In this document: one piece after another, positions 1 to 64,000 of the stretch | Position numbering within the stretch: position 1 is the first letter of the stretch | Layout: each line of letters opens with the position of its first letter | Assembly (NCBI RefSeq): GCF_002224645.1 | Contig: NZ_CP022121.1 | Location: 186,001 to 250,000 of the forward strand | Source: Dehalobacterium formicoaceticum | GTDB taxonomy: Bacteria; Bacillota; Dehalobacteriia; Dehalobacteriales; Dehalobacteriaceae | DNA length: 64,000 bases | Direction of reading: 5' to 3' | Notes under the pieces: generated by a model | The model's input: the letters and a program-made list of their open reading frames with translations, nothing else | Database searches by the model: none | Told to the model about the DNA's origin: nothing | Made by a program: the position numbers and the translations under genes

Positions 1-149
1 TCAGCACCCCAAAATTCTGCCAATTTCTGAGCAGTTTCTGCCACCCCTAAGGCATGACGATAACGAGGAGTGGATAACTTTTCTTTAATCACCCTCTGAT
101 ATGCCATATGTGTCTTATCTGCCCTATCTGTCATAAATTTTTGCCCCAT
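1..149 (-). CDS. yqeK: YqeK-like HD-domain phosphohydrolase, N-terminal part (cut by window edge)
   Basis: Only the first ~49 residues are inside the window; the gene runs off the left edge. The reading frame opens with an ATG at 149 (reverse strand) behind a purine-rich stretch and contains a 'TPRYRHALGVAETA' segment, the start of the HD-domain fold of YqeK proteins. YqeK enzymes are known to hydrolyse symmetrical diadenosine tetraphosphate. Position supports the call: in Firmicutes yqeK follows nadD, and nadD lies just upstream here with only a small RRM gene between. In-frame ATGs at 134 and 107 are alternative starts. The catalytic HD residues lie outside the window, so activity cannot be judged. 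Confidence 0.72.
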   Translation of the reverse strand, partial: MGQKFMTDRADKTHMAYQRVIKEKLSTPRYRHALGVAETAQKLAEFWGA

Positions 150-226
150 CCTGTTATTTCCCTTTATTAAATACCCTATCAACTAATTCCATATTAACCC
201 GGATTTTTCCTCCCAAAAGATAAGTA

Positions 227-257
227 AACCTCCTTTTTTCTTTTACTAAAGGAGGTT
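227..257. other. 10-bp inverted repeat downstream of the RRM gene
   Basis: AACCTCCTTT (227-236) pairs perfectly with AAAGGAGGTT (248-257) around an 11-nt loop. A T-run follows only on the plus strand (263-268), whereas the flanking genes are on the minus strand, so it is not a textbook terminator for them. It may be an mRNA-stabilising or processing hairpin between the RRM gene and yqeK, and it abuts the first copy of the dispersed palindromic repeat. Confidence 0.4.
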
Positions 258-267
258 AAGAATTTTT

Positions 268-301
268 TATACTTTCAAAAAGTATAAATTAAAAAGGTTG
301 A
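268..301. repeat. Dispersed palindromic repeat, copy A
   Basis: TATACTTT (268-275) and AAAGTATA (279-286) form a hairpin, followed by an A/T spacer and AAGGTTGA (294-301). The same arrangement, hairpin then AAGGTTGA, recurs at 45837-45871 and 56658-56693. The element is intergenic, between the RRM gene and yqeK. Confidence 0.6.
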
Positions 302-319
302 TGCCAAGAACTCTGTTGA

Positions 320-565
320 TCATTCTCGGGGTTTTGCCTCACTCACAGTAAGAACTCGTCCGGAAAACTCCCGTCCGTTCATCGCTTCAATCATTTTCTC
401 TACATCTTCATCATTGACCTCAACAAAACCAAAGCCCTTGCTGCGCCCGGTTTCCCGATCCGTAATAATTCGACTGTTCATAACCTCACCATGTGCGCCA
501 AAGGCTGTTGTTAATTCTTCTGATTTAGTCGACCAGGGCAAATTCCCTACATATAGTGTCCGCAT
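320..565 (-). CDS. Small single-domain RRM RNA-binding protein
   Basis: An 81-aa protein that is essentially one RNA recognition motif. RNP2 (LYVGNL) is at residues 4-9 and RNP1 (KGFGFVEV) at 43-50; both aromatic RNP1 positions are present, so single-stranded RNA binding is expected. Stand-alone RRM proteins occur in cyanobacteria and in scattered other bacteria, where roles in cold response or mRNA handling have been proposed; the target here is unknown. The start has a good ribosome site (GAGGTG). The gene sits between nadD (34 nt away) and yqeK, which are normally adjacent, so it appears to be an insertion into a conserved housekeeping operon and may be co-transcribed with it. Confidence 0.88.
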   Translation of the reverse strand: MRTLYVGNLPWSTKSEELTTAFGAHGEVMNSRIITDRETGRSKGFGFVEVNDEDVEKMIEAMNGREFSGRVLTVSEAKPRE

Positions 566-598
566 TATTCTTCACCTCACAAGTAACATTTATAACTA

Positions 599-1222
599 TT
601 ATTTACCCGGAGATGAAGAATATACTTCCCGATATAAATCATGTTGATAAATATAATTCTCCACCGGTTCCGGCAACAAATATTTAATAGGACGGTGTTC
701 GGCCACCCGCCTGCGAATATCCGAGGAGGAAATCGCCAATGCAGGAACTTCCATAAAAATTATCTTCCGGATGAATTTATCCGGCAGTTGGTGCAGATCA
801 TCTAAATGGAATCCTGGTCTGGTTGCCGCAATAAACTGACAATATTCCATCAACTTATCTACATTCTTCCATGTAATAATTTCTAAAATTGCATCGGCAC
901 CGGTAATGAAATAGAGCTCCGCATCCGAACCATATTGTTCCACAAATTGGGACATGGTATCAATGGCATAAGAATATCCCGGCCGATCCAATTCCACTCG
1001 GGAAATTTGAAAATAAGGATTGCTTTTCACTGCCAATTCAGTCATGTTATATCGATGTTCCGCCGCCGTGATTTGCCGTTCTTTTTTATGAGGCGGACGT
1101 CCCGAGGGAACAAAGATAACCTTGTCCAGTTTGTACCCGTAGCGGGCAGCCTCTGCAGTTACCAAATGACCGTAATGGATAGGGTCAAAGGTACCTCCCA
1201 TAATACCGATTGCTTTATTCAT
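599..1222 (-). CDS. nadD: Nicotinate-nucleotide adenylyltransferase
   Basis: A 207-aa enzyme that adenylates nicotinate mononucleotide to nicotinate adenine dinucleotide, the penultimate step of NAD synthesis in the cytoplasm. The nucleotidyltransferase signature [11 protein letters not shown] is at residues 9-19 and the second conserved motif, ISSSDIRRR, at about 164-172; length matches the family. The ATG has a GGCGGAG ribosome site. The order obgE-yhbY-nadD-yqeK is the common Firmicute arrangement. No frameshift or missing motif is seen. Confidence 0.97.
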
Positions 1223-1290
1223 AGCTCCGCCTTATTCCCGATTTTGTCATCACGATAACAAAATCCTTGTTTTAAATAAAGAATGAATAC

Positions 1291-1581
1291 TCAAGGCAGT
1301 TCAATTTGAGGCTTCTTTTCCGACCTGCGAAAAAGAAGGATATTCCTCCCAATAACCTGAACCAATTCGGCATTGATGGCGGAAACGATTTCATTCCCTG
1401 CTTCTCTGGGATCCTCATCGCTGTTGGACAGCACCTTAACCTTAATCAGTTCCCGGGCTTCCAAAGCATCACTCAGTTGTTTGATCAGGTTTTCGTTTAA
1501 ACCACCCTTACCGATTTGAAAAATAGGATCAATCCCTGTGCCTAAAGCACGTAAATACCTGCGTTGTTTTCCAGTCAGCAT
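1291..1581 (-). CDS. yhbY: YhbY/CRM-domain ribosome-associated RNA-binding protein
   Basis: A 96-aa protein matching the single CRM (CRS1-YhbY) domain. It opens with 'LTGKQRRYLRALG' and carries the conserved 'QIGKGGLNENLI' GxxG-type RNA-binding loop around residue 25. Bacterial YhbY associates with pre-50S ribosomal particles and is thought to act in ribosome assembly. It lies between obgE, another 50S assembly factor, and nadD. The ATG at 1581 has no close Shine-Dalgarno; the nearest GGGGGAGGTG is about 25 nt upstream, so translation may depend on coupling or be weak. Confidence 0.93.
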   Translation of the reverse strand: MLTGKQRRYLRALGTGIDPIFQIGKGGLNENLIKQLSDALEARELIKVKVLSNSDEDPREAGNEIVSAINAELVQVIGRNILLFRRSEKKPQIELP

Positions 1582-1741
1582 AGTTTACCGACACTTAGCC
1601 GGAACCACACCTCCCCCTCACATTAATTTAGGCTATTATATCACATTTTTCTTATTTACCCAATCATTTAATATCTTTCTCCGATCCTTTCAACCTTACG
1701 TCCGGATGTTCAAAAAGCAGGTCTGAAAAGACCTGCCATAA

Positions 1742-3037
<1,296 letters not shown>

Positions 3038-3069
3038 TTATTTTATCTTTATTGTTAAACCTATGTTCC

Positions 3070-3642
3070 TTAATTATTCTTGGCAATATAAACAGTTAAC
3101 CTGGTCTCATGCTCGGATTTTTCGACTTGACAGCTATTACCGCTCAACCATGCTTGTTCCCGTTGATTTTGCCATTCCCAAGCCACGGACTCCAAGGATA
3201 CATCCGGGGAGCAGGTAATCACCCAAATGATATGATGATCGTTTTCCTGAAAGGCGATCTCCACCTGGCGCTCATATCCTGTGGAATTCAAATCAAGAAA
3301 CTCCAGGATCTGATCCATGATGATCATTAGTTTATTTATGACACTTTCCTGATACTCTTGAAGTGAAGTCAAACTTTGTTCCATATGAAAGGATAGCTTG
3401 ATGTCAAAATGTTTGCTCTTTTGCGTCGCCAAGAGTAGTGCCACAACCAAAAATGGATTTTCTAATCTTGTTAATGCGCTGATTTCCTGCATCTCCTGAT
3501 GGACCTGTTTAATATAGGCGATGGCACTCTCTTCTTTATTTATTTGCAAATAACCCAGGACAATCTGTAAATGATTTAAAAAGTCGTGCCTTTCTTCTCG
3601 AAAGAGACCCACCATTCCATTGCATAGCGAATATTGATCCAT
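3070..3642 (-). CDS. Spo0B-like sensor/phosphotransferase
   Basis: A 190-aa protein whose N-terminal helical hairpin carries a histidine in 'EERHDFLNHLQ', the signature of the Spo0B/SpoOB-alpha dimerisation and phosphotransfer domain, followed by a degenerate ATPase-like C-terminal half without clear N, G1 or G2 boxes. In bacilli Spo0B passes phosphate from Spo0F to Spo0A; in Clostridia, which lack Spo0F, the role is unclear. Placement between rpmA and obgE is exactly that of spo0B in Bacillus. The start at 3642 is chosen because AAAGGGAGG lies about 12 nt upstream; an in-frame ATG at 3684 would add 14 residues encoded largely by a dispersed repeat and is judged artefactual. Confidence 0.75.
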   Translation of the reverse strand: MDQYSLCNGMVGLFREERHDFLNHLQIVLGYLQINKEESAIAYIKQVHQEMQEISALTRLENPFLVVALLLATQKSKHFDIKLSFHMEQSLTSLQEYQESVINKLMIIMDQILEFLDLNSTGYERQVEIAFQENDHHIIWVITCSPDVSLESVAWEWQNQREQAWLSGNSCQVEKSEHETRLTVYIAKNN

Positions 3643-3660
3643 AAGCCCATGGCGCCTCCC

Positions 3661-3711
3661 TTTATCAAATTCCAAGACTCCCACTTCTATAAGTGGGAGC
3701 TCCTATTTTCA
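3661..3711. repeat. Dispersed hairpin repeat, copy F
   Basis: The 20 bases at 3661-3680, beginning TTTATCAAATTCC, are identical to 56613-56632. A hairpin follows: ACTCCCACTT (3677-3686) against AAGTGGGAG (3691-3699). It ends at the ribosome binding site of the spo0B-like gene, and its in-frame reading generates a spurious N-terminal extension of that protein. Confidence 0.65.
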
Positions 3712-3796
3712 CTCCCTTTTTTAAGCACTAAAAAGGTTCTACTCACCCGCTCACCGCAAGTGTTCAGCCAACTCCTAAGGTTTTCACCTATTTAAA

Positions 3797-3826
3797 AAAG
3801 GTTGTTGATATGTATCAACAACCTTT
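3797..3826 (-). terminator. Rho-independent terminator of rplU-rpmA
   Basis: A perfect 14-bp stem (AAAGGTTGTTGATA against its complement) with a 2-nt central gap, followed on the minus strand by TTTTTT. It lies about 20 nt downstream of the rpmA stop. Confidence 0.9.
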
Positions 3827-3847
3827 CAGTAAACAATTATAAGTTAA

Positions 3848-4114
3848 TTAGATAGCAGCAGTTTCGCCATAAACACTAACTTGTTTTTTCGTTTGACTTT
3901 TCCGCTCAAACTTCACATACCCGTCCATCTTAGCAAATAAGGTATCATCCTTACCCAAGCCAACATTGACCCCTGGGTGGAATTTGGTACCCCTTTGGCG
4001 AACGATAATGCTGCCTGCGGTAACAAACTGCCCGTCTGAACGTTTTAAGCCCAAACGCTGCGCTGCACTGTCACGACCATTCCTTGAACTACCTCCGGCC
4101 TTCTTATGTGCCAT
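3848..4114 (-). CDS. rpmA: 50S ribosomal protein L27, without the usual Firmicute N-terminal extension
   Basis: An 88-aa L27. The mature-type N-terminus [16 protein letters not shown] begins directly at the ATG, with a GGAGGTGGG ribosome site. Most Bacilli and many Clostridia make L27 with a short leader cleaved by the cysteine protease Prp (YsxB), whose gene normally lies between rplU and rpmA. Here no leader is encoded and rplU and rpmA are only 14 nt apart, with no room for prp. The L27 N-terminus reaches the peptidyl-transferase centre, so an uncleaved mature form is consistent with the missing protease. Confidence 0.97.
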
Positions 4115-4128
4115 TAGATCCCACCTCC

Positions 4129-4440
4129 TTAAGCTTCAATTTTTTCAACTAATAGTTTTGTGAAGGGCTGACGATGGCCCTGTTTTTTTCGAATATTTTT
4201 CTTTGGTTTGTATTTAAAGACAATGACTTTTTTACCTTTGCCCTGTCCCAATACCTTGAAAATAACTTTGGCTCCGTTTACTGTCGGAGAGCCCACGGTT
4301 AGAGCACCGTCCTTACTTACAGCTAAAACCTTATCGATTTCTACAGTTTGTTCTTCTTCCACAGGAAGTTTTTCCACCCTGACTACATCGCCTTCGGCTA
4401 CCTTATACTGTTTGCCGCCGGTTTCAATGATTGCGTACAT
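4129..4440 (-). CDS. rplU: 50S ribosomal protein L21
   Basis: A 103-aa L21, typical family length, with the conserved opening [14 protein letters not shown] and the C-terminal '[15 protein letters not shown]' RNA-binding segment. An upstream in-frame ATG at 4491 would add 17 residues, but GAGGAGGTGCAAG sits immediately before 4440 and the extra stretch belongs to the structured L21 leader RNA, so 4440 is the start. Transcribed with rpmA and ended by the terminator at 3797-3826. Confidence 0.97.
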
Positions 4441-4535
4441 CTTGCACCTCCTCACGTCAAATACTCGCCCCATTTCGGTGGTCTCAGACACTTATACCTC
4501 ACAGATGCGGTTTCAAAACGTAACAGAATGATTTT
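4441..4535 (-). promoter_or_regulatory. L21 leader (ribosomal protein autoregulatory RNA)
   Basis: The untranslated stretch upstream of rplU reads, on the minus strand, GTTTTGAAACCGCATC, then TGAGGTATAAGTGTC, GAGACCACCGAAATGG and GCGAGTATTTGACG. This order of segments matches what I know of the Firmicute L21 leader family, which precedes rplU. The leader is thought to bind ribosomal protein L21 for feedback control. The call rests on recalled consensus rather than a covariance search. Confidence 0.7.
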
Positions 4536-4555
4536 AGCATAACCCCCCATTGATG

Positions 4556-6247
4556 TCAAGGTGCGGAAACAATAAAAGCATTGGCAAAAGTCCGGTGAAT
4601 TTTTGATATTTCCACCAAAACCTCCTGCCCCAACAAAGCGCCACCTTCTTCAATATCAATCACGAAGCCTTCAATCCGGGCAATTCCGTCTCCCTGATGA
4701 CCGGCATGGGGTTCTTCCACCTTTAAAAAGAGCCTTTGACCTACTTGGACCGGGATCACTTTCTTTGCAGCCTCATCCGGATCATAGGCAGGCCGGATCA
4801 TGGTTTCTTCCATGCGCATGCCCGGTACACCTTTAATCACAACGGATTTCCCCGCCCGTTGCTCTAAAATTTTCAGATTATGGCCTCCGGTGCCAATGAG
4901 ACATGCGGCCACAGAGGGATTCGCCTCCACCAATATGGCCGGAGCTCCGCTATTTTCACACAAAGCAATAATCTCCCTTTTTGCGTCCAGGGAGACGCTT
5001 TCTTCCGAAAGCACCTTTCCTTTGCCTTCACAAAAAGGGCAATCCTTCTGCAAAACATGGATCAAACCTTGTCCCGACTTTTTGCGTGTCATTTCCAACA
5101 GGCCCAATTGGGTAAAACCTAAAATATTGGTTTTTGTTTTATCCTTTTTTATCTCATTTTCCAAGGCCTCAATCACCAATGCCTTATGCTGGGGAATTTC
5201 CATATCAATAAAGTCAATTATTATAATTCCGCCAATATTTCTTACCCGCAGCTGACGCACGATCTCGATGGTAGCTTCCAAATTAGTCTTCAGCACCGTA
5301 TCAGAAAGATTCGTGGTACCAACGTATTTTCCTGTATTCACATCAATGGCGGTTAATGCCTCCATCTGATCCACAACCAAATACCCACCGGATTTTAACC
5401 ATACCTTTCGTTTCATTGCCTTTGCCATTTGAGCAGGAATATCGTAGGTAGAATAAATATCCTTCTCACCTTTGATCATTACCCGATTCTTCATCATCGG
5501 CACAGTTAGGTCCAGAATCTCCAGTATTTTCTCATAATCTTCCTGGGAATTTACTAAGACCCGGTCTACGTCATCTGTCAAAGTGTCCCGTACAATGCGC
5601 TGGAGCAGTTCCAAATCCTTATGAATTAATTGAGGTGCATTGCTTCTCAAAGCTTTATTTTGAATCTTTTCCCATAGATTCACAAGCATGGTCACATCAG
5701 AGTTCAACTCATCCTGGGACATCCCCTCAGCGACGGTACGCACAATTAATCCCATGCCTTCGGGTTTTACCTCTTCGGCCAATGCTTTTAATCGTTTCCT
5801 TTCCCCTTCGGAGACGATACGGCGGGAAATCCCGATATAATCTACAGTAGGCATTAACACCAAATATCGGCCGGGCAAGGTTAAATGAGTTGTCACCCGG
5901 GCACCTTTGGTGCCTACCGGTTCCTTGACAATTTGGACAAGAATCTCCTGTCCGCCCTTCACTACTTCGCCAATGGAATATTGGCTGTGTTTTTCATCCC
6001 CTTCATCATCGCCGTTATGCTGCGGCACGGCATCTTCCACGTAAAGAAAACTATTTTTCTCCAAGCCAATGTCCACAAAGGCTGCCTGCATCCCAGGCAA
6101 GACATTTTCCACTAAACCCTTATAGATATTCCCGGCAATTCTTTGATTATTCGTTCGTTCAATGTAAATCTCTGCCAATTGATGGTCTTCAACCACGGCA
6201 ACGGCGGTTTCTTCCGGCTCAATCTTAATTAATATCTCTTTATACAC
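4556..6247 (-). CDS. rng: Ribonuclease G/E family endoribonuclease
   Basis: About 563 aa. Domains in order: S1-like RNA-binding domain interrupted by an acidic insert (about residues 35-120), RNase H-like and DNase I-like catalytic region with 'AIDVNTGKYVG' and 'IIDFIDM' supplying the metal-binding aspartates, and the zinc-link CPFC motif. It lacks the long C-terminal scaffold of proteobacterial RNase E, so it is RNase G-like; a C-terminal extension of about 90 residues resembles an OB/TRAM-type fold. It should process rRNA and mRNA single-stranded 5' regions. The start is uncertain between GTG codons at 6256 and 6247; spacing from AGGA favours 6247. It follows the DUF2344 gene in the same operon. 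Confidence 0.93.
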   Translation of the reverse strand: MYKEILIKIEPEETAVAVVEDHQLAEIYIERTNNQRIAGNIYKGLVENVLPGMQAAFVDIGLEKNSFLYVEDAVPQHNGDDEGDEKHSQYSIGEVVKGGQEILVQIVKEPVGTKGARVTTHLTLPGRYLVLMPTVDYIGISRRIVSEGERKRLKALAEEVKPEGMGLIVRTVAEGMSQDELNSDVTMLVNLWEKIQNKALRSNAPQLIHKDLELLQRIVRDTLTDDVDRVLVNSQEDYEKILEILDLTVPMMKNRVMIKGEKDIYSTYDIPAQMAKAMKRKVWLKSGGYLVVDQMEALTAIDVNTGKYVGTTNLSDTVLKTNLEATIEIVRQLRVRNIGGIIIIDFIDMEIPQHKALVIEALENEIKKDKTKTNILGFTQLGLLEMTRKKSGQGLIHVLQKDCPFCEGKGKVLSEESVSLDAKREIIALCENSGAPAILVEANPSVAACLIGTGGHNLKILEQRAGKSVVIKGVPGMRMEETMIRPAYDPDEAAKKVIPVQVGQRLFLKVEEPHAGHQGDGIARIEGFVIDIEEGGALLGQEVLVEISKIHRTFANAFIVSAP

Positions 6248-6268
6248 AAGAAACACATCCTACAAAGC

Positions 6269-6958
6269 TTATTTCGTCTGCCAAAGGTCGGTTATTTTCG
6301 CACCGTTTGCACTTCCGATAAACATTTCCACCCTGGTAATATCCAGGATTTCATAATCATCCAGGCCCAAAGCAACCACAACTTCATGAGGTCTGACATT
6401 TCCTAGGTTGCCCATACTTAGATCCATTTCCAATAAAACTCTTTGGGGTGCATCCATGGAGTAAGTCAAACTAAAAATCCCCGGTCTAATATCAAATTCC
6501 TTTCTCTTTTTAGGAGAGATTCTTTCTACTTTGATTTCCGTCCGGGCAAAAAGTTCTGCAATTTTTTTGTCCAGTTCTTCCCCCGTCAGGGCATCTTTCG
6601 TTTGCACCAGCACTTGATAAGAAGCACTATTAATCAACGCCATTAAAGCCCGGGCATCCGAAGGAATTTCCCGGCTCTGTAAAATCTCAATGCCATGAGG
6701 ACACTTTTCCTGCAACCTTCTCTGAAATTCTGAGGGATCCATGGTTTGATCCAATTCTACATCAAAATATTCGCAGGTACTGGCTAACCCCACCGACTTG
6801 GCCGTGGCAAAAGCAATTTGGGGATGAGGATTAAAGCCCTGGGAAAAGGTTACAGGCAACTGAGCCCGTTTCAAGGCACGTTCCATTACTTTTAATAAAT
6901 CCAGATGGGAGAGAAATCTGATCTTCCCTGTGATCGCAAAGCATGATCGAATGCGCAT
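6269..6958 (-). CDS. DUF2344 (TIGR03936 family) protein, partner of the radical SAM gene
   Basis: A 229-aa protein with the family opening 'FAITGKIRFLSHLDLLKVMERALKR' and the 'SQGFNPHPQIAFA' motif. Its function is not established; in many genomes it is adjacent to, or fused with, the TIGR03960 radical SAM protein. The ATG at 6958 overlaps the radical SAM stop (TAATG), giving tight translational coupling, so a joint role is inferred. A longer reading from 7015 would lie inside the upstream gene in another frame and is rejected. RNase G follows, suggesting an RNA-related role, but that is only context. Confidence 0.9.
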   Translation of the reverse strand: MRIRSCFAITGKIRFLSHLDLLKVMERALKRAQLPVTFSQGFNPHPQIAFATAKSVGLASTCEYFDVELDQTMDPSEFQRRLQEKCPHGIEILQSREIPSDARALMALINSASYQVLVQTKDALTGEELDKKIAELFARTEIKVERISPKKRKEFDIRPGIFSLTYSMDAPQRVLLEMDLSMGNLGNVRPHEVVVALGLDDYEILDITRVEMFIGSANGAKITDLWQTK

Positions 6959-8826
6959 TATTTTCTTCCCTCCAGCAGCTCCGGCCAAAGATCCATCTGG
7001 GGGCACACACCGCATCCATGGCAGGGATTTTCCCGGCAGTCCGGAGTGGGTTTTTCTTCAATGGCCTTGTGGTATTCCTTTAAGAGCCAACTTTTGGAGA
7101 CACCGCTGGAAAGATGATCCCAAGGTAAAACCTCATCCTCCCCAAAGTTGCGATTGGCAAAAAAGACAGGATCTAAACCGCAAGCAGTAAAGGCTTCCAT
7201 CCAAAGATGATATTTAAAATGTTCCGACCACCCGTCAAATTTACATCCTGATTGCCAGGCTTGCTCCAAAACATCCCCTAATCTTCGATCACCCCGGGCA
7301 AAGGCTGCTTCCAAAAAACTAACTTCCACATCATGGTAGTTGAAGGTCACATTTTTCATGGAATGAAACTTGTCTTTTAAGTAGTGCTGTTTCTCCCGCA
7401 GTGAATTTGCCCCTTCCTGGCCTGCCCATTGAAAAGGAGTATGGGCTTTGGGTACAAAGGATGAGGCACTGACCGTAATAGAAATAGGCTTCTTGATGCC
7501 CTTAGGCTTGACCCTCCGCCCAAGGCCTAAGATTTTAGCAGCCAAATCCGCAATACCATCTAAATCCTCATAGGTTTCCGTAGGCAACCCGATCATAAAA
7601 TAAAGTTTAATGGAAGTCCATCCCTGGGAAAAAGCTGCGGTCACCGTCTCCAGGATATCCTCTTCTCTAACACCTTTATTGATTACATCTCTAAGGCGCT
7701 GAGAACCTGCTTCCGGCGCAAAGGTCAGGCCGCTTTTTCGTACCTGTTGCACTTTTCGGGCCAGATCCACAGAAAAAGCATCCACCCTGAGAGAAGGTAA
7801 GGAAATGCCAACCTTTTGTTCCTGGAAACGCTTTAATAATTCTTTGATCAAGGGATCAATACAAGTATAATCCAGGGAGCTTAAAGAGGTCAGGGCGATT
7901 TCGTCATACCCGGTACTTTCGATCAGGGTTTCTGCCTGATCCAGCAATTTCTCTACGTCGCGTTCCCGCACCGGACGATAAATTATGCCTGCTTGACAAA
8001 AGCGGCAGCCCCGGGAGCATCCCCGCAGAATTTCCAACATCACCCGATCATGGATGGCTTCAGTATGTGGCACCATGGTCTTTTCGGGGAAGTCCGCTTC
8101 CGAAAAATTAGTGATTACTCTTTTATAGACAATTTCCGGAACATCTGCCTCCAGCACCTTAACCTCCTGAAGAAGCCCATTTTCCAGATAAACCGGCTGA
8201 TAAAACTGGGGAACATAAATGCCCCGAATTTGTGCCGCTTTTTTTAGAAATTGGTACTTATCAAAAGCCCCGTCTTTGCTTTTCTCATCATTTAACAGGT
8301 CCATTATTTCCAGCAGTACTTCTTCTCCTTCGCCCAAAACAAATAAATCGATGAAATCCGCTAAGGGTTCCGGATTGTAGGCACAAGGTCCTCCGGCAAT
8401 AATTAAAGGAAAACGGTGATCCCGCTCTTTTGAGCGAAGAGGAATCCCTGATAAGTCTATCATATTGAGAATATTGGTATAGCTCATTTCATATTGAAGG
8501 GTAAATCCTAAAAGATCAAATTCCTTTAAGGGACGATAAGATTCCCAGCTGAACAAAGGTATCTGCCGGGCGCGCATTAATTCCTCCATATCCACCATCG
8601 GAGCAAAGGAGCGTTCCATTAAGTATTCATCCCGTTGATTTACTACATGGTACAAAATTCGTAATCCCAAATGGGACATCCCGATTTCATATACATCAGG
8701 AAAAAGAAAAGCTGATTTAATCCGGCATTGATCCCAATCCTTTTTAATGATATTCCATTCATCACCAATGTATTGACTGGGCTTGGTGACCTTGGGCAAA
8801 ATATGTTGTGCAATAAATTCCTGCAT
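6958..8826 (-). CDS. TIGR03960-type B12-binding-like radical SAM protein
   Basis: About 622 aa. An N-terminal cobalamin-binding-like Rossmann region (about 1-230, with 'IIAGGPCAYNPEPLADFID') is followed by a radical SAM core whose [4Fe-4S] cysteines are C270, C274 and C277 in 'CSRGCRFC'. The C-terminus has a cysteine-rich tail (CRENPC-HGCGVC) that may bind another cluster. The family's substrate is unknown to me; neighbours (DUF2344, RNase G, L21, L27) suggest RNA or ribosome modification. The start at 8826 is set by GGAGGGAAAA; the ATG at 8874 would read through a dispersed repeat. Confidence 0.93.
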   Translation of the reverse strand: MQEFIAQHILPKVTKPSQYIGDEWNIIKKDWDQCRIKSAFLFPDVYEIGMSHLGLRILYHVVNQRDEYLMERSFAPMVDMEELMRARQIPLFSWESYRPLKEFDLLGFTLQYEMSYTNILNMIDLSGIPLRSKERDHRFPLIIAGGPCAYNPEPLADFIDLFVLGEGEEVLLEIMDLLNDEKSKDGAFDKYQFLKKAAQIRGIYVPQFYQPVYLENGLLQEVKVLEADVPEIVYKRVITNFSEADFPEKTMVPHTEAIHDRVMLEILRGCSRGCRFCQAGIIYRPVRERDVEKLLDQAETLIESTGYDEIALTSLSSLDYTCIDPLIKELLKRFQEQKVGISLPSLRVDAFSVDLARKVQQVRKSGLTFAPEAGSQRLRDVINKGVREEDILETVTAAFSQGWTSIKLYFMIGLPTETYEDLDGIADLAAKILGLGRRVKPKGIKKPISITVSASSFVPKAHTPFQWAGQEGANSLREKQHYLKDKFHSMKNVTFNYHDVEVSFLEAAFARGDRRLGDVLEQAWQSGCKFDGWSEHFKYHLWMEAFTACGLDPVFFANRNFGEDEVLPWDHLSSGVSKSWLLKEYHKAIEEKPTPDCRENPCHGCGVCPQMDLWPELLEGRK

Positions 8827-8850
8827 TTTTCCCTCCGTAATTCTTGTTTC

Positions 8851-8890
8851 TACTTTCAGAAAATATAAGTGCAACTAATACTTCTAAGAA
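8851..8890. repeat. Dispersed palindromic repeat, degenerate copy E
   Basis: TACTTTCAGAAAATATA (8851-8867) resembles the TATACTTTC/GAAAGTATA hairpin of the other copies. It continues as AGTGCAACTAATACTTCT, which matches CGTGCAACTAAGGCTTCT after copy C (near 45880). It lies in the leader of the radical SAM gene. Confidence 0.45.
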
Positions 8891-8992
8891 CACTGATTAT
8901 ATTAATAGTATGACCAGCTTTTATTTGGTTAAGCAATTCTAAAAAGTATATTATACACCATAGGCATTCAACAAATGAAGAAAAATTTCCTG

Positions 8993-9877
8993 CTATTTAC
9001 CCGTTAGCACTAAAACTTCCTCTAGGGTAATGTCACGGTAACCTTGAAAAATCATATTGATCATGGTTTTCTCCGTGATGACACCTAATAATTGCCCCTG
9101 ATGATTTAATACAAAAACGAGATGATATCGAAATGGGACTAACCTGATCATGATCTTTTCCAAAGTAACCTGGGGGCAAGCTATCAGAATGCTGGCCGGC
9201 AAAAAACCATCCTCTTTTATTTCTTTTTCCTTTTGAGTCAGATAGCTCATGAAACTAATAAAAGCCATCTTCTGCTCTTGCTCATTGATATAAAATAAAT
9301 AAGCAGCGATCACCCACCAATGAAAGTTTGCCCAACTCTGATGCAAGGCCCATGCCCCATAAATAAAAAAAAATGCGGCTCCGATTTGTCCCAGCATAAA
9401 CACCAGCTTGGCTGTATAAAAATAACCGATGAAACGGGACAAAATCCCGCGCAAAATCCGGCCGCCATCAAAAGGCCACATGGGGATTAAATTAAAACAA
9501 CCGATGGCCAGGGTTGCCTGCCAAAGAAATACCCAAGTCTCTTCCGGCCTAAAATCAAAATAGAGGAATAGTCCAAAAACACAGGCCAGTAAAAAGTTCA
9601 CACCAGGACCGGCTAAAGCCAGGGTCAGCTCTTTTTTTAGACCTCCGGCGTAGATATTTTCCATGCGAGCTACCCCTCCCAGGGGAAGCAAGTCAATGGT
9701 TTTTACCTGAATCCCCCAATACCTGGCAACCATTACATGTCCCAGCTCATGGGCCATCAAAATGCCAAAAACCATCACCGCCTGCGCTCCAATCCCCAGT
9801 AAAAAACACACTATCAAAAGAAGGGGCAGGAGCATCGATGCCCTAATCTGAATGCCGTACAACTGACCTATTTTCAT
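8993..9877 (-). CDS. spoIVFB: SpoIVFB-type site-2 protease with CBS-like tail
   Basis: About 294 aa, a polytopic membrane metalloprotease. The zinc motif HELGH is at residues 44-48 and the third ligand region 'PFDGGR' at about 136-141; several hydrophobic segments surround them and a CBS-like cytoplasmic region closes the protein (about 215-290). SpoIVFB cleaves pro-sigma-K in the outer forespore membrane in Bacillus. Adjacency to a SpoIVFA-like M23 protein and location between min genes and rplU match the Bacillus locus. An alternative ATG lies at 9880. Confidence 0.92.
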   Translation of the reverse strand: MKIGQLYGIQIRASMLLPLLLIVCFLLGIGAQAVMVFGILMAHELGHVMVARYWGIQVKTIDLLPLGGVARMENIYAGGLKKELTLALAGPGVNFLLACVFGLFLYFDFRPEETWVFLWQATLAIGCFNLIPMWPFDGGRILRGILSRFIGYFYTAKLVFMLGQIGAAFFFIYGAWALHQSWANFHWWVIAAYLFYINEQEQKMAFISFMSYLTQKEKEIKEDGFLPASILIACPQVTLEKIMIRLVPFRYHLVFVLNHQGQLLGVITEKTMINMIFQGYRDITLEEVLVLTGK

Positions 9878-9889
9878 CATTTCCTACAA

Positions 9890-10528
9890 TCAAACGTCAG
9901 CTCGGCTGCTGCGCAAATAATCCAAGGGATCTACCGAAGTTCCTTTGAGACGAATCTCAAAATGAATCTCACCCTTACCTGTTTCTCCAATGGAGTCTCC
10001 TTGTCTGATTTGTTGATTCGGACTGACCTTGACTCGGGCTAAGTTGCCATAAATACTGGTTAGCTCGGCATTATGCTTGATCGTCACTTGATACCCCTGG
10101 TGAATATCACCGGAGATCTCTTCGACAATTCCGGCCGCCCCGGCCTTCACAGGCTGGATCTTTTGACTTTTGATATCGATACCTCCATGCCAGCCGTTTT
10201 CTTGATTACCATTATCAGCACTCCAGCCAAAGTTTTGTGTCACAATTCCGGAAACGGGCAAAACCATAGGCTCAAGTAAATCAGCATCCCCCGTGCTAAG
10301 GCTGATCACCTCTTGAATCGCCGGTGTCCAATCATTTTCAGAGGATAGGGAAGAAGTGATGATATTTTTTGCCATTCCGCCCAAGGAACTTTCTGAACCT
10401 ATTAACACCCAAATTAATATAACAACCCACAAGGAAACCACCAGCTGCCAGATCCACTTTTTTCTGATCTTTCTCCCCCAGACAAAAATCCTCTGTGACT
10501 TGGAATCCTCTTTTATTTTTAAAGACAT
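9890..10528 (-). CDS. spoIVFA: SpoIVFA-like membrane-anchored M23/LytM-domain protein
   Basis: About 212 aa: a basic cytoplasmic N-terminus, one membrane segment (about 25-45), a linker and a C-terminal LytM/M23 domain ('GWHGGIDIKS', 'IHFEIRLKGTSVDPLDYL'). The first zinc-site histidine is replaced in context (HGGID rather than HxxxD with full ligands), and the tail reads H-F-E rather than HxH, so it is probably a non-catalytic scaffold, as SpoIVFA is. SpoIVFA tethers and inhibits SpoIVFB. The start at 10528 follows AGGAGG with 8-nt spacing; the upstream ATG at 10552 overlaps that site. Confidence 0.82.
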   Translation of the reverse strand: MSLKIKEDSKSQRIFVWGRKIRKKWIWQLVVSLWVVILIWVLIGSESSLGGMAKNIITSSLSSENDWTPAIQEVISLSTGDADLLEPMVLPVSGIVTQNFGWSADNGNQENGWHGGIDIKSQKIQPVKAGAAGIVEEISGDIHQGYQVTIKHNAELTSIYGNLARVKVSPNQQIRQGDSIGETGKGEIHFEIRLKGTSVDPLDYLRSSRADV

Positions 10529-10657
10529 TCTTTTCTCCTCCTGGGCATGCAAGTCTTATTTATATATATTGCTCCGGGAAGAAAGATATGAATTTAAATT
10601 CCATGTAAATCTCACTGTTACAAATTGATTTCAATATCACTCCTAAAAATTAAAAAA

Positions 10658-10703
10658 ATAACAGGCTTTGCGGATGATTAAATATCAAGCAAAAACCTGT
10701 TAT
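10658..10703 (-). terminator. Terminator downstream of rodA
   Basis: ATAACAGG/CCTGTTAT arms enclose an inner TTTGC/GCAAA pairing, and the minus strand continues with a run of seven Ts. It lies 29 nt beyond the rodA stop. Confidence 0.75.
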
Positions 10704-10731
10704 CCAGCATCCTGGTATCATAATCTGATCA

Positions 10732-11892
10732 TCAAAAGAGAAGATTCTGCTTATGGAGATTAACGCTTAAAACCAGACCCATGGCGATCATATTGCTTAA
10801 CATACCGCTTCCACCGTATGTTAAAAAGGGCAGAGGAATTCCTGTTACAGGCATAATACCCATGGTCATCCCTGTATTGATCAGGATCTGAAAGACCAGC
10901 ATAGAAGCCACCCCGGTGACAATCAGAGAGCCAAATAAATCCCTGGCATCTTTGGCAATATAAATCATGCGCCATAAAAGTATTAAATATAAACCTAAAA
11001 CACCGATACCCCCTAAAAACCCCAACTCCTCACCAATGGTGGAAAAAACGAAATCCGTATGATGTTCCGGCAAAAAATCTCCTTGCACCTGGGATCCCTG
11101 CTGATACCCTTTTCCCCAAAAGCCTCCGGAGCCAATGGCAACTTTGGATTGAATCACATGGTATCCGGCTCCTAAAGGATCCATATCCGGATTAATAAAA
11201 ATTACAAGCCGTAAAAGCTGGTAGGGCTTAAAGGGCAAGGGTATCGGCAGATCCTCCGGTACCTTTTGAAAGCCATCCGTAGAAATAAATAAGATACCAA
11301 AAATAATCAGAACGAAAAGGAGAATAACCAGCAAAATAATCATGATAATTCTGGGGTTAGCTCCTCCAACCCAAAGCATGCCCAAAAGAATAGCCAGAAA
11401 CACCAGGGAGGTCCCCAAATCTGGCTGTTTCAGGATTAATAGTAAGGGAATCCCAACGTAAACTAAGCAAGGTATCAGATCCCAGATAGTTTCCAAACCG
11501 CCCTGTCTTTTGACAAGAAAAGCAGCAAAACTGATAATAATCGCAACTTTGGCCAGTTCTGATGGCTGCAGGTCAAAAAACCCTAAATCAATCCATCTTT
11601 GAGCACCCTTGGACTCATAACCTAAGACAAAAACGGCAAGTAACAAGGCGATATTGACCAGATAAATATAATTGCCAAAGCGTGCCAAATAAGAATAATC
11701 AAAGGACGCGACAAAAAACATCAGAAGCAATCCCACCACAGCCCATAAAACCTGTCTTTTAACAAAATAGTAAGGATCGTCGAATACGTTGGCAGATGCA
11801 CTGCGCAAAATCACTAAACTAACCAAGATGATAGCTAAAAGACTCCCCATAAAAATCCAGTCAATGTTCTTAAGAAATCGCGTGTTAAACAT
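10732..11892 (-). CDS. rodA: RodA/FtsW/SpoVE family glycosyltransferase
   Basis: A 386-aa polytopic membrane protein (about 10 hydrophobic segments) of the SEDS family, which polymerise lipid II into glycan strands together with a class B PBP. Family signatures include 'GAQRWIDLGFFDLQPSELAK' and, near the end, 'GIPLPFLTYGGSGMLSNM'. Proximity to mrdA and mreBCD favours the elongation-specific RodA over FtsW or SpoVE. It is separated from minE by a terminator, so it may have its own promoter. The ribosome site (AGGGG) is about 13 nt from the ATG. Confidence 0.93.
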   Translation of the reverse strand: MFNTRFLKNIDWIFMGSLLAIILVSLVILRSASANVFDDPYYFVKRQVLWAVVGLLLMFFVASFDYSYLARFGNYIYLVNIALLLAVFVLGYESKGAQRWIDLGFFDLQPSELAKVAIIISFAAFLVKRQGGLETIWDLIPCLVYVGIPLLLILKQPDLGTSLVFLAILLGMLWVGGANPRIIMIILLVILLFVLIIFGILFISTDGFQKVPEDLPIPLPFKPYQLLRLVIFINPDMDPLGAGYHVIQSKVAIGSGGFWGKGYQQGSQVQGDFLPEHHTDFVFSTIGEELGFLGGIGVLGLYLILLWRMIYIAKDARDLFGSLIVTGVASMLVFQILINTGMTMGIMPVTGIPLPFLTYGGSGMLSNMIAMGLVLSVNLHKQNLLF

Positions 11893-11977
11893 AAATATTC
11901 AATATCCCCTAAAGTATCTCTTTATTTTATTATAAGCCCCTTATGAATTCGCCACAAGAGACAGCGTAAAAAAAATA

Positions 11978-11997
11978 GGGTTCGAATCCTCGAACCC
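11978..11997 (-). terminator. Terminator downstream of minE
   Basis: GGGTTCGA/TCGAACCC 8-bp stem with a 4-nt loop, followed on the minus strand by TATTTTTTTTT. It ends the minCDE unit just after the minE stop. Confidence 0.88.
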
Positions 11998-12005
11998 GGA
12001 AACTA

Positions 12006-12287
12006 TTATGATATTTGCCGCCTCATGCCTAAAATAGGTATATTAGCCACTAACGCGATGGAATCATCATCTGTGGTACTTAAGGAAACATCCAAGGCAG
12101 TCTGGTCTATCTCCAAATATTTATTGATCACATCGATCAAATCTTCTTTCAATTGTTCCATGATCTCAGGAGAAACATTCGACCGATCATGCACTAAGAC
12201 CAAACGCAAACGATCTTTTGCTATATTCTTACTGTTTCCGTTTTCTTTACTAAAGAACCGGCCAAGAAAATCACCAAAACTCATCAT
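12006..12287 (-). CDS. minE: Cell division topological specificity factor MinE
   Basis: A 93-aa MinE: an N-terminal membrane-targeting/anti-MinCD helix (about 3-30) and a C-terminal topological domain with 'DLIDVINKYLEID' and 'LVANIPI'. MinE drives MinD oscillation so that MinCD inhibition is lowest at mid-cell. Presence of MinE is typical of many Clostridia, while bacilli use DivIVA/MinJ. The ribosome site is AAAGGGGGT before tandem ATGs; the second (12284) is an equally good start. It follows minD by 11 nt. Confidence 0.95.
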   Translation of the reverse strand: MMSFGDFLGRFFSKENGNSKNIAKDRLRLVLVHDRSNVSPEIMEQLKEDLIDVINKYLEIDQTALDVSLSTTDDDSIALVANIPILGMRRQIS

Positions 12288-12298
12288 CTATACCCCCT

Positions 12299-13093
12299 TT
12301 AAGATCTGGTCACAAATCTTTTTAATTTTTCAAACCAACCCACATTCGGCTCTAAATTGAGCAAAGGAACTTCCTCTCCCAGGATGCGTTTGGTAATGTT
12401 ACGAAAAGCTTCGCCGGAGAGAGAGGTATTATCCAAAACAACAGGCTCTCCCCGATTCGTGGAAACGACAATAGCCTCATCGTCCGGTACAATCCCTAAA
12501 ATATCTACGGCCAAAATGTCGATCATATCCTCAATGCTCATCATATCGCCTTTTTTTACCATCTGGGGTCTGATCCGATTCACCACCAACTTCGGGTCGT
12601 TCAGACCTGCTGCCTCTAATAGACCGATAATCCGGTCTGCATCCCGAACAGCAGATATCTCAGGGGTGGTAACCACAATTGCTTTATCTGCCCCGGCAAT
12701 GGCATTTTTAAAACCTTGTTCTATACCGGCAGGACAATCTATCACTACAAAATCAAATTCTTGCTTCAGATCAGCGCTTAGCTTAATCATTTGCTCTTCC
12801 GAAACTGCCGTTTTATCTTTCGTTTGCGCAGCCGGCAGTAAAAAGAGACCTTCGAATCTTTTATCTTTAATTAAAGCCTGTTTTAAACGACAATTTCCCC
12901 GCACCACATCCACGATATCATAAACAATCCGATTTTCCAAACCCAAAACTACATCTAAATTTCTTAATCCGATATCGGTATCCACCATTACTACCTTTTT
13001 CCCTAATAACGCCAAGCCTGTTCCGATATTGGCAGTGGCTGTGGTTTTGCCAACACCACCTTTACCGGAAGTTATGACCAATACTTCTCCCAT
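12299..13093 (-). CDS. minD: Septum site-determining ATPase MinD
   Basis: A 264-aa deviant-Walker ATPase with GKGGVGKTT at residues 10-18, 'VDTDIGLRNLDVVLG' switch I region, 'VVIDCPAGIEQGF' switch II, and an amphipathic membrane-targeting helix at the C-terminus ('WFEKLKRFVTRS'). It recruits MinC to the membrane and is released by MinE. Length and motifs are canonical. Strong ribosome site (GAGAGGAG). Confidence 0.98.
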   Translation of the reverse strand: MGEVLVITSGKGGVGKTTATANIGTGLALLGKKVVMVDTDIGLRNLDVVLGLENRIVYDIVDVVRGNCRLKQALIKDKRFEGLFLLPAAQTKDKTAVSEEQMIKLSADLKQEFDFVVIDCPAGIEQGFKNAIAGADKAIVVTTPEISAVRDADRIIGLLEAAGLNDPKLVVNRIRPQMVKKGDMMSIEDMIDILAVDILGIVPDDEAIVVSTNRGEPVVLDNTSLSGEAFRNITKRILGEEVPLLNLEPNVGWFEKLKRFVTRS

Positions 13094-13138
13094 AAATATA
13101 CTCCTCTCCGATGTTTAACTGCACTTCTATTATCCAGG

Positions 13139-13495
13139 TTAAATTTTATCAATAATGATTCTTCCTTTATCAATCCTGGCTGTCACCAGATGCTCCGAAT
13201 CAAGCCTGTTCTCATCAGTTCTCTGAAAAATAATGCTCCCGATTCTTAGCTGGATGGGATTGATGTGGAAGGCAGTAATTGTTGCTGCCTGATTACCGGA
13301 AGCTCCGGCATGGACTACACCACGCACCGTTCCAGCAACCATGACATGCCCTCCGGCAATAATTTCTGCTCCGGGGTTGATATCTCCTAAAACCACCACA
13401 TTACCGGAGTGCCTAATGCTTTGGCCGGATCTCAATGTTTTTTGGACTAACAGCGTATCTTCTCCCACTACTCCATCAAACACTTCTTGTTCCAT
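13139..13495 (-). CDS. minC: MinC reduced to the C-terminal domain
   Basis: A 118-aa protein that aligns only with the right-handed beta-helical C-terminal domain of MinC ('SGQSIRHSGNVVVLGDINPGAEIIAGGHVMVAG'), the part that binds MinD and dimerises. A normal MinC is around 210-230 aa with an N-terminal FtsZ-inhibitory domain; here there is no room for it, because mrdA ends only about 100 nt upstream and that gap shows no coding trace. The start at 13495 follows AGGAGG; 13534 is an alternative that still gives no MinC_N domain. How FtsZ is inhibited is therefore unclear. Confidence 0.88.
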   Translation of the reverse strand: MEQEVFDGVVGEDTLLVQKTLRSGQSIRHSGNVVVLGDINPGAEIIAGGHVMVAGTVRGVVHAGASGNQAATITAFHINPIQLRIGSIIFQRTDENRLDSEHLVTARIDKGRIIIDKI

Positions 13496-13598
13496 GTCAT
13501 TCCTCCTGCCGCCATAACGCTCCTTCTCTAACATAATCTAATTTCTACACTATCCCATACAATCCTCCCCCATGGTAAAAAAAGCTGCGTTTTCGCCT

Positions 13599-15491
13599 CT
13601 ACTCCATACTTGAGGGAAGGGTATCGGGAATCGGTTGTCTTTTTAGTTTAAAATATTCTTCAAAGACTGCCTTCGCGACTAAACCGGCAGAGGATCCGCC
13701 ATGGTATCCATATTCCATCAATCCAGCAAAGGCAACCTCAGGATCATCGTAAGGGGCAAAGGCAACAAAAACACCATGATAATCCTTACTATTATCATCT
13801 CCCGGCAGTCCTGTCTGGGCAGTGCCTGTTTTTGCCGCTACCCCAATGGAAGAAGGAAAATCCTTAAAAAGGGAGTAAGCAGTACCTCCCGGTTCCGTAA
13901 CAGCACGCATGGCCTTTTTAATTTCATCAATCATTTGATCTGTGGCATCAACCTTGCCTGCCACTGTAGGTTGAAATTCTGTCAACACGGTTTCACCATC
14001 AGATGAAATAATCTTATCTACCAAATAAGGCTTCATCCTGGTCCCCCCATTGGCAATGGTAGCCACGTAATTTGCTAATTGCAAAGGCGTGTACAAATTG
14101 TAGCCCTGTCCCATGGACATAAAATAGGTATCATATATCCGCCAGGTAGATTCCCATCCCGTGAAGGATGCTTCTTTCCATTCCTTACTGGGCAACAATC
14201 CTGTTGCCTCTCCCGGGAGTTCAATACCCGTTAATTGGCCCAACCCTAATTCTTGTCCTGTTTTGTGCAGCTGATCAATGCCAATACGTTGACCCATCTC
14301 CTGAAAATAAGTATTACAGGATACGGCCATGGCTCGGTAAAGGTTCACATTCCCATGGGTTCCCGTGCACCTGGCCCGAGGCTTTGCCCAGTTGGATGGT
14401 CCGCAATAGACAGTATCCAAAGGGGAAATCTTACCGGAAGCTAAAGCAGCCAGTCCGGTCATCGGCTTAAAAGTGGATCCCGGAGGATAGGTGCCGGCGA
14501 TGGCCCGGTTAAAAGTAGGCTTCAATTTTTCATCCCAATAATAGGAAACCTTGTCCGGAGATAAGCCATTGGCAAAATCATTAGGATTCAAATAAGGAGC
14601 ACTGGCCATGGCTAAGATGGCACCGGTTTTTACATCGATTAAAACCCCAGCCCCGGCTTTCGCTTTTGGCCTTTGTTTCTGAAGTCTAAGCAGGGTTTCT
14701 TCTATTGAGGTTTCCATCACTGACTGGAGCTTGGCATCGATGGTGAGCATCAATGAATTTCCCGGTATCGGGTCCTTATGAGACCAGGTACTCACAGGCT
14801 GGTGTTTGGCATTCACTTCCACCTGATCCGCTCCATGCTTCCCCCTTAAACCGATTTCTTTATTTCCTTGCTCAAAACGTTCAAATGTTTTCTCCAGACC
14901 GGTCTTACCTATCCAGTCATTCCTGCCATAGTTATATTCCTCCAGGGTTTCTAATTCTTCCTGATTGATCAAACCTACCGTTCCGATAATATGACCTGCT
15001 AATTCACCTTGAGGATAATAGCGCATGGGCTCTTCTCTGATGACCACTCCCGGCAGATCTTCCCGTTTTTCTTCAATTCTGGACACCATTTGAATCCCTT
15101 CATCGTATGGCAGCCGTTTAATAACCACCGGTTCATACCGCCTGCTTTGATCTTCCAAGGACTGGAGAATAGATTCCTGGGTTATTTCCGGATCTTGTAA
15201 AATTTCCGCCATCAAAGCTGCCACAGATTCCTTCTCCTCAATTTCTCCACCGGTTAATGAAATGGTAAATACCGGTTTACTGGTGGCCAGGACCTCTTTA
15301 TTACGATCATATATATTGCCGCGCCGCGCCGCGATCGAGGTAATACGAAATTTATTTTTATCGGATAAATGAGCGTAGGCATCGGCCTGGACAACTTGTA
15401 ATTGAAAAAGTCTTAGTCCTAAAACAATGAAGATAACCACGATCACACCAAAGAAAATATTTAATTTTTTAACGTTTTCCCTATCCTTCAA
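13599..15491 (-). CDS. mrdA: Penicillin-binding protein 2 (elongation transpeptidase)
   Basis: About 630 aa class B PBP. One N-terminal membrane anchor (about 8-30), a pedestal/dimerisation domain starting 'RRGNIYDRN', then the transpeptidase domain with SxxK in 'GSTFKPMTG' (serine near 339), SCN in 'AVSCNTYF' and KTGT near 555. It cross-links side-wall peptidoglycan with RodA and MreBCD. The start is taken as TTG at 15491, 7 nt after AAGGGAGG; an upstream TTG at 15512 would precede that site. The gene lies directly downstream of mreD (32 nt). Confidence 0.96.
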   Translation of the reverse strand: MKDRENVKKLNIFFGVIVVIFIVLGLRLFQLQVVQADAYAHLSDKNKFRITSIAARRGNIYDRNKEVLATSKPVFTISLTGGEIEEKESVAALMAEILQDPEITQESILQSLEDQSRRYEPVVIKRLPYDEGIQMVSRIEEKREDLPGVVIREEPMRYYPQGELAGHIIGTVGLINQEELETLEEYNYGRNDWIGKTGLEKTFERFEQGNKEIGLRGKHGADQVEVNAKHQPVSTWSHKDPIPGNSLMLTIDAKLQSVMETSIEETLLRLQKQRPKAKAGAGVLIDVKTGAILAMASAPYLNPNDFANGLSPDKVSYYWDEKLKPTFNRAIAGTYPPGSTFKPMTGLAALASGKISPLDTVYCGPSNWAKPRARCTGTHGNVNLYRAMAVSCNTYFQEMGQRIGIDQLHKTGQELGLGQLTGIELPGEATGLLPSKEWKEASFTGWESTWRIYDTYFMSMGQGYNLYTPLQLANYVATIANGGTRMKPYLVDKIISSDGETVLTEFQPTVAGKVDATDQMIDEIKKAMRAVTEPGGTAYSLFKDFPSSIGVAAKTGTAQTGLPGDDNSKDYHGVFVAFAPYDDPEVAFAGLMEYGYHGGSSAGLVAKAVFEEYFKLKRQPIPDTLPSSME

Positions 15492-15523
15492 AAGATTGCC
15501 TCCCTTACCCAATAAACAGTCAC

Positions 15524-16024
15524 TCAGATCTTTGAACGATTCTGCTTAAACCGTTTACTTGTATAAATCTTATAAAAAGGCACATAGGCAAATAAGGCTA
15601 TAATACCCTGATATACGGCCAAGGGGAAAATCCGATGCCAGATATTTTCTCCCCATGGAATATTCATGCCGATGATATTGCCAAAAAAAATAAACAAAAG
15701 TTCATGGAGGATGGTCCCGACAATCAAAGTAACCACCGGAATCAAATAGTTTTCCTTAAAAATCTTCGGTTCCAGCAAACCAACCAAAAATCCCGTGATC
15801 ATTTTGACAATGATAGAGAGACCAAGATATTTTCCTGTCACCAGATCTTCTACCAAACCTACCGCAAAGCCGGCCTTTAACCCTGCCTTAGGCCCTTCCA
15901 TCAAAGCCACAAACAGTACTAAGATTAACAGCAGATCCGGTTTGATTCCTCCGGTAAAAAGGTTTAAACTAGTTTGAAGCACAATACTCACCAGAATCGC
16001 AATAATAAAAACGAAAACCCTCAC
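15524..16024 (-). CDS. mreD: Rod shape-determining protein MreD
   Basis: A 166-aa very hydrophobic protein with 5-6 membrane segments, matching MreD in size and in its position after mreC. It starts with GTG overlapping the mreC stop (GTGA), a sign of translational coupling. MreD is part of the membrane complex linking MreB filaments to the wall synthases. Sequence conservation of MreD is low in general, so the call rests on topology and synteny. Confidence 0.93.
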   Translation of the reverse strand: MRVFVFIIAILVSIVLQTSLNLFTGGIKPDLLLILVLFVALMEGPKAGLKAGFAVGLVEDLVTGKYLGLSIIVKMITGFLVGLLEPKIFKENYLIPVVTLIVGTILHELLFIFFGNIIGMNIPWGENIWHRIFPLAVYQGIIALFAYVPFYKIYTSKRFKQNRSKI

Positions 16025-16869
16025 GGTATATCTACCCCATTTATCGGTTTTGTTAAAACCAGAACCTCCTCCAAATGCTCAAAATCAACAAAGGGCTTGA
16101 CCTGAGCTTGCTTCATCAGGCCATTAGGCTCCACCATGATTTCCGTAATAAACCCGATACGTAATCCGGCCGGGAAAACCCCGCCCAAGCCGGAAGTCAA
16201 TACAATCTGATTTTCCCGCACCTCTGCATCATGGGGAAGATGAACCATTCTCAAGTATCCTTCTGAGCCCGTTCCTTCAATAATGCCCGAGGTCCTGGAT
16301 ATTTGCACCAAGGCCCCTACCGCACCCTCTCGATCCGGCAGGAGCAGTACCTCTGCTGAATTTTGAGATAGAGCAATGATTCTCCCTACCAAGCCATCAT
16401 AATTAATGACAACCATATCTTTTTTCAAACCATCGCCGCTTCCCCGATCAATAAGGATGGAATGATACCAATTATTCAGATCACGTCCAATCACATTAGC
16501 CGCAATCATCTGCCATTGCTGTGCCATGCCTTCCTTCATTACCAAAAGCTTCTTTAGGCGCACATTCTCTAATTGTTCATCTTTTAGGAGATCATTTTCC
16601 TGCCTTAAAGCAGCTACTTCTTCTTGAAGACCATCCCGTTCCTTTACCAAAGCACCATATCCGGTAAAATATCCGGTTATCCCCCCAATCTTATTAAAAA
16701 CCGTTGTAGCCCCGCTTTCCAACGGGGCTAAAATGTCGCGCAGCCAAACTTCCACGAAAGTTAGGTTATCTCTCTCCAATCCCGTATGATATGCAAAGCT
16801 CAATAGGATCGCTATCACAATTATTAGAACCAGCCATTTGCCCTTTTTCCAGATCTTGGGCAAAACCAT
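16021..16869 (-). CDS. mreC: Rod shape-determining protein MreC
   Basis: About 282 aa: a short cytoplasmic end, one membrane segment (about 12-30), a coiled coil (about 68-105, 'EVAALRQENDLLKDEQLENVRLKKLL') and the beta-barrel MreC domain with 'VIGRDLNNWYHSILIDRGSGDG'. The extracytoplasmic part contacts PBP2. The first ATG at 16869 is used; a GTG at 16872 is equally possible. Nine nt after mreB and overlapping mreD. Confidence 0.96.
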   Translation of the reverse strand: MVLPKIWKKGKWLVLIIVIAILLSFAYHTGLERDNLTFVEVWLRDILAPLESGATTVFNKIGGITGYFTGYGALVKERDGLQEEVAALRQENDLLKDEQLENVRLKKLLVMKEGMAQQWQMIAANVIGRDLNNWYHSILIDRGSGDGLKKDMVVINYDGLVGRIIALSQNSAEVLLLPDREGAVGALVQISRTSGIIEGTGSEGYLRMVHLPHDAEVRENQIVLTSGLGGVFPAGLRIGFITEIMVEPNGLMKQAQVKPFVDFEHLEEVLVLTKPINGVDIP

Positions 16870-16877
16870 CACGTCCT

Positions 16878-17909
16878 TTATCTCCGATTCTTCGGTGAAA
16901 TCAATACCCGGCGCAATACGTTAATATTTTCCAGAACCTTGCCGCTGCCCATTACAACCGCCCAATGAGGTTCTTCTGCGATATGCACCGGCATCCCTGT
17001 TTCCAAAGATACCAAACGATCCAGGCCATGGAGCAAAGAACCTCCGCCAGCCAGCATAATGCCCCGATCCATAATGTCTGCGGCTAATTCCGGAGGAGCC
17101 TGTTCCAAACAGACTTTAATGGCATCAAGAATACTGGCTACCGGTTCTGCCAAAGCACTGTGCACCTCTCCGGCAGAAATCGTGATTGTCTTTGGTAGTC
17201 CGCTCACTAAATCTCTGCCCCGCACATCAAATATTTTACCACGGGTGAGATCATCTTCCAAGTAGGCAGAACCAATTTCCATCTTTATTTCTTCGGCCGT
17301 ACGTTCGCCGATCGCTAAATTATAATTGCGTTTAACGTGATGGACGATCGCCTCATCCATTTCATCTCCTGCCACCCGAATGGATTTAACAGCGACGATG
17401 CCGCCCAAAGAGATAATGGCAATCTCTGTCGTCCCCCCGCCAATATCTACAATCATACTTCCCGTTGGTTCAGACACAGGCAGACCGGCGCCGATGGCCG
17501 CTGCCATCGGTTCTTCAATTAAATAGGCCTCCTTGGCCCCGGCAGATAGGGCTGCTTCCCGCACGGCTCTTTCTTCCACTGCAGTAACGCCGGAAGGCAC
17601 AGATATGACAACCCGGGGGCGGATTAACGGGCTTTTCGATTTCAATGCTTTTAAAATAAAATATTTCAGCATACTCTGGGTAACATCAAAATTTGCAATG
17701 ACACCATCCCGCATGGGACGGATCGCAATGATATTTCCCGGTGTACGTCCAATCATCTTTTTTGCTTCCTCACCTACAGCCAATACCTGTCCACTGTCTC
17801 TTTGAATCGCTACCACAGATGGCTCATTTAGAATAACCCCTTTACCTTTTACATGAACTAAGGTATTCGCAGTTCCCAAATCTATTCCTACATCTCTTGC
17901 AAAAAGCAT
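16878..17909 (-). CDS. mreB: Actin-like cytoskeletal protein MreB
   Basis: A 343-aa actin-fold ATPase. '[13 protein letters not shown]' is phosphate-1, '[13 protein letters not shown]' phosphate-2, and '[14 protein letters not shown]' the adenosine motif. Filaments steer the side-wall synthesis machinery. First gene of an mreB-mreC-mreD-mrdA-minC-minD-minE unit, with spacings all short enough for co-transcription. Confidence 0.98.
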
Positions 17910-17943
17910 TCATCTCACATCCTATTATGCTTATTTAATGATA

Positions 17944-18528
17944 TTATAATAAATTAATCTGAAACTTCGCCAGAACTTTGCTTAATCTTTGTAAGGGCAA
18001 ACCGACAACATTAAAATAATCTCCTTCAATTTTTTCCACCAGCAAGGCACCCTTCCCTTGAATTCCATATCCTGCGGCTTTATCAAAGGATTCGCCCCAT
18101 TTGACATAAGACCGCACTTCATTCTTTGATAAAACCCTAAAAGTAACATGGGTTTCTTCAGCATCCGCAATCCAGATTCCCTCCGGCTGCTCCAGCACAG
18201 CAAAGCCTGTAATAACACGATGGGTGTGCCCGCTTAAAGAGGAAATCATCTCCACAGCCTGGTTAAAATCTTTCGGTTTCCCATAAATTCTTTCGTTCAG
18301 GGCTACCACGGTATCAGCACCAATAATAACCCCATCTAACACTTTATTCGCCGCCGCCTGTGTTTTTCTTAGGGCCAAATGCTGAGCCAATGCTTTAGCC
18401 GACAAATTTCCCTCTTGGCTTTCATCAATTTCACTAAAAATAATTTTCGGATGAATCCCCACCTGTTCCAGTAGCTGAAGACGTCGGGGGGAAGCAGAAG
18501 CGAGAAAAATATCTTTCCTGAATATCAT
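17944..18528 (-). CDS. maf: Maf nucleotide pyrophosphatase
   Basis: A 194-aa Maf-family protein with 'LASASPRRLQLLEQVG' near the N-terminus, 'GADTVVALNERIYGKP' and 'YGIQGKGALLVEKIEGDYFNVVGLP'. Maf proteins hydrolyse dTTP/UTP and modified pyrimidine triphosphates, and overexpression affects septation in Bacillus. It lies directly upstream of mreB as in B. subtilis, except that radC is absent between them. ATG preceded by TAGGAGGATG. Confidence 0.96.
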   Translation of the reverse strand: MIFRKDIFLASASPRRLQLLEQVGIHPKIIFSEIDESQEGNLSAKALAQHLALRKTQAAANKVLDGVIIGADTVVALNERIYGKPKDFNQAVEMISSLSGHTHRVITGFAVLEQPEGIWIADAEETHVTFRVLSKNEVRSYVKWGESFDKAAGYGIQGKGALLVEKIEGDYFNVVGLPLQRLSKVLAKFQINLL

Positions 18529-18587
18529 ATCATCCTCCTATTTTAGGGAATATTTTTATATTCCAATAAAACTGACAATTATATAGA

Positions 18588-18619
18588 AAAACGCCTTTGC
18601 GATTAATCAAAGACGTTTT
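18588..18619 (-). terminator. Terminator downstream of rex
   Basis: AAAACG-C-CTTTG pairs with CAAAG-A-CGTTTT around an 8-nt loop; the minus strand continues GTTTTTCTATATAA. It lies just beyond the rex stop and separates rex from maf. Confidence 0.75.
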
Positions 18620-18631
18620 CCTCAGGCAACC

Positions 18632-19255
18632 TTATATACTCAACTTAAAGGTAAGAACCTCCAGATTGACGGCTAAATCAACATTCCTTAACTCCACATC
18701 ATCGGGCACGCTGAGCGCCCGGGGCGCAAAATTAAGGATCGCTTTGATTCCGTATTTAACCATGAGGTTGACAATTTCTTGAGCAAAGCTGCTCGGAACG
18801 GCAACAATACCCATTTTAACTTCGTATTCTTCGATTACCTGTTCTAATTTTTCCATGGGCAGGATGGTAATTTCACCCACCATTTGCCCCTGTTTCTTGA
18901 TATCGTTATCAAAAACACCTGCGATTCTGAAACCCCGTTCGTTAAAGCCCCGATATAAACACAGGGCTGTCCCTAAGTTACCCGCTCCAATTAAAATGAT
19001 GGGCCACTCATTATTCAATCCTAAGATCTTCAGGATATGATGATGTAAATCCTTGACATTATAGCCTACTCCCCTGGTACCGAATTCCCCAAAGTAAGCT
19101 AAATCCTTACGGACTTGCGCAGAACTTACGCCTACTCCCTCCGCAATTTCCCCGGAAGAAGTGGTCACAATGCCCATCTGATCCAAGTGAGCTAAATGAC
19201 GGGAATAAACAGATAACCTCATAATCGAAGCTTCAGGAATCTTTTGAATTTTCAA
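18632..19255 (-). CDS. rex: Redox-sensing transcriptional repressor Rex
   Basis: A 207-aa Rex: an N-terminal winged helix (about 1-75, '[24 protein letters not shown]') and a Rossmann NAD(H)-binding domain with '[11 protein letters not shown]' and the 'FDND' adenine-ribose segment. Rex represses fermentation and respiratory genes at low NADH/NAD+. The start codon is TTG at 19255 with GGAGGG upstream. I saw no perfect Rex operator in the window. Single-gene unit with its own terminator. Confidence 0.97.
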
Positions 19256-19383
19256 TAGGTTACCCTCCTGGCTTCATAAAAAATTGATCTTTATTTTTCA
19301 AATATTGATTCCAAACTCGCCTAACTATGTTTTTTTCTACAGGAAATGAAAAATTCCTCTATTTTATTTGTTCAGATGCTAAT

Positions 19384-20676
19384 TTAATTTACTTCCAAAT
19401 CTGGCAAAAGCAAATGCGCTCTGGCTTCCGACACCATATAAATCGATCCGGTGATGACAAGCATTTCCTCCTCACCCGTTAAAGCTAAAGCTTTATCCAC
19501 AGCTTGGCCGATATTTTCTTCCACTTCTATCTTGTCCACATAATCCTTCAGGAATTCAGCTACCTGCCTCCAAGATCCTGCCCGAGGATTATTAGGTTTA
19601 GTGACGACGACTTTATCTGCCAGAGGAGCAATTTCCGAGACCACCTTTTCTCTTTCCTTATCTGCCAGCATTCCTAATAACAACACCTTCTTTTTCTCCG
19701 GCCAATATTCTTTTAACGCTTGAACCAATACTTTGATGCCATGATGATTATGGGCAGCATCAATAACCACCAATGGTTTTTGCCGTACTGTTTCCAAACG
19801 GCAAGGCCAACTTGCCCGAGCCAAGCCTTCTCGGATGGCAGGCTCACCGACTCCTAACTTTACTGCCGCCGCCACCGCCAAGGAGGCATTTTTCAGCTGA
19901 TGCACTCCCCGCAGGGTAATTTTCAAATTGCTGTAAGTTTTTCCTTGGACCATACAATGAAAGCCTTGACCTTCTTCGGAATGGGAAAGGGCTTCCACTG
20001 AAAAATCCTGTCCATATTCCCAAAGGGGCGCTTGTTCCAGCTCTGCCTTTTCTCTTATAATTCTGAGCACAGCGGGGTGATCCGCCGCTGTAATTACGTC
20101 CCGACCTTTCTTAATAATACCGGCTTTTACAGCGGAAATTTCTTCTAGTGTATTACCCAAGTAGTCCATATGATCCATCGCTACATTGGTAATGATGGAG
20201 ATGCTGGGCATAATCACATTTGTGGAATCGATCGTGCCGCCTAAGCCCACCTCCATAATCGCCATATCCACTTCTTCTTGGGCAAAATGGAGCAGAGCCA
20301 AGGCCGTACTTACTTCAAATTCTGTCGGATGCTCCAATCCCTCCTGAACCATCTGATCTAGATGAACCCGCAATTCCGTGATCAGTCGGGCAATATCTTT
20401 TTCCCCGATTTCCACTCCGTTAATTCTGATTCTCTCTGTATATGAATGGATGTGGGGAGAGGTAAATAACCCCACACGCATCCCTGATTGCTGTAAAACA
20501 GAAGCTAACATGGCGCAGGTGGACCCTTTTCCATTGGTGCCTCCCACATGAATAAAACTTACCTTTTTTTCCGGATTGCCTAAACGCGTGAGCAAATTCT
20601 GAATACGGCCTAATCCCAAATTAATGCCAAAGGTCGTCAGATTCTTTAGGTAATCCATTGCTTCCAGATATTCCAT
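19384..20676 (-). CDS. folC: Bifunctional folylpolyglutamate/dihydrofolate synthase
   Basis: A 430-aa Mur-ligase-fold enzyme that adds glutamate to folates. P-loop 'GGTNGKGSTCAMLAS' at about 45-59, the omega-loop 'TSPHIHSYTERI', and the C-terminal 'VIDAAHNHHGIKVL' motif are present. It is downstream of valS (55 nt), the usual Firmicute pairing, so it is probably also under the valS T-box. ATG with AAAGGAAGGGAG upstream. Confidence 0.97.
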   Translation of the reverse strand: MEYLEAMDYLKNLTTFGINLGLGRIQNLLTRLGNPEKKVSFIHVGGTNGKGSTCAMLASVLQQSGMRVGLFTSPHIHSYTERIRINGVEIGEKDIARLITELRVHLDQMVQEGLEHPTEFEVSTALALLHFAQEEVDMAIMEVGLGGTIDSTNVIMPSISIITNVAMDHMDYLGNTLEEISAVKAGIIKKGRDVITAADHPAVLRIIREKAELEQAPLWEYGQDFSVEALSHSEEGQGFHCMVQGKTYSNLKITLRGVHQLKNASLAVAAAVKLGVGEPAIREGLARASWPCRLETVRQKPLVVIDAAHNHHGIKVLVQALKEYWPEKKKVLLLGMLADKEREKVVSEIAPLADKVVVTKPNNPRAGSWRQVAEFLKDYVDKIEVEENIGQAVDKALALTGEEEMLVITGSIYMVSEARAHLLLPDLEVN

Positions 20677-20731
20677 ACTTTGCTCCCTTCCTTTTTGCCC
20701 CTTAAGCAGCTGCTGCTAACAATCCTGTTGC

Positions 20732-23374
20732 TTACCGCCTTAACTGGGCTAAGCGCTCTAGCAGGGCTTGTTTTTTTGATTGATACTGATCTGCCTTTGC
20801 CTTTTCCTTAGCCACCACTTCAGCAGGTGCCTTGGATAAAAAGCCTTGATTGTTCAGCTTGCCGTTCAAACGGGCCAGCTCTTTTTCCATATTAGCTGTT
20901 TCCTTCTCCAGTCGGGCAATTTCTTTATCAAAATCAATTAAGTCTTTAAGAGGAAGGAATATCTGGACATCCTGCACCACAGAGGTGGCAGCTTGTTCCG
21001 GTTTTTCTGTATCCAGATCAAAAAACTCGATCTTTTCCCCCTGACACAGGCCCAAAATATAATCCTGGCCGGTTCTTAAAATGTCCTCGCTCTTTTTTCC
21101 TGCCAGCAGGATCATATTAATTTTCTTGCCTAAAGGAACATTCATCTCGGCCCTGATATTACGAATGGAGCGGACTACATCCATAATCAGGTCCATCTCT
21201 TCCCGTTCTTCAGGGAAAGAAACCATCTGATCCCCCTGGGGCCAAGATGATCGCATCACAGAACCTTCCCCTTCGGGAAGATGATGATAAATTTCTTCTG
21301 TGATAAAGGGCATAAAGGGATGCAGGAGCTGCATGATGCCACCCAAAACCTGGGTTAAAACAGACTGGGCAGTATGCTTTTCCGTACCGATTTCTTTATA
21401 AAGTCTCAACTTAGCTAATTCAATATACCAATCACAAAACTCATTCCAGATGAAATCATACAAGGTACGTGCAGCTTCACCTAATTCATATTTTTCTAAA
21501 TAGCGAGTTACCTCCAATGATGTGCTGCGGTATCGTTCCAAAATCCATTTATCGGCCAGATTAAGATTAACCGCTGCCGCTCCCGGTTGATAATCCGTCA
21601 AATTCATTAAAACAAAACGGGAGGCGTTCCAAATCTTATTGGCAAAATTGCGCGCTGCTTCCAATCTCTCTTCTTGAAAACGCAAATCGTTACCCGGTGT
21701 ATTCCCGGTAATCAACATAAATCTCAAAGTATCCGCCCCATATTGATCAATAATTCCCAAGGGATCGATCCCGTTACCCAGAGATTTACTCATCTTGCGC
21801 CCTAAGGAATCAAGAACCAAGCCATGGATAAAGACCTCCTTAAAAGGCTCCTCTTTCATAAATTCCAAGCCCATAAAAATCATGCGCGCTACCCAGAAAA
21901 AGATAATATCTCTGCCTGTAACCAAAACACTGGTGGGGTAAAAATAAGATAAATCCTCGGTTTTTTCCGGCCAGCCCAAGGTCGAGAACGGCCAAAGAGC
22001 GGAACTAAACCAGGTATCCAACACATCCGGATCCTGCTCCAATTTGCTGCTGCCACACTTGGGGCAAGAGGAAGGATGATCTTTCCCGCAGATTTCCTTG
22101 CCGCAATCCTGACAATACCAAACAGGGATGCGATGTCCCCACCAAAGCTGGCGGGAAATACACCAATCCCGAATATTTTCCAACCAGCCCAGATAGATTT
22201 TAGTAAATCTTTCGGGAACAAAGCGAATCTTTCCATCAATAACTGCTTGAATGGCCGGTTCCGCAAGAGGTTTCATTTTTACAAACCATTGGGGTGATAT
22301 TAAAGGTTCAATTACCGTATCACAACGATAACACTCGCCCACAGCATGGGGGTGTTCCTCGATTTTTGTAAGAAATCCGGCTTCCTCAAGGTCTGCCACA
22401 ATCTCCTCTCGGCATTGATAACGATCCATCCCTTGATACCTGCCGGCTTCCATACTCATTTTCGCTTCTTTGTCAATGACCGTGATTTGAGGCAGATGAT
22501 GACGCAAGCCCATATCAAAGTCATTGGGATCATGGGCGGGAGTAATTTTAACAGCCCCGGTGCCAAAAGAAAGATCTACATACTCATCGGCAATGATGGG
22601 GATTTCCCGATTGACAAGGGGCAGAATCACTGTGCGACCCACTAAGTCCCGGTATCTTTCATCCTCAGGATTGACAGCTACAGCCGTATCCCCTAACATG
22701 GTTTCCGGCCGGGTGGTGGCGATAGGAATAAAAGAGTCACTATCCTTAATAGGATAATTGATATAATAGAGTTTTCCTTCCTTTTCCCGGTGCTCAACCT
22801 CAATATCAGAAATTGTGGTCTGGCACTTGGGACACCAATTAATGATATAACTACCCCGATAGATCAATCCTTTTTCGTATAATTTAACAAATACCTCCTG
22901 GACGGCCCGGGAGCAGCCTTCATCCATCGTGAACCTTTCCCGTTCCCAATCACAGGAAGATCCTAATAAGCGTAATTGTTTCGTAATCCGATCATGGTAT
23001 TCGTCTTTCCACTCCCAAACCTTTTCTAAAAAGGCTTCACGTCCCAAATCATATTTGCTCACACCATCTTTGGCCAGGTTTTCCTCCACCTTGGCCTGAG
23101 TAGCAATTCCGGCATGATCGGTACCGGGAAGCCACAAGGTACTAAAACCTTGCATGCGCCTCCAACGGGTTAGAATATCCTGGAGGGTATTATCCAAAGC
23201 ATGACCCATATGCAGCTGCCCGGTCACATTGGGCGGGGGCATCACGATGGAAAAAGGCTTTTTGGTATGATCTACCTCATCATGAAAAAAATGATTTTCC
23301 TCCCAAAACCGGTACCATTTATCTTCCACCAGCTTGGGATCATAAGTTGTCGAAATATTTTTCATTTCCGGCAC
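20732..23374 (-). CDS. valS: Valyl-tRNA synthetase
   Basis: About 880 aa class I synthetase. Catalytic HIGH variant 'HMGHALDN' near residue 55, KMSKS near residue 520 ('[11 protein letters not shown]'), a CP1 editing domain between them, an anticodon-binding domain and the C-terminal coiled-coil ('[21 protein letters not shown]'). It charges tRNA-Val. The start is placed at GTG 23374, about 10 nt after AGGAGG; an in-frame ATG at 23416 lies inside the T-box terminator helix and is not credible. Confidence 0.97.
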
Positions 23375-23400
23375 TAAGTTTCCGCCTCCTTTAATTAGAA

Positions 23401-23680
23401 AAACCCTCTCATCCATAAGGACGAAAGGGCTGCTTTCGTGGTACCACCTTAATTTGTCAACCGAATTTTGACGGTTTACTTCTCCATTGCTTTAACGGGC
23501 ACACCCGGACAGATCTAAAATAAATTCCATTCAATCTATCAATTCTGGGACGACCTTCCCGGAACCCTTTAATAAAAGTCTTGCAGCCAAGGACTCTTCT
23601 CTCTGGTAATAAAGGAACACCGGTACTCCTTCCCTTCTTAACTGATTGCCATATTTACTTGTTACTATACTACCTAATTA
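23401..23680 (-). promoter_or_regulatory. T-box leader of valS
   Basis: The conserved T-box antiterminator element AAGGTGGTACCACG is at 23437-23450. It is followed by a terminator helix pairing CCCTTTCGTCC with GGATGAGAGGG, then TTTTTCT (23401-23431). The upstream ~230 nt can form Stem I (AAGGAGTACC ... GGTTCC region). GTC valine codons occur at the plausible specifier position (about 23549-23554). Uncharged tRNA-Val is expected to stabilise the antiterminator and turn on valS-folC. The 5' boundary is approximate. Confidence 0.92.
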
Positions 23681-23826
23681 AAAACCAACTGTCAACATTT
23701 TCGTTAATTTTCTCTTTGAAGCAAGTTTTTTAGTCCGGCGAAATCAGCTTAAAATGAATACTAATCAGGTTTTGAGCAATAGTATACAATCTCTATTTTG
23801 CCTTTCCCCCCTGTCCCCTTGTCCCT

Positions 23827-24408
23827 CTAAAGTAATTGCTCAATTCTCTGGAGCAGTTTTTCTTTTCCTTCCCCAGTTTGAGCAGAAAAAATAACGATCT
23901 CCTCCTCGGTAACACCTAATGTCTCCTTGATCACCTTTACATTTTTAGACCTTTGATTTTTGCTGATCTTATCAGCTTTTGTCGCCACCACAATGCAGGG
24001 ATAATTTTTATAATTCAACCACTGCATCATCTGCTGATCCTGCTCCGAAGGTGGATGCCTAAGATCCACCAGCTGCCAGATTTCTTTCAAGACGGTTCTT
24101 TGTTCCAAATAGGTGTTAATCATCCGGCCCCACTCTTCTCGGGCATCATGGGAAACCCGAGCAAACCCATAACCGGGCAAATCCACAAAATACCAAGCAT
24201 CATTAATTTTATAAAAATTAATGGTTTGTGTCTTTCCCGGTTGGGAACTGGTTCGTGCCAGACTTCGCCGGTTGATCAAAGTATTAATCAGAGAGGATTT
24301 ACCCACATTGGACCTCCCTGCCAAGGCGATTTCCGGCACGTTTGCCTCAGGATATTGATCCGGTTTCACTGCACTTAATACATATTCAGATTTTTTGATC
24401 TTAAGCAT
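23827..24408 (-). CDS. engB: Ribosome biogenesis GTPase EngB/YsxC
   Basis: About 193 aa single-domain GTPase: P-loop '[12 protein letters not shown]', 'KTQTINFY' G2, 'VDLPGYGFA' G3 and 'TKADK' G4 motifs. It acts in late 50S assembly. The start at 24408 overlaps the lonA stop by 8 nt (ATGCTTAA), a coupling seen in this gene pair elsewhere. Upstream in-frame codons (to 24504) are inside lonA in another frame and are rejected; an ATG at 24417 is a possible alternative. Confidence 0.96.
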
Positions 24409-26776
24409 CGGGATCATTTTCCTGTTCTTGATTTGATGCCAAGGGAGCCTCCCGTTCCAGTAAGGCAATGGGCAGCACCTCTTCCATCGTTTCCACCAGC
24501 ACAAATTTCAGCTTGCGGCTGACATTGGCCGGGATATCTTCCAAATCCTTTTTATTATCTTGGGGCAAGATGATGGTTTTGCAGCCGGCCCGATGGGCAG
24601 CCAGCACCTTTTCTTTAATACCTCCTACAGGCAATACGCGTCCGCGCAACGTGATTTCTCCGGTCATGGCAATGTCCTGGCGAACCTTACGCTTGCTTAA
24701 TTCCGAAGCGATGGCAGTCGCCATGGTCACACCTGCGGAAGGGCCATCCTTGGGGATCGCTCCTTCCGGAACATGGACATGAACATCAGTGTTTTCATAA
24801 AAATCGTCCGGAATACCCAGTTCCTTAGCAATGGAGCGAATATAGGTATACCCGGCTTGAGCCGACTCCTTCATCACATCCCCCAATTGTCCCGTCAGAG
24901 CAAGGCGGCCTTTCCCCGGATGAGACTGCACTTCCACCGTTAAGACCTCACCGCCGACTTCTGTCCAAGCAAGCCCGGTGACCACGCCAATCTGATCTTC
25001 TTTTTCCGCCAAACCAAAACGGTATTTAGGACTGCCCAAATATTGACTGATGTTTTGGGCGGTAATTTTCGCTTCCTCAGTCTTTTTAGCCACAATATCC
25101 CGAGCAACCTTACGGCATAGGGTAGCAACGGTTCGCTCTAAGCTGCGTACGCCGGCCTCCCGGGTATATTCCCGGATAATAGAGCGGATGGCATTTTCTG
25201 AAACGGAGATTTGTTTATCATTTAAACCATGCTCTTTAATCTGCTTCGGCAAGAGATATTTTGTCGCAATATTTAATTTTTCTTCTTCCGTATAACCGGA
25301 AATGCGGATAATTTCCATCCGGTCCAGCAAAGGACGGGGAATATTGTATTCTACGTTGGCTGTGGTAATAAACATCACCTTGGAAAGATCAAAGGGAGCC
25401 TCGATATAGTGATCACTGAAGGTGGCATTCTGCTCCGGATCCAATACTTCCAGAAGGGCAGATGTTGGATCACCTCGAAAGTCCGCGCCCATCTTATCAA
25501 TTTCGTCCAGCAAAAAAACCGGGTTGTTGGAACCGGCAATTTTTATATTCTGGATAATACGGCCCGGCATGGACCCCACATAGGTACGGCGATGACCGCG
25601 AATTTCCGCTTCGTCCCGTACGCCTCCTAAAGACATCCGGGTAAACTTTCGCTCCAATGCCCGGGCAATAGATTTGGCCAAGGATGTTTTTCCTGTGCCG
25701 GGAGGGCCTACAAAGCAAAGAATAGGTCCCTTCATTTTTTTGGCTAATTGACGGATAGAAAGGTATTCGATAATTCTTTCCTTTACCTTCGTCAAGCCAT
25801 AATGATCTTCATTAAGGATTTCTTCTGCCACATTAATATCCAAACGATCCTTCGTCTCTTTATTCCAGGGAAGGTCTAAAAGCCAGTCTAGGTAGTTGCG
25901 CACCACCATGGCTTCAGCAACCATAGGCGGCATTTTCTCCAGCCGATCCAATTCACGCAAGGCTCTTTCATTGATTTCCTTAGGGAATTTGGCCTTCTTG
26001 ATGCGCTCTCTTAATTCATCTACTTCGGCAACCCGGTCTTCTTTTTCGCCCAATTCCTTCTGAATTGCCTTAAGCTGTTCACGAAGATAATATTCTTTTT
26101 GGGTCTTTTCCATCTGTTTACGAACCCGTAAATTGATCTTCCGTTCCAGTTCCAGGATTTCCATTTCTTTGGCCAAAATAGTGCCTAAATCCTCCAACCT
26201 TTTTTTAACGGAAATTGCCTCTAAAATGCTTTGCCGATCGGAAAGCTTGAGATTTAAGTGGGAGGCTACAACATCAGCCAATCGACCCGGTTCTTCAATA
26301 GTGATCACGGATATGACCGTTTCCGGTGTCACCTTTTTGCTCATTTTCACATATTGTTCAAATTGATTCACTAAATTGCGCATTAAGGCTTCCGCTTCCG
26401 GATCACCTTTTAGCAATTCGTCCTCTTCCTTTTTCACCGCTACCTTCAGATAAGGATCATGGGAAAGATATTTCTCCACCTTTCCCCGGTAAAGGCCTTC
26501 CACCAAAACACGGACTGTCCCCCCGGGTAGTTTGAGCAGCTGTTTAATTTCAGCTACCGTTCCGATCTCATGAATATCATTTTCTTCAGGTTCATCTGTA
26601 TGGGCTTCTTTTTGCATCGCCAGAAATATTTCTCTTTTATCCAGCATTGCCTCATCGATGGCATTGATGGATTTCTCCCGTCCCACATCCAAATGAACAA
26701 TCATATATGGAAAAACCAGGACGCCCCGTAAGGGCAGCATCGGCATTTCACTAATTAATCCTGTTTCATTTCCCAA
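24401..26776 (-). CDS. lon: ATP-dependent protease LonA
   Basis: A 791-aa LonA: N-terminal substrate-binding LON domain (about 10-205), coiled coil, AAA+ module with Walker A 'GPPGTGKT' near 360 and Walker B '[10 protein letters not shown]', and the protease domain with catalytic serine in 'PKDGPSAG' near residue 685 and lysine in '[10 protein letters not shown]'. It degrades misfolded and regulatory proteins. The start is TTG at 26776, after GGGGGTG. Upstream lonB and downstream engB reproduce the Bacillus order. Confidence 0.98.
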
Positions 26777-26828
26777 AAAAGTTCACCCCCGTATGATTAG
26801 TCATAAAGAATATTTACCATATTCTACT

Positions 26829-28529
26829 CTATAAACTGATTTCCTGCAAATATTGTTTGAAAGTCCCGGAATTTAAATCTTCTATTCCAGGCGAAGAAAC
26901 TCGTTTTTTATCTCCTTTATTTTTCACCAAAGCCAAAGTTAAAATCTCAGCAATATTTTCCACTGCAATGACTTGAAAATTACCCCCATTTTGAAAGGAT
27001 TGCTGCCAGTTATCTTTCGGGATCAAAACTTTTTTGACCCCCGCCTGGCGAGCAGCTTCCACCTTGGCCACAACTCCTCCTACGGGTTTAACGAATCCCC
27101 GAATAGAGACCTCACCTGTCATGGCCACTTCATTATTTACCGGGATCCCTGTGATAGCAGAGTATATGGCCGTTCCAATAGCAACACCTGCTGATGGCCC
27201 ATCAATGGGTATGCCCCCGGGGAAATTAACATGAATGTCAAAATTCTTCGGTTCTACTTGCAGGTTGTTTTTTAATACGGTCAGGACATTTTCCACTGAC
27301 CCTTTTACTAAACTTTTCCGGCGCATTTTCTTGCCGCCGCCGCTTCCTACTTCTTCTTCATCTACTACCCCCGTAACGATAATTTGACCTTGGCCTTGCT
27401 CCGCCGGATGAACGGTTGCTTCCAGCTCCAAGAGCATCCCCAGATTAGGTCCGGCTACAGCTAAACCATTGACACAGCCTACCAGAGGTTTAAAGGGTAT
27501 TTTAGTTTCCGGTCGGGGCGTATGCTGGCCGTTATAGACCACCCATTCAATATCTTGCTTGGTAACATCTTTTCTCCCTTCGGTAAGGGCAAAACCTGCG
27601 GCAATCTGCACAATATTCACCGCCTCCCGTCCATTAGCGGCATATTTGGCAACCACACTGACGGCTGATGCATCCATCTGCAAACCAATTTTCCCCACAG
27701 CATTTTCCGTAATGATCCTAATCTCATCCGGTAATAGCGGGCGAAAAAAAATTTCCAAACATCGGGAGCGAATCGCAGGAGGGATTTCCTCAGGCATGCG
27801 TGTAGTCGCAGCTACCAGACGAAAATCTGCCGGTAAGCCATTTTGAAAGATATCATGAATGTGAGATGGGATATGGTTATCTTCCGAACTATAATAAGCA
27901 CTCTCTAACATCACCTTACGATCTTCAAGTACCTTTAATAGTTTATTAATCTGCATGGAGTGAAGTTCCCCGATTTCATCAATAAATAGAATTCCCCCGT
28001 GGGCTTTGGTCACCGCACCTTGTTTTGGCTGAGGAATCCCTGCCATGCCCATGGCTCCTGCCCCTTGATAAATAGGGTCATGCACGGAACCGATTAAAGG
28101 ATCAGCAATGCCTCTTTCATCAAACCGAGCTGTCGCCCCATCCAATTCCACGAACTTGGCATCCTCTGCAAAGGGTGAATCGGCACATTTTTTTGCTTCG
28201 TCCAGAACCAACCGGGCAGCCGCTGTTTTCCCAATCCCAGGGGGTCCGTAAATGATAATATGTTGGGGATTAGGCCCGCATAAAGCAGCACGCAGAGCTT
28301 TTAATCCATTCTCCTGACCGACGATTTCTGTAAAGTGTGCCGGTCGGGTCTTTTCTGTCAAGGGCATCGTTAAAGAAATGCCCCGCAGTTTTTTTAATTT
28401 CTCCATTTCCTTCCTTGATTCCTGTTCCAGAGCCACTTTGTTTCCTTGCTGACCTTTAAGCAGATTCCAAAAGTAAAGTCCGATTACAATAATGAAAAAA
28501 ATCTGCACAAATCCCAGAATTTGATTCAA
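26829..28529 (-). CDS. lonB: Membrane-anchored sporulation protease LonB
   Basis: About 566 aa. A single N-terminal membrane segment (about 4-24, 'GFVQIFFIIVIGLYFWNLL') replaces the LON domain, followed by AAA+ with 'YGPPGIGKTAAARL' and 'LFIDEIGELH', and a Lon protease domain with 'PIDGPSAGVA' and 'GGVVAKVEAA'. This architecture defines the LonB made in the forespore under sigma-F in bacilli. A TTG at 28529, 8 nt after AAAAGGGG, is preferred over GTG 28538. It lies between clpX and lonA. Confidence 0.95.
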   Translation of the reverse strand: MNQILGFVQIFFIIVIGLYFWNLLKGQQGNKVALEQESRKEMEKLKKLRGISLTMPLTEKTRPAHFTEIVGQENGLKALRAALCGPNPQHIIIYGPPGIGKTAAARLVLDEAKKCADSPFAEDAKFVELDGATARFDERGIADPLIGSVHDPIYQGAGAMGMAGIPQPKQGAVTKAHGGILFIDEIGELHSMQINKLLKVLEDRKVMLESAYYSSEDNHIPSHIHDIFQNGLPADFRLVAATTRMPEEIPPAIRSRCLEIFFRPLLPDEIRIITENAVGKIGLQMDASAVSVVAKYAANGREAVNIVQIAAGFALTEGRKDVTKQDIEWVVYNGQHTPRPETKIPFKPLVGCVNGLAVAGPNLGMLLELEATVHPAEQGQGQIIVTGVVDEEEVGSGGGKKMRRKSLVKGSVENVLTVLKNNLQVEPKNFDIHVNFPGGIPIDGPSAGVAIGTAIYSAITGIPVNNEVAMTGEVSIRGFVKPVGGVVAKVEAARQAGVKKVLIPKDNWQQSFQNGGNFQVIAVENIAEILTLALVKNKGDKKRVSSPGIEDLNSGTFKQYLQEISL

Positions 28530-28577
28530 GATTAACACCCCTTTTCCATGTCTTAGCTTATTATTGACATGGGAAAG

Positions 28578-28607
28578 AAAAAATACCCATGATCATGGGT
28601 ATTTTTT
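28578..28607. terminator. Bidirectional-looking terminator between clpX and lonB
   Basis: A perfect 30-bp palindrome centred on CATGATCATG with A/T-rich ends (AAAAAATACCC/GGGTATTTTTT). It lies 16 nt downstream of the clpX stop, so it terminates clpX and leaves lonB to its own promoter. Confidence 0.88.
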
Positions 28608-28622
28608 AACTAATTTCTGTTA

Positions 28623-29882
28623 TTATGCAGAAGCTTCCTTTTGCTTCACGTCCTCTTTGGTTAATAAAAGTGGTTTTTCTTTTTTCTCTGCCACTTCTTT
28701 GGTAATCAAGCATCTAACCACGTCTTTTCTGGAAGGGATATCATACATAACTTCCAGCATCATATCCTCGATAATGGAGCGCAATCCCCGGGCACCGGTA
28801 TTTCTCTTGATGGCTTCCTGGGCAATAAAACTAAGTGCTTCTTCCTTAAACTCTAATTCAACTCCATCCATCTCGAAAAGCTTTTGATATTGCTTGACCA
28901 GAGCATTCTTCGGCTCGGTCAAAATGCGTATTAAAGCAGTTTCATCCAAAGCATCCAAGGTCACGATAATAGGCATCCTCCCTACGAACTCGGGAATTAG
29001 GCCATATCTTAAAAGATCCTCAGGTAAAATTTGTGCCAGAATCTCACCAATCTTTTTATCCTGTTTGCCTTCGATTTCCGCACCAAAACCTAAGGTTTTC
29101 GAACCGGATCTGTTCTGGATAATCTTATCAATGCCATCAAAAGCACCTCCACAAATAAACAAAATATTTGTGGTATCCAATTGAATAAATTCCTGATGAG
29201 GATGCTTTCGCCCGCCTTGAGGGGGGACACTGGCAACAGTGCCTTCCAGTATTTTCAGCAGAGCCTGTTGTACCCCTTCCCCGGATACGTCTCGCGTTAT
29301 GGAAGGATTTTCTGACTTGCGGGCAATCTTGTCAATTTCATCAATATAGACAATACCCTTCTCAGCTTTTTCCACATCGTAGTCAGCAGCCTGGATCAAT
29401 TTTAACAGGATATTTTCCACATCTTCTCCTACATATCCAGCTTCTGTAAGAGAGGTGGCATCAGCAATGGCAAAAGGTACATTAAGCACCCGTGCCAAGG
29501 TTTGAGCCAATAGAGTTTTTCCGCTTCCCGTTGGTCCCAACATCACGATATTACTCTTCTGCAATTCCACATCATCAATCTTATTGCCCAAATTGATGCG
29601 CTTATAATGATTATATACAGCAACAGATAAAGATTTCTTTGCCTTCTCCTGACCAATAACATATTGATCCAAAATATTCATAATTTCATGGGGTTTGGGG
29701 ATTTCCCCCATGTCAATGTTGAGATCTTCACCCAGTTCTTCTTCAATGATTTCATTACATAACTCGATACATTCATCACAGATGTATACGCCGGGTCCTG
29801 CGACTAATTTCTTAACCTGGTCCTGAAGCTTCCCACAAAAAGAACATTTCAGTTGTCCACGTTCATCCGTATATTTATACAT
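28623..29882 (-). CDS. clpX: ClpXP unfoldase subunit ClpX
   Basis: A 419-aa AAA+ protein. The N-terminal zinc-binding domain has cysteines C13, C16, C35 and C38; Walker A '[11 protein letters not shown]' near 115, Walker B '[11 protein letters not shown]' near 180, an IGF-type ClpP-binding loop ('LGFGAE' region) and sensor 2 'GARGLRS'. It unfolds substrates for ClpP. Strong ribosome site GAGGTGG. It follows clpP by 17 nt. Confidence 0.98.
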
Positions 29883-29899
29883 AATCCACCTCGCTATGC

Positions 29900-30502
29900 C
29901 TATTTCTTACCTACAGGCTCTCTTTTTGAAATCACTTCATCAATCAGCCCATACTCTTTGGCCTCGATGGGATTCATAAAGAAATCCCGGTCTGTATCCT
30001 TAGTTATCTTTTCCAAAGGCTGTCCGGTTCTCTCTGCTAATATCTTATTTAATTCGTCGCGAATGCGCAAGATCCTCTTGGCATGAATTTCAATATCAAC
30101 TGCCTGCCCTTGGGTACCTCCTAAGGGCTGATGGATCATAATTTCGCTGTTAGGAAGGGCAAATCTCTTCCCCTTGGCACCGGCGGCTAAGAGAAAAGCT
30201 CCCATACTGGCTGCCATCCCGATGCAAATAGTGGAAACATCCGGTCGCACCAAATGCATGGTATCATAGATAGCCATCCCGGCAGTAATAGATCCACCCG
30301 GGCTATTAATATAGAGATGAATGTCTTTATCCGGATCTTCCGCTTCTAAAAATAACATTTGGGCAATGATTAAGTTTGCAACATAATCATCGACCTGACT
30401 CCCTAAAAATATGATGCGGTCTTTTAGTAATCGGGAATAAATATCATAAGCTCGCTCTCCCCGATTGGTCTGTTCAACAACCATTGGCACCAATGTACTC
30501 AT
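29900..30502 (-). CDS. clpP: ATP-dependent Clp protease proteolytic subunit
   Basis: About 200 aa serine peptidase; catalytic serine in '[11 protein letters not shown]', histidine in 'IMIHQPLGG' and aspartate in 'TDRDFFM'. It forms the tetradecameric chamber with ClpX. The ATG at 30502 is preceded by AGGAGAGG; a GTG at 30511 overlaps that site and is less likely. It lies downstream of tig in the order tig-clpP-clpX. Confidence 0.98.
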
Positions 30503-30571
30503 TTTTTCCACCTCTCCTTGCTTTTAAACAATATGATTTTTATAGATTTTTATACCCACAATAAAAGTAAT

Positions 30572-31867
30572 TTATGCAATCTCATTCTGCTCAACCAAAT
30601 AATTAGCTGTCTTCGTCATGGTCATACCTAGCTTCAGCATATCCATTTGTCCGGTAGCAACCAAGGTTGATTTTATCGCATCAATGGGCTGATTATACTG
30701 TTTGGAAAACTTATCCAATTCCTGATTCAATTCTTCTTCAAGAACCTCAATGTTATCCTGTTTCGCAATTTGTTCTAAAACCAGATCGGTCTTTACCGCC
30801 CTTTCCGCCTGGGGACGATATTGTTCGCCCAATTGCTCAATGCTGGTATTGGTAAACTGGCAATATTGTTCTAGCTGCAAACCTTGTCTGCCAAGATTTT
30901 CATTTAATTCATTCAGCATGCTTTGAATCTTTTGATCAATCATCACCGGGGGAATTTCTACGCTGGCTGCTTCAACAACTTTGTTTAAAATTTCATTCTT
31001 AGCCTCATCTTCTGCTCTCTTTGCTGCACTTTCTTCCATTTTTGTTTGAATGTCTTTTTTAAGTTCATCTAAGGTTTCAAATTCGCTGACATCTTTGGCG
31101 AATTCATCATCAATCGGTGCTACTTCTTTTCGTTTAATACCTTTAATCTCTACTTTAAATAATGCTTCTTTACCAGCCAACTCTTCACTATGATACTCTT
31201 CCGGGAAGGTTACGTTCACATCACGGCTTTCATTAATTTTAGCACCAATCAACTGTTCCTCAAAGCCGGGAATAAAAGAACCTGACCCAATCCCCAAGTT
31301 ATGGTTTTCTGAGGTGCCCCCTTCAAATTGAACGCCATCCACAAAACCCTGGTAAGAAATAGTGGCCATATCGTCATTTTGGATTGTATCTTCTTCCCCA
31401 AGTTCCGATAGTTTAGCATATCTTTGCTGCAATCTTTCCAGCTCTTTATTAACATCATCCTCAGTAACGGGATAGCTGGCTTTTTCTACTTTAATGCCTT
31501 TATATTCCCCTAACTCCACTTCCGGCTTAACATCAACCTTAACCTTAAAGGTAAAAGGCTTATTATCGTCTAATTCTACAATCTCAACATTAGGCCTGTC
31601 AATAGGTTCAATCCCGGTTTCCTGCACGGCGGCAGCATAATTGGGGAAAATCATAATTTCTGCAGCTTCTTCCAGCAAAGCACCTTTTCCAACATATCTT
31701 TCTAAAACAGATAGGGGTGCTTTACCTTTTCTAAATCCAGGAATATTAACCTTTTTTACTAATTTTTTATGAGCTTGCTGAATTGCTTTCGCCACTTCTT
31801 CTTGATCGACCTCAATTTCCAAGCTCATTGTATTTTTTTCTATTTTCTCAGATTGATTAACCTTCAT
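30572..31867 (-). CDS. tig: Trigger factor
   Basis: A 431-aa ribosome-bound chaperone and prolyl isomerase. The N-terminal ribosome-binding signature is 'NIPGFRKGKAP' (about 41-51), followed by an FKBP-like PPIase domain (about 160-245) and a long helical C-terminal chaperone domain. First gene of the tig-clpP-clpX run. AAGGAGGATCATAT precedes the ATG. The ~215 nt upstream, up to the tRNA-Gly terminator, contain no gene. Confidence 0.97.
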   Translation of the reverse strand: MKVNQSEKIEKNTMSLEIEVDQEEVAKAIQQAHKKLVKKVNIPGFRKGKAPLSVLERYVGKGALLEEAAEIMIFPNYAAAVQETGIEPIDRPNVEIVELDDNKPFTFKVKVDVKPEVELGEYKGIKVEKASYPVTEDDVNKELERLQQRYAKLSELGEEDTIQNDDMATISYQGFVDGVQFEGGTSENHNLGIGSGSFIPGFEEQLIGAKINESRDVNVTFPEEYHSEELAGKEALFKVEIKGIKRKEVAPIDDEFAKDVSEFETLDELKKDIQTKMEESAAKRAEDEAKNEILNKVVEAASVEIPPVMIDQKIQSMLNELNENLGRQGLQLEQYCQFTNTSIEQLGEQYRPQAERAVKTDLVLEQIAKQDNIEVLEEELNQELDKFSKQYNQPIDAIKSTLVATGQMDMLKLGMTMTKTANYLVEQNEIA

Positions 31868-32054
31868 ATATGATCCTCCTTATTATCTACCTATCTTCAT
31901 TTAATATTTCCCATCGGTTATTAATTTTAAACAAAGATCTTCTTTTTCTTATTTTACTTCTTCAATTTGCAAGTTACAACTATTTTCCTCCTAAAATACA
32001 ATAAGAATAATAATTTTTATTGTAATAAAAGAGATGAATACGGATAGTAAAAAG

Positions 32055-32069
32055 CCCCCATTTTGGGGG
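32055..32069 (-). terminator. Terminator of the tRNA-Leu/tRNA-Gly unit
   Basis: A CCCCCA/TGGGGG stem with a short TT loop; the minus strand continues with CTTTTTACT. It is 13 nt downstream of tRNA-Gly(GCC). Confidence 0.85.
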
Positions 32070-32082
32070 TCTTCAAAATATT

Positions 32083-32157
<75 letters not shown>

Positions 32158-32195
32158 ATAACAATACTTATAAATTCTGAAAGCACAAGTTTGAA

Positions 32196-32278
32196 TGGTG
32201 CGGGAGAAGGGACTTGAACCCCCACGGTTGCCCGCCAGATCCTAAGTCTGGTGCGTCTGCCAATTCCGCCACTCCCGC
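32196..32278 (-). tRNA. tRNA-Leu (anticodon UAG)
   Basis: 83-nt class II tRNA with encoded CCA. Acceptor GCGGGAG/CTCCCGC, anticodon arm CCAGA-CTTAGGA-TCTGG and a variable arm, as expected for leucine. Transcribed ahead of tRNA-Gly(GCC). Confidence 0.95.
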
Positions 32279-32302
32279 ATAAAATCAACTGTCGCAAGGT
32301 GT

Positions 32303-32331
32303 ATAATAACATAAGTCATTATCTTCGTCAA
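32303..32331 (-). promoter_or_regulatory. Sigma-A type promoter of the Leu-Gly tRNA unit
   Basis: Minus-strand TTGACG (32326-32331), a 17-nt spacer and TATTAT (32303-32308), about 25 nt upstream of tRNA-Leu. Confidence 0.8.
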
Positions 32332-32390
32332 GAAAATAAATGGTTTTTTTGAGAATTTATCAAGGGTAAATGTCAAAAAAATAATAATAT

Positions 32391-32433
32391 AAAAAGCCTG
32401 GCCATCAAACTATGTTTGACGACTAGGCTTTTT
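32391..32433 (-). terminator. Terminator of the YeiH-like gene
   Basis: AAAAAGCCT pairs with AGGCTTTTT, with an inner TCAAAC/GTTTGA stem. A/T-rich on both sides, so it can act in both directions; it lies 30 nt beyond the stop of the exporter gene. Confidence 0.85.
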
Positions 32434-32462
32434 ATGAAATCTGCAAGGATGAGATATGATCG

Positions 32463-33458
32463 TTAAGCATAATATAAGATACCGGTTAATACAAAACTAA
32501 ATACGGAGATGAATATCGAAATGAACAATCCGGCAAAAATAGGTTTTAATCCTGTATCTTTCAATTTACTAAAATCAGAACCTAAGCCTAAGCCTACCAT
32601 GGCAATGGTTAAAAGAAAATTATCAAAGGAGATTAGGGATGCAACCGTTTCCTGAGGAATCAAAGAAAAAGAATTGATGAGCACAACACCGCAAAAACCG
32701 AAGACAAACCAAGGGAAGGTTCCTTTATGAAAGAAGCTGCCGTCACTTTTTCTTTTCATGTCCTGAAACCCCAATATAAAAATCGTTGGAATCACTAAGA
32801 GTACCCGAGATAGTTTTACCACCGTCGCATATTCCCCAACTTGATCCCCGGCAGCAAAACCTGCCGCTACCACCTGAGCCACCTCATGAATGGAAGAACC
32901 CGCCCAGACAGCGTAGAAAATATCCGGTAGTTGTAATACGTTATAAATCACAGGATATAAAAACATGGCCAAGGTACCAAATATAGTCACAGTAGCGACG
33001 GAAAAGGTAATATCCTGATCTTTTGCTTCAATAACCGGCGCCACTGCAGCAATGGCAGAAGCTCCACAGATGGAGGATCCTGCACCAATAAGCAGAGTCA
33101 AGCCCCGATCGATATCCATTCTTTTGCCCAGCCAACCGGCAAATAATAAAGTTCCTCCCGTAACCAAAGCCACTAACAGGAGTCCCCTCCCGCCAATTTG
33201 ACCGATATCACCAATGCTTAATTTAAAGCCTAATAAAATCACGGCAAAACGCAAAACTCTCTTAAAGGCATATTGAATTCCTGGTTCAAAAGAAGCTGGG
33301 ACATGTAAAAAGTTCTTTATAATCATTCCAATCACAATGGCAATTATCAATGAATTAACATGGAGTTGGCTGAAGATACTCATTTTAGGTACCAGTATAG
33401 ATAGGAAAGCCAATAAAGAAGAGAATAATAATCCCGGGATGATTTTTTGATTGATCAT
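32463..33458 (-). CDS. YeiH/UPF0324 family membrane protein (putative sulfate exporter family)
   Basis: About 331 aa with roughly 10 hydrophobic segments. Family hallmarks are 'RFAVILLGFKLSIGDIG', 'GAGSSICGASAIAAVAPVI' and 'GSSIHEVAQVVAAG'. Members are annotated as putative sulfate or sulfite-related exporters; the substrate is not firmly established and cannot be read from this sequence. The start at 33458 has AAAGGTGATG upstream, while 33500 lies before it. It stands alone between a tRNA pair and a small membrane protein gene, so no pathway context is given. Confidence 0.88.
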   Translation of the reverse strand: MINQKIIPGLLFSSLLAFLSILVPKMSIFSQLHVNSLIIAIVIGMIIKNFLHVPASFEPGIQYAFKRVLRFAVILLGFKLSIGDIGQIGGRGLLLVALVTGGTLLFAGWLGKRMDIDRGLTLLIGAGSSICGASAIAAVAPVIEAKDQDITFSVATVTIFGTLAMFLYPVIYNVLQLPDIFYAVWAGSSIHEVAQVVAAGFAAGDQVGEYATVVKLSRVLLVIPTIFILGFQDMKRKSDGSFFHKGTFPWFVFGFCGVVLINSFSLIPQETVASLISFDNFLLTIAMVGLGLGSDFSKLKDTGLKPIFAGLFISIFISVFSFVLTGILYYA

Positions 33459-33713
33459 AGGGAACTCATCACCTTTCTTTTTTTTCCATTCTACCAGCAC
33501 CAGGGTGATAAGTAAACTATTGTTTTTATTTGTTATTGATAATAATCCTCTTATTAATATTTAATAATCCCAAGCCTCTCAAGTGGAGGATTCTCCTTGA
33601 CCACAAACAATAAAAAAACCCTTGAGATAAAAACCCCAAAAGTTTTGCTTAAAATGCCTTTATAAAAATAAACGATTTTTCTGAAGTGTTCAAATGAATG
33701 ATAGTGAGGATTC

Positions 33714-33980
33714 TTACTGTGAGTTAATAATTTCAGACAAGATTCTAAAAATGACAATGACCCCAGCCGGAATTGAAAGAAATGCCAGAATTGATCTTTC
33801 CTTGTCTTGAATGATTGACATCGTGCCCCTGAAAAAACCCACCAATCCTATAGCTGCGATGCCGATACTGGGAATGAGTATAATATTCCTGGTCTCTAAA
33901 TAAAACAAAATAAAAAATATGACACTCAGAAAAGCGGACCAGAAGCCCATACCGCTTGTCGGCCATATGGTGATTTTCAT
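33714..33980 (-). CDS. Small hypothetical membrane protein
   Basis: 88 aa, with about three hydrophobic segments: 13-27 ('FWSAFLSVIFFILFY'), 31-50 and 65-83. No family recognised. It is credited as a real gene because AAAGGAGAGAAT directly precedes the ATG and the hydrophobic pattern is regular. It lies between the SAM methyltransferase gene (52 nt upstream) and the YeiH-like gene and could be co-transcribed with the methyltransferase. The ~250 nt downstream, to 33458, hold no convincing gene. Confidence 0.6.
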   Translation of the reverse strand: MKITIWPTSGMGFWSAFLSVIFFILFYLETRNIILIPSIGIAAIGLVGFFRGTMSIIQDKERSILAFLSIPAGVIVIFRILSEIINSQ

Positions 33981-34032
33981 ATTCTCTCCTTTTATTTATA
34001 TTTTTATCGCGTAGTCAGTCATCAAAATAATT

Positions 34033-34734
34033 CTATCTGGCAAATATAACATATTGCACTGCCGAATTTACTCCAAACGATTGAAAATTTTCTTGTATCT
34101 TTAGTGCCAAATCATGCATCTCAGTGAAATTTTCAGCTTTGCTGCATTCATTGGCTTTGTCCAGGGCCTTTTCCGCCCGTTTTTTTAGGGAGTCATTGAG
34201 AAGATCTATCTCAGCATCATCAAAAGCATCAATTATTTCTAACCCGGCCTTAGAAACCATATCGTTTATTTCCTCATGGGTATAGGTCAGGTGGTGATAG
34301 TTTCCTTGATAGGTATCTATTAAGCAATCCAAACGGTGAATCAGGGCATGAGTTAATGAAGCCCCTGTCTGTCCGTCGGCGGGCATTTCACTAATTAAAA
34401 TACATCCGTCATCTTTCTTGAGCCTGCGCATTTCATTGAAAAGAGCGGTCATATCTTCGATGTGATGCAAGGAATTTGATAAACAGACCAAATCAAAACT
34501 CTGATCCTCAAAGTCAGTATGACAGCCATCCATGACCTGAAATCTTATCCGGTCATTTTCTCCAAATTTCGCCTTTGCCTTGGCAAATCCTTTTTCTGAA
34601 ATATCGATACCAATCATCTCATCATACCCTTTTAAACCTTGGCTTAATCTATGGATAAATGCTCCGTCCCGCGTTGCAATATCAAGGATTTTAACGCAGC
34701 TCATCTCAGATAGTTTTTCATGTAATTTTCTCAT
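34033..34734 (-). CDS. Class I SAM-dependent methyltransferase
   Basis: About 233 aa. Motif I 'ILDIATRDGAF' near residue 18, the acidic loop 'IGIDIS' after beta-2, motif 'FDLVCLSNSLHHIED' (motif IV/post-IV of UbiE/Methyltransf_11 proteins) and a C-terminal alpha-helical region of about 60 residues. The glycine-rich loop is altered (ATRDG for GxGxG) but resembles other DIATRDG-type members. The substrate is unknown. GGAGGT precedes the ATG at 34734. It is close to the tRNA cluster but nothing suggests tRNA as substrate. Confidence 0.85.
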   Translation of the reverse strand: MRKLHEKLSEMSCVKILDIATRDGAFIHRLSQGLKGYDEMIGIDISEKGFAKAKAKFGENDRIRFQVMDGCHTDFEDQSFDLVCLSNSLHHIEDMTALFNEMRRLKKDDGCILISEMPADGQTGASLTHALIHRLDCLIDTYQGNYHHLTYTHEEINDMVSKAGLEIIDAFDDAEIDLLNDSLKKRAEKALDKANECSKAENFTEMHDLALKIQENFQSFGVNSAVQYVIFAR

Positions 34735-34806
34735 CAGATTACCTCCGCCGACCACACATTAAATTGATGATTCATCAAGTGTCTGTCATAGTATTATTAT
34801 AAATAA

Positions 34807-34829
34807 AAAATCCTGAAATACAGGATTTT
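34807..34829 (-). terminator. Terminator of the His-Gln-Lys tRNA unit
   Basis: AAAATCCTG/CAGGATTTT 9-bp stem with a 5-nt loop; the minus strand continues TTATTTATA. It is 9 nt downstream of tRNA-Lys. Confidence 0.85.
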
Positions 34830-34837
34830 CGTGTACT

Positions 34838-34913
34838 TGGTGGACCATCACGGGCTCGAACCGTGGACACCCTGATTAAGAGTCAGGTGCTCTACCAACT
34901 GAGCTAATGGTCC
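34838..34913 (-). tRNA. tRNA-Lys (anticodon CUU)
   Basis: 76 nt with encoded CCA. Acceptor GGACCAT/ATGGTCC, anticodon arm CCTGA-CTCTTAA-TCAGG giving CUU, T-arm CACGGTTCGAGCCCGTG. Confidence 0.95.
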
Positions 34914-34917
34914 AATA

Positions 34918-34993
34918 TGGCTGGGGCGGCAGGATTTGAACCTACGAAATGCCGGATCCAAAGACCGGTGCCTTACCGCTTGGCTACGCCCCA
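34918..34993 (-). tRNA. tRNA-Gln (anticodon UUG)
   Basis: 76 nt with encoded CCA. Acceptor TGGGGCG/CGCCCCA, anticodon arm CCGGT-CTTTGGA-TCCGG giving UUG. The U1-A72 pair is typical of tRNA-Gln. Confidence 0.95.
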
Positions 34994-35000
34994 ATAATTT

Positions 35001-35077
35001 TGGGGTGGATGAAGGGACTTGAACCCTCGAGTGCCGGAGCCACAATCCGGTGCGTTAACCACTTCGCCACATCCACC
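35001..35077 (-). tRNA. tRNA-His (anticodon GUG)
   Basis: 77 nt including the extra 5' G (G-1) opposite C73 and an encoded CCA. Anticodon arm CCGGA-TTGTGGC-TCCGG giving GUG. Confidence 0.95.
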
Positions 35078-35100
35078 ATATATTACTTTTAGCACAGACA

Positions 35101-35129
35101 ATATTATCAAAAGTAGGCCGAGATGTCAA
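35101..35129 (-). promoter_or_regulatory. Strong sigma-A promoter of the His-Gln-Lys tRNA unit
   Basis: Minus-strand TTGACA (35124-35129), an exact 17-nt spacer and TAATAT (35101-35106), about 24 nt upstream of tRNA-His. Confidence 0.9.
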
Positions 35130-35160
35130 GTTAAGCGCTTTTCAGCGCTTTTTCGTTTAT

Positions 35161-35237
35161 TGGCGCGCCTGGAGAGACTCGAACTCCCGGCACACGGATT
35201 AGAAGTCCGTTGCTCTATCCACCTGAGCTACAGGCGC
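35161..35237 (-). tRNA. tRNA-Arg (anticodon UCU)
   Basis: 77 nt with encoded CCA. Acceptor GCGCCTG/CAGGCGC, anticodon arm ACGGA-CTTCTAA-TCCGT giving UCU. A GCGCT hairpin separates it from the tRNA-His unit. Confidence 0.95.
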
Positions 35238-35262
35238 ACGTAAAAGTCAGCCTAAAATAAAT

Positions 35263-35336
<74 letters not shown>

Positions 35337-35372
35337 ATCATAATCAGTTAGTCCTTCGAACTGACAAAGATT

Positions 35373-35401
35373 AGTATAACCTATACAGCACCATTGGTCA
35401 A
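35373..35401 (-). promoter_or_regulatory. Sigma-A promoter of the Gly-Arg tRNA unit
   Basis: Minus-strand TTGACC (35396-35401), a 17-nt spacer and TATACT (35373-35378), about 37 nt upstream of tRNA-Gly(UCC). Confidence 0.85.
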
Positions 35402-35543
35402 AAACGATTTTCCAGGCACGGGAGGTTATTTTAAGTCATCTTGTTTAATATAATCAATAATACTCTGTATATCTCTTCCTTCCGCGATATTTCGAACTTT
35501 TTTCTTTGATCACCCTATTTGATTATTTCCCATTTTAAGAAAA

Positions 35544-36149
35544 TTATCCATCCTGGGATAATATTTTTTCCAGCACAGGAAGAATCCCTCGGAGAGCTTT
35601 ACCCCGATGACTGATGCGGTTCTTTTCCATTCCCGTAAGCTGGGCCATTGTTTTACCCATTTCCGGCAAGTAAAACAGGGGATCATAGCCAAAACCATTG
35701 CAGCCGCGAGGCTCCTTCAAAATCTGTCCCTCACAGAACCCTTCAAAATATTCAACCCGACCCCCTGGTGTTGCCACCGCAATGGTACAACAAAACCTTG
35801 CGCTTCTTAAGGGATCCGGTACCCCTTCCATCATGCTCAACAGTTTCTGATTATTTTTCAGGTCATTTCCCGGCTCGCCGGCAAAGCGGGCAGAGTAAAC
35901 ACCAGGCATGCCATTCAAATAATCCACCTCCAGCCCGGAATCATCTGCCAAAACAATGAATCCTGTTTTTTCTGCAGTTGCAACTGCCTTTAGGCGGGCA
36001 TTCTCCCGAAAGGTAGTACCTGTCTCTTCTACCGCCGGCAACTCAGGAAAATCTTTTAAAGAAAGTACCGACCAGGGATATCCGCTGATTAAATTGCGAA
36101 ACTCCAGTAATTTCCCTTGATTTCCCGTAGCTAAGATTATTTTTTTCAT
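35544..36149 (-). CDS. rdgB: RdgB/HAM1 non-canonical purine NTP pyrophosphatase
   Basis: A 201-aa enzyme that removes ITP, XTP and dITP from nucleotide pools. N-terminal 'ILATGNQGKLLEF' (SHTxNxxKxxE-type), 'VLADDSGLEVDYL' catalytic aspartates, 'GFGYDPLFYLPEMGKTMAQL' and 'SHRGKAL' are all present. It follows rph by 42 nt; gerM-rph-rdgB is the same order as in B. subtilis. The ~200 nt between this gene and tRNA-Gly hold no convincing gene. Confidence 0.96.
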   Translation of the reverse strand: MKKIILATGNQGKLLEFRNLISGYPWSVLSLKDFPELPAVEETGTTFRENARLKAVATAEKTGFIVLADDSGLEVDYLNGMPGVYSARFAGEPGNDLKNNQKLLSMMEGVPDPLRSARFCCTIAVATPGGRVEYFEGFCEGQILKEPRGCNGFGYDPLFYLPEMGKTMAQLTGMEKNRISHRGKALRGILPVLEKILSQDG

Positions 36150-36191
36150 TCCTGATCCCCTTATTAACAGCGTTCTTAGTATTATTAGCAG

Positions 36192-36929
36192 TTAGCTATC
36201 GGACAAACATAAATCTGAAAGTAATATTTTCCTTTGTGTCCGGACTAATTGGCCAATCCCTTTTTCGGCTAATTTCAGCATCTGTGCCATCTCTTCCCGG
36301 GAAAAAGGCTCGGACTCCGCTGTGCCTTGAATCTCAACAAATTTACCTGATCCGGTCATGACAACGTTCATATCTACCTCTGCCTGGGAATCTTCCTGAT
36401 AGCAAAGATCCAGGAGCAATTCACCATTCACCTTGCCAACACTGGTAGCGGCCAGCCAATCAAGAATGGGCAGTTCCTTCCACTTATGATCTTTCTTTAA
36501 TTTGGTTAAAGCATCAACCAAAGCAATAAAACTCCCTGTAATGGAGGTGGTTCTGGTTCCCCCATCGGCTTGAATGACGTCACAGTCGATATAAATCGTT
36601 CTTTCCCCCATCTTGGATAAATCCACCACCGAGCGTAATGAGCGACCGATCAATCTTTGAATTTCGTGGGTACGCCCGGTGATTCTCCCTTTCGCCGATT
36701 CCCGAATCGTTCTGACTTGGGTTGCTCTGGGCAGCATAGCATACTCTGCCGTGATCCAACCCTGGGAACTCCCTTTCAGAAAGGGAGGCACTTTCTCTTC
36801 TACTGTTGCCGTACAAATTACCTTGGTATCCCCCATCTCGATAAAGACAGAACCTTCTGCATTCTTTATATATCCTCGGCTAATCTTCACCGGTCGTAAT
36901 TCTTCCGCCTTTCTTCCATCAAACCGCAT
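36192..36929 (-). CDS. rph: Ribonuclease PH
   Basis: A 245-aa phosphorolytic 3'-5' exoribonuclease that trims tRNA 3' ends. The opening '[15 protein letters not shown]', '[20 protein letters not shown]' and '[18 protein letters not shown]' (phosphate and metal site) are typical. Location next to tRNA genes fits its substrate but is also the usual Firmicute neighbourhood. AAGGAGACAAATGA precedes the ATG. Confidence 0.97.
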
Positions 36930-37028
36930 TCATTTGTCTCCTTCCATCTCGATAAAGCTTTTACGGATTTTAGTATATCATCTAAAAATTTTCCGGTAAA
37001 GTCTCTGTCCTGGGTCAAGAAAAAGAAA

Positions 37029-37046
37029 AAGCGCCGAGCGCCTTTT
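37029..37046 (-). terminator. Possible terminator after the GerM-like gene
   Basis: AAAGGCGC-TCG-GCGCTTTTT hairpin followed on the minus strand by CTTTTTC, just beyond the stop at 37049. If efficient, rph-rdgB would need their own promoter. Confidence 0.7.
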
Positions 37047-37048
37047 CT

Positions 37049-37669
37049 TTATCGTTCTCCTATCATCTCTTCATTACGGGCCATGGTTGTTGATATGTCC
37101 ATATGGCCGGCAATAGTCTCAACATTTTGCCCATCCACCAGGATTTGCACTTCCCGAATGGAAGGAAATTGGGTTAGGGTATTGACTACGGAATAGACGG
37201 TCATTTCTTCATTCAAAGAACCTCCCGGATGATTCACAATCAATTCTCCGCTCAGGTCTACAATGCAGACACCATCCGGCCGAACATTAATATCCAGCAA
37301 TTCTGTTCCCACAGGAATCGTAGGCAATAAGCCTGATTCCACACTTGGACCTGCAATCAATTCCTGCATCACCGCTCGGGCAACTCCTTCTGTCTTAGGA
37401 ATATCTCTCATTTCCAATGCAAGATTTTCTCCCGCTGCATCACTAAAGAATAAGGCAATTTCCTTCGTTTCACCAATTAATGCTTGATTCGTTAACTCAA
37501 GATCTTCCGTTCCTGCATGGTTGTCTGATAAAGGCACTTCCTCCTCCACCGTTTTCCATGCCTGGAGGCGGTCCACCAAGGCACATCCGCTGACTGCTGT
37601 TCCCAAAAGAAGCAACAAGACCAGGAATCCAATAAGCAAAATACCTCCATTACCCTGCCAACGTTTCAT
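37049..37669 (-). CDS. GerM-like sporulation/germination lipoprotein (GerMN domain)
   Basis: A 206-aa protein with a lipoprotein signal peptide, lipobox cysteine C29 in 'VSGC'. A single GerMN domain covers about residues 60-190 ('IALFFSDAAGENLALEMRDI', 'GVARAVMQELIAGP', 'PGGSLNEEMTVYSVVNTLTQFPSIREVQILVDGQ'). B. subtilis GerM has two such domains and is required for engulfment and germination; this one-domain form is shorter. Located upstream of rph as gerM is in Bacillus. It should be anchored on the outer face of the membrane. Confidence 0.85.
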   Translation of the reverse strand: MKRWQGNGGILLIGFLVLLLLLGTAVSGCALVDRLQAWKTVEEEVPLSDNHAGTEDLELTNQALIGETKEIALFFSDAAGENLALEMRDIPKTEGVARAVMQELIAGPSVESGLLPTIPVGTELLDINVRPDGVCIVDLSGELIVNHPGGSLNEEMTVYSVVNTLTQFPSIREVQILVDGQNVETIAGHMDISTTMARNEEMIGER

Positions 37670-37769
37670 TTTCCTTTCCCCTCCTCATACTATTTCCTTA
37701 ATTTATTAAATGGGATTACTAATATGTATAAAGAAGGGGAGAATTTTAGTACAAGTTTTTTAGATGAAT

Positions 37770-38201
37770 TTACAGAGCATATACTGCATCACCAGGTAAT
37801 AATTTGATATGATGTTCACCCAACACCTGTATGGCCTCATCGATTTGCTCCACCCGGAAAATATTTAAAGCTTCATGACCTGATTGACCGTAAAAAGCAT
37901 AAAGATATTCTAAATTAATATTATGCTGATCCAGAATTTCCAACACTTTGGCCAGTCCTCCAGGCTTATCCGGCATCTCCACAGCAATCACCTCTGTTTC
38001 GCTGACGGTAAAATCATTTTTCTTTAATACTTGATAAGCAAGATCAGGTTGATCTACAATTAGCCTCAGAACGCCAAAATCCGTGGTATCGGCAATGGAT
38101 AGGGCGCGGATATTAATCTTGGTATCCGCCAATAATCGCGTCACAGCAGCCAAACGTCCGCGCTTATTTTCCAGAAAAATTGAAATCTGCTTAACCCTCA
38201 T
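37770..38201 (-). CDS. Tandem ACT-domain protein paired with phenylacetate-CoA ligase
   Basis: A 143-aa protein made of two ACT domains (about 3-68 and 70-140): 'ISIFLENKRGRLAAVTRLLADTKINIRAL' and 'VEMPDKPGGLAKVLEILDQHNINLEYLYAF'. ACT domains bind amino acids and regulate linked enzymes. Proteins of this kind are often encoded with paaK-type ligases and indolepyruvate ferredoxin oxidoreductase. It is 63 nt downstream of paaK and so falls under the same T-box. Sensing of an aromatic amino acid is inferred, not shown. Confidence 0.88.
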   Translation of the reverse strand: MRVKQISIFLENKRGRLAAVTRLLADTKINIRALSIADTTDFGVLRLIVDQPDLAYQVLKKNDFTVSETEVIAVEMPDKPGGLAKVLEILDQHNINLEYLYAFYGQSGHEALNIFRVEQIDEAIQVLGEHHIKLLPGDAVYAL

Positions 38202-38264
38202 GGTATAACCTCCTTACAGAATGATTTTCTCTTACTTTTCATATTACTTTCTATCCTGAATATG

Positions 38265-39569
38265 TCAATCTTTTAGCTGACGTTTATCTGTCACCCTTTT
38301 TGCTTTCCCTTCACTTCTGGCTAGTTTTTTTGGTTCAACTAAAGTTACCATGACCGAAATACCTAGTACACTGTCTAATTTTTGCTTAATGATCCTTTCC
38401 AATTCCTCCAAGCGGCGTACTTGGTCGGAAAACATGTCCTCGGAAACCTCAATTTGTACCTCCAAGACATCCAAGTTGTTCACCCGATCCACAACTAAAT
38501 GGTAATGAGGGCTGGCATTTCCATTTTCCATAAGCACACTTTCCACCTGAGAAGGAAAAACATTTACACCTCGAATAATTAACATATCATCACAACGGCC
38601 CATAATTCGATCCATTCTCACATGAGTACGGCCACAGGGACATTCCTCCAAATGGAGACAAGACAGATCCCGGGTTCGGTAACGCAGTACAGGAAATCCT
38701 TCTTTGGTGATGCTGGTAAAAACCAATTCTCCCGGCTCACCATAGGGGAGGGTTTCTTCTGTTTCCGGATTAATAATCTCGGGGATAAAATGATCTTCAA
38801 AAATATGCAAACCTATTTTTTCTGAACATTCCATGGCAACACCAGGCCCCATCACTTCGCTGAGGCCGTAAATATCATAGGCTACGATACCCAATCTATT
38901 TTCAATTTCTCTACGCATACCCTGGGTCCATGGTTCCGCCCCAAAAATCCCTACGCGAAGTTTCATTTCCTCTTTGTCAATGCCCATTTCCTCCATGGCT
39001 TCTGCCAAAACCAGGGCATAGGAAGGAGTACAAGCCAACGCCGTACTGCCGAAATCCTTCATGATCATAATTTGTTTTTGCGTATTTCCCCCGGAAGTAG
39101 GAATCACGGAAGCTCCTACTCTTTCCGCTCCGTCATGGATCCCTAAGCCGCCGGTAAATAAACCATAACCAAAGGATATCTGGATTACATCTTGTTTCGA
39201 CACCCCGGCAAAATGTAATGAGCGGGCAGCAATTTCCGACCAGCTATTCAGGTCTTGCCGGGTATATCCAACAACAATAGGTTTGCCGGTGGTACCGGAT
39301 GAAGAATGAATACGTACAATTTCACTTAAGGGCACGGCAAAAAGATCATAGGGATAATTATCCCTCAAATCAGTTTTTACGGTAAAGGGAAGTTTTTGAA
39401 GATCCTTTAAAGACTTAATATCCCCGGGTTCCAACCCTTTCTCCTGAAAAGCTCTGCGATAATGGGGTACATTATGATAGACCCTGGTTACAGTTTGCTG
39501 CAAGCGCTCCAGCTGCAGCTGCTCTAATCCCTCTCGGGGCATACACTCATAAATCTCGTTCCAATACAT
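38265..39569 (-). CDS. paaK: Phenylacetate-CoA ligase (aryl-CoA ligase)
   Basis: A 434-aa ANL-superfamily adenylate-forming enzyme. The P-loop '[16 protein letters not shown]' is near residue 90, followed by '[15 protein letters not shown]', the hinge '[21 protein letters not shown]' and the C-terminal lysine segment 'EGKAKRV'. It activates phenylacetate or a related arylacetate to its CoA thioester using ATP. No aerobic paa ring-cleavage genes are present, and the gene is led by a T-box, so a role in aromatic amino acid metabolism is more likely than aerobic catabolism. ATG with GAGGTGATG upstream. Confidence 0.93.
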
Positions 39570-39600
39570 CTCATCACCTCATATATCCATTTTCCAAAAT

Positions 39601-39950
39601 AAAAAAGCACTTCTCGTCTTATGGGACGGAAAGTGCACCGCGGTACCACCCAAATAGGTAAAAACCCACTTATCTAAGTCCGGAATAGATGCCCTCTCCT
39701 TAAGAAAAGGAATAAAAAAGCTTTTTGACTAAGGACAAAAGCTCTACCACCTTAAAGGAAAAATACAAGGAAATAAATCCGATACCTGTCTTCGCTAACG
39801 GGAATGCCCGGCGATGGCTACAGCTCGGAATAACGCCCCAAGGTTCACCACGCAGTTCCAGAGTGAATTTCAGTTAACTAAACTTTGAAATGCTCTCAGT
39901 CTCCGGCATTTCCTCCCTGAAAAAGTATCATTAACCTACTTATCTCTATC
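39601..39950 (-). promoter_or_regulatory. T-box leader of paaK-ACT, probable phenylalanine specifier
   Basis: The antiterminator consensus GGGTGGTACCGCGG is at 39638-39651. The competing terminator pairs GCACTT..CGTCCC with GACG..AAGTGC and ends in TTTTTT (39601-39636). In Stem I the 3' strand reads GAAATTCACTCTGG; the triplet followed by the usual purine is TTC (39865-39867), a phenylalanine codon. A promoter-like TTGCTA-18 nt-TAAAAT lies just upstream (about 39985-40014). Uncharged tRNA would switch the operon on. Stem boundaries were not folded computationally. Confidence 0.9.
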
Positions 39951-40047
39951 ATTACTTATATATTCATTTATAGCTAAGTTTATTTTATCATAAATAATGA
40001 TAACTTAGCAAGTTGAGAAGAAGCCCAGTTCAGTTCCTTTGTCCCCT

Positions 40048-40165
40048 TCAGAGCAGGTAGTGAATATTCAGATTAATCTTTTGCTTATCTGCCCCAACAA
40101 CCATGCTACTAATTGAAGCCACCATTAAAAATACAAAACAACTCAATAAAAAAACCTTTTTTCAC
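40048..40165 (-). pseudogene. Remnant of a small secreted protein, frameshifted
   Basis: Reading from GTG at 40165 (GGGAGG upstream) and skipping one base in the A/T run gives MKKVFLLSCFVFLMVASISS, a clean signal-peptide pattern, then 'MVVGADKQKINLNIHYLL' and a stop. Without that one-base correction the frame closes after about 18 codons. The protein would be about 38 aa, too short for a functional exported protein of known type, so it looks like a decayed 5' end. Sequencing error cannot be excluded. Confidence 0.35.
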
Positions 40166-40287
40166 TATATTAATAATACCTCCCTTGTAAATAACTTCTC
40201 CTTAAGGTTAAATTGTTTGTCCTTCCTGCATAATAGCATAAATATGTAACCCAGTTCAATAAAAAGTGTTTTTTATGTACAAAGTAA

Positions 40288-40313
40288 AGCTCACAGTTTC
40301 AACACTGTGAGCT
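40288..40313 (-). terminator. Hairpin downstream of spoVR
   Basis: AGCTCACAGT/ACTGTGAGCT, a perfect 10-bp stem with a 6-nt loop, 28 nt beyond the spoVR stop. The following T-run is poor (TTACTTTG), so termination may be inefficient. Confidence 0.6.
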
Positions 40314-40341
40314 CCTAATTTCATTGATCAGGCTCTTACTT

Positions 40342-41736
40342 TTAGCTACTGGTTCTGGTATGCTTTTTCCCATCAAAGCTGAAAAGCACGGACCGCTCCT
40401 CCAGGATCGTTTCCAAATGTACGGTCTTTCCCCAGAGATCATAAACGTAAGGCAGGGTCCTTTCTAGATAATAAGTATCTAAATCCACCCCTTCATGGTG
40501 ATGCAAAATGTAAAGATTGCCGTTCCCCCGAAAGTTTCCATCCTCCACCGTCAAATAAGGATGGCCCCCATTGACCAAATTGCCCACAATTCCATCACGC
40601 ACTGCTTCCCATTCCGTATCACTTACTTTCCACTGGGAACCCTGTTTTTTGAAAAGATAGAGATCCAAATCCCGTACCAAATCCTGGGTAAGATAATTAC
40701 GTAGGAAGGATTGATCATTTTCCATCTGCCGTACTTCAAAAATCTTATCCCGACCCTCTCCCCCCCGGCGGTCATATTTCAACTGATCCTCTGGAGAAGG
40801 TTTATCCCAACGTTTTTCGATATCTTCAAATATTTTCATGCCCAGAAAATAAGGATTAAGCTGACTACGGCTGGTTTGCAGCACACTGGCATGGAGACGG
40901 GCAAATTCCAGGGTTTCCTCATCACTTAAATCCATAGCTCGTAAAATGCGCGCATGCCAATAGGCCGCCCAGCCTTCATTCATGATCTTTGTTTCTACCT
41001 GAGGCCAGAAGTAAAACATTTCCTCCCGTAACATGGCCAGGAGATCCCTCTGCCAATCTTTTAAACTATGGCTATTGGTCATGACAAAGCCCATGATATC
41101 CTTTTCCGGTGCAAGGGGAAACCTTTTTTCTTCCGGGGATACCTCCTCTTTTTCTCCTTCCCCGATGGACCAGATATCCTCATAAGGATTTTCCCGTTGA
41201 CATTTTTTTTGATACTCCGGCTCCTCCTTTTCTTTTACTATTTGATAAAAATCGATATGCTCCTGAATCGCCAAAGCACTGTCCAGGATTTTTTCTACCT
41301 CCCTCTGACCATGCAAAAACTCATATTCCCTGATCTGCTCAGCATTGACAGACATGGTTTCAATCATATCCCGATTCGTTTTGGCAAACCAGGCATTATT
41401 TTTAAAAAAATCACAATGAGCAAAAACATGGGCGATGACCAGCTTGTTCTGGATCAAGGTGTTTCCCTCTAAAAGAAAAGCATAACAGGGGTTGGAATTT
41501 ACCACCAATTCATAGATCCGGCTTAAATTATAATCATACATAGTTTTCAAACGAAAGTAATTTTTCCCGAAACTCCAATGGGTAAATCGGGTAGGCATGC
41601 CATATGCTCCAATGGTATAGAGAACATCCGCAGGGCAAAGCTCAAAGCGCATGGGAAAGAAGTCCAGACCAAACTCTGCCGCTTTATTTCCAATTTGATC
41701 AATCGCCAATTCCAATTGATACAGCTCAGTGTCCAC
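40342..41736 (-). CDS. spoVR: SpoVR family sporulation protein
   Basis: A 464-aa SpoVR/YcgB protein. Characteristic blocks include 'FEVCPAD'-like 'FELCPADVLYTIGAYGMPTRFTHWSFGK', 'VIAHVFAHCDFFKNN' and 'MNEGWAAYWHARIL'. In Bacillus it is needed for a normal spore cortex; biochemical activity is unknown. It starts with GTG at 41736, 6 nt after AGGAGA, and overlaps yhbH by 11 nt. The prkA-yhbH-spoVR trio is widely conserved even outside spore formers. Confidence 0.96.
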   Translation of the reverse strand: MDTELYQLELAIDQIGNKAAEFGLDFFPMRFELCPADVLYTIGAYGMPTRFTHWSFGKNYFRLKTMYDYNLSRIYELVVNSNPCYAFLLEGNTLIQNKLVIAHVFAHCDFFKNNAWFAKTNRDMIETMSVNAEQIREYEFLHGQREVEKILDSALAIQEHIDFYQIVKEKEEPEYQKKCQRENPYEDIWSIGEGEKEEVSPEEKRFPLAPEKDIMGFVMTNSHSLKDWQRDLLAMLREEMFYFWPQVETKIMNEGWAAYWHARILRAMDLSDEETLEFARLHASVLQTSRSQLNPYFLGMKIFEDIEKRWDKPSPEDQLKYDRRGGEGRDKIFEVRQMENDQSFLRNYLTQDLVRDLDLYLFKKQGSQWKVSDTEWEAVRDGIVGNLVNGGHPYLTVEDGNFRGNGNLYILHHHEGVDLDTYYLERTLPYVYDLWGKTVHLETILEERSVLFSFDGKKHTRTSS

Positions 41737-42874
41737 CGGATTCTCCTTTCTCAGAAAAGAATTTTTTTAAGGCAGGATAAATCTCCTTCTTATTTTTTAT
41801 CGTTACTACGGTCAAATTATCCTCATTAATACCTTGAAATACGGAAATCAAGGTGCTGTTCCGATAATATGGGCTGGTAATCTCTCCGTAGCCAAAAAGA
41901 TTGCACAAGGGCAATATTTCTTTAATCAGAGCAGCACAAGTTTCGTTATCCGAGGGAAGATTATCCCCATCGGAAAAATGAAAAGGATAGATATTATACC
42001 GATCCGGGGAATATCTTTCATGAATCAGTTCCAGGGCCAGCCGGTATACGGAGGAGCATTTTGTGCCGCCGCTTTCCCCTTTATTAAAAAATTCTGTTTC
42101 TGAAACCTCTTTGGCTTGGGTATGGTGGGCTAAAAAGACGATTTCCACATTTTGATATTTGGTACGCAAAAACCGCACCATCCAGAAGAAAAAGGTTCTG
42201 GCGATATACTTTTCAAAATTCCCCATGGAACCGGATGTATCCATCATTGCTAAAACTACGGCATTGGATTCTGCACTGTAAACCTTTTCCCAGGTTTTAA
42301 AGCGCAGATCATCCCGAATGATATTATGTTTTCCCGAGTCTTGACGGGCATTGCGCTTGATGGCTTCGATAATCGTACGTTTCTTGTCAATATTACTAAA
42401 AATTCCTGCTTTACGCACATCGTTAAAACGGGTAGAAACGGCCTTCAAATTCTCCTTTTGTTTTTCCTTTAGACGCGGCAGTACCAAATCAGCAAAAACC
42501 ATCTCTGACAATTCCTCAAAGCTCACGTCTGCCTCGTAGTAGTCAGTACCCGGCTCATCCCCTGCCCCCGGCCCCCTGCCGCTGCCATCGCCAGGTTCCG
42601 TTCCAATCACATCTCCCGGTTGACTGCCGCCGCTTCCCTGACCGGCATGCTTTTGTTTATTGTAATTAAAACGAAATCGGTATTCATCCAAAGTGCGAAT
42701 AGGCAGCTTGGTGATTTTTTTCCCGTCGGACATAATCACGCTTTCTTCACTGATAATCTCTGAAAGATTATTTTTGATTGCTTCCTTGACTTTTTCATTA
42801 TGGCGCTGCTGATCCAATTCCCCCTTTCTGTGCAGGGACCAATTATCTCGGGAAATAATCGATTGATCTTTCAT
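41726..42874 (-). CDS. yhbH: YhbH/DUF444 von Willebrand-like protein
   Basis: About 382 aa. An N-terminal conserved region ('RDNWSLHRKGELDQQRHNEKV') precedes a glycine/proline-rich linker (about 85-110) and a VWA-like domain with the MIDAS-like 'MMDTSGSMG' and 'HHTQAKEVSETEFF'. The family works with PrkA and SpoVR in stress and sporulation, mechanism unknown. The start is uncertain: ATG 42874 with GGTGAG upstream is preferred over GTG 42886, which sits 1 nt after the prkA stop. Confidence 0.95.
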   Translation of the reverse strand: MKDQSIISRDNWSLHRKGELDQQRHNEKVKEAIKNNLSEIISEESVIMSDGKKITKLPIRTLDEYRFRFNYNKQKHAGQGSGGSQPGDVIGTEPGDGSGRGPGAGDEPGTDYYEADVSFEELSEMVFADLVLPRLKEKQKENLKAVSTRFNDVRKAGIFSNIDKKRTIIEAIKRNARQDSGKHNIIRDDLRFKTWEKVYSAESNAVVLAMMDTSGSMGNFEKYIARTFFFWMVRFLRTKYQNVEIVFLAHHTQAKEVSETEFFNKGESGGTKCSSVYRLALELIHERYSPDRYNIYPFHFSDGDNLPSDNETCAALIKEILPLCNLFGYGEITSPYYRNSTLISVFQGINEDNLTVVTIKNKKEIYPALKKFFSEKGESGGH

Positions 42875-42888
42875 TTTGCTCACCACAC

Positions 42889-44784
42889 TTAGCGATTTAA
42901 TAGGCTGCCGATGTATTTCAGAGTTTCATTGGCACAGACCGGGCAATAACCATGATGACTGATCAAACGGGCGACAACATCGTTAATCCTTTTCAGCTGT
43001 TCCGGATCAGGATTCTTTGCAGAGGTAGTAATTTTTACCACATCCTTCAGGTCGGCAAACATTTTCTTTTCAATGGCTTCCCGAAGGCGCTCATGGGAAC
43101 TGTATTCAAATTTTTTGTCTTTGCGGGCATAGGCAGACAAGCGGATGAGAATTTCTTCCCGAAATGTCTTTTTAGCATTTTCAGAAATTCCGATCTGTTC
43201 CTCGATGGAACGCATCAACCTTTCATCGGGATCCATTTCCTCATCAGTGATGGGGTCATTCACCTTAACCCCGCTGCAGAAGGCTTCCACATTATCCAGG
43301 TAATTTTCAAACAGGGCCCGGGCAGATTCTTCATAAGAGTATACAAAGGCCCTTTGAACTTCTTTTTTGGCAAAATCATCAAACTCTTTGCGCGCCAAAG
43401 CTAAAAAGTTAGTCAGTCTTTCTTTTTCTTCTTTCGAAATGGAAGGATGTTGATCCATCCCTTCTTTTAAGGCTCTAAGCACATCCAGGGCATTGATACA
43501 CTTAGTATCACTGTTAATCAAGGCACTGGAAATTCGATTGATGACATAGCGGGGATCCACGCCGCTCATCCCTTCGCCTTCGTTCTCCGACTGCAGTTCC
43601 TTGAGATCTTTTTGCTTAAAATCTTCTACATCTTCTCCATCATAGAGCTTCATTTTTTTCAAGAGGTCCACACCAATTTTTTTAGATTCCTTCAGGCGGG
43701 AAAGAATGGTGAATATAGCAGCAGCCCGCAGAGCAAAGGGTGCGATATGAACATCTTTTAAATCACTTTGTCCGATGAGTTTTTCGTAAATTTTTACTTC
43801 ATCCGTCACTTTTAAATTATAGGGAATGGGCATCACTAAAATACGTGAGTGGAGAGCTTCATTTTTTTTATTACTGATAAATGAACGATACTCTGTTTCA
43901 TTGGAATGGGCAAGGATCATTTCATCTGCAGAAATCAAGGCAAAACGGCCGGCTTTAAAATTCCCCTCCTGGGAAAGGCTTAATAGATGATAAAGAAATT
44001 TCTCATCACATTTCAGCATTTCCTGAAACTCCATCAAACCTCGATTGGATTTATTTAATTCTCCGTCAAAGCGATAAGCCCGGGGATCTGATTCTGAGCC
44101 ATATTCAGTGATCGTGGCAAAATCAATACTGCCGGTGAGGTCGGCAATATCCTGAGATTTAGGATCAGATGGACTAAAGGTGCCAATACCAACTCTGTTC
44201 TCCTCGGAAAAAGTGATGCGCTCGATTTCCACATCTTCTATCCGACCCTGATATCGTTCCTGCACCATCATACGGCAAGAGGGACATAGACTTCCCTCAA
44301 TCTTGAGCCCCATCTCCTGTTCAAATTCCTCTCTTAATGGGTCAGGAATTAAATGCAAGGGCTCTTCGTGCATCGGGCAGTCCTTAATCGCATAAACAGC
44401 ACCCTCATCTGTGGTGGTATATTTTTCTAATCCCTTTTTTAACATGGTCACAATCGTGGATTTTCCGCCGCTCACCGGACCCATCAGGAGCAAAATCCGT
44501 TTGCGCACATCCAAACGACGTGCGGAAGAATGAAAATACTCTTCTACTAATTTTTGCAGCACCCCATCCAAACCAAAAATTTCATGGGAAAAGAAATTAT
44601 ATTTTTTCCCTAGGGCAGTTTCTTCAATTCCGGCTTGCACAATCATATCGTAGACTCGGGTGTGAGCTGTTTTTACGATGGCAGGATCTTTTTTAATCAG
44701 CTCCATATATTCAAGAAAGGACCCTTGCCAACGTAGTTTCTCCTGTTGACGTCTGTACTCTTCTAATGACTTTAAATAGTCCAA
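42889..44784 (-). CDS. prkA: PrkA serine protein kinase/AAA+ protein
   Basis: A 631-aa PrkA. The N-terminal AAA+ domain carries Walker A 'LLMGPVSGGKSTIVTML' near residue 100; the middle has a CPMHEEPLH / CPSC putative metal site and the C-terminal region ends with another CPVC motif. PrkA is required for sigma-K dependent gene expression in Bacillus; both kinase and protease activities have been claimed. The start codon is TTG at 44784 following AAGGGGGAAAAAA. First gene of the operon. Confidence 0.96.
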   Translation of the reverse strand: MDYLKSLEEYRRQQEKLRWQGSFLEYMELIKKDPAIVKTAHTRVYDMIVQAGIEETALGKKYNFFSHEIFGLDGVLQKLVEEYFHSSARRLDVRKRILLLMGPVSGGKSTIVTMLKKGLEKYTTTDEGAVYAIKDCPMHEEPLHLIPDPLREEFEQEMGLKIEGSLCPSCRMMVQERYQGRIEDVEIERITFSEENRVGIGTFSPSDPKSQDIADLTGSIDFATITEYGSESDPRAYRFDGELNKSNRGLMEFQEMLKCDEKFLYHLLSLSQEGNFKAGRFALISADEMILAHSNETEYRSFISNKKNEALHSRILVMPIPYNLKVTDEVKIYEKLIGQSDLKDVHIAPFALRAAAIFTILSRLKESKKIGVDLLKKMKLYDGEDVEDFKQKDLKELQSENEGEGMSGVDPRYVINRISSALINSDTKCINALDVLRALKEGMDQHPSISKEEKERLTNFLALARKEFDDFAKKEVQRAFVYSYEESARALFENYLDNVEAFCSGVKVNDPITDEEMDPDERLMRSIEEQIGISENAKKTFREEILIRLSAYARKDKKFEYSSHERLREAIEKKMFADLKDVVKITTSAKNPDPEQLKRINDVVARLISHHGYCPVCANETLKYIGSLLNR

Positions 44785-44969
44785 ATTTTTTCCCCCTTAT
44801 TTCCCTTGATTTACTGGACTCCAGAGTCAATATCCAATTACTTCTATATTTATATGGCAATCATCCCGCAAAAAGAAGTTAGGATAATTTATCCATTTAT
44901 GTTTAAGTGTGTTATTTATTGGGAAGCATACCCATATACATAGATAACACCTTACGGAGGGGTAAAAAA

Positions 44970-45125
44970 ATGAGCAACAAGGCACTTTTGCAAACTTATA
45001 TTGAGCAAGGCAAAGAATACCGGAAAATGCTGATCAAGGCCAATGGTCACGGCAAGCACACGTCCAAGATCAAAGACATCGATCTACGATTGAAACAAGC
45101 GGCACAAAGATTAAAAAGAATCTAA
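44970..45125 (+). CDS. Small basic hypothetical protein (51 aa)
   Basis: A short, lysine- and arginine-rich, probably helical protein ('YIEQGKEYRKMLIKANG', 'IDLRLKQAAQRLKRI'). No family recognised. It is credited because GGAGGGG sits 8 nt before the ATG and a strong terminator overlaps its stop (45111-45155), so it is a self-contained single-gene unit. It is divergent from prkA, whose start is 185 nt away. The composition suggests nucleic acid binding, but this is a guess. Confidence 0.65.
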   Translation: MSNKALLQTYIEQGKEYRKMLIKANGHGKHTSKIKDIDLRLKQAAQRLKRI

Positions 45126-45155
45126 AGAGACTCCTTCTCTCTGGATTCTTTTTAA
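45111..45155 (+). terminator. Terminator of the 51-aa gene
   Basis: TTAAAAAGAATC pairs with GATTCTTTTTAA, with an inner AGA/TCT region; TTTTTAATTTTC follows. The 5' arm includes the last codons of the gene. Confidence 0.85.
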
Positions 45156-45237
45156 TTTTCAACTGCCGTAATGCTTCAACTATTTTTCGTGAATCATAAT
45201 TAAACGATAATGTTTTGTATTAAATATTCTTAAGATG

Positions 45238-45266
45238 TTGACAAGATCAAATAATTATAGTAATCT
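45238..45266 (+). promoter_or_regulatory. Sigma-A promoter of the FMN-binding lipoprotein gene
   Basis: TTGACA (45238-45243), a 17-nt spacer and TAATCT (45261-45266), 51 nt before the ATG, with AAGGAGG as ribosome site. Confidence 0.85.
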
Positions 45267-45317
45267 TTCACTATGTTAAAAAAGTATTAAATTATTATTT
45301 AAGGAGGCATTTTAGGA

Positions 45318-45791
45318 ATGAAGAATTACAAAAAAATAAGTATCTTTGGTCTAATGCTGATCATAGCATTAGCATTTACAGCAGGATGCGGCGGCACGAA
45401 TAAACCAACTACCACAAGTTATGTGGATGGTAAATATTTTGCCGAAATGCCGGAATTCGATGACAAAGGTTGGAAAGACAATGCGACCGTAACCATTAGA
45501 GATGGAAAAATTGACGATGTGATTTTAAACGCTATCAACGAGGACCCTGCCAAGGGAGACAAATTGACTGCTGTGGCCAATGGAGAATATGACATGAAGG
45601 CAGCAGGAGCTAAAGCCGATTGGGATGAGCAGGCAAAAGCAATTGAAGACTACATCATTGAAAAGCAAGGTGCCACCGGTGTTACCTTTGATGAAGAAGG
45701 AAAATCAGATGCAATCTCAGGTGCGACCATTCACTACAATCAATTCTTTGATCTGGTAAATCAAGCTTTAGACCAGGCGAAAGCAAAATAA
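45318..45791 (+). CDS. FMN-binding domain lipoprotein
   Basis: 157 aa: a lipoprotein signal with lipobox cysteine C24 in 'TAGC', a short linker, and an FMN_bind domain (about 37-150). The motif DAISGAT (131-137) matches the flavinylation signature D-x-x-S/T-G-A-T, in which ApbE attaches FMN to the threonine (T137). It should be a surface-anchored covalent flavoprotein, comparable in type to flavin lipoproteins of extracellular electron transfer. It has its own promoter and terminator and converges on the cytochrome operon at 45944-47579. Confidence 0.9.
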   Translation: MKNYKKISIFGLMLIIALAFTAGCGGTNKPTTTSYVDGKYFAEMPEFDDKGWKDNATVTIRDGKIDDVILNAINEDPAKGDKLTAVANGEYDMKAAGAKADWDEQAKAIEDYIIEKQGATGVTFDEEGKSDAISGATIHYNQFFDLVNQALDQAKAK

Positions 45792-45795
45792 TATT

Positions 45796-45836
45796 AAAAA
45801 GAGGCTGATGTTGAAACACAACACCAGCCTCTTTTT
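45796..45836 (+). terminator. Terminator of the FMN-binding lipoprotein gene
   Basis: AAAAAGAGGCTG/CAGCCTCTTTTT, a 12-bp stem with an inner TTG/CAA pair, immediately after the stop codon. Confidence 0.9.
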
Positions 45837-45920
45837 AATACTTTCTGAAAGTATTAATTTTAAGGTTGAACGTATCCGTGCAACTAAGGCTTCTACCGGC
45901 ACCAGAGGCTTGGTTTAAGC
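45837..45920. repeat. Dispersed palindromic repeat, copy C
   Basis: AATACTTTCTGAAAGTATT (45837-45855) is a perfect hairpin, followed by AAGGTTGA as in copies A and B and then TGCAACTAAGGCTTCT as in copy E. A second hairpin, CTAAGGCTT/AAGCCTTAG (about 45884-45919), closes the element. It fills the gap between convergent units. Confidence 0.6.
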
Positions 45921-45943
45921 CTTAGTTTTCTTTATATTATTTG

Positions 45944-46054
45944 TTATTGCAGAGCCCGAGGAAGAAAATACCAAATAAGCATCGCCAATAATCCACTGTA
46001 AAACAAAAGTTCTACAAGCATTAATATCCTATTCTTTTCATATTTACCGCTCAT
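45944..46054 (-). CDS. 36-aa single-span membrane protein overlapping the cytochrome b gene
   Basis: The frame gives MSGKYEKNRILMLVELLFYS and continues GLLAMLIWYFLPRALQ, one membrane helix of about 22 residues with a charged N-terminus. Its ATG lies inside the last codons of the cytochrome b gene (CATGAGCGGTAA), with GAGGAGG 9 nt upstream, so translation is coupled. The position and size suggest a small accessory subunit of the cytochrome complex, like the tiny subunits of other membrane oxidoreductases. No family recognised. Confidence 0.65.
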   Translation of the reverse strand: MSGKYEKNRILMLVELLFYSGLLAMLIWYFLPRALQ

Positions 46055-46754
46055 GGTCCTTCTCCTCCTCTTCCAATCGTGCCAATTCCAGGGGATATTC
46101 TTCTTCCATCACCTCGCGGCTGAGCCGGCCGGTTAACCAAACCTGATTCATCGGGAAAAAGCTGGGTGTAAAATGCACTGAATAAATGTGCCAGATAAAA
46201 ATTACCAGAATCGCTAAAAGTGCCTCTCCTTGGTGAATAACATGAGCGCTGTCAATCACCTGACGGGGAAAGATATTAGCTGCTACATGAGGGAACCAAA
46301 GTATCAGACCGGTGACAATCATCACCGGTGTACCCCAATATTCTGCCAGATAATCCACCTTTTCCTTGTAGGAATATTTGGAAAACCGAGGACCTTCTTT
46401 GGCAAAACCTAAGAAAAGACGAAGATTGGCGATAATGTCTTTGGCATCCTGGATACGCGGCAGCATAGATCCGCGCAATTTCCCCTGGAAAGCCAGCACT
46501 ATCAAATAGATCAGATGATAAAAGGCATTGATCATCATGAGCACCGCAGCGGTAAGATGAACCAGAAAAAGATTCTCAAAGGATCCGAAAATTTGAGCTG
46601 CCTTCTGAACCCAGCCGGTATATGCAAAATGCATCATCAGGCCGGTTACAGTAAGTAGTGTAAAGCTAAGCACCATGAACCAATGCTGAATCCGCTGATG
46701 GATATCCCAACGATCATAAAGCCGTTCCGATTTATGCTCCACAGGATTGTCCAT
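46044..46754 (-). CDS. Membrane cytochrome b (formate dehydrogenase-gamma/hydrogenase type)
   Basis: About 236 aa, with four or five membrane helices and histidines in them suited to bind b-type hemes ('WDIHQRIQHWFMVLSFTLL', 'VHLTAAVLMMINAFYHLIY', 'DSAHVIHQGEALLAILVIFIWHIYSVHF'). The fold matches di-heme cytochrome b subunits that exchange electrons with the quinone pool. It is coupled to the upstream multiheme cytochrome c (21 nt) and overlaps the downstream 36-aa peptide. The start at 46754 follows AAGGAGG. Together they probably move electrons between menaquinone and the cell exterior. Confidence 0.88.
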   Translation of the reverse strand: MDNPVEHKSERLYDRWDIHQRIQHWFMVLSFTLLTVTGLMMHFAYTGWVQKAAQIFGSFENLFLVHLTAAVLMMINAFYHLIYLIVLAFQGKLRGSMLPRIQDAKDIIANLRLFLGFAKEGPRFSKYSYKEKVDYLAEYWGTPVMIVTGLILWFPHVAANIFPRQVIDSAHVIHQGEALLAILVIFIWHIYSVHFTPSFFPMNQVWLTGRLSREVMEEEYPLELARLEEEEKDHER

Positions 46755-46775
46755 AAAAACCACCTCCTTGGCAGA

Positions 46776-47579
46776 TTATTGTTTTCGGGTACGAAGTCTA
46801 TGTAACAAGTCCAAGATAATATGGATCAGGAAAAATCCCACCACCAATAAAATTAACCACATAAACGCCTTATTAATCCAGTACATGGGTGCGCTGTAGC
46901 CTGTCGGTTCTAAAGTATAATGTTCCTTGGCATTGACCCCAATGGCCCCATTACCATGGCATTCTCCGCATAATTGGGGTTTTTGATCCGGATGAGTCAT
47001 GGATAAAGGATCATTTTTACTGAGCACTTTATGAGCACCGTGGCAGCCTGTACAATCAGGAGAATCTTTCGCGCCTAAGGCCACCGCCTTACCATGAAAA
47101 CTATCTTGATAGGATTCAATTACGCCGCCATGACAGTCTCCGCAGGTTTCAATAATCATCTTTTTGTGCACAGGTGAGGCAGGATTGTCTGCAGGCAGGA
47201 TGCCATGTGCTTCGCCGTGGCAATTGGTACAACTGGGTCCATAGGAGGAGTTTTGATGGACGCTCTGCTGATAATCATCAACTGCTCCTGAATGGCATGT
47301 CCCACAAGATTGGGTGGGATCAGAACTCACTCCTTGGGTAAACTGATGACAAGAAAGACAATCCACGGAAGCATGTACAGATGCATCATAGACCTCTTTG
47401 TCCACATAAATGGAAACCATCTTCCCGTCTTGCTCCATGGTTACTCCTTCATAACCATGACATTGCAAACACTGAGTGGAATCTGTAAACACGCTGTGAT
47501 CGGTTGTCTCAGCAAAAACCAAAGTTGTCCCCATAAAGGTAATGATAAGCAATGACCAAATCGTGATTCTTATTTTCAT
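46776..47579 (-). CDS. Seven-heme membrane-anchored cytochrome c
   Basis: About 267 aa: an N-terminal signal peptide (about 1-24), an extracytoplasmic domain with seven CxxCH heme-binding motifs (CLQCH, CLSCH, CGTCH, CTNCH, CGDCH, CTGCH, CGECH) and a C-terminal membrane helix ('AFMWLILLVVGFFLIHIILDLLHRLRTRK'). Interspersed SVH and SFH histidines may be distal ligands. The architecture resembles cytochromes that accept electrons from a quinol-oxidising cytochrome b. The start at 47579 is placed at the signal peptide, 34 codons inside a longer open frame. Cytochrome c maturation genes are not in this window. Confidence 0.92.
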   Translation of the reverse strand: MKIRITIWSLLIITFMGTTLVFAETTDHSVFTDSTQCLQCHGYEGVTMEQDGKMVSIYVDKEVYDASVHASVDCLSCHQFTQGVSSDPTQSCGTCHSGAVDDYQQSVHQNSSYGPSCTNCHGEAHGILPADNPASPVHKKMIIETCGDCHGGVIESYQDSFHGKAVALGAKDSPDCTGCHGAHKVLSKNDPLSMTHPDQKPQLCGECHGNGAIGVNAKEHYTLEPTGYSAPMYWINKAFMWLILLVVGFFLIHIILDLLHRLRTRKQ

Positions 47580-47770
47580 GCATCTTGCCCCTTTCTCTTG
47601 GCGATATTTCGATAATGACGATCGTCTGCCGAAAGAGTTTAACAATAAAAACATTTTATCATTTCCTCTTTGGAAATTCAATCCATCCTTCTCTTGTCAG
47701 GCAATTTCTATTTTGCCCTGAAAATTCATTCACATACTGATTCTTATCTCAATAATGAGAACATCTACTT

Positions 47771-48700
47771 TCATAATTCAGGATCAAGGGCATTTTTCAT
47801 GCCATCTCCTAAAGCATGAAAGGAGAGCATCGTCAGGCTGATCAGGCCTGCCGGGAAAAAAAGCTGCCAAGGATAAGACTGAATCCCTTTGATGCCGTCG
47901 CTGGCTAGGGTACCCCAGCTGGCAACAGGCGCAGATATGCCTAATCCTAAAAAGCTCAGCCAGGACTCGGTGAAAATCGCTTCAGGAATCACAAAGGTGA
48001 GGTAAACCAGGATCGGTCCCAGACAATTAGGCATGATGTGACGAAAAATAATGTGCCTCATCCCTGCGCCCAGAGTGCGGGCTGCCAGAACAAATTCTTC
48101 CTCCTTAAGGGAAAGAATTTGTCCTCGTACCAAGCGCGCCATCGGCAGCCAATAGACGGCGCCGATCGCAATAAAAATTGTTTTTAAGCCCGGTTCCATG
48201 ATTACCATGAGCAAGATTACGTATAACAGAAAAGGGATGGTTGAGAGAATTTCTACCACGCGCATCATAATCTCATCAACCCAACCTCCGATTAAACCGG
48301 AAATACCCCCATAAATCAGACCCAGTATAAAAACGATTAAAGGTGTAATCAGTCCGATGGCCAGGGAAATTCTGGCTCCGTACCAGGTCCGGGCAAACAA
48401 ATCCCGCCCCAAAGCATCGCTTCCAAACCAAAAGGTTCTGGACTCCACCTGAAAGCCGGTCCCTGCTGTAATAGGTTCCTGGGAGTAATCCACGATGTGT
48501 CGGTTGCCCTGATTATCCAGTTCCAATTTAACGTAAAATTGATATCCTGGCGGTTTATTTTTCAATGGCAAGATCTGCTCCGAATAAGAAAATGGTGTGA
48601 ACAGGGGGCCAAGGCTAGCGAAAGTCAACAAAATTATCACCATGATTAACCCTGCCAAAGCCAGCTTATTCTCCCTAAACCGCCGCCACATTTTTTTCAC
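47771..48700 (-). CDS. Peptide/dipeptide ABC transporter permease, OppC/DppC type
   Basis: A 309-aa inner-membrane permease. N-terminal OppC_N segment, then about six membrane helices and the EAA loop 'EEFVLAARTLGAGMRHIIFRHIMPN' that contacts the ATPase; the C-terminus ends 'ALGDGMKNALDPEL', typical for OppC. The start codon is GTG 48700, overlapping the oppB stop, with an alternative ATG 48691 after GAGG. No ATPase genes (oppD/F) follow; the next gene is the cytochrome c, so function needs ATPases from elsewhere. Confidence 0.93.
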   Translation of the reverse strand: MKKMWRRFRENKLALAGLIMVIILLTFASLGPLFTPFSYSEQILPLKNKPPGYQFYVKLELDNQGNRHIVDYSQEPITAGTGFQVESRTFWFGSDALGRDLFARTWYGARISLAIGLITPLIVFILGLIYGGISGLIGGWVDEIMMRVVEILSTIPFLLYVILLMVIMEPGLKTIFIAIGAVYWLPMARLVRGQILSLKEEEFVLAARTLGAGMRHIIFRHIMPNCLGPILVYLTFVIPEAIFTESWLSFLGLGISAPVASWGTLASDGIKGIQSYPWQLFFPAGLISLTMLSFHALGDGMKNALDPEL

Positions 48701-49625
48701 CTCTTCTGCTCCATCAGCCTTACCCGGGGATCGATTAAAACGTAAAACAGATCGCTAAGCAAATTCATCAGCATGAAAACCCAGCTAAAAAAAACCGTGG
48801 TCCCCATGATTAAGGTATAATCTCTGTTTAAAACTCCGGTAACAAAGTATCTCCCTAAACCGGGAATATTAAAATATGTTCGATGACAAAGCTTCCCGTC
48901 AGAGTCGTGGCAATCAGGGGAGCAAAATAAGTGTTTAAAGGGGTCAGTGCATTCCTTAAGGTATGATGGCAGAGAATCCTTCCTCTGCTTAATCCCTTGG
49001 CCTTTGCCGTCCTAATATAATCCATCTGTAAAACCTCAAGAAAACTGGATTTTACGAGCCGGGTAATGACCGCCATGGGAAAAAAGGATAATGAAAGGGC
49101 CGGTAAAACCAGATGATGCCACGTGCCCCACATCGCTGCAGGAAACCAGCCTAATCGATAAGCAAAAACATACATTAAAATACTGGCCATCACAAAACCA
49201 GGAACTGAAAAACCAAAGGTGGCAATGATCATGGCTGAATAGTCCGGGAATTTATTGGGATATAATGCTGAGATGATGCCCAGTATAAACCCCAGCAGTA
49301 AGGCAATCAAAATGGCAGCAGACCCTAACAGAGCGGATACGGGAAAGCCCTCTTTAATAATGTCATTCACCGTGCGGCTCTGATAGCGAAAAGAAGGGCC
49401 AAAATCAAAGCGCAGGGCATCCCCAAGATAATCCTGATACTGAACGAAAAGGGGATCGTCCAGGTGATATTTTTCATTAATGTTTTCTTCGATCCCTGGC
49501 GGTAATTTTTTGTTTTGATCAAAGGGTCCCCCTGGAATCCCCTGCATCATAAAAAAAGTGAGGGAAATGATAAAAAACATCGTTAAAACCATACTCAGGA
49601 TACGCCGTAAAAGATAATGCGCCAC
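48697..49625 (-). pseudogene. Peptide ABC transporter permease OppB/DppB, frameshifted
   Basis: The first 256 residues are a normal OppB ('GIPGGPFDQNKKLPPGIEEN', EAA loop 'QMDYIRTAKAKGLSRGRILCHHTLRNA') but the frame then stops after 'FVIEHILIFPV'. Inserting one base near 48870-48875 in the TTTTAA run restores 'EHI-NIPGLGRYFVTGVLN' and the family C-terminus 'LIDPRVRLMEQKR', ending at 48697 and overlapping oppC. The repaired length is about 309 aa, normal for OppB. It is either a recent one-base deletion or a sequencing error. The lost part includes the last membrane helix. Confidence 0.85.
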
Positions 49626-49714
49626 ACCACACCCCCCTTCACACCTTAAAACTGCATAGCTTATCCCCGGCTATCGGTTCAGCACTGGTATAATCCTGCC
49701 CTTTATCGGAAGCA

Positions 49715-51340
49715 TTATCTTTCTACATAAGCCCAACGAAATTCCTGATAAGAGGCCATGGTTGGAACGATTACCCCTTTTACCCAAGGTTTAACAAGGT
49801 TTTGATTGGTGTAGAAATAAATAGGCATCACCACCATTTCGTCCATTAAAAGGGCCTCTGCATCATGTAAAGCTGCTCTCCGGGCAGTCCCATCCAGTTC
49901 AGTCTTTGCCTTGCGGATTATCTGATCATATGTTTTGTTGCTCCAACCCGTATAATACATGGGTAAATCGCTGGTCACCCATAAATCCAAATAAGTCATC
50001 GCATCATTATAATCCGGAGTCCAGCCGGCTCGTCCGATTTCATAATCTCCCAGGTTCATGGACTTGGCGTAAACACCGCCTTCCTGGTTGGTCAATTCCA
50101 CCTGGATCCCCAGGTTATTTTTCCACATTTCCTGAATCGCTTCGGCAATTCTTTGATGTCCTTCAGAGGTATTATATAGAATTTTTAAAACAGGAAATCC
50201 CTGCCCCTGAGGATAGCCTGCTTCTGCCAGCAATTTTTTGGCTTCTACCACATTTTCCGTAAAATAGTCGCCGCCGTTTTCCCGGAAATCGCCCTTCTCC
50301 CCATCGACAACCCCATAAGGCACCAGAGCATAAGCCGGCTTCTCAAAGGCTAAGGTCACATGATCAATGATACTCTGCCGATCAATAGCCATAGACAATG
50401 CTTTGCGTATCCTGACATCCCCTAACGGTTTTACATCTGTATTAAAAGTATAGAAATAAACGCCTAAATCCGGATGAATGCCGGCTTTCTTTTCTTCCAA
50501 AAGCCGGCTTATTTCCTGAAAAGGGGGAACCTCCCCAATATCAATTTGATCTGTTTCAAAGAGCGTTAATTGGGTGGTATCAGACTCTACCGTGGTCATA
50601 ATCAAGGTTTCCAGCTTTACATCTTTTGCTGCCCAGTAGTTTTCGTTTTTTTCCAGCACTAATCTTTGATTATGTGACCATTCCACCAGCTTAAAAGGAC
50701 CATTGCTGACGTAAGTCTCGGGACTTGTATGCCAATCAGGATCAGCCTCGACCACTTTTTGATTGACCGGATAAAGATTGGAAAGCGCGGTCATACTCAA
50801 AAAATAAGGGGTGGGGGCAATCAATTTAACTTCCAATGTCTTTTCATCCAGGGCTTTTACACCTACCGCCTCAGCTGTCCCCTTCCTTGTGTTATATGCT
50901 TCTCCCTGTACCAGGTAATAAAGCTGATAGGCATAATAATTAGCCAACTCTGGATCCAACAGCCTTTTCCAGGCATATTCAAAATCCTGGGCTGTCACAG
51001 GATCTCCATTACTCCACAAAGCATCTCTTAAATAAAAGGTGTAGGTAAGCCCATCTTTACTGATATCCCATCTTTCAGCCATCCCGGGAGTAGGCTGCTC
51101 TTTTTCATCTAAACGTACTAAACCTTCGAATAAAGCCATTTGCACCGTACCGTCCACTAGACTGGTAGAAGCCGCCGGATCCAAGGTTTCAGGTTCTCCC
51201 CCTACATTATAGGTGATCTTCTGCTCCACTTCCTGAGAATCCCCTGTCTCTTTCTGTTCATTCTTACTCCCGCAGCCCGCGATCAGGAAAAGTGCAGCAA
51301 GCACAGCAATCCCTAAGATAACCCCCCAATTCTTTTTCAA
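49715..51340 (-). CDS. Peptide ABC transporter substrate-binding lipoprotein, OppA/DppA type
   Basis: A 541-aa SBP_bac_5 protein with lipobox cysteine near residue 23 ('LIAGCGSK') and the family blocks 'GGEPETLDPAAS', 'GLVRLDEKEQPTPGMAERWDIS', 'SNGPFKLVEWSHNQ' and 'RIRKALSMAIDRQSI'. It captures peptides outside the cell for the OppBC permease encoded downstream. The start is TTG at 51340 with GAGAGGGG. oppB begins 89 nt downstream; the operon is oppA-oppB*-oppC. Confidence 0.94.
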   Translation of the reverse strand: MKKNWGVILGIAVLAALFLIAGCGSKNEQKETGDSQEVEQKITYNVGGEPETLDPAASTSLVDGTVQMALFEGLVRLDEKEQPTPGMAERWDISKDGLTYTFYLRDALWSNGDPVTAQDFEYAWKRLLDPELANYYAYQLYYLVQGEAYNTRKGTAEAVGVKALDEKTLEVKLIAPTPYFLSMTALSNLYPVNQKVVEADPDWHTSPETYVSNGPFKLVEWSHNQRLVLEKNENYWAAKDVKLETLIMTTVESDTTQLTLFETDQIDIGEVPPFQEISRLLEEKKAGIHPDLGVYFYTFNTDVKPLGDVRIRKALSMAIDRQSIIDHVTLAFEKPAYALVPYGVVDGEKGDFRENGGDYFTENVVEAKKLLAEAGYPQGQGFPVLKILYNTSEGHQRIAEAIQEMWKNNLGIQVELTNQEGGVYAKSMNLGDYEIGRAGWTPDYNDAMTYLDLWVTSDLPMYYTGWSNKTYDQIIRKAKTELDGTARRAALHDAEALLMDEMVVMPIYFYTNQNLVKPWVKGVIVPTMASYQEFRWAYVER

Positions 51341-51481
51341 AATTTTTTCCCCTCTCCATCCAGAACATTTCCCAGTTCATTTTGTCTTTTATGCATTATC
51401 TTTTATGCTTCTGTAATATGTCTAATTTCGTCGAACAATAGTAAATTCCTGCAAAGAAATCATTTAAGGAGTTTCATAAAA

Positions 51482-51529
51482 AAAGGTGCATCGCACGCTT
51501 ATAATACCAAAGCCGGCGATACACCCTTT
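51482..51529 (-). terminator. Terminator of the mtaC-like gene
   Basis: AAAGGTGCATCGC pairs with GCGATACACCCTTT over about 10-13 bp; the minus strand ends CACCTTTTTTTATG. It is about 48 nt beyond the corrinoid protein stop and isolates the methyltransferase locus from oppA. Confidence 0.85.
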
Positions 51530-51576
51530 ATATATTTTCAATTCATTATTTCTCATTTGTTGATCGACAAAGTTTG

Positions 51577-52218
51577 TTAATGATCGGATAATATTCGTTC
51601 CATTAAATCCGCAACCTCGGTAGCTTCGGCAGCATAGCCGTCTGCTTTAACCTTATCCGCAAAATCTTTCGTGGTAGGACCGCCGCCCACAACAATCTTG
51701 ATTCGATCCCTAAGCTTTTTTTGTTCCAGTTCTTGAATTGTTTCCGGTATTACACCCATGGTGGTAGTAAGCATCGCCGACATGGCTAAGACATCCGGGT
51801 GATACTCCACTACTGCCTGAACATAATCCTCCGGCTGCACATCGACACCCAAGTCAATGACATCCAGACCGGCCCCCCGCATCATCATCACCACCAGGTT
51901 TTTCCCGATATCATGTAAATCACCGGCCACCGTACCAATTACGACACGGCCTTTTAATGATTGCTGGGCTTCCGATAAAATTGGTTTCAAAACATGAAGT
52001 CCGGCATGCATCGCCCGGGAAACAATTAACACATCTGAAATATAGACTTGATTATTCTTAAATTTTTCACTGATAATCCGCATTCCGGGGAGAAGTCCTT
52101 TTTCCAGGACGGTCATCGGTTCAATTCCTTTACTTAGGGCATCCTTTGTCAAGTCTCTTACCACATTGGCTTTGCCCTCCAACAAGGCTTCCTGAATTAA
52201 GGCGTATTCATAACTCAT
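51577..52218 (-). CDS. mtaC: Methanol-type corrinoid protein (MtaC-like)
   Basis: A 213-aa protein with an N-terminal helical B12-binding cap (about 1-85) and a cobalamin-binding Rossmann domain. The base-off motif D100-x-H102-x-x-G105 ('DLHDIG') supplies the lower-ligand histidine; 'MSAMLTTTMG' and 'VVGGGPTTKDFADKVKADGYA' complete the site. It would carry the methyl group from MtaB to a second methyltransferase (MtaA or a THF-linked MtrH/MtvA type) not in this window. It lies 27 nt downstream of the AraC regulator. Specific substrate (methanol or another methoxy compound) is inferred from the mtaB neighbour. Confidence 0.9.
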   Translation of the reverse strand: MSYEYALIQEALLEGKANVVRDLTKDALSKGIEPMTVLEKGLLPGMRIISEKFKNNQVYISDVLIVSRAMHAGLHVLKPILSEAQQSLKGRVVIGTVAGDLHDIGKNLVVMMMRGAGLDVIDLGVDVQPEDYVQAVVEYHPDVLAMSAMLTTTMGVIPETIQELEQKKLRDRIKIVVGGGPTTKDFADKVKADGYAAEATEVADLMERILSDH

Positions 52219-52245
52219 CTCGTCTCCTCCCCATATCCCGGTTGG

Positions 52246-53562
52246 TTATAACGCTTTCTGCTTATATTGGCTGGGTGTGATCCCCTCGATTTTTTTGAAT
52301 ACTCTGGTAAAATAACCTGGGTCTTCAAAGCCATTTTCTTCCGCTACTTGCATCACATTATACTGAGGATTTTTAAGCATCACCCTAGCATTTTCCACTC
52401 TTACCTGGGCAAGATAATCCATTAAGGTACATCCTAGACTTTTTTTAAAGATGCGGCTTAAATAACAAGGACTAAGATATACTTCTTGGGCAATATCATC
52501 TATCGTTAATTTTTCACGGAAATTCTTTCTAATAAATTCTGCCGCTTTCTGAGTCGCTTGCAAACCCGTTTTATCTTTGGAAACATCTACCAAATCAATA
52601 AAGGTTTTCAGCATATTTTGGGCCAATAGACACATCTCATCAATTTTAAATTGATCAAGTACCTCTCGATAATAGCGGACATTCAATTTTGAAACTTGAT
52701 TCATGTCCGCACCCCCATCCAGGGCTGAACGAGAAACAATCACCAACAGTTCAATAACTCTCATTTTTAGGGCATCCATATCACCACTGGTTTGTGTTAA
52801 AATTTCGGCAAGAAGTTTTTCCAAAAGCAAGCTGGCGTCCTTATATTCGCAATTGCGCACTTCATTTTTCAATTTATGCTCTTTCTCCATATAATAAATG
52901 CGTTGGGATCGGGATTCTATGGTGCGCATCGCCACCTCTGCTTGTTTCCGCGCCTGCATTTCATCTGCTAATTCTGCCTGCTGAGCAGCAATTTTCCTTC
53001 TTTGTTCCAAGAGAATTAAACCGCTTTTCATGATTTGATTGGCGACAATAAATAGTAAGTCGGCTGCCGCCTGGACTTTACCACTGGACAGTACATTCAA
53101 TTGGGATGCTGCCAACTTAATTTGGACAAGATCCAGATCCAGCCCCTTCACCATTTCTTCTATTTCTTCCAGAAAATAATCTTCCGGTTCCCACATTAAA
53201 ACCTGGCCGCAGATCATGGAACCTATATGTTCATCCAGAATGATAGGCGCAGCCCAAGCGATTAAGCCTCCATGGCAGCGAAATATATAAGGTTCTCCAT
53301 ATTTAGCCGCTTCTTTTCCCGCCTGAGCATAAGAACGTTGACATTTTGCCAATCCTTTTTGATCCGACCTGATCATTTGACAAAATTTACAATCCACGAT
53401 TTCTTTTTCTGGGGATATGATGGTATTTCCTTCCGTATCCACAAAAACAGCCTTTAGACCGGTAGATCTTGAAAAGGAGGAAAGCATTTTTTGCAGAATA
53501 TCATGATCTACTAATTGCTCCAGCCACTCCAAACTCCTTGACGATGTTCCTTTTTTCATCAC
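52246..53562 (-). CDS. PocR-domain AraC family regulator
   Basis: About 438 aa. An N-terminal PocR sensory domain (about 15-175) with the cysteine pattern 'DCKFCQMIRSDQKGLAKCQRSYAQAG' and 'PYIFRCHGGLIAWAAPI' is followed by a coiled coil (about 190-235), a linker domain and a C-terminal AraC DNA-binding domain with two helix-turn-helix units ('LTIDDIAQEVYLSPCYLSRIFK', 'NVMQVAEENGFEDPGYFTRVFK'). PocR domains are linked to small alcohols, diols and C1 compounds. Encoded between mtaB and mtaC, it is likely their substrate-responsive activator. The GTG at 53562 fits AGGAGG best. Confidence 0.92.
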   Translation of the reverse strand: MMKKGTSSRSLEWLEQLVDHDILQKMLSSFSRSTGLKAVFVDTEGNTIISPEKEIVDCKFCQMIRSDQKGLAKCQRSYAQAGKEAAKYGEPYIFRCHGGLIAWAAPIILDEHIGSMICGQVLMWEPEDYFLEEIEEMVKGLDLDLVQIKLAASQLNVLSSGKVQAAADLLFIVANQIMKSGLILLEQRRKIAAQQAELADEMQARKQAEVAMRTIESRSQRIYYMEKEHKLKNEVRNCEYKDASLLLEKLLAEILTQTSGDMDALKMRVIELLVIVSRSALDGGADMNQVSKLNVRYYREVLDQFKIDEMCLLAQNMLKTFIDLVDVSKDKTGLQATQKAAEFIRKNFREKLTIDDIAQEVYLSPCYLSRIFKKSLGCTLMDYLAQVRVENARVMLKNPQYNVMQVAEENGFEDPGYFTRVFKKIEGITPSQYKQKAL

Positions 53563-53797
53563 GTAGGCCACCTCCTATTTGGGTTTCCATGCCTCCAAGT
53601 TGTCAAAGAAATGCGTCTGTATATCCGTCCTGCATACTTATTTTTTTTTGAAAATCTCTTTAAATATATTATGATTACGGCTATTATTCATTGATCCTAT
53701 TATAACAGATTCTGAAGTTTATTTTAAAACATTTCTATTATTGATATTTATTCCATAAATAAGGTTAAGTACAGCCGTCCTTAAATAATGATATGAC

Positions 53798-53835
53798 TAA
53801 GTGACGCTTAGTTATTTTCTGCTAAGCGCCACTTA
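53798..53835. other. Long hairpin between mtaB and the regulator gene
   Basis: TAAGTGACGCTTAG and CTAAGCGCCACTTA form a 14-bp stem with one mismatch, about 45 nt after the mtaB stop. No strong T-run follows in either direction, so it may be a processing or stability hairpin that sets different levels of mtaB and mtaC, or a weak terminator. The rest of the ~320-nt gap to the regulator start shows no gene. Confidence 0.6.
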
Positions 53836-53881
53836 ATCTTATTAATGTTATTTAGCCTGAATCTTTTGGATATTTTGTTTC

Positions 53882-55258
53882 TTATAGATCATATTGCTTG
53901 GGGTCAAATTTATCGTTGGTATTGTTCTTAATCATTTCTGCTGTAAATTGAGCTTCATCATCGGGTACAGTGGCCAACTGCTGTTCCAGAATATCTAAAT
54001 AGTTTACTTCACGCTCAGTCACGTCCAGTTCCTTCGCAGCAATGCCCCGTTTTAATTCTTCAATGGTAGCTTGGGCAGCGATCTTCGTTCTTTCAAAAGT
54101 GGTTTTTCCTTTGATAATTTTGGCACTTAGATCTAAGACGACTTTCGGATCAAGAATATAAGCATGAGGATCCAATTTTTTATCTGAAGCAACCATAACA
54201 TCTTGATAAATCTTAGCTTGACCTAAAGCAGTAAAGGTATTAAACAAACGGCAATCGTAGATTAATTGTTCCATGTAAACAGTAGGAGCCATTCCACCCA
54301 GCATTCTTTGAAATTCTACGGATTCGTTGCTCCAGCAGTCACAGAGGGCTCCGACGATATTTCCTACAGAACTGGAATGAGCACAGGCACTGGTTCGCCC
54401 TTCCATAGAAATAGGTGTTCCTGTAATCGCTTTGAGATATACTCCTTCGTAACCGCAGTCTTTATCCGGACCGGTAGCACCACATTCCACAGCCACCATG
54501 GTTCTAACCGCACACATCACCCGATCAATTGCTGCAAATACTCGAGGAATAAAGTTCTTTTCCGCCAAAACCATGGAGGTATTACCGAAACCACAAGCGG
54601 TATCACCAGATGCCACGGAACCTGTTTCTTTGGCGATTTTTACGATATTGGTCCAAAGCACTTCCATATCTTTGGCACCTACTACTCCAAGGGCGAATAA
54701 GGCTTTGGGCAAATCACAATTCATCACTGCTTCATCATGAAGATGTTTGCCGCCCACGGATTCAATAGCCAGCATATCGGCACCGACTTCCGCAGAACCT
54801 TGGAAGGTTTTCATAACTTTATCCCAATGTTCTCCATGATACATATGCACTAAGTCATTGCCTTCCCGAATGTCGACGGGGGTGAGACGCAAAAGACTTT
54901 TAAGTCCTTGACCCTCATATTCCCGCAGCACATCTTTGACAACTTTAGCTACATCAATGCCCCATTGGGGATTAAAGGTACAGGGAGGAAGAAGTTCAAT
55001 TTCTACAATAATTCCGGGAGCATGTAGTTTTATCGCCTTCTCACAAGCCCCGGTAATCATTTCCTTATATTGGGAAAGTACTTTTTTCATCGTAGACTCA
55101 TTAATGCTTATCGGAGGCAAAGTAACATTCAATTCAGGATAAACAATCCCGTTTCCAATCACCATCCCGTTTTTAAAAGTAACCGGTTTTTTGGCATACC
55201 CATAAATAAATTCATCCAGATTGTTATAAGCGAGCTCATTAAAAGTAAGTTTTGCCAT
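53882..55258 (-). CDS. mtaB: Methanol:corrinoid methyltransferase (MtaB-like)
   Basis: A 458-aa TIM-barrel zinc enzyme that transfers the methyl of methanol to the Co(I) corrinoid of MtaC. Candidate zinc ligands, by position relative to characterised MtaB (Glu164, Cys220, Cys269), are E166 in 'LAIESVGG', C222 in 'TACGFGNT' and C268 in 'DKDCGYEG'. Length matches the family. TTAGGAGGAAAC precedes the ATG. It is the first gene of the mtaB-pocR-mtaC set and diverges from a CobW-type GTPase. Related bacterial homologues may act on other methylated substrates, so methanol is probable, not proven. Confidence 0.9.
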   Translation of the reverse strand: MAKLTFNELAYNNLDEFIYGYAKKPVTFKNGMVIGNGIVYPELNVTLPPISINESTMKKVLSQYKEMITGACEKAIKLHAPGIIVEIELLPPCTFNPQWGIDVAKVVKDVLREYEGQGLKSLLRLTPVDIREGNDLVHMYHGEHWDKVMKTFQGSAEVGADMLAIESVGGKHLHDEAVMNCDLPKALFALGVVGAKDMEVLWTNIVKIAKETGSVASGDTACGFGNTSMVLAEKNFIPRVFAAIDRVMCAVRTMVAVECGATGPDKDCGYEGVYLKAITGTPISMEGRTSACAHSSSVGNIVGALCDCWSNESVEFQRMLGGMAPTVYMEQLIYDCRLFNTFTALGQAKIYQDVMVASDKKLDPHAYILDPKVVLDLSAKIIKGKTTFERTKIAAQATIEELKRGIAAKELDVTEREVNYLDILEQQLATVPDDEAQFTAEMIKNNTNDKFDPKQYDL

Positions 55259-55351
55259 TTTGTTTCCTCCTAAAAATCTTATTTTTTCTTTTTTTTGCTT
55301 TGAGAACTTTATTGTATTTTAAATATTCTAACAAACTAATTAATTCCCTTG

Positions 55352-55385
55352 GGACAATCTTTTGATAAATCGTCAAATCTTGTCC
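55352..55385. promoter_or_regulatory. 34-bp interrupted dyad in the mtaB-cobW divergent promoter region
   Basis: GGACAA (55352-55357) and TTTGA (55361-55365) mirror TCAAA (55373-55377) and TTGTCC (55380-55385), with a 7-nt centre. It is 94 nt upstream of mtaB and 203 nt upstream of cobW, a good place for an operator of the PocR-AraC regulator. The 329-nt intergenic region is very A/T-rich and holds no gene. Confidence 0.5.
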
Positions 55386-55587
55386 TGTTTGTTTTTTTGT
55401 TCTTTTTTTAAATTTTTGTGATGAAAATTTAAAATTTTTCTCCTTGCTATTTTCTTATGTTTGTTTTTTTGCACAGAATAGTGATGTTTTTGTCAAGAAG
55501 ATCCCTGGAAAATGGTGCAAAATAATCTTAAGATAAAAGTTAATAAAAAATTAGAAATAATATTGGCTTGATAGGAGGAAAATACGC

Positions 55588-56535
55588 ATGGTTCGACTTG
55601 ATATTGTTTCCGGATTTTTAGGTGCTGGGAAAACAGCCTTTATCAAAAAAATAATTGAAGCCTGCATAGAACGCCGCGAAAAAATCGTGCTGATTGAAAA
55701 CGAATACGGGCAAATCAACGTGGACGGTGCCTTATTAAAGGATCAGGATATTGAAATTCACGAGTTGCTCCAAGGCTGTGTCTGCTGTACGCTAAAGGAA
55801 GAATTTGCTTTTACCCTACAAAAAATCCTGCAACAAAAGCCAGATCGGATTATATTCGAGCCCTCCGGGATCTTTATCTTTGATGAAATCTTTAATCTCT
55901 TTAAGGATCCGAAAATAGCTGAGCAATGTTACATTAATTCCGTAACTACCATTGTTGATGCTCCTAATTTTCATCAAAACAACAATAGCTTTACCCGTTT
56001 TTTTGATAACCAAATCCAGCACGCTTCCACTTTGGTATTAAGCAAAACCCAAAACATGGCACCGGCAGCAATAGAAGAAATTGTTCAGTTGCTCAAAGAA
56101 AAAAATAACCGCGCCCCCTGTATTGCCAAAGAATGGGGAGATATTTCCCATCAAGAAATGATGCTGATATTAGATGGTAACACCAAGTATGCTCTGAAAA
56201 ATTATTTGGAGGAAATGTCGGAGGATCATCATGTACATGAGCCCCATGTTTTTCAGTCAGTAGGCATCAGAACAGGACGAATTTTTGAGCAGACTGAACT
56301 GGAAGAAATCTTGGGACAATTGTCTACTGCCCAATATGGAAAGATTTTGAGGGGCAAGGGGATTGTTAATGCCCGGGAAAATTGCTGGGAATTTAATATC
56401 GTCAACGGAGCATATCAGATTGACAAGATCTCCTCCACTACCTCAGGTATTGCCAGCTTCATCGGCCTTGATTTGAAAAAAGAAAAATTGCAGTCCCTCT
56501 TTGTTAAGGCTGACCCATTCCTTATGTTCCCATAA
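55588..56535 (+). CDS. CobW/COG0523 family GTPase (metallochaperone-like)
   Basis: A 315-aa G3E GTPase. Walker A 'GFLGAGKT' at residues 9-16, the metal-binding CxCC motif 'GCVCC' (C64, C66, C67), 'FEPSGIF' switch region and a C-terminal CobW_C domain. COG0523 proteins deliver zinc or cobalt to client enzymes. Here it is divergent from the zinc enzyme MtaB and its cobalt partner MtaC, which suggests metal or corrinoid maturation for that system. The standard NKxD motif is not obvious ('LSKTQNMA' is the nearest). Strong ribosome site and own terminator. Confidence 0.9.
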   Translation: MVRLDIVSGFLGAGKTAFIKKIIEACIERREKIVLIENEYGQINVDGALLKDQDIEIHELLQGCVCCTLKEEFAFTLQKILQQKPDRIIFEPSGIFIFDEIFNLFKDPKIAEQCYINSVTTIVDAPNFHQNNNSFTRFFDNQIQHASTLVLSKTQNMAPAAIEEIVQLLKEKNNRAPCIAKEWGDISHQEMMLILDGNTKYALKNYLEEMSEDHHVHEPHVFQSVGIRTGRIFEQTELEEILGQLSTAQYGKILRGKGIVNARENCWEFNIVNGAYQIDKISSTTSGIASFIGLDLKKEKLQSLFVKADPFLMFP

Positions 56536-56580
56536 CTCTAAAATTTGGAATCTGGTCTTATAACAAGCCAAATTGCAGAA

Positions 56581-56615
56581 AAAAACCGGGGGGTGAAATT
56601 AATCCCCGGTTTTTT
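56581..56615. terminator. Terminator of the cobW-like gene
   Basis: AAAAACCGGGG/CCCCGGTTTTT, an 11-bp stem with a 12-nt loop, T-rich on the plus strand and with A5 on the other side, so it can serve both cobW (+) and hpt (-). Confidence 0.9.
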
Positions 56616-56722
56616 ATCAAATTCCAAGACTCCACTTTCATAAGTGGGGTTCTTATTTATACTTTCAGAAGGTATAACCTTTAAAAGGTTGAAAGCCCCG
56701 ATGCAGAGCTTGCTGAACGAGT
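56613..56722. repeat. Dispersed repeat, composite copy B/G
   Basis: It starts with the 20 bases shared with 3661-3680, then a hairpin CTCCACTT..AAGTGGGG, then TATACTTTC/GAAGGTATA (56658-56676), then AACCTTT/AAAGGTT and AAGGTTGAAAG. It joins both halves of the repeat family seen separately elsewhere, so the full element is probably about 110 bp. It lies between cobW and hpt. Confidence 0.65.
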
Positions 56723-57289
56723 TCACTTAGAGGGGGTTGTATCTTCCCCACAGCGCGCATATATTTCCGGTTTCAGCACGCCCACAAAAGGCAGATTGCG
56801 GTATAACTCGCCATAGTCCAATCCATAACCCACCACAAATTCATCGGGAATGTCATATCCGTCATAATCTACTTTTAATGATGCTTTTCTGCGGGAAGGT
56901 TTATTTAACAAGGTACAAATCCTGATACTTCCCGGTTTTCGGGCTTTCAACATGTCCAGCAAATAACTTAAAGTCAATCCCGTATCGATGATATCTTCCA
57001 CGATTAAAATATTTTTACCTTCAATATTGGATTCTAAATCCTTTAATATGCGAACTGCACCGGATGATTCTGTTGATCTGCCATAACTGGATACTTCCAT
57101 AAAATCAATCTGGACAGGGATCTTAATTGCCCGGATTAAGTCTCCCATAAAAATAACAGAGCCTTTCAAAATGCCTACCACCAGCAGATTTTGGCCTTGA
57201 TAATCCCTGGAAATAGTTTCTCCCAGCTCTTTTACCTTTTTCTGAATATCTTCTGTTGAAATCAATATTTTAAGCAAATCTCTTTCCAA
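56723..57289 (-). CDS. hpt: Hypoxanthine phosphoribosyltransferase
   Basis: A 188-aa PRTase of purine salvage (hypoxanthine/guanine + PRPP to IMP/GMP). The PRPP motif 'ILIVEDIIDTGLTLSYL' is near residue 95, 'GILKGSVIFMGDL' near 40 and 'YGLDYGELYRNLPFVGVL' at the C-terminus. Length is normal. The start is TTG at 57289, 7 nt after GGGAGG. Single gene, divergent from the unknown gene at 57461. Confidence 0.97.
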   Translation of the reverse strand: MERDLLKILISTEDIQKKVKELGETISRDYQGQNLLVVGILKGSVIFMGDLIRAIKIPVQIDFMEVSSYGRSTESSGAVRILKDLESNIEGKNILIVEDIIDTGLTLSYLLDMLKARKPGSIRICTLLNKPSRRKASLKVDYDGYDIPDEFVVGYGLDYGELYRNLPFVGVLKPEIYARCGEDTTPSK

Positions 57290-57460
57290 AGTAAGGCCTC
57301 CCCGATTTTTAAATACAATCTGTTTACATGCAAATTAACTTCGCCTCAACCTTGATAAAATCCTGCTGCATAAGAAATTTTGTCGTCTTTAAGACATATT
57401 ATCATCCTTATCCTAGTAAATATAAATTATATGTAAGAGTACGGCAAGGGAGGAAAAAAA

Positions 57461-58174
57461 ATGTCCTCAGAAAATTTATCGTGGAAAAGGTATTTCAATT
57501 TAAAAAATCTGATCATCACCGCCATTATCATCAGCATTATTATCAGCGGCGCCTTCTATCTTCAGGAGTCAACAAATATCGTCCCTCAGGAACTGTTGAA
57601 TACGGCTCTAACCAATACCCTGGAGGCAAAATCCTACCAATTTCATACTAAGTCCAGCATCATCATAGACGGCCAGGAAAAAACTTTCAGCGATATTGCC
57701 GGAGAAAGAGGAGATAGTAAAACCTTTCATGTCACCGGTTCCATGCTGGGAACAGACATTAATGTTTACCAAATCGGAGACACCACTTATCGTTTAGATT
57801 CCCTTACGAATAAATGGATTGTAACAGAGAATAATTCGCTGCTCAGGGAATCCTTATTAATGGCAGAGCTTAACCCCCTATCCAATTTTTATTTCAAGGA
57901 AATCGTTTCGGCAGAATATTTAGGAATGGAAAAAATAGATCGTCATAAAATGTATAAAATAACATGTCGGCCCAGGATTAACAACAAATGGCTGGATGGT
58001 TATTTTAAAGATCTGAACTATATCATTTGGATTGATAAAAAGGATAAAATGATCAAAAAGGCCACGATGACCGCCATCTCAAAAGAGAAGGAAAGCAGCA
58101 GTCTGACTATTGAAGTAATACTGGAAAATTTCAATAAAGAATTTAATATTAAACCTCCCTCCCTCAGTTCCTAA
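57461..58174 (+). CDS. Membrane-anchored hypothetical protein
   Basis: A 237-aa protein with one N-terminal membrane segment (about 17-35, 'LIITAIIISIIISGAFYL') and an extracytoplasmic domain rich in beta-strand-like segments ('YQFHTKSSIIIDGQ', 'DINVYQIGDTTYRLDSLTNKWIV', 'YIIWIDKKDKMIKKATMTA'). The pattern resembles LolA/LppX-like lipid-binding folds of small Firmicute lipoproteins, but there is no lipobox cysteine and I cannot assign a family. AGGGAGG precedes the ATG. It converges on groEL. Confidence 0.75.
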   Translation: MSSENLSWKRYFNLKNLIITAIIISIIISGAFYLQESTNIVPQELLNTALTNTLEAKSYQFHTKSSIIIDGQEKTFSDIAGERGDSKTFHVTGSMLGTDINVYQIGDTTYRLDSLTNKWIVTENNSLLRESLLMAELNPLSNFYFKEIVSAEYLGMEKIDRHKMYKITCRPRINNKWLDGYFKDLNYIIWIDKKDKMIKKATMTAISKEKESSSLTIEVILENFNKEFNIKPPSLSS

Positions 58175-58222
58175 CACTATATCCTTTGATTTAAAAAAAA
58201 CCTGCCTTTATGCCAAGAGCCC

Positions 58223-58245
58223 TTTTATACTTTCTGAAAATTAAA
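58223..58245. repeat. Dispersed palindromic repeat, truncated copy D
   Basis: TTTTATACTTTCTGAAAATTAAAA keeps the left arm and centre of the hairpin but has lost the right arm. It sits between the hypothetical gene and the groEL terminator. Confidence 0.4.
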
Positions 58246-58270
58246 AATAAGCAGCCAGTGGCTGCTTATT
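58246..58270 (-). terminator. Terminator of groESL
   Basis: AATAAGCAGC/GCTGCTTATT stem; the minus strand continues TTTTTAATTTTC. It lies 20 nt beyond the groEL stop. Confidence 0.85.
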
Positions 58271-58289
58271 CTATTTTTGGCTTTGTTTA

Positions 58290-59933
<1,644 letters not shown>

Positions 59934-59940
59934 CTAAGCT

Positions 59941-60234
59941 TTATTTTTCAACTACTGCTAAAATATCTCTATCGCCATTTAAAATCAAATATTCTTCTCC
60001 ATCCATTTTCACTTCGGAACCGGAATATTTTGAATAAATGACCCGATCTCCAACCTTAACTTCCAAGGCAGCCCGTTCGCCATTTTCTAAGACTCTTCCT
60101 GGGCCAACTGCTACAACTTCGCCCTCCTGAGGTTTTTCTTTGGCAGTATCAGGCAATACGATGCCGCTTTTGGTGGTTTCTTCCAATGCGAGTACTTTGA
60201 TTACGACACGATCTCCTAAGGGTTTAATATTCAT
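59941..60234 (-). CDS. groES: Co-chaperonin GroES (Hsp10)
   Basis: A 97-aa GroES with '[12 protein letters not shown]', the mobile loop '[21 protein letters not shown]' and '[25 protein letters not shown]'. Cap of the GroEL chamber. First gene of the operon; the ribosome site GGAGGC is before the ATG. Confidence 0.98.
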
Positions 60235-60285
60235 TACTTTGCCTCCTTCATTTAATAGAAAAATTTGTTTTTATTACTTATATTG

Positions 60286-60312
60286 TTAGCACTCACTATG
60301 ATCGAGTGCTAA
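60286..60312. promoter_or_regulatory. CIRCE element (HrcA operator) of groESL
   Basis: TTAGCACTC (60286-60294), a 9-nt spacer and GAGTGCTAA (60304-60312): an exact match to the consensus inverted repeat, 52 nt upstream of groES. HrcA repression relieved by heat shock is expected. The remaining ~250 nt up to the histidine kinase are A/T-rich and without a gene. Confidence 0.98.
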
Positions 60313-60525
60313 TACCCTTTAAATATAATAATCAAGGGAAGTACTAATCCGCAACCTTTTAATTCCTCTGTTTTTAAGCATTTTTGTTCAATTTATGGAT
60401 AATTTAACTCGAATGCTTAATATTTCTCGCTAATTTAATTAATATTGAACAGAGCTTTTCAGTGGGGAAATTACTTCCTTGAGAAATTATTTCCATTAAT
60501 CTGATTTTTATGCACGCAAAAAAAA

Positions 60526-60543
60526 ATTCCTCCAAAGAGGAAT
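60526..60543 (-). terminator. Terminator of the histidine kinase gene
   Basis: ATTCCTC/GAGGAAT stem with a 4-nt loop, followed on the minus strand by an uninterrupted run of Ts. Confidence 0.88.
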
Positions 60544-60567
60544 AAGAGGCGGGAGACTTACGCCAAG

Positions 60568-61842
60568 TTAGTCAGGTTGAAAATATGCCGATTCCGGTAA
60601 AATAATTGTACAGGTAGTCCCTTTTCCCAAAGCACTTTCCACTTGGATATGCCCCCCATGATCCTCTATAATTGAATAACATATGGGGAGACCCAACCCG
60701 GTCCCCCCCTCCTTGGTCGTAAAAAAAGGCTGATTGATACATGCCAAAGTCTCTGGATCCATCCCCGTGCCATTATCTGAGATGGTAACTCTGCCTTCCG
60801 CGGTTTCAGCATCATATTTAGTGTCAATTTCGATCAATCCCTGAGCAGAAATTGCCCCGAATGCGTTGGAAAGAAGATTGATCAGCACCTGTTTTATCCG
60901 GCTTTCATCCACCAGCATCAAAGGCATTTTCTCATCGAAGCGGGCTTCAATGGCCACATTTTGCATCAGTGCCTCACTGCTCATCAGCAAGATCACCTCT
61001 TCCACTAAAGCGTTCATATCTTTTCTCAGAAATTTCGCCACAGAGGGTTTTGCCAATTGAAGAAATTCCTGAATTATCCCATTGGCGCGATCAATTTCAC
61101 TAATAATAATTTCTCCATAGGCCTTAACATTTTCATTATCTTGATTCTCTTCTCCCAGAAGCTGCACGAAACCCTTGACCGATTGAAGGGGATTCCTGAT
61201 TTCATGGCAAATCCCGGCAGCCATTTGTCCCACCGCAGTAAGACACTCATTTCGCTCGATTTGTTCTTCAAAAACCTTACCTGTCCTATCATCTGTAAGC
61301 ATGACAAAAGTCCCCTGGAAACCCTCTTTTTGGTTCAATGTATAGGTTGTAAGACGCACCATCTCCCTTGTTCCATTGATTCGAACACCGACAGGCACCT
61401 GTTCATAAGCAATTCTATGATATAAGGTGTCTTTAATAAAGTCAGAAAGTTCTAAAGAGCCATCCAGGATAACCCTTTTCCCCATACACTCCTGGAGTTT
61501 CTTGCTCACCACGTCTTGCCGATTTAAGTTTATGAATTCCGCCCCATAATCATTGATATAGACAATGGTTTCCTCCTTACTCACGATAAAGATTACGAAA
61601 GGCATGCGGTCAAGGATTTCACCGATCCAGAAATGAGCATCTTTCTCTTCATTTGCTTCATGATGGTAATAATGATGGAAAAAACTTCGATAAAGTGCAA
61701 GGACCAGAATACCCCAGATCAGAGAAAGGAAGATCATCAGAACCTGCAACTCCGGATCCCCAAAAAAGAAGGGTAAAACCACCAAGGGCAAAACACTCAT
61801 TAAATATATTCCCCACCAGAAAAAATAACTGGGTGAGAGCAT
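60568..61842 (-). CDS. Membrane PAS-domain sensor histidine kinase
   Basis: About 424 aa: two membrane segments (about 6-27 and 33-53), a PAS domain (about 72-190, 'MPFVIFIVSKEETIVYINDYGAEFINLN'), a HisKA domain with the phosphorylated histidine H213 in 'GICHEIRNPLQSVKGF', and a HATPase_c domain with N-box 'LINLLSNAFGAI', G1 'DNGTGMD' and G2 'GGTGLGLPI'. No response regulator is adjacent, so it is an orphan kinase. The layout resembles sporulation kinases that feed Spo0A in Clostridia. The ATG at 61842 has GGGGAG at 8 nt. Confidence 0.92.
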   Translation of the reverse strand: MLSPSYFFWWGIYLMSVLPLVVLPFFFGDPELQVLMIFLSLIWGILVLALYRSFFHHYYHHEANEEKDAHFWIGEILDRMPFVIFIVSKEETIVYINDYGAEFINLNRQDVVSKKLQECMGKRVILDGSLELSDFIKDTLYHRIAYEQVPVGVRINGTREMVRLTTYTLNQKEGFQGTFVMLTDDRTGKVFEEQIERNECLTAVGQMAAGICHEIRNPLQSVKGFVQLLGEENQDNENVKAYGEIIISEIDRANGIIQEFLQLAKPSVAKFLRKDMNALVEEVILLMSSEALMQNVAIEARFDEKMPLMLVDESRIKQVLINLLSNAFGAISAQGLIEIDTKYDAETAEGRVTISDNGTGMDPETLACINQPFFTTKEGGTGLGLPICYSIIEDHGGHIQVESALGKGTTCTIILPESAYFQPD

Positions 61843-61969
61843 CGTAACCACTCCCCAAAACGTTTTCTTAAGCGCAATATTTAATAAATTCGTGCCCGGT
61901 AGATTTTTCCCTTTAGTATAATTCCAGCATCATTCGTCAAAAACACTTCGAAAAGGCTTTTTTTGTCAT

Positions 61970-62539
61970 TTATGGCCGAGAATATACCTTGTCTTCCGTC
62001 ACTACCAGATCCATGGGAATATCATACGGATCCGGATCTAAGGAGGGGACGATCTGCATAGCGAAGGCCACAGCGATTTTCGGGGTTTGCTCCTTTAAGC
62101 GGGGTAAAAAGCGGTCATAATAGCCCCCGCCGTAACCCAGTCGGTTGCAAGCTTCGTCAAAGGCTACCCCGGGGACAATGACGCAATCAAGTTCCTCCGG
62201 TGCTACGGGCCGCATTTTATCTGCTTTTGGTTCCAAGATACCCCATGTGCCCGGCGCCAAATCCTCTTCCAGGTCCCTCAGTTCAGAAGGAACGATGACG
62301 ATATTTTTTGGCTCACAGACGGGTATCACTACCCTTTTATTTTCCTGCCACAGGTGCTCGATTAAAGGCATGACATCCACCTCATTACGAAACGGAAGAT
62401 AAAGCATCACTGTACTTGCTTTTTGAAAGCTCGGAAATTGTAAAATTTTTTCGCAAATAATTTTGCTTTTTTCTCTTACTTGATTCCGATCCAGAGATCC
62501 CCTTATTTTTAAAAGTTCTTTGCGCTGCTTCTTTTTCAT
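61970..62539 (-). CDS. 5-formyltetrahydrofolate cyclo-ligase
   Basis: A 189-aa enzyme (MTHFS/YgfA family) that converts 5-formyl-THF to 5,10-methenyl-THF using ATP. N-terminal 'KKKQRKELLKIRGSL' basic helix, 'MLYLPFRNEVDVMPLIEHLW' and the ATP-site motif 'NRLGYGGGYYDRFLP' are present. It supports folate-bound one-carbon flow, which is relevant to the methyltransferase locus upstream in the window but also housekeeping. GGGAGGG precedes the ATG. Confidence 0.95.
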   Translation of the reverse strand: MKKKQRKELLKIRGSLDRNQVREKSKIICEKILQFPSFQKASTVMLYLPFRNEVDVMPLIEHLWQENKRVVIPVCEPKNIVIVPSELRDLEEDLAPGTWGILEPKADKMRPVAPEELDCVIVPGVAFDEACNRLGYGGGYYDRFLPRLKEQTPKIAVAFAMQIVPSLDPDPYDIPMDLVVTEDKVYSRP

Positions 62540-62714
62540 AGAACCCTCCCATTAATATTCATTTATTATTCTGCATATTTATTCATGGATGTTAACTCCA
62601 CGATATCCGAAATCAGGTATTTTTTCTTAGTAAATCCATAAATTTTTCTTTGTGAAGCATTTCTTTTTCGTTTGTCAAGATCAAATAGGTTTGTTCTTCA
62701 TTTTTGTCTGTCCA

Positions 62715-62890
62715 CCGGTCTATCCACAGCTGATAAGCTCTTTAGCTGGCGTTTTATATAGTTATCCCCAGAAACCCTATTTTATTCCCCAGATAAGCTA
62801 TTTTTTCTTCCACACCTTTTCATCCCCATCGCTCTAAGTTATTAACAAACTTATCCACATTATCCACAGTTTCTTCGTCCACAAGTGGGT
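62715..62890. other. Cluster of DnaA-box-like sites in the tsaD downstream region
   Basis: Two perfect TTATCCACA nonamers abut directly (62851-62859, 62860-62868), with related 9-mers CTATCCACA (62720-62728), TTATCCCCA (62762-62770) and TCGTCCACA (62875-62883), all in the same orientation. The region is A/T-rich and non-coding (62540-62948). TTATCCACA is the high-affinity DnaA box. Binding of DnaA is inferred; dnaA itself is not in the window. Confidence 0.65.
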
Positions 62891-62948
62891 AATTAGCTAT
62901 GGTTTAAATACTTAATGTTTTTCTGTAAAATACCCTGGGTTTTATTAT

Positions 62949-63965
62949 TCATGAGGTGAATAATGATAAATTGGGTACCGCATTTAAGGTCAAATCGGAA
63001 AATTCCCCTCTGAGATACTTATAGTAAGCAGCACAGCCAATCATCGCCGCATTATCCGTGCACAAAACAGGAGACGGCCATAACACATTGATGTTTTCTT
63101 GCCCCGCTTTTTCTTGCAGCATTTCTCTTAATCTGAGATTGGCCGCGACTCCACCGGCTAAAAGAATCGTTGGCACCTTTTTCTTTTTTGCCGCAACCAC
63201 GGCCTTGGTTGCCAATACATCCCCAATGGCCTCCTGCAAACCAGCCGCAATATCAGGGATATCATAGGCTTCGTCCTTCATTTTGCATTGATTCAAATAA
63301 TTTAACACCGAAGACTTCAAGCCGCTGAAGCTAAAATCAAGACTGTCTTTTTCTAACCAAGCTCTGGGAAATACCAGCTTCTCTCTGTTACCTTGAAGGG
63401 CAGCCTGCTGAATCTGCGGTCCCCCCGGATAACCCAGGCCTAAATGCCGGGCAACCTTGTCAAAGGCTTCCCCCGCTGCATCATCCCTGGTTTGCCCTAA
63501 TAATTCGTATGCACCCCTTTTAGGGAGATAAACCAAACTGGTATGTCCCCCCGATACAACCAAAGCCACCAAGGGGAAAGCTAAATCAGGATATTCCAAA
63601 AAACCGGCATGAATATGCCCCTCCAAATGATGCACTCCGATGAGTGGTTTTTCTATGGCATAGGCCGCCGCTTTGGCATAAGAAAGGCCGACCAATAAGG
63701 CACCAACTAAGCCAGGCCCGTAGGCAACCCCAATCCCGTCAATATCCTTAAAATCCGCTTCTGCCTCACTTAATGCTTCTTGAACCACAAAAGGCAGAGC
63801 TTCTAAGTGTTTTCTGGAAGCAATTTCCGGAACTACACCGCCATATTTTTTATGGATCTCGATTTGTGATGAAATAATATTAGATCTGATGACTCTTCCG
63901 TCTTGAATAACAGCAACAGAGGATTCATCACAACTGGTTTCAATGGCTAAGATATTTACCGCCAT
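62949..63965 (-). CDS. tsaD: tRNA threonylcarbamoyladenosine transferase subunit TsaD
   Basis: A 338-aa ASKHA-fold protein that transfers the threonylcarbamoyl group to A37 of ANN-decoding tRNAs, with TsaB and TsaE. Metal-binding histidines are in 'HHLEGHIHAG' (HxExH), the start 'LAIETSCDESSVAV', 'SGGHTSLV', and the C-terminal 'TDNAAMIG' motif are conserved. AAAGGAGATTAAT precedes the ATG. tsaB and rimI would be expected just beyond the right edge. Confidence 0.98.
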   Translation of the reverse strand: MAVNILAIETSCDESSVAVIQDGRVIRSNIISSQIEIHKKYGGVVPEIASRKHLEALPFVVQEALSEAEADFKDIDGIGVAYGPGLVGALLVGLSYAKAAAYAIEKPLIGVHHLEGHIHAGFLEYPDLAFPLVALVVSGGHTSLVYLPKRGAYELLGQTRDDAAGEAFDKVARHLGLGYPGGPQIQQAALQGNREKLVFPRAWLEKDSLDFSFSGLKSSVLNYLNQCKMKDEAYDIPDIAAGLQEAIGDVLATKAVVAAKKKKVPTILLAGGVAANLRLREMLQEKAGQENINVLWPSPVLCTDNAAMIGCAAYYKYLRGEFSDLTLNAVPNLSLFTS

Positions 63966-64000
63966 ATTAATCTCCTTTACTTTTATTAAAAAATAGCTTC

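Follow-up and report, generated by a model that had tools for sequence, protein, structure and literature searches.

Why should a gene for a COG0523 protein, a member of a widespread group of metal chaperones of which few clients are known, stand opposite the genes of a methanol methyltransferase system, and which partner would it serve? This question is raised by positions 51577-56535 of the window (the whole stretch of 64,000 nucleotides of Dehalobacterium formicoaceticum DMC that was analysed), where mtaC, a gene for a PocR-AraC regulator and mtaB are accompanied by a divergent COG0523 gene. The locus is of interest for the use of methanol by anaerobes, and it also raises the question of why D. 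formicoaceticum, which in the text available from PMC10344839 is reported to use dichloromethane only as carbon and energy source, keeps methanol genes. The genes of the locus and the elements between them are as follows.

51577..52218, minus strand: mtaC, methyltransferase corrinoid protein, 213 aa (PF02310, 1.6e-27; PF02607, 2.1e-17)
52246..53571, minus strand: PocR-domain, AraC-type regulator, 441 aa (PF10114, 1.1e-46; HTH_18, 6e-22)
53795..53838, minus strand: 17-bp hairpin in the mtaB-regulator intergenic region (-29.3 kcal/mol, z -4.5)
53882..55258, minus strand: mtaB, methanol:corrinoid methyltransferase, 458 aa (PF12176, 1.8e-167; zinc ligands E166, C222, C268)
55348..55380, minus strand: operator-like element oriented towards mtaB, with AAGAT half-sites spaced by about 20 bp (best site, p 0.015)
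55493..55508, plus strand: operator-like element oriented towards the COG0523 gene, TCAAGAAGATCCCTGG (p 0.001)
55588..56535, plus strand: COG0523 protein (CobW-type), 315 aa (PF02492, PF07683 and motifs)

The first-pass annotation had read MtaB, MtaC and the PocR regulator as one set, faced by the COG0523 gene across a common promoter region, and this layout is borne out, as all four genes lie where listed, each with Pfam support, and mtaB and the COG0523 gene diverge over 329 bp (55259-55587). The mtaC product has the Pfam domains B12-binding and B12-binding_2, and the B12-ligand stretch GDLHDIGKN can be read from its translation, while the regulator contains both the PF10114 sensory domain and the AraC HTH. 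MtaB scores 558 bits against PF12176 (cut-off 25) and aligns nearly full length with the Methanosarcina barkeri MtaB-MtaC structure 2i2x (E 4e-95); in this alignment the zinc ligands E166, C222 and C268 are kept, and across 19 aligned MtaBs they are invariant. Where the window system differs from that of M. barkeri is that MtaB and MtaC fall below the strict NCBIfam equivalog cut-offs, MtaB with 430.5 bits against 720 for NF040651 and MtaC with 138.7 and 141 bits against 420 and 450, its top NCBIfam row being MtgC (250 against 370). The strict PocR equivalog NF047788 is likewise not reached by the regulator (166.6 against 500). From acetogen biochemistry, the methyl acceptor expected here is tetrahydrofolate, in contrast to coenzyme M in M. 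barkeri. The closest relative is Ca. Formimonas warabiya, whose single PF12176 match lies in a near-identical gene arrangement and which, according to the accessible text of PMC8163858, grows on methanol; it is from this organism, and not from the NF040651 model, that we infer methanol as the probable substrate of the window MtaB.

The COG0523 protein scores 135 bits against cobW, PF02492 (cut-off 20.7), and 31.9 bits against CobW_C, PF07683 (cut-off 22), the C-terminal domain being as in most COG0523/G3E members, and it carries a P-loop (GFLGAGKT), a GCVCC metal motif, an EPSG motif with the Walker B Glu and a His stretch (HHVHEPH). Its earlier description as CobW-type therefore stands as an assignment to the COG0523 family, but not in the sense of a true CobW of cobalamin biosynthesis, as its score with TIGR02475 is 123.1 bits against a cut-off of 332.1. 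No B12 riboswitch was found in the 64-kb window at gathering thresholds, and the neighbours of the gene are methyltransferase genes rather than a cobalamin gene cluster. The NKxD motif, which when intact is a defining mark of G3E GTPases in the part of Haas et al. (2009; PMC2770081) available to us, is replaced by SKTQ; the label 'GTPase' given in the first-pass annotation is thus unproven and, since this mark is absent, we name the protein a COG0523 homologue. An AF2 model of it (mean pLDDT 86) had Escherichia coli YjiA as top Foldseek match by E-value, with a poor superposition (rmsd about 20 Å, two domains), and MMAA structures were also among the matches; the predicted fold confirms the family only. 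YjiA (1nij, 4ixm) is the best solved relative both by sequence (6.7e-22) and by fold, at about 20% identity, though it retains the motif Asp (TKTD-like, LTKTD) that the window protein lacks. The Asp is also absent from 33 of the 40 rows of the tree group to which the window protein belongs, as might be expected if the protein carried no metal and instead regulated or helped to assemble the MtaB-MtaC complex, or if it were a degenerate NTPase that has no turnover. We regard this as highly improbable, as the P-loop, the Walker B Glu and GCxCC are retained in 19/19 aligned relatives, among which the columns G12, G14, K15, T16, C64, C66, C67 and E91 are invariant. We also asked whether the His stretch marks mtaB partners and discarded the idea, since 3 of the 26 mtaB-adjacent rows of the same group have it.

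A survey of mtaB loci upheld the view of the COG0523 gene as a recurrent partner. Among 33 MtaB-bearing genomes, 15 of 33 MtaB genes (a set that includes three broken or contig-end genes) have a COG0523 gene within 5 kb, against 0.16 expected, where a bit-score gap of our choice (at least 118 versus at most 93) served to tell COG0523 proteins from HypB/UreG-like matches. A COG0523 gene was also found within 5 kb in 25 of 80 named loci, and in 18 of the 48 of these that have 4 kb or more of sequence on either side; a survey seeded with an MtaB alignment gave 577 confirmed MtaB loci, of which the best 80 were named, and these are biased to the kin of the window. Of the 25 adjacent loci in this best-80 set, 16 have COG0523 on the mtaB strand; in 14 of them the spacing of the open frames is operon-like, -75 to +258 bp, and in the two from Sporomusa it is about 0.9-1.1 kb. 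The pairing recurs in operon as well as divergent layouts, and adjacency of COG0523 and mtaB exceeds chance. A single-protein scan of the genome contigs with the window COG0523 protein gave no confirmed relative, its patterns being too specific. The partner is not universal: in 11 of the 33 MtaB genomes no COG0523 match reaches 118 bits, although the listed completeness of six of the 11 is at least 99%, and two close MtaB kin of the window (L053 and L079) have no adjacent COG0523 gene. Of the earlier proposal of a maturation factor, recurrence is therefore retained, and because the partner is not universal COG0523 is a dispensable accessory and not an obligatory factor.

Two possible roles had been put forward for the protein, delivery of zinc to MtaB and cobalt or corrinoid loading of MtaC. 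MttB methyltransferases work with corrinoid proteins, homologous to those here, and use no zinc. In the same 33 genomes, 2 of 150 listed MttB genes have a COG0523 gene within 5 kb, against 1.03 expected (234 were found, and three genomes have at least 33 MttB matches each), and adjacency differs between MtaB and MttB with a Fisher p of 3e-11 for these 150 of 234 genes. Since MttB is also corrinoid-dependent, corrinoid loading alone would predict a similar association, and the chance-level frequency of COG0523 beside zinc-free MttB favours zinc for MtaB over corrinoid for MtaC. It is therefore unlikely, in our judgement, that the COG0523 protein loads, protects or repairs the cobalamin of MtaC in the manner of MeaB/MMAA for methylmalonyl-CoA mutase, even though these corrinoid chaperones are G3E relatives, with MMAA among the fold matches noted above, and a corrinoid protein is often found near COG0523 in addition to MtaB or UroD-type enzymes. 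Corrinoid reactivation is already carried out by RACo proteins, which are found in many of these loci, and the TIGR02475 score speaks against this role as well. COG0523 proteins with NKxD also adjoin UroD-type methyltransferases with corrinoid proteins; most UroD-type enzymes adjoining COG0523 have an HxC...C zinc motif, which fits zinc, and as the majority of UroD-type proteins there share it, the motif was rejected as a discriminator.

The partner had been thought undescribed, which does not hold. In the text of Haas et al. (2009; PMC2770081) at hand, COG0523 'subfamily 13' clusters with mtaA/mtaB/mtaC/ramM in the methanogens Methanosarcina and Methanococcus and, among bacteria, in Clostridium botulinum, and the COG0523-mta pairing itself is thus partly known already. 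Literature searches for the pairing yielded, besides this paper, a review on cobalt in B12. Both there and here a COG0523 gene adjoins mtaB/mtaC and the same type of role is proposed; the comparison is by gene context, as our COG0523 tree holds no archaeal sequences. The methanol operon of Moorella thermoacetica is described without COG0523 in the available part of PMC13391211, CobW does not occur in PMC10418091, and the system in the accessible text of PMC13222342 is a different, zinc-free chloromethane system. In our COG0523 tree (82 of 87 matches kept) the window-type proteins share a group of 40 rows with support 98, separate from the NKxD-type proteins at classical mtaB loci and mostly without the Asp; this group also holds five COG0523s beside ZnuA (PF01297) or ArsP/DUF1980 genes. 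What is new here, as judged from the tree and alignment, is that the COG0523 group of the window stands apart from the classical mtaB-locus group, is partly znuA-linked and mostly lacks the NKxD Asp. On the COG0523 tree the mtaB-adjacent proteins fall into separate lineages, which forces at least 4 changes, and on the MtaB tree the adjacency label is scattered, with 12-13 changes (L037, L038 and L039, whose genomes are already represented by named loci, and fragments below 350 aa were omitted, and two identical pairs kept). The trees indicate that COG0523 joined mtaB loci several times.

The shared promoter region holds an element of methyltransferase type before both genes. The site facing mtaB was scored with a matrix built without the window, its strand read as facing mtaB, whereas for the site facing the COG0523 gene the matrix was derived from the sites on the methyltransferase side of the other loci. 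The element of the methyltransferase side is found again before the COG0523 gene, oriented towards it, at p <0.01 in 9/11 loci, with a summed score of 147 against a shuffle maximum of 80. When the 16-bp element was scanned over the 64-kb window, the COG0523-side site ranked 4 and the mtaB-side site lay outside the top 15; taken alone, the element lacks specificity at the scale of 64 kb, so the evidence for it is positional. Among 12 other loci scanned with it, a strong site close upstream of mtaB was present in L053 only. The conserved elements suggest that the COG0523 gene and the methyltransferase operon are under common control, as the earlier reading of the region would have it.

These elements also bear on whether the COG0523 gene responds to zinc starvation in general, as a Zur-controlled gene of YciC/ZigA type, and lies beside mtaB by chance. 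COG0523 is broadly linked to zinc starvation in the consulted portion of PMC2770081, and the window protein resembles the YciC/ZigA proteins in its GCxCC, in its His stretch and in sharing a tree group with znuA-adjacent members. We nevertheless hold this explanation to be improbable, as the adjacency is far over chance and repeated in several lineages, the ZigA model NF038288 gives 82 bits against a cut-off of 600, and regulation of the gene appears tied to the methyltransferase operon. A methyltransferase-type element, and no 9-1-9 palindrome or TAATnATTA as expected for Zur, was found before the window COG0523 gene, in a scan that was also blank before the znuA positive controls.

The MtaB enrichment, the varied layouts and the occurrence of the same element at both promoters favour a co-regulated partner of a zinc methyltransferase over general corrinoid loading. 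From these sequence data, the locus is probably a methanol-utilisation module with a dedicated COG0523 zinc chaperone or insertase for MtaB that is expressed alongside it. The zinc enzyme MtaB would activate methanol and methylate MtaC, and the PocR-AraC protein would switch the module on, presumably by binding to the elements with methanol as signal. The divergent COG0523 protein, made together with the module as its dedicated helper, would load zinc into new MtaB by nucleotide hydrolysis, where both the transfer and the nucleotide use are conjectural; such a helper would be useful where a highly expressed zinc enzyme competes for scarce metal. A bolder and rather doubtful extension is that a dedicated zinc insertase became attached to MtaB repeatedly and independently in anaerobic methylotrophs, that the window lineage gave up guanine specificity (NKxD to SKxQ) and may run on ATP or be nucleotide-promiscuous, and that the methanol regulator co-produces the enzyme and its metal supply; on this view, a COG0523 lineage with few known clients would gain a defined one in MtaB. 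A lineage that conserved adjacency and shared promoter elements link to a single zinc enzyme offers a directly testable chaperone-client pair. Loss of the NKxD Asp, common to the zinc-linked relatives, also calls into question the routine label 'GTPase' for the group of the window protein.

Finally, none of 200 shuffles folded as well as the hairpin between mtaB and the regulator gene, whose coordinates are counted from the folded strand, and a partial terminator or an mRNA processing or stability element is possible at this site.

The mtaB locus of Dehalobacterium formicoaceticum DMC comprises four genes, for which the coordinates annotated earlier stand and the domains are as expected:

51577-52218, minus strand, mtaC, corrinoid protein
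52246-53571, minus strand, PocR-AraC regulator
53882-55258, minus strand, mtaB, zinc methanol:corrinoid methyltransferase
55588-56535, plus strand, COG0523 protein (CobW-type, 315 aa)

The window MtaB is the sole PF12176 match in the genome; within the named survey collection its nearest relative, at 82% identity, comes from Candidatus Formimonas warabiya DCMF. Residues E166, C222 and C268 of the window MtaB, invariant across 19 aligned MtaBs, align with the zinc ligands of the solved MtaB 2i2x (E164, C220 and C269). The window proteins stay below the strict NCBIfam equivalog cut-offs for MtaB, MtaC, PocR and CobW and are thus divergent members of their families. The gap separating mtaB from the regulator gene contains a strong hairpin of 17 bp (53795-53838, z -4.5), which perhaps sets the level of mtaB mRNA relative to that of the mRNA downstream. 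Near the locus, a multihaem cytochrome c-like protein is encoded at 46776-47681, and downstream of it lies a 239-aa ORF (46044-46763) whose translation resembles a membrane cytochrome b.

The first-pass annotation suggested that the COG0523 partner could be an undescribed factor, but the association of COG0523 with mtaA, mtaB and mtaC is already in the literature. Haas et al. (2009; PMC2770081) describe a COG0523 'subfamily 13' clustered with mtaA, mtaB, mtaC and ramM in methanogens and likewise in Clostridium botulinum, and a COG0523 gene adjoining a MeTr homologue in Desulfitobacterium hafniense. The window pairing is a variant of this known association; we found no further treatment of the bacterial partner in the open-licence literature. 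Added here are adjacency counts set against a control, a second lineage of COG0523 whose nucleotide motif is degenerate (it may lie inside or outside subfamily 13), apparent repeated recruitment to mtaB loci, shared promoter elements, and a limit on the association, namely that COG0523 is dispensable.

Co-occurrence in other genomes, on which the earlier proposal depended, was found. In 33 MtaB-bearing genomes (4 of 43 in a class sample and 31 of 398 in a phylum sample, the two overlapping), 15 of the 33 MtaB genes had a COG0523 gene (PF02492, at least 118 bits) no more than 5 kb away, against a chance expectation of 0.16. In the same genomes this held for two of the 150 genes listed for MttB, another corrinoid methyltransferase (1.03 expected), and one of these two cases (genome G126) is that genome's own mtaB-COG0523 locus. 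In the named survey, the best 80 of 577 confirmed MtaB loci, 25 of 80 had such a neighbour; among the 48 loci flanked by 4 kb or more of sequence on each side, 18 did. Sixteen of the 25 neighbours are on the mtaB strand, with ORF spacings of -75 to +258 bp in 14 pairs and about 0.9-1.1 kb in two Sporomusa pairs. The remaining nine pairs, every one from a close relative of the window locus, are divergently oriented. The link does not extend to MtaB in general, since 11 of the 33 genomes have no COG0523 match of at least 118 bits and the Moorella thermoacetica methanol operon is described in PMC13391211 without such a gene. In four Lachnospiraceae mtaB loci (L134, L137, L143, L150) the COG0523 genes are short (about 220-240 aa), overlap the mtaB end and have varied nucleotide motifs.

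Two kinds of partner are separated in a COG0523 tree of 82 rows. Partners from the classical MtaB loci (L040-L047) fall among the rows with a standard NKxD, as do COG0523s adjoining UroD-type methyltransferases with corrinoid proteins. A 40-row group with support of 98 contains the window protein and its kin from Formimonas and Desulfosporosinus, together with partners from Lachnospiraceae and COG0523s adjoining ZnuA (PF01297) or ArsP/DUF1980 genes. The NKxD Asp is present in 7 of these 40 rows vs 39 of 42 elsewhere, and in 5 of the group's 26 mtaB-adjacent rows, where Gln is commonest (13). The window protein, with SKTQ at this position, has an intact P-loop, Walker B Glu, GCxCC and CobW_C. 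Judged by the intact NKXD motif that Haas et al. (2009; PMC2770081) name as a mark of G3E GTPases, it does not qualify for its earlier designation as a GTPase.

Related arrangements were seen elsewhere. Near 2.54 Mb of the D. formicoaceticum genome (L069, 1746-3014 and 9501-10535) are a second COG0523 paralogue, in which the linker is His-rich and SAVQ replaces NKxD, and a glyoxalase-like protein with an apparent terminal CobW_C-like domain, both read from translation. At L207 (7279-9021) Pfam shows a fusion of a cobW domain with an ArsP-type permease, adjoining COG0523 and DUF1980-type genes; length and tree position indicate the same fusion in L208 and L212. At seven loci (L181, L184, L185, L188, L189, L194, L200) an NKxD-type COG0523 gene accompanies one for a UroD-type methyltransferase. 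These loci also encode a MoxR-like AAA protein (labelled from translation only), a VWA protein of 950-1000 aa and DUF2284, and a corrinoid protein was seen at each of them except L200; the set may be a corrinoid methyltransferase accompanied by an AAA-VWA activase pair.

On the COG0523 tree, adjacency to mtaB requires 6 changes, at least 4 of them forced by strongly supported branches; adjacency to COG0523 requires 12-13 when mapped on a 107-row MtaB tree. Both are quick trees with SH-aLRT support only. The link thus seems to have been established on more than one occasion.

Zinc is required by MtaB and not by MttB, whereas corrinoid proteins are used by both. Of the two roles proposed earlier, zinc supply to MtaB is favoured by the association with MtaB rather than MttB and by kinship to znuA-linked COG0523s, and weakly by the presence of the zinc motif in most of the UroD-type neighbours; cobalt or corrinoid loading of MtaC is disfavoured by the near-chance MttB count. 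These observations point to zinc for the methyltransferase. Our preferred reading, which infers zinc transfer from adjacency, is that COG0523 would act as an accessory chaperone, helpful when zinc is scarce or MtaB demand high.

Facing the methyltransferase operon, the divergent loci share a conserved element in which AAGAT repeats, spaced by about 10 bp, are followed by a TCCATGG tail. With a matrix built from eight Desulfosporosinus-type loci, it was the best site in each of the three loci held out (the window at p 0.015, Formimonas L038 and L054 at 0 of 200 shuffles). Its 16-bp core, which alone is not rare across the 64-kb window, recurs facing the COG0523 gene. Of 11 loci, 9 gave p <0.01, among them the window at 0.001, and L054 and L076 gave no significant site; the summed score was 147, whereas none of 1000 shuffles exceeded 80. 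Related loci among the 11 do not count as independent. Direct repeats are typical binding sites of AraC-family proteins, and the PocR-AraC protein is therefore the natural candidate to bind these operator-like elements. A scan saw no Zur box at the window COG0523 gene, and likewise none at the positive controls.

The F. warabiya locus (mtaC-pocR-mtaB-mtaC with a divergent COG0523 gene) differs from that of the window in one extra mtaC. Because it holds that genome's single PF12176 match and methanol is reported to support growth of F. warabiya (PMC8163858), methanol is, by analogy, the likely substrate of the window locus. For D. formicoaceticum, dichloromethane is reported as the only carbon and energy source (PMC10344839), to which serine metabolism was later added (PMC10327494). 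Despite the dichloromethane-only report, its methanol module is apparently intact.

Follow-up and report, generated by a model that had tools for sequence, protein, structure and literature searches.

DnaA-box clusters outside oriC are known from Bacillus subtilis, and the one between gcp and ydiF is the closest described counterpart of the locus presented here. This cluster was reportedly among the six extra-oriC clusters removed in B. subtilis in Okumura's work of 2012. Effects of single clusters in this species are weak, a strong phenotype needing the removal of all six, and removal of the six leads to early initiation (PMC5295017, PMC13220808). The gcp/ydiF region binds ATP-DnaA with a Kd of 0.15 uM, similar to the 0.21 and 0.16 for two parts of oriC, with 16-fold more DNA recovered with ATP-DnaA than with ADP-DnaA at 55 nM, and the cluster sits between two convergent 3' ends, at an origin-proximal position of 628 kb (Smith and Grossman 2015, PMC4447404). 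DnaA is also a transcription factor in B. subtilis, at the sda and dnaA promoters (PMC4447404). According to a 2026 review, B. subtilis possesses neither IHF nor datA or DARS loci. An earlier note on the DNA considered here, made from the letters alone, pointed to a group of DnaA boxes next to gcp in B. subtilis, in agreement with the literature on the gcp-ydiF cluster (PMC4447404).

An abutting pair of DnaA boxes behind tsaD

The window, by which we mean the whole stretch of 64,000 nucleotides analysed, comes from Dehalobacterium formicoaceticum (Bacillota, Clostridia in the NCBI taxonomy). It encodes TsaD (tRNA N6-adenosine threonylcarbamoyltransferase, formerly Gcp; 62949-63965, minus strand; PF00814), followed by a 5-formyltetrahydrofolate cyclo-ligase (5-FCL) gene (61970-62539, minus strand), with groES-groEL (58290-60234, minus strand) as context only. 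The 3' end of tsaD, the conserved anchor of the array described below, and the 5' end of the 5-FCL gene are separated by exactly 409 nt (62540-62948; GC 33%), gene-free as the earlier note had it, the sole open reading frame inside being a 61-aa one with a GTG start. This intergenic region has no Rfam match to a structured RNA element at E <= 1, and promoter and terminator scans of it gave signal at the level of shuffled sequences.

Two exact DnaA boxes, TTATCCACA, are found on the plus strand at 62851-62859 and 62860-62868, head to tail and with zero gap, as had been claimed, the pair reading TTATCCACATTATCCACA (62851-62868). They represent positions 2 and 3 of an array whose position 1 is a degenerate box with two mismatches (TTATTAACA, 62839-62847), 12 nt upstream and in register, and whose position 4 is another box with two mismatches (TCGTCCACA, 62875-62883), at a place where relatives show a (T)CCACA half-box. 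The near-matches in the same orientation, also reported from the letters, are likewise present: two boxes with one mismatch, CTATCCACA (62720-62728) and TTATCCCCA (62762-62770), lie 42 nt apart, a spacing of 42-45 nt that recurs in relatives, and two more sites with two mismatches, TCTTCCACA at 62806 and TCATCCCCA at 62820, bring the near-matches to two with one mismatch and four with two, all on the plus strand.

The expectation that two abutting perfect copies would hardly arise by chance was borne out. Among 20,000 dinucleotide-preserving shuffles of 62540-62948, the null model used, one exact box occurred in 142, and neither two exact boxes nor an abutting pair occurred in any; at least four boxes with at most one mismatch occurred in none of 3,000 shuffles of the region. 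In the D. formicoaceticum genome, a single contig of 3,766,545 bases (3.77 Mb), exact boxes number 53, versus 20 for the reversed motif, and abutting pairs are found in two places only, the tsaD array and C1:988315-988332. Chance clustering is rejected by the shuffles along with the reversed-motif controls.

Conservation and layout at tsaD and hpf

Conservation was followed in 149 genomes spread evenly over the window's phylum, with tsaD placed in 148 and 146 tsaD loci counted; the counts cover about 77 families of this phylum, and for the Bacilli proper we rely on the B. subtilis literature. The phylum samples drawn via genomes labelled Thermoanaerobacter (G194) and Eubacteriales (G198) are about the same as the window's, and one genome (G003) belongs to the window's family. 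A MAG labelled Fusobacteria (L051/G134/G207) groups with the window's phylum and is probably mislabelled.

The enrichment to be expected behind tsaD in relatives, were the site conserved, is indeed observed. Over the 146 loci, the first 250 nt behind tsaD contain 203 exact boxes, 188 of them antisense to tsaD, at a density of 5.56/kb, compared to 0.36/kb at 250-500 nt and to a background of 0.00-0.08/kb within tsaD, upstream of it and 500-1500 nt downstream, and the reversed motif gives 0 boxes in the same 0-250 nt. At least two antisense boxes are present in 92 of the 146 genomes, from 50 of the 77 families, and at least three boxes with at most one mismatch at 87 of the 146 loci; by the two-box count the cluster is missing from 54 genomes, and 27 families have none. 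Conservation across distant Firmicutes, as the earlier note suggested, is shown within the window's phylum, over about 77 families; of the Mycoplasmatota-like loci, none (0/38) have two or more boxes. Loci from other phyla, serving as a control, have at least two boxes in 4 of 62 cases. Two antisense boxes, one of them exact, were seen within 250 nt behind tsaD in L067, L075 and L082 (labelled Falkowbacteria or Parcubacteria) and in L100 (labelled 'bacterium').

On a TsaD tree (FastTree), the array trait takes 25 changes, versus 44 when the labels are shuffled (200 shuffles, minimum 37), and a midpoint-rooted parsimony reconstruction places it at the root, a pattern weakly consistent with old inheritance followed by later losses. 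Positional conservation of this kind shows selection, the selected function not being specified thereby.

The layout is also stereotyped. The step between successive boxes is 9 nt in 84 cases and 12 nt in 48, the next being 42-45 nt, and the common form, antisense to tsaD, is about G-TTATYAACA-N3-TTATCCACA-TTATCCACA-GG-N5-7-(AT)CCACA, of which the register TTATYAACA-N3-box-box recurs in most arrays as well as at hpf. A search for the abutting pair (TTATNCACATTATNCACA) returned 98 matches in 74 of the 149 genomes, and the reversed pattern 0. Of these pairs, 47 are located no more than 2.8 kb behind tsaD, all antisense, with 44 of them at 13-362 nt; the remainder comprises 25 upstream of hpf, 1 near dnaA and 25 elsewhere. 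In two genomes, G055 (L386) and G161 (L182), tsaD and the pair are separated by other genes (one of them integrase-like in G055), and the pair adjoins the 5-FCL gene; in G089 (L398) and G046 the pair is found apart from tsaD, next to a gene for a histidine kinase related to that encoded at 60568-61851 in the window. A palindrome-like sequence, AAAC-N4-GTTC, was noticed 14-17 nt past the pair (G053, G096, G148, G044, G080, and others). It is present in 17 of the 92 array genomes (11 families) versus 0 of the 54 genomes without the array, is not found in the window's own array, and resembles the Firmicute LexA box, one base off.

The other pair of the D. formicoaceticum genome (L382:4316-4333 in locus coordinates) is located between a comFC-like gene and hpf, on a different chromosome arm from the tsaD array, and in the same register, TTATTAACAGAG-TTATCCACA-TTATCCACA-GG. 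Among the 149 genomes, the 25 pairs upstream of hpf lie at a distance of 146-4,418 nt, all on the hpf strand, and represent 18 families; a further set of 20 hpf loci shows a one-mismatch abutting pair some 450-680 nt upstream in about half of the cases. Thirteen genomes possess the pair at both the tsaD and the hpf sites, and the two arrays are on opposite arms in G000, G107, G144, G176, and G180, whereas in G162 they share an arm. A TTTCGACA-like (Spo0A-box-like) sequence was seen about 40 nt past the hpf array (L382:4201-4420, also L208, L388, and L195). In B. subtilis, the eight regions named as binding DnaA most strongly do not include the hpf/comFC site (PMC4447404).

Both the stereotyped array and the additional site at hpf seem to be new. 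Our literature searches turned up no account of tsaD-array conservation or of the site at hpf, though conservation within Bacillus may already have been described, and searches that combined DnaA boxes with tsaD, or else with hpf plus comFC, gave nothing relevant.

Relation to oriC

The cluster is located away from dnaA, as the earlier note had stated. The genome's own oriC (gidA-trmE-jag-yidC...dnaA-dnaN-recF) is found at 700-711 kb, with the best DnaA match there, and the tsaD array is 454 kb from dnaA, an origin-proximal 12.0% of the chromosome; the 628 kb of the B. subtilis cluster is about 15% of that chromosome. The same genome shows twenty identical-scoring matches to IstB/DnaA-like ATPases, which suggests that an insertion sequence is present in some twenty copies. 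The GC skew keeps one sign over the whole window, indicating no origin, and with dnaA/dnaN 454 kb off and a skew switch absent, a nearby origin is excluded. Among 28 near-complete genomes, the tsaD-dnaA distance is 9.6-36.4% of the chromosome, with a median of 15.6% in genomes without the array versus 18.7%; in array-less genomes tsaD is no further from dnaA, and presence of the array thus does not follow from distance alone.

It could still be proposed that the array serves as a cryptic or back-up replication origin, given how densely DnaA boxes are packed in this AT-rich intergenic region. However, neither dnaA nor dnaN nor a skew switch is found nearby, DnaA-trio-like repeats are absent from the window and present in just 2 of the 92 arrays, and an abutting pair with at most one mismatch is found in 0 of 21 oriC regions (some of these contigs start at dnaA, leaving little upstream sequence in several), making such a role extremely improbable. 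The boxes of the genome's own oriC are seven with one mismatch and none exact, and the tsaD array has two exact ones. As the pair layout is absent from the oriC regions, it would mark non-origin sites rather than the origin, and abutting boxes may be of use in origin prediction, as a signature separating non-origin DnaA sites from oriC.

Proposed DnaA titration, its rivals and the known systems

With the sequence, position, non-origin nature and stereotyped layout of the array established by sequence analysis, along with its conserved presence behind tsaD as well as upstream of hpf, and considering the variable next gene and the binding and phenotype data from B. subtilis, we favor, with a probability of about 0.6, a reading of the tsaD array as an extra-oriC, high-affinity and early-replicated DnaA-titration site, the main rivals being local control and a datA/DARS-like role. 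Occupancy by DnaA would be expected from the motif and from measured binding at the corresponding locus of B. subtilis; titration would be expected from the phenotype published for a B. subtilis strain without the six clusters. As proposed, DnaA would load side by side onto the abutting same-direction boxes, along with the outlying boxes at steps of about 42 nt, and the array would keep DnaA, chiefly in its ATP form, from oriC. With about 12% of the chromosome separating it from oriC, it would be copied early in each round, upon which the capacity would double, free DnaA would fall and re-initiation would be delayed. The array upstream of hpf, on the other arm of the D. formicoaceticum chromosome, would act as its twin.

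Local gene control, in which DnaA would repress, activate or block the next gene (5-FCL in this case) or stop read-through from tsaD, is compatible with the position of the cluster upstream of the 5-FCL start and with DnaA being a known transcription factor (PMC4447404), as well as with the hpf array being always upstream of hpf and on the hpf strand, and the pairs that stayed with 5-FCL in G055 and G161, despite genes intervening after tsaD, leave it some room. However, the gene after tsaD varies among the array genomes (Lgt, 5-FCL, radical SAM, MurC, and others, by a rough grouping of open reading frames, shadow ones included) and the array remains behind tsaD, making an operator for one specific gene unlikely, and the B. 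subtilis cluster is flanked by convergent 3' ends, a setting in which a promoter would not be expected; overall, we consider local control unlikely. We give a similarly low chance to a counterpart of datA or DARS, on which assembled DnaA would change its nucleotide state, by ATP hydrolysis or ADP release, and not just be held. The fixed order and spacing of the boxes would imply a defined DnaA oligomer, beyond the needs of a sink, and AAAC-N4-GTTC, conserved 14-17 nt away in 11 families, suggests a partner protein, but with IHF, datA and DARS all absent from B. subtilis (2026 review) the known cofactor is missing there. Highly unlikely, in our estimate, is that another protein binds the array, or that it is a landmark of chromosome arrangement (an anchor for DnaA/Soj or a nucleoid protein, for example) with titration as a by-product: the array strand is constant relative to the anchor gene and there is one array per arm in the D. 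formicoaceticum genome, but the units are the exact DnaA-box consensus and purified DnaA binds the equivalent B. subtilis locus. A broader proposal, possible if rather doubtful, is of an ancient two-site DnaA control in most of the phylum, in which the tsaD and hpf arrays, often on opposite arms, would be a datA/DARS counterpart acting via a defined oligomer, possibly with a partner at AAAC-N4-GTTC, and not a passive sink.

Returning to titration, the presence of the array at the same address in the majority of the related species sampled suggests an old, overlooked brake on chromosome copying, and this bears on how, in most of the Firmicutes, bacteria lacking Hda, SeqA or datA keep replication to a single start in each cycle. 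One address in dozens of families, with strand and spacing constant, would argue for strong selection on extra-oriC DnaA binding, with the caveat that in B. subtilis the strong phenotype is seen only with all six clusters removed. The two short loci, the tsaD and hpf arrays, offer direct deletion tests of titration in many species.

As to the known systems, the array shares with an oriC of the dnaA-dnaN type a DnaA-box cluster in an AT-rich intergenic region, and differs from it in having no adjacent dnaA/dnaN, no GC-skew switch, no DnaA-trio, and in its abutting pair. Similarly to datA of Escherichia coli, it would be a non-coding DnaA-box locus outside oriC, at a conserved distance from it and in negative control of initiation, but datA needs IHF, promotes DnaA-ATP hydrolysis, and has another box layout, neighborhood and phylum. 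E. coli DARS1 and DARS2, which reactivate DnaA-ADP, are also non-coding DnaA-box loci outside oriC. The B. subtilis gcp-ydiF cluster has convergent neighbors and ten predicted boxes. What the two have in common are multiple DnaA boxes, in the window clustered beyond chance, in an intergenic, origin-proximal position outside oriC, at the 3' end of tsaD/gcp, placing the array with clusters of the DBC type.
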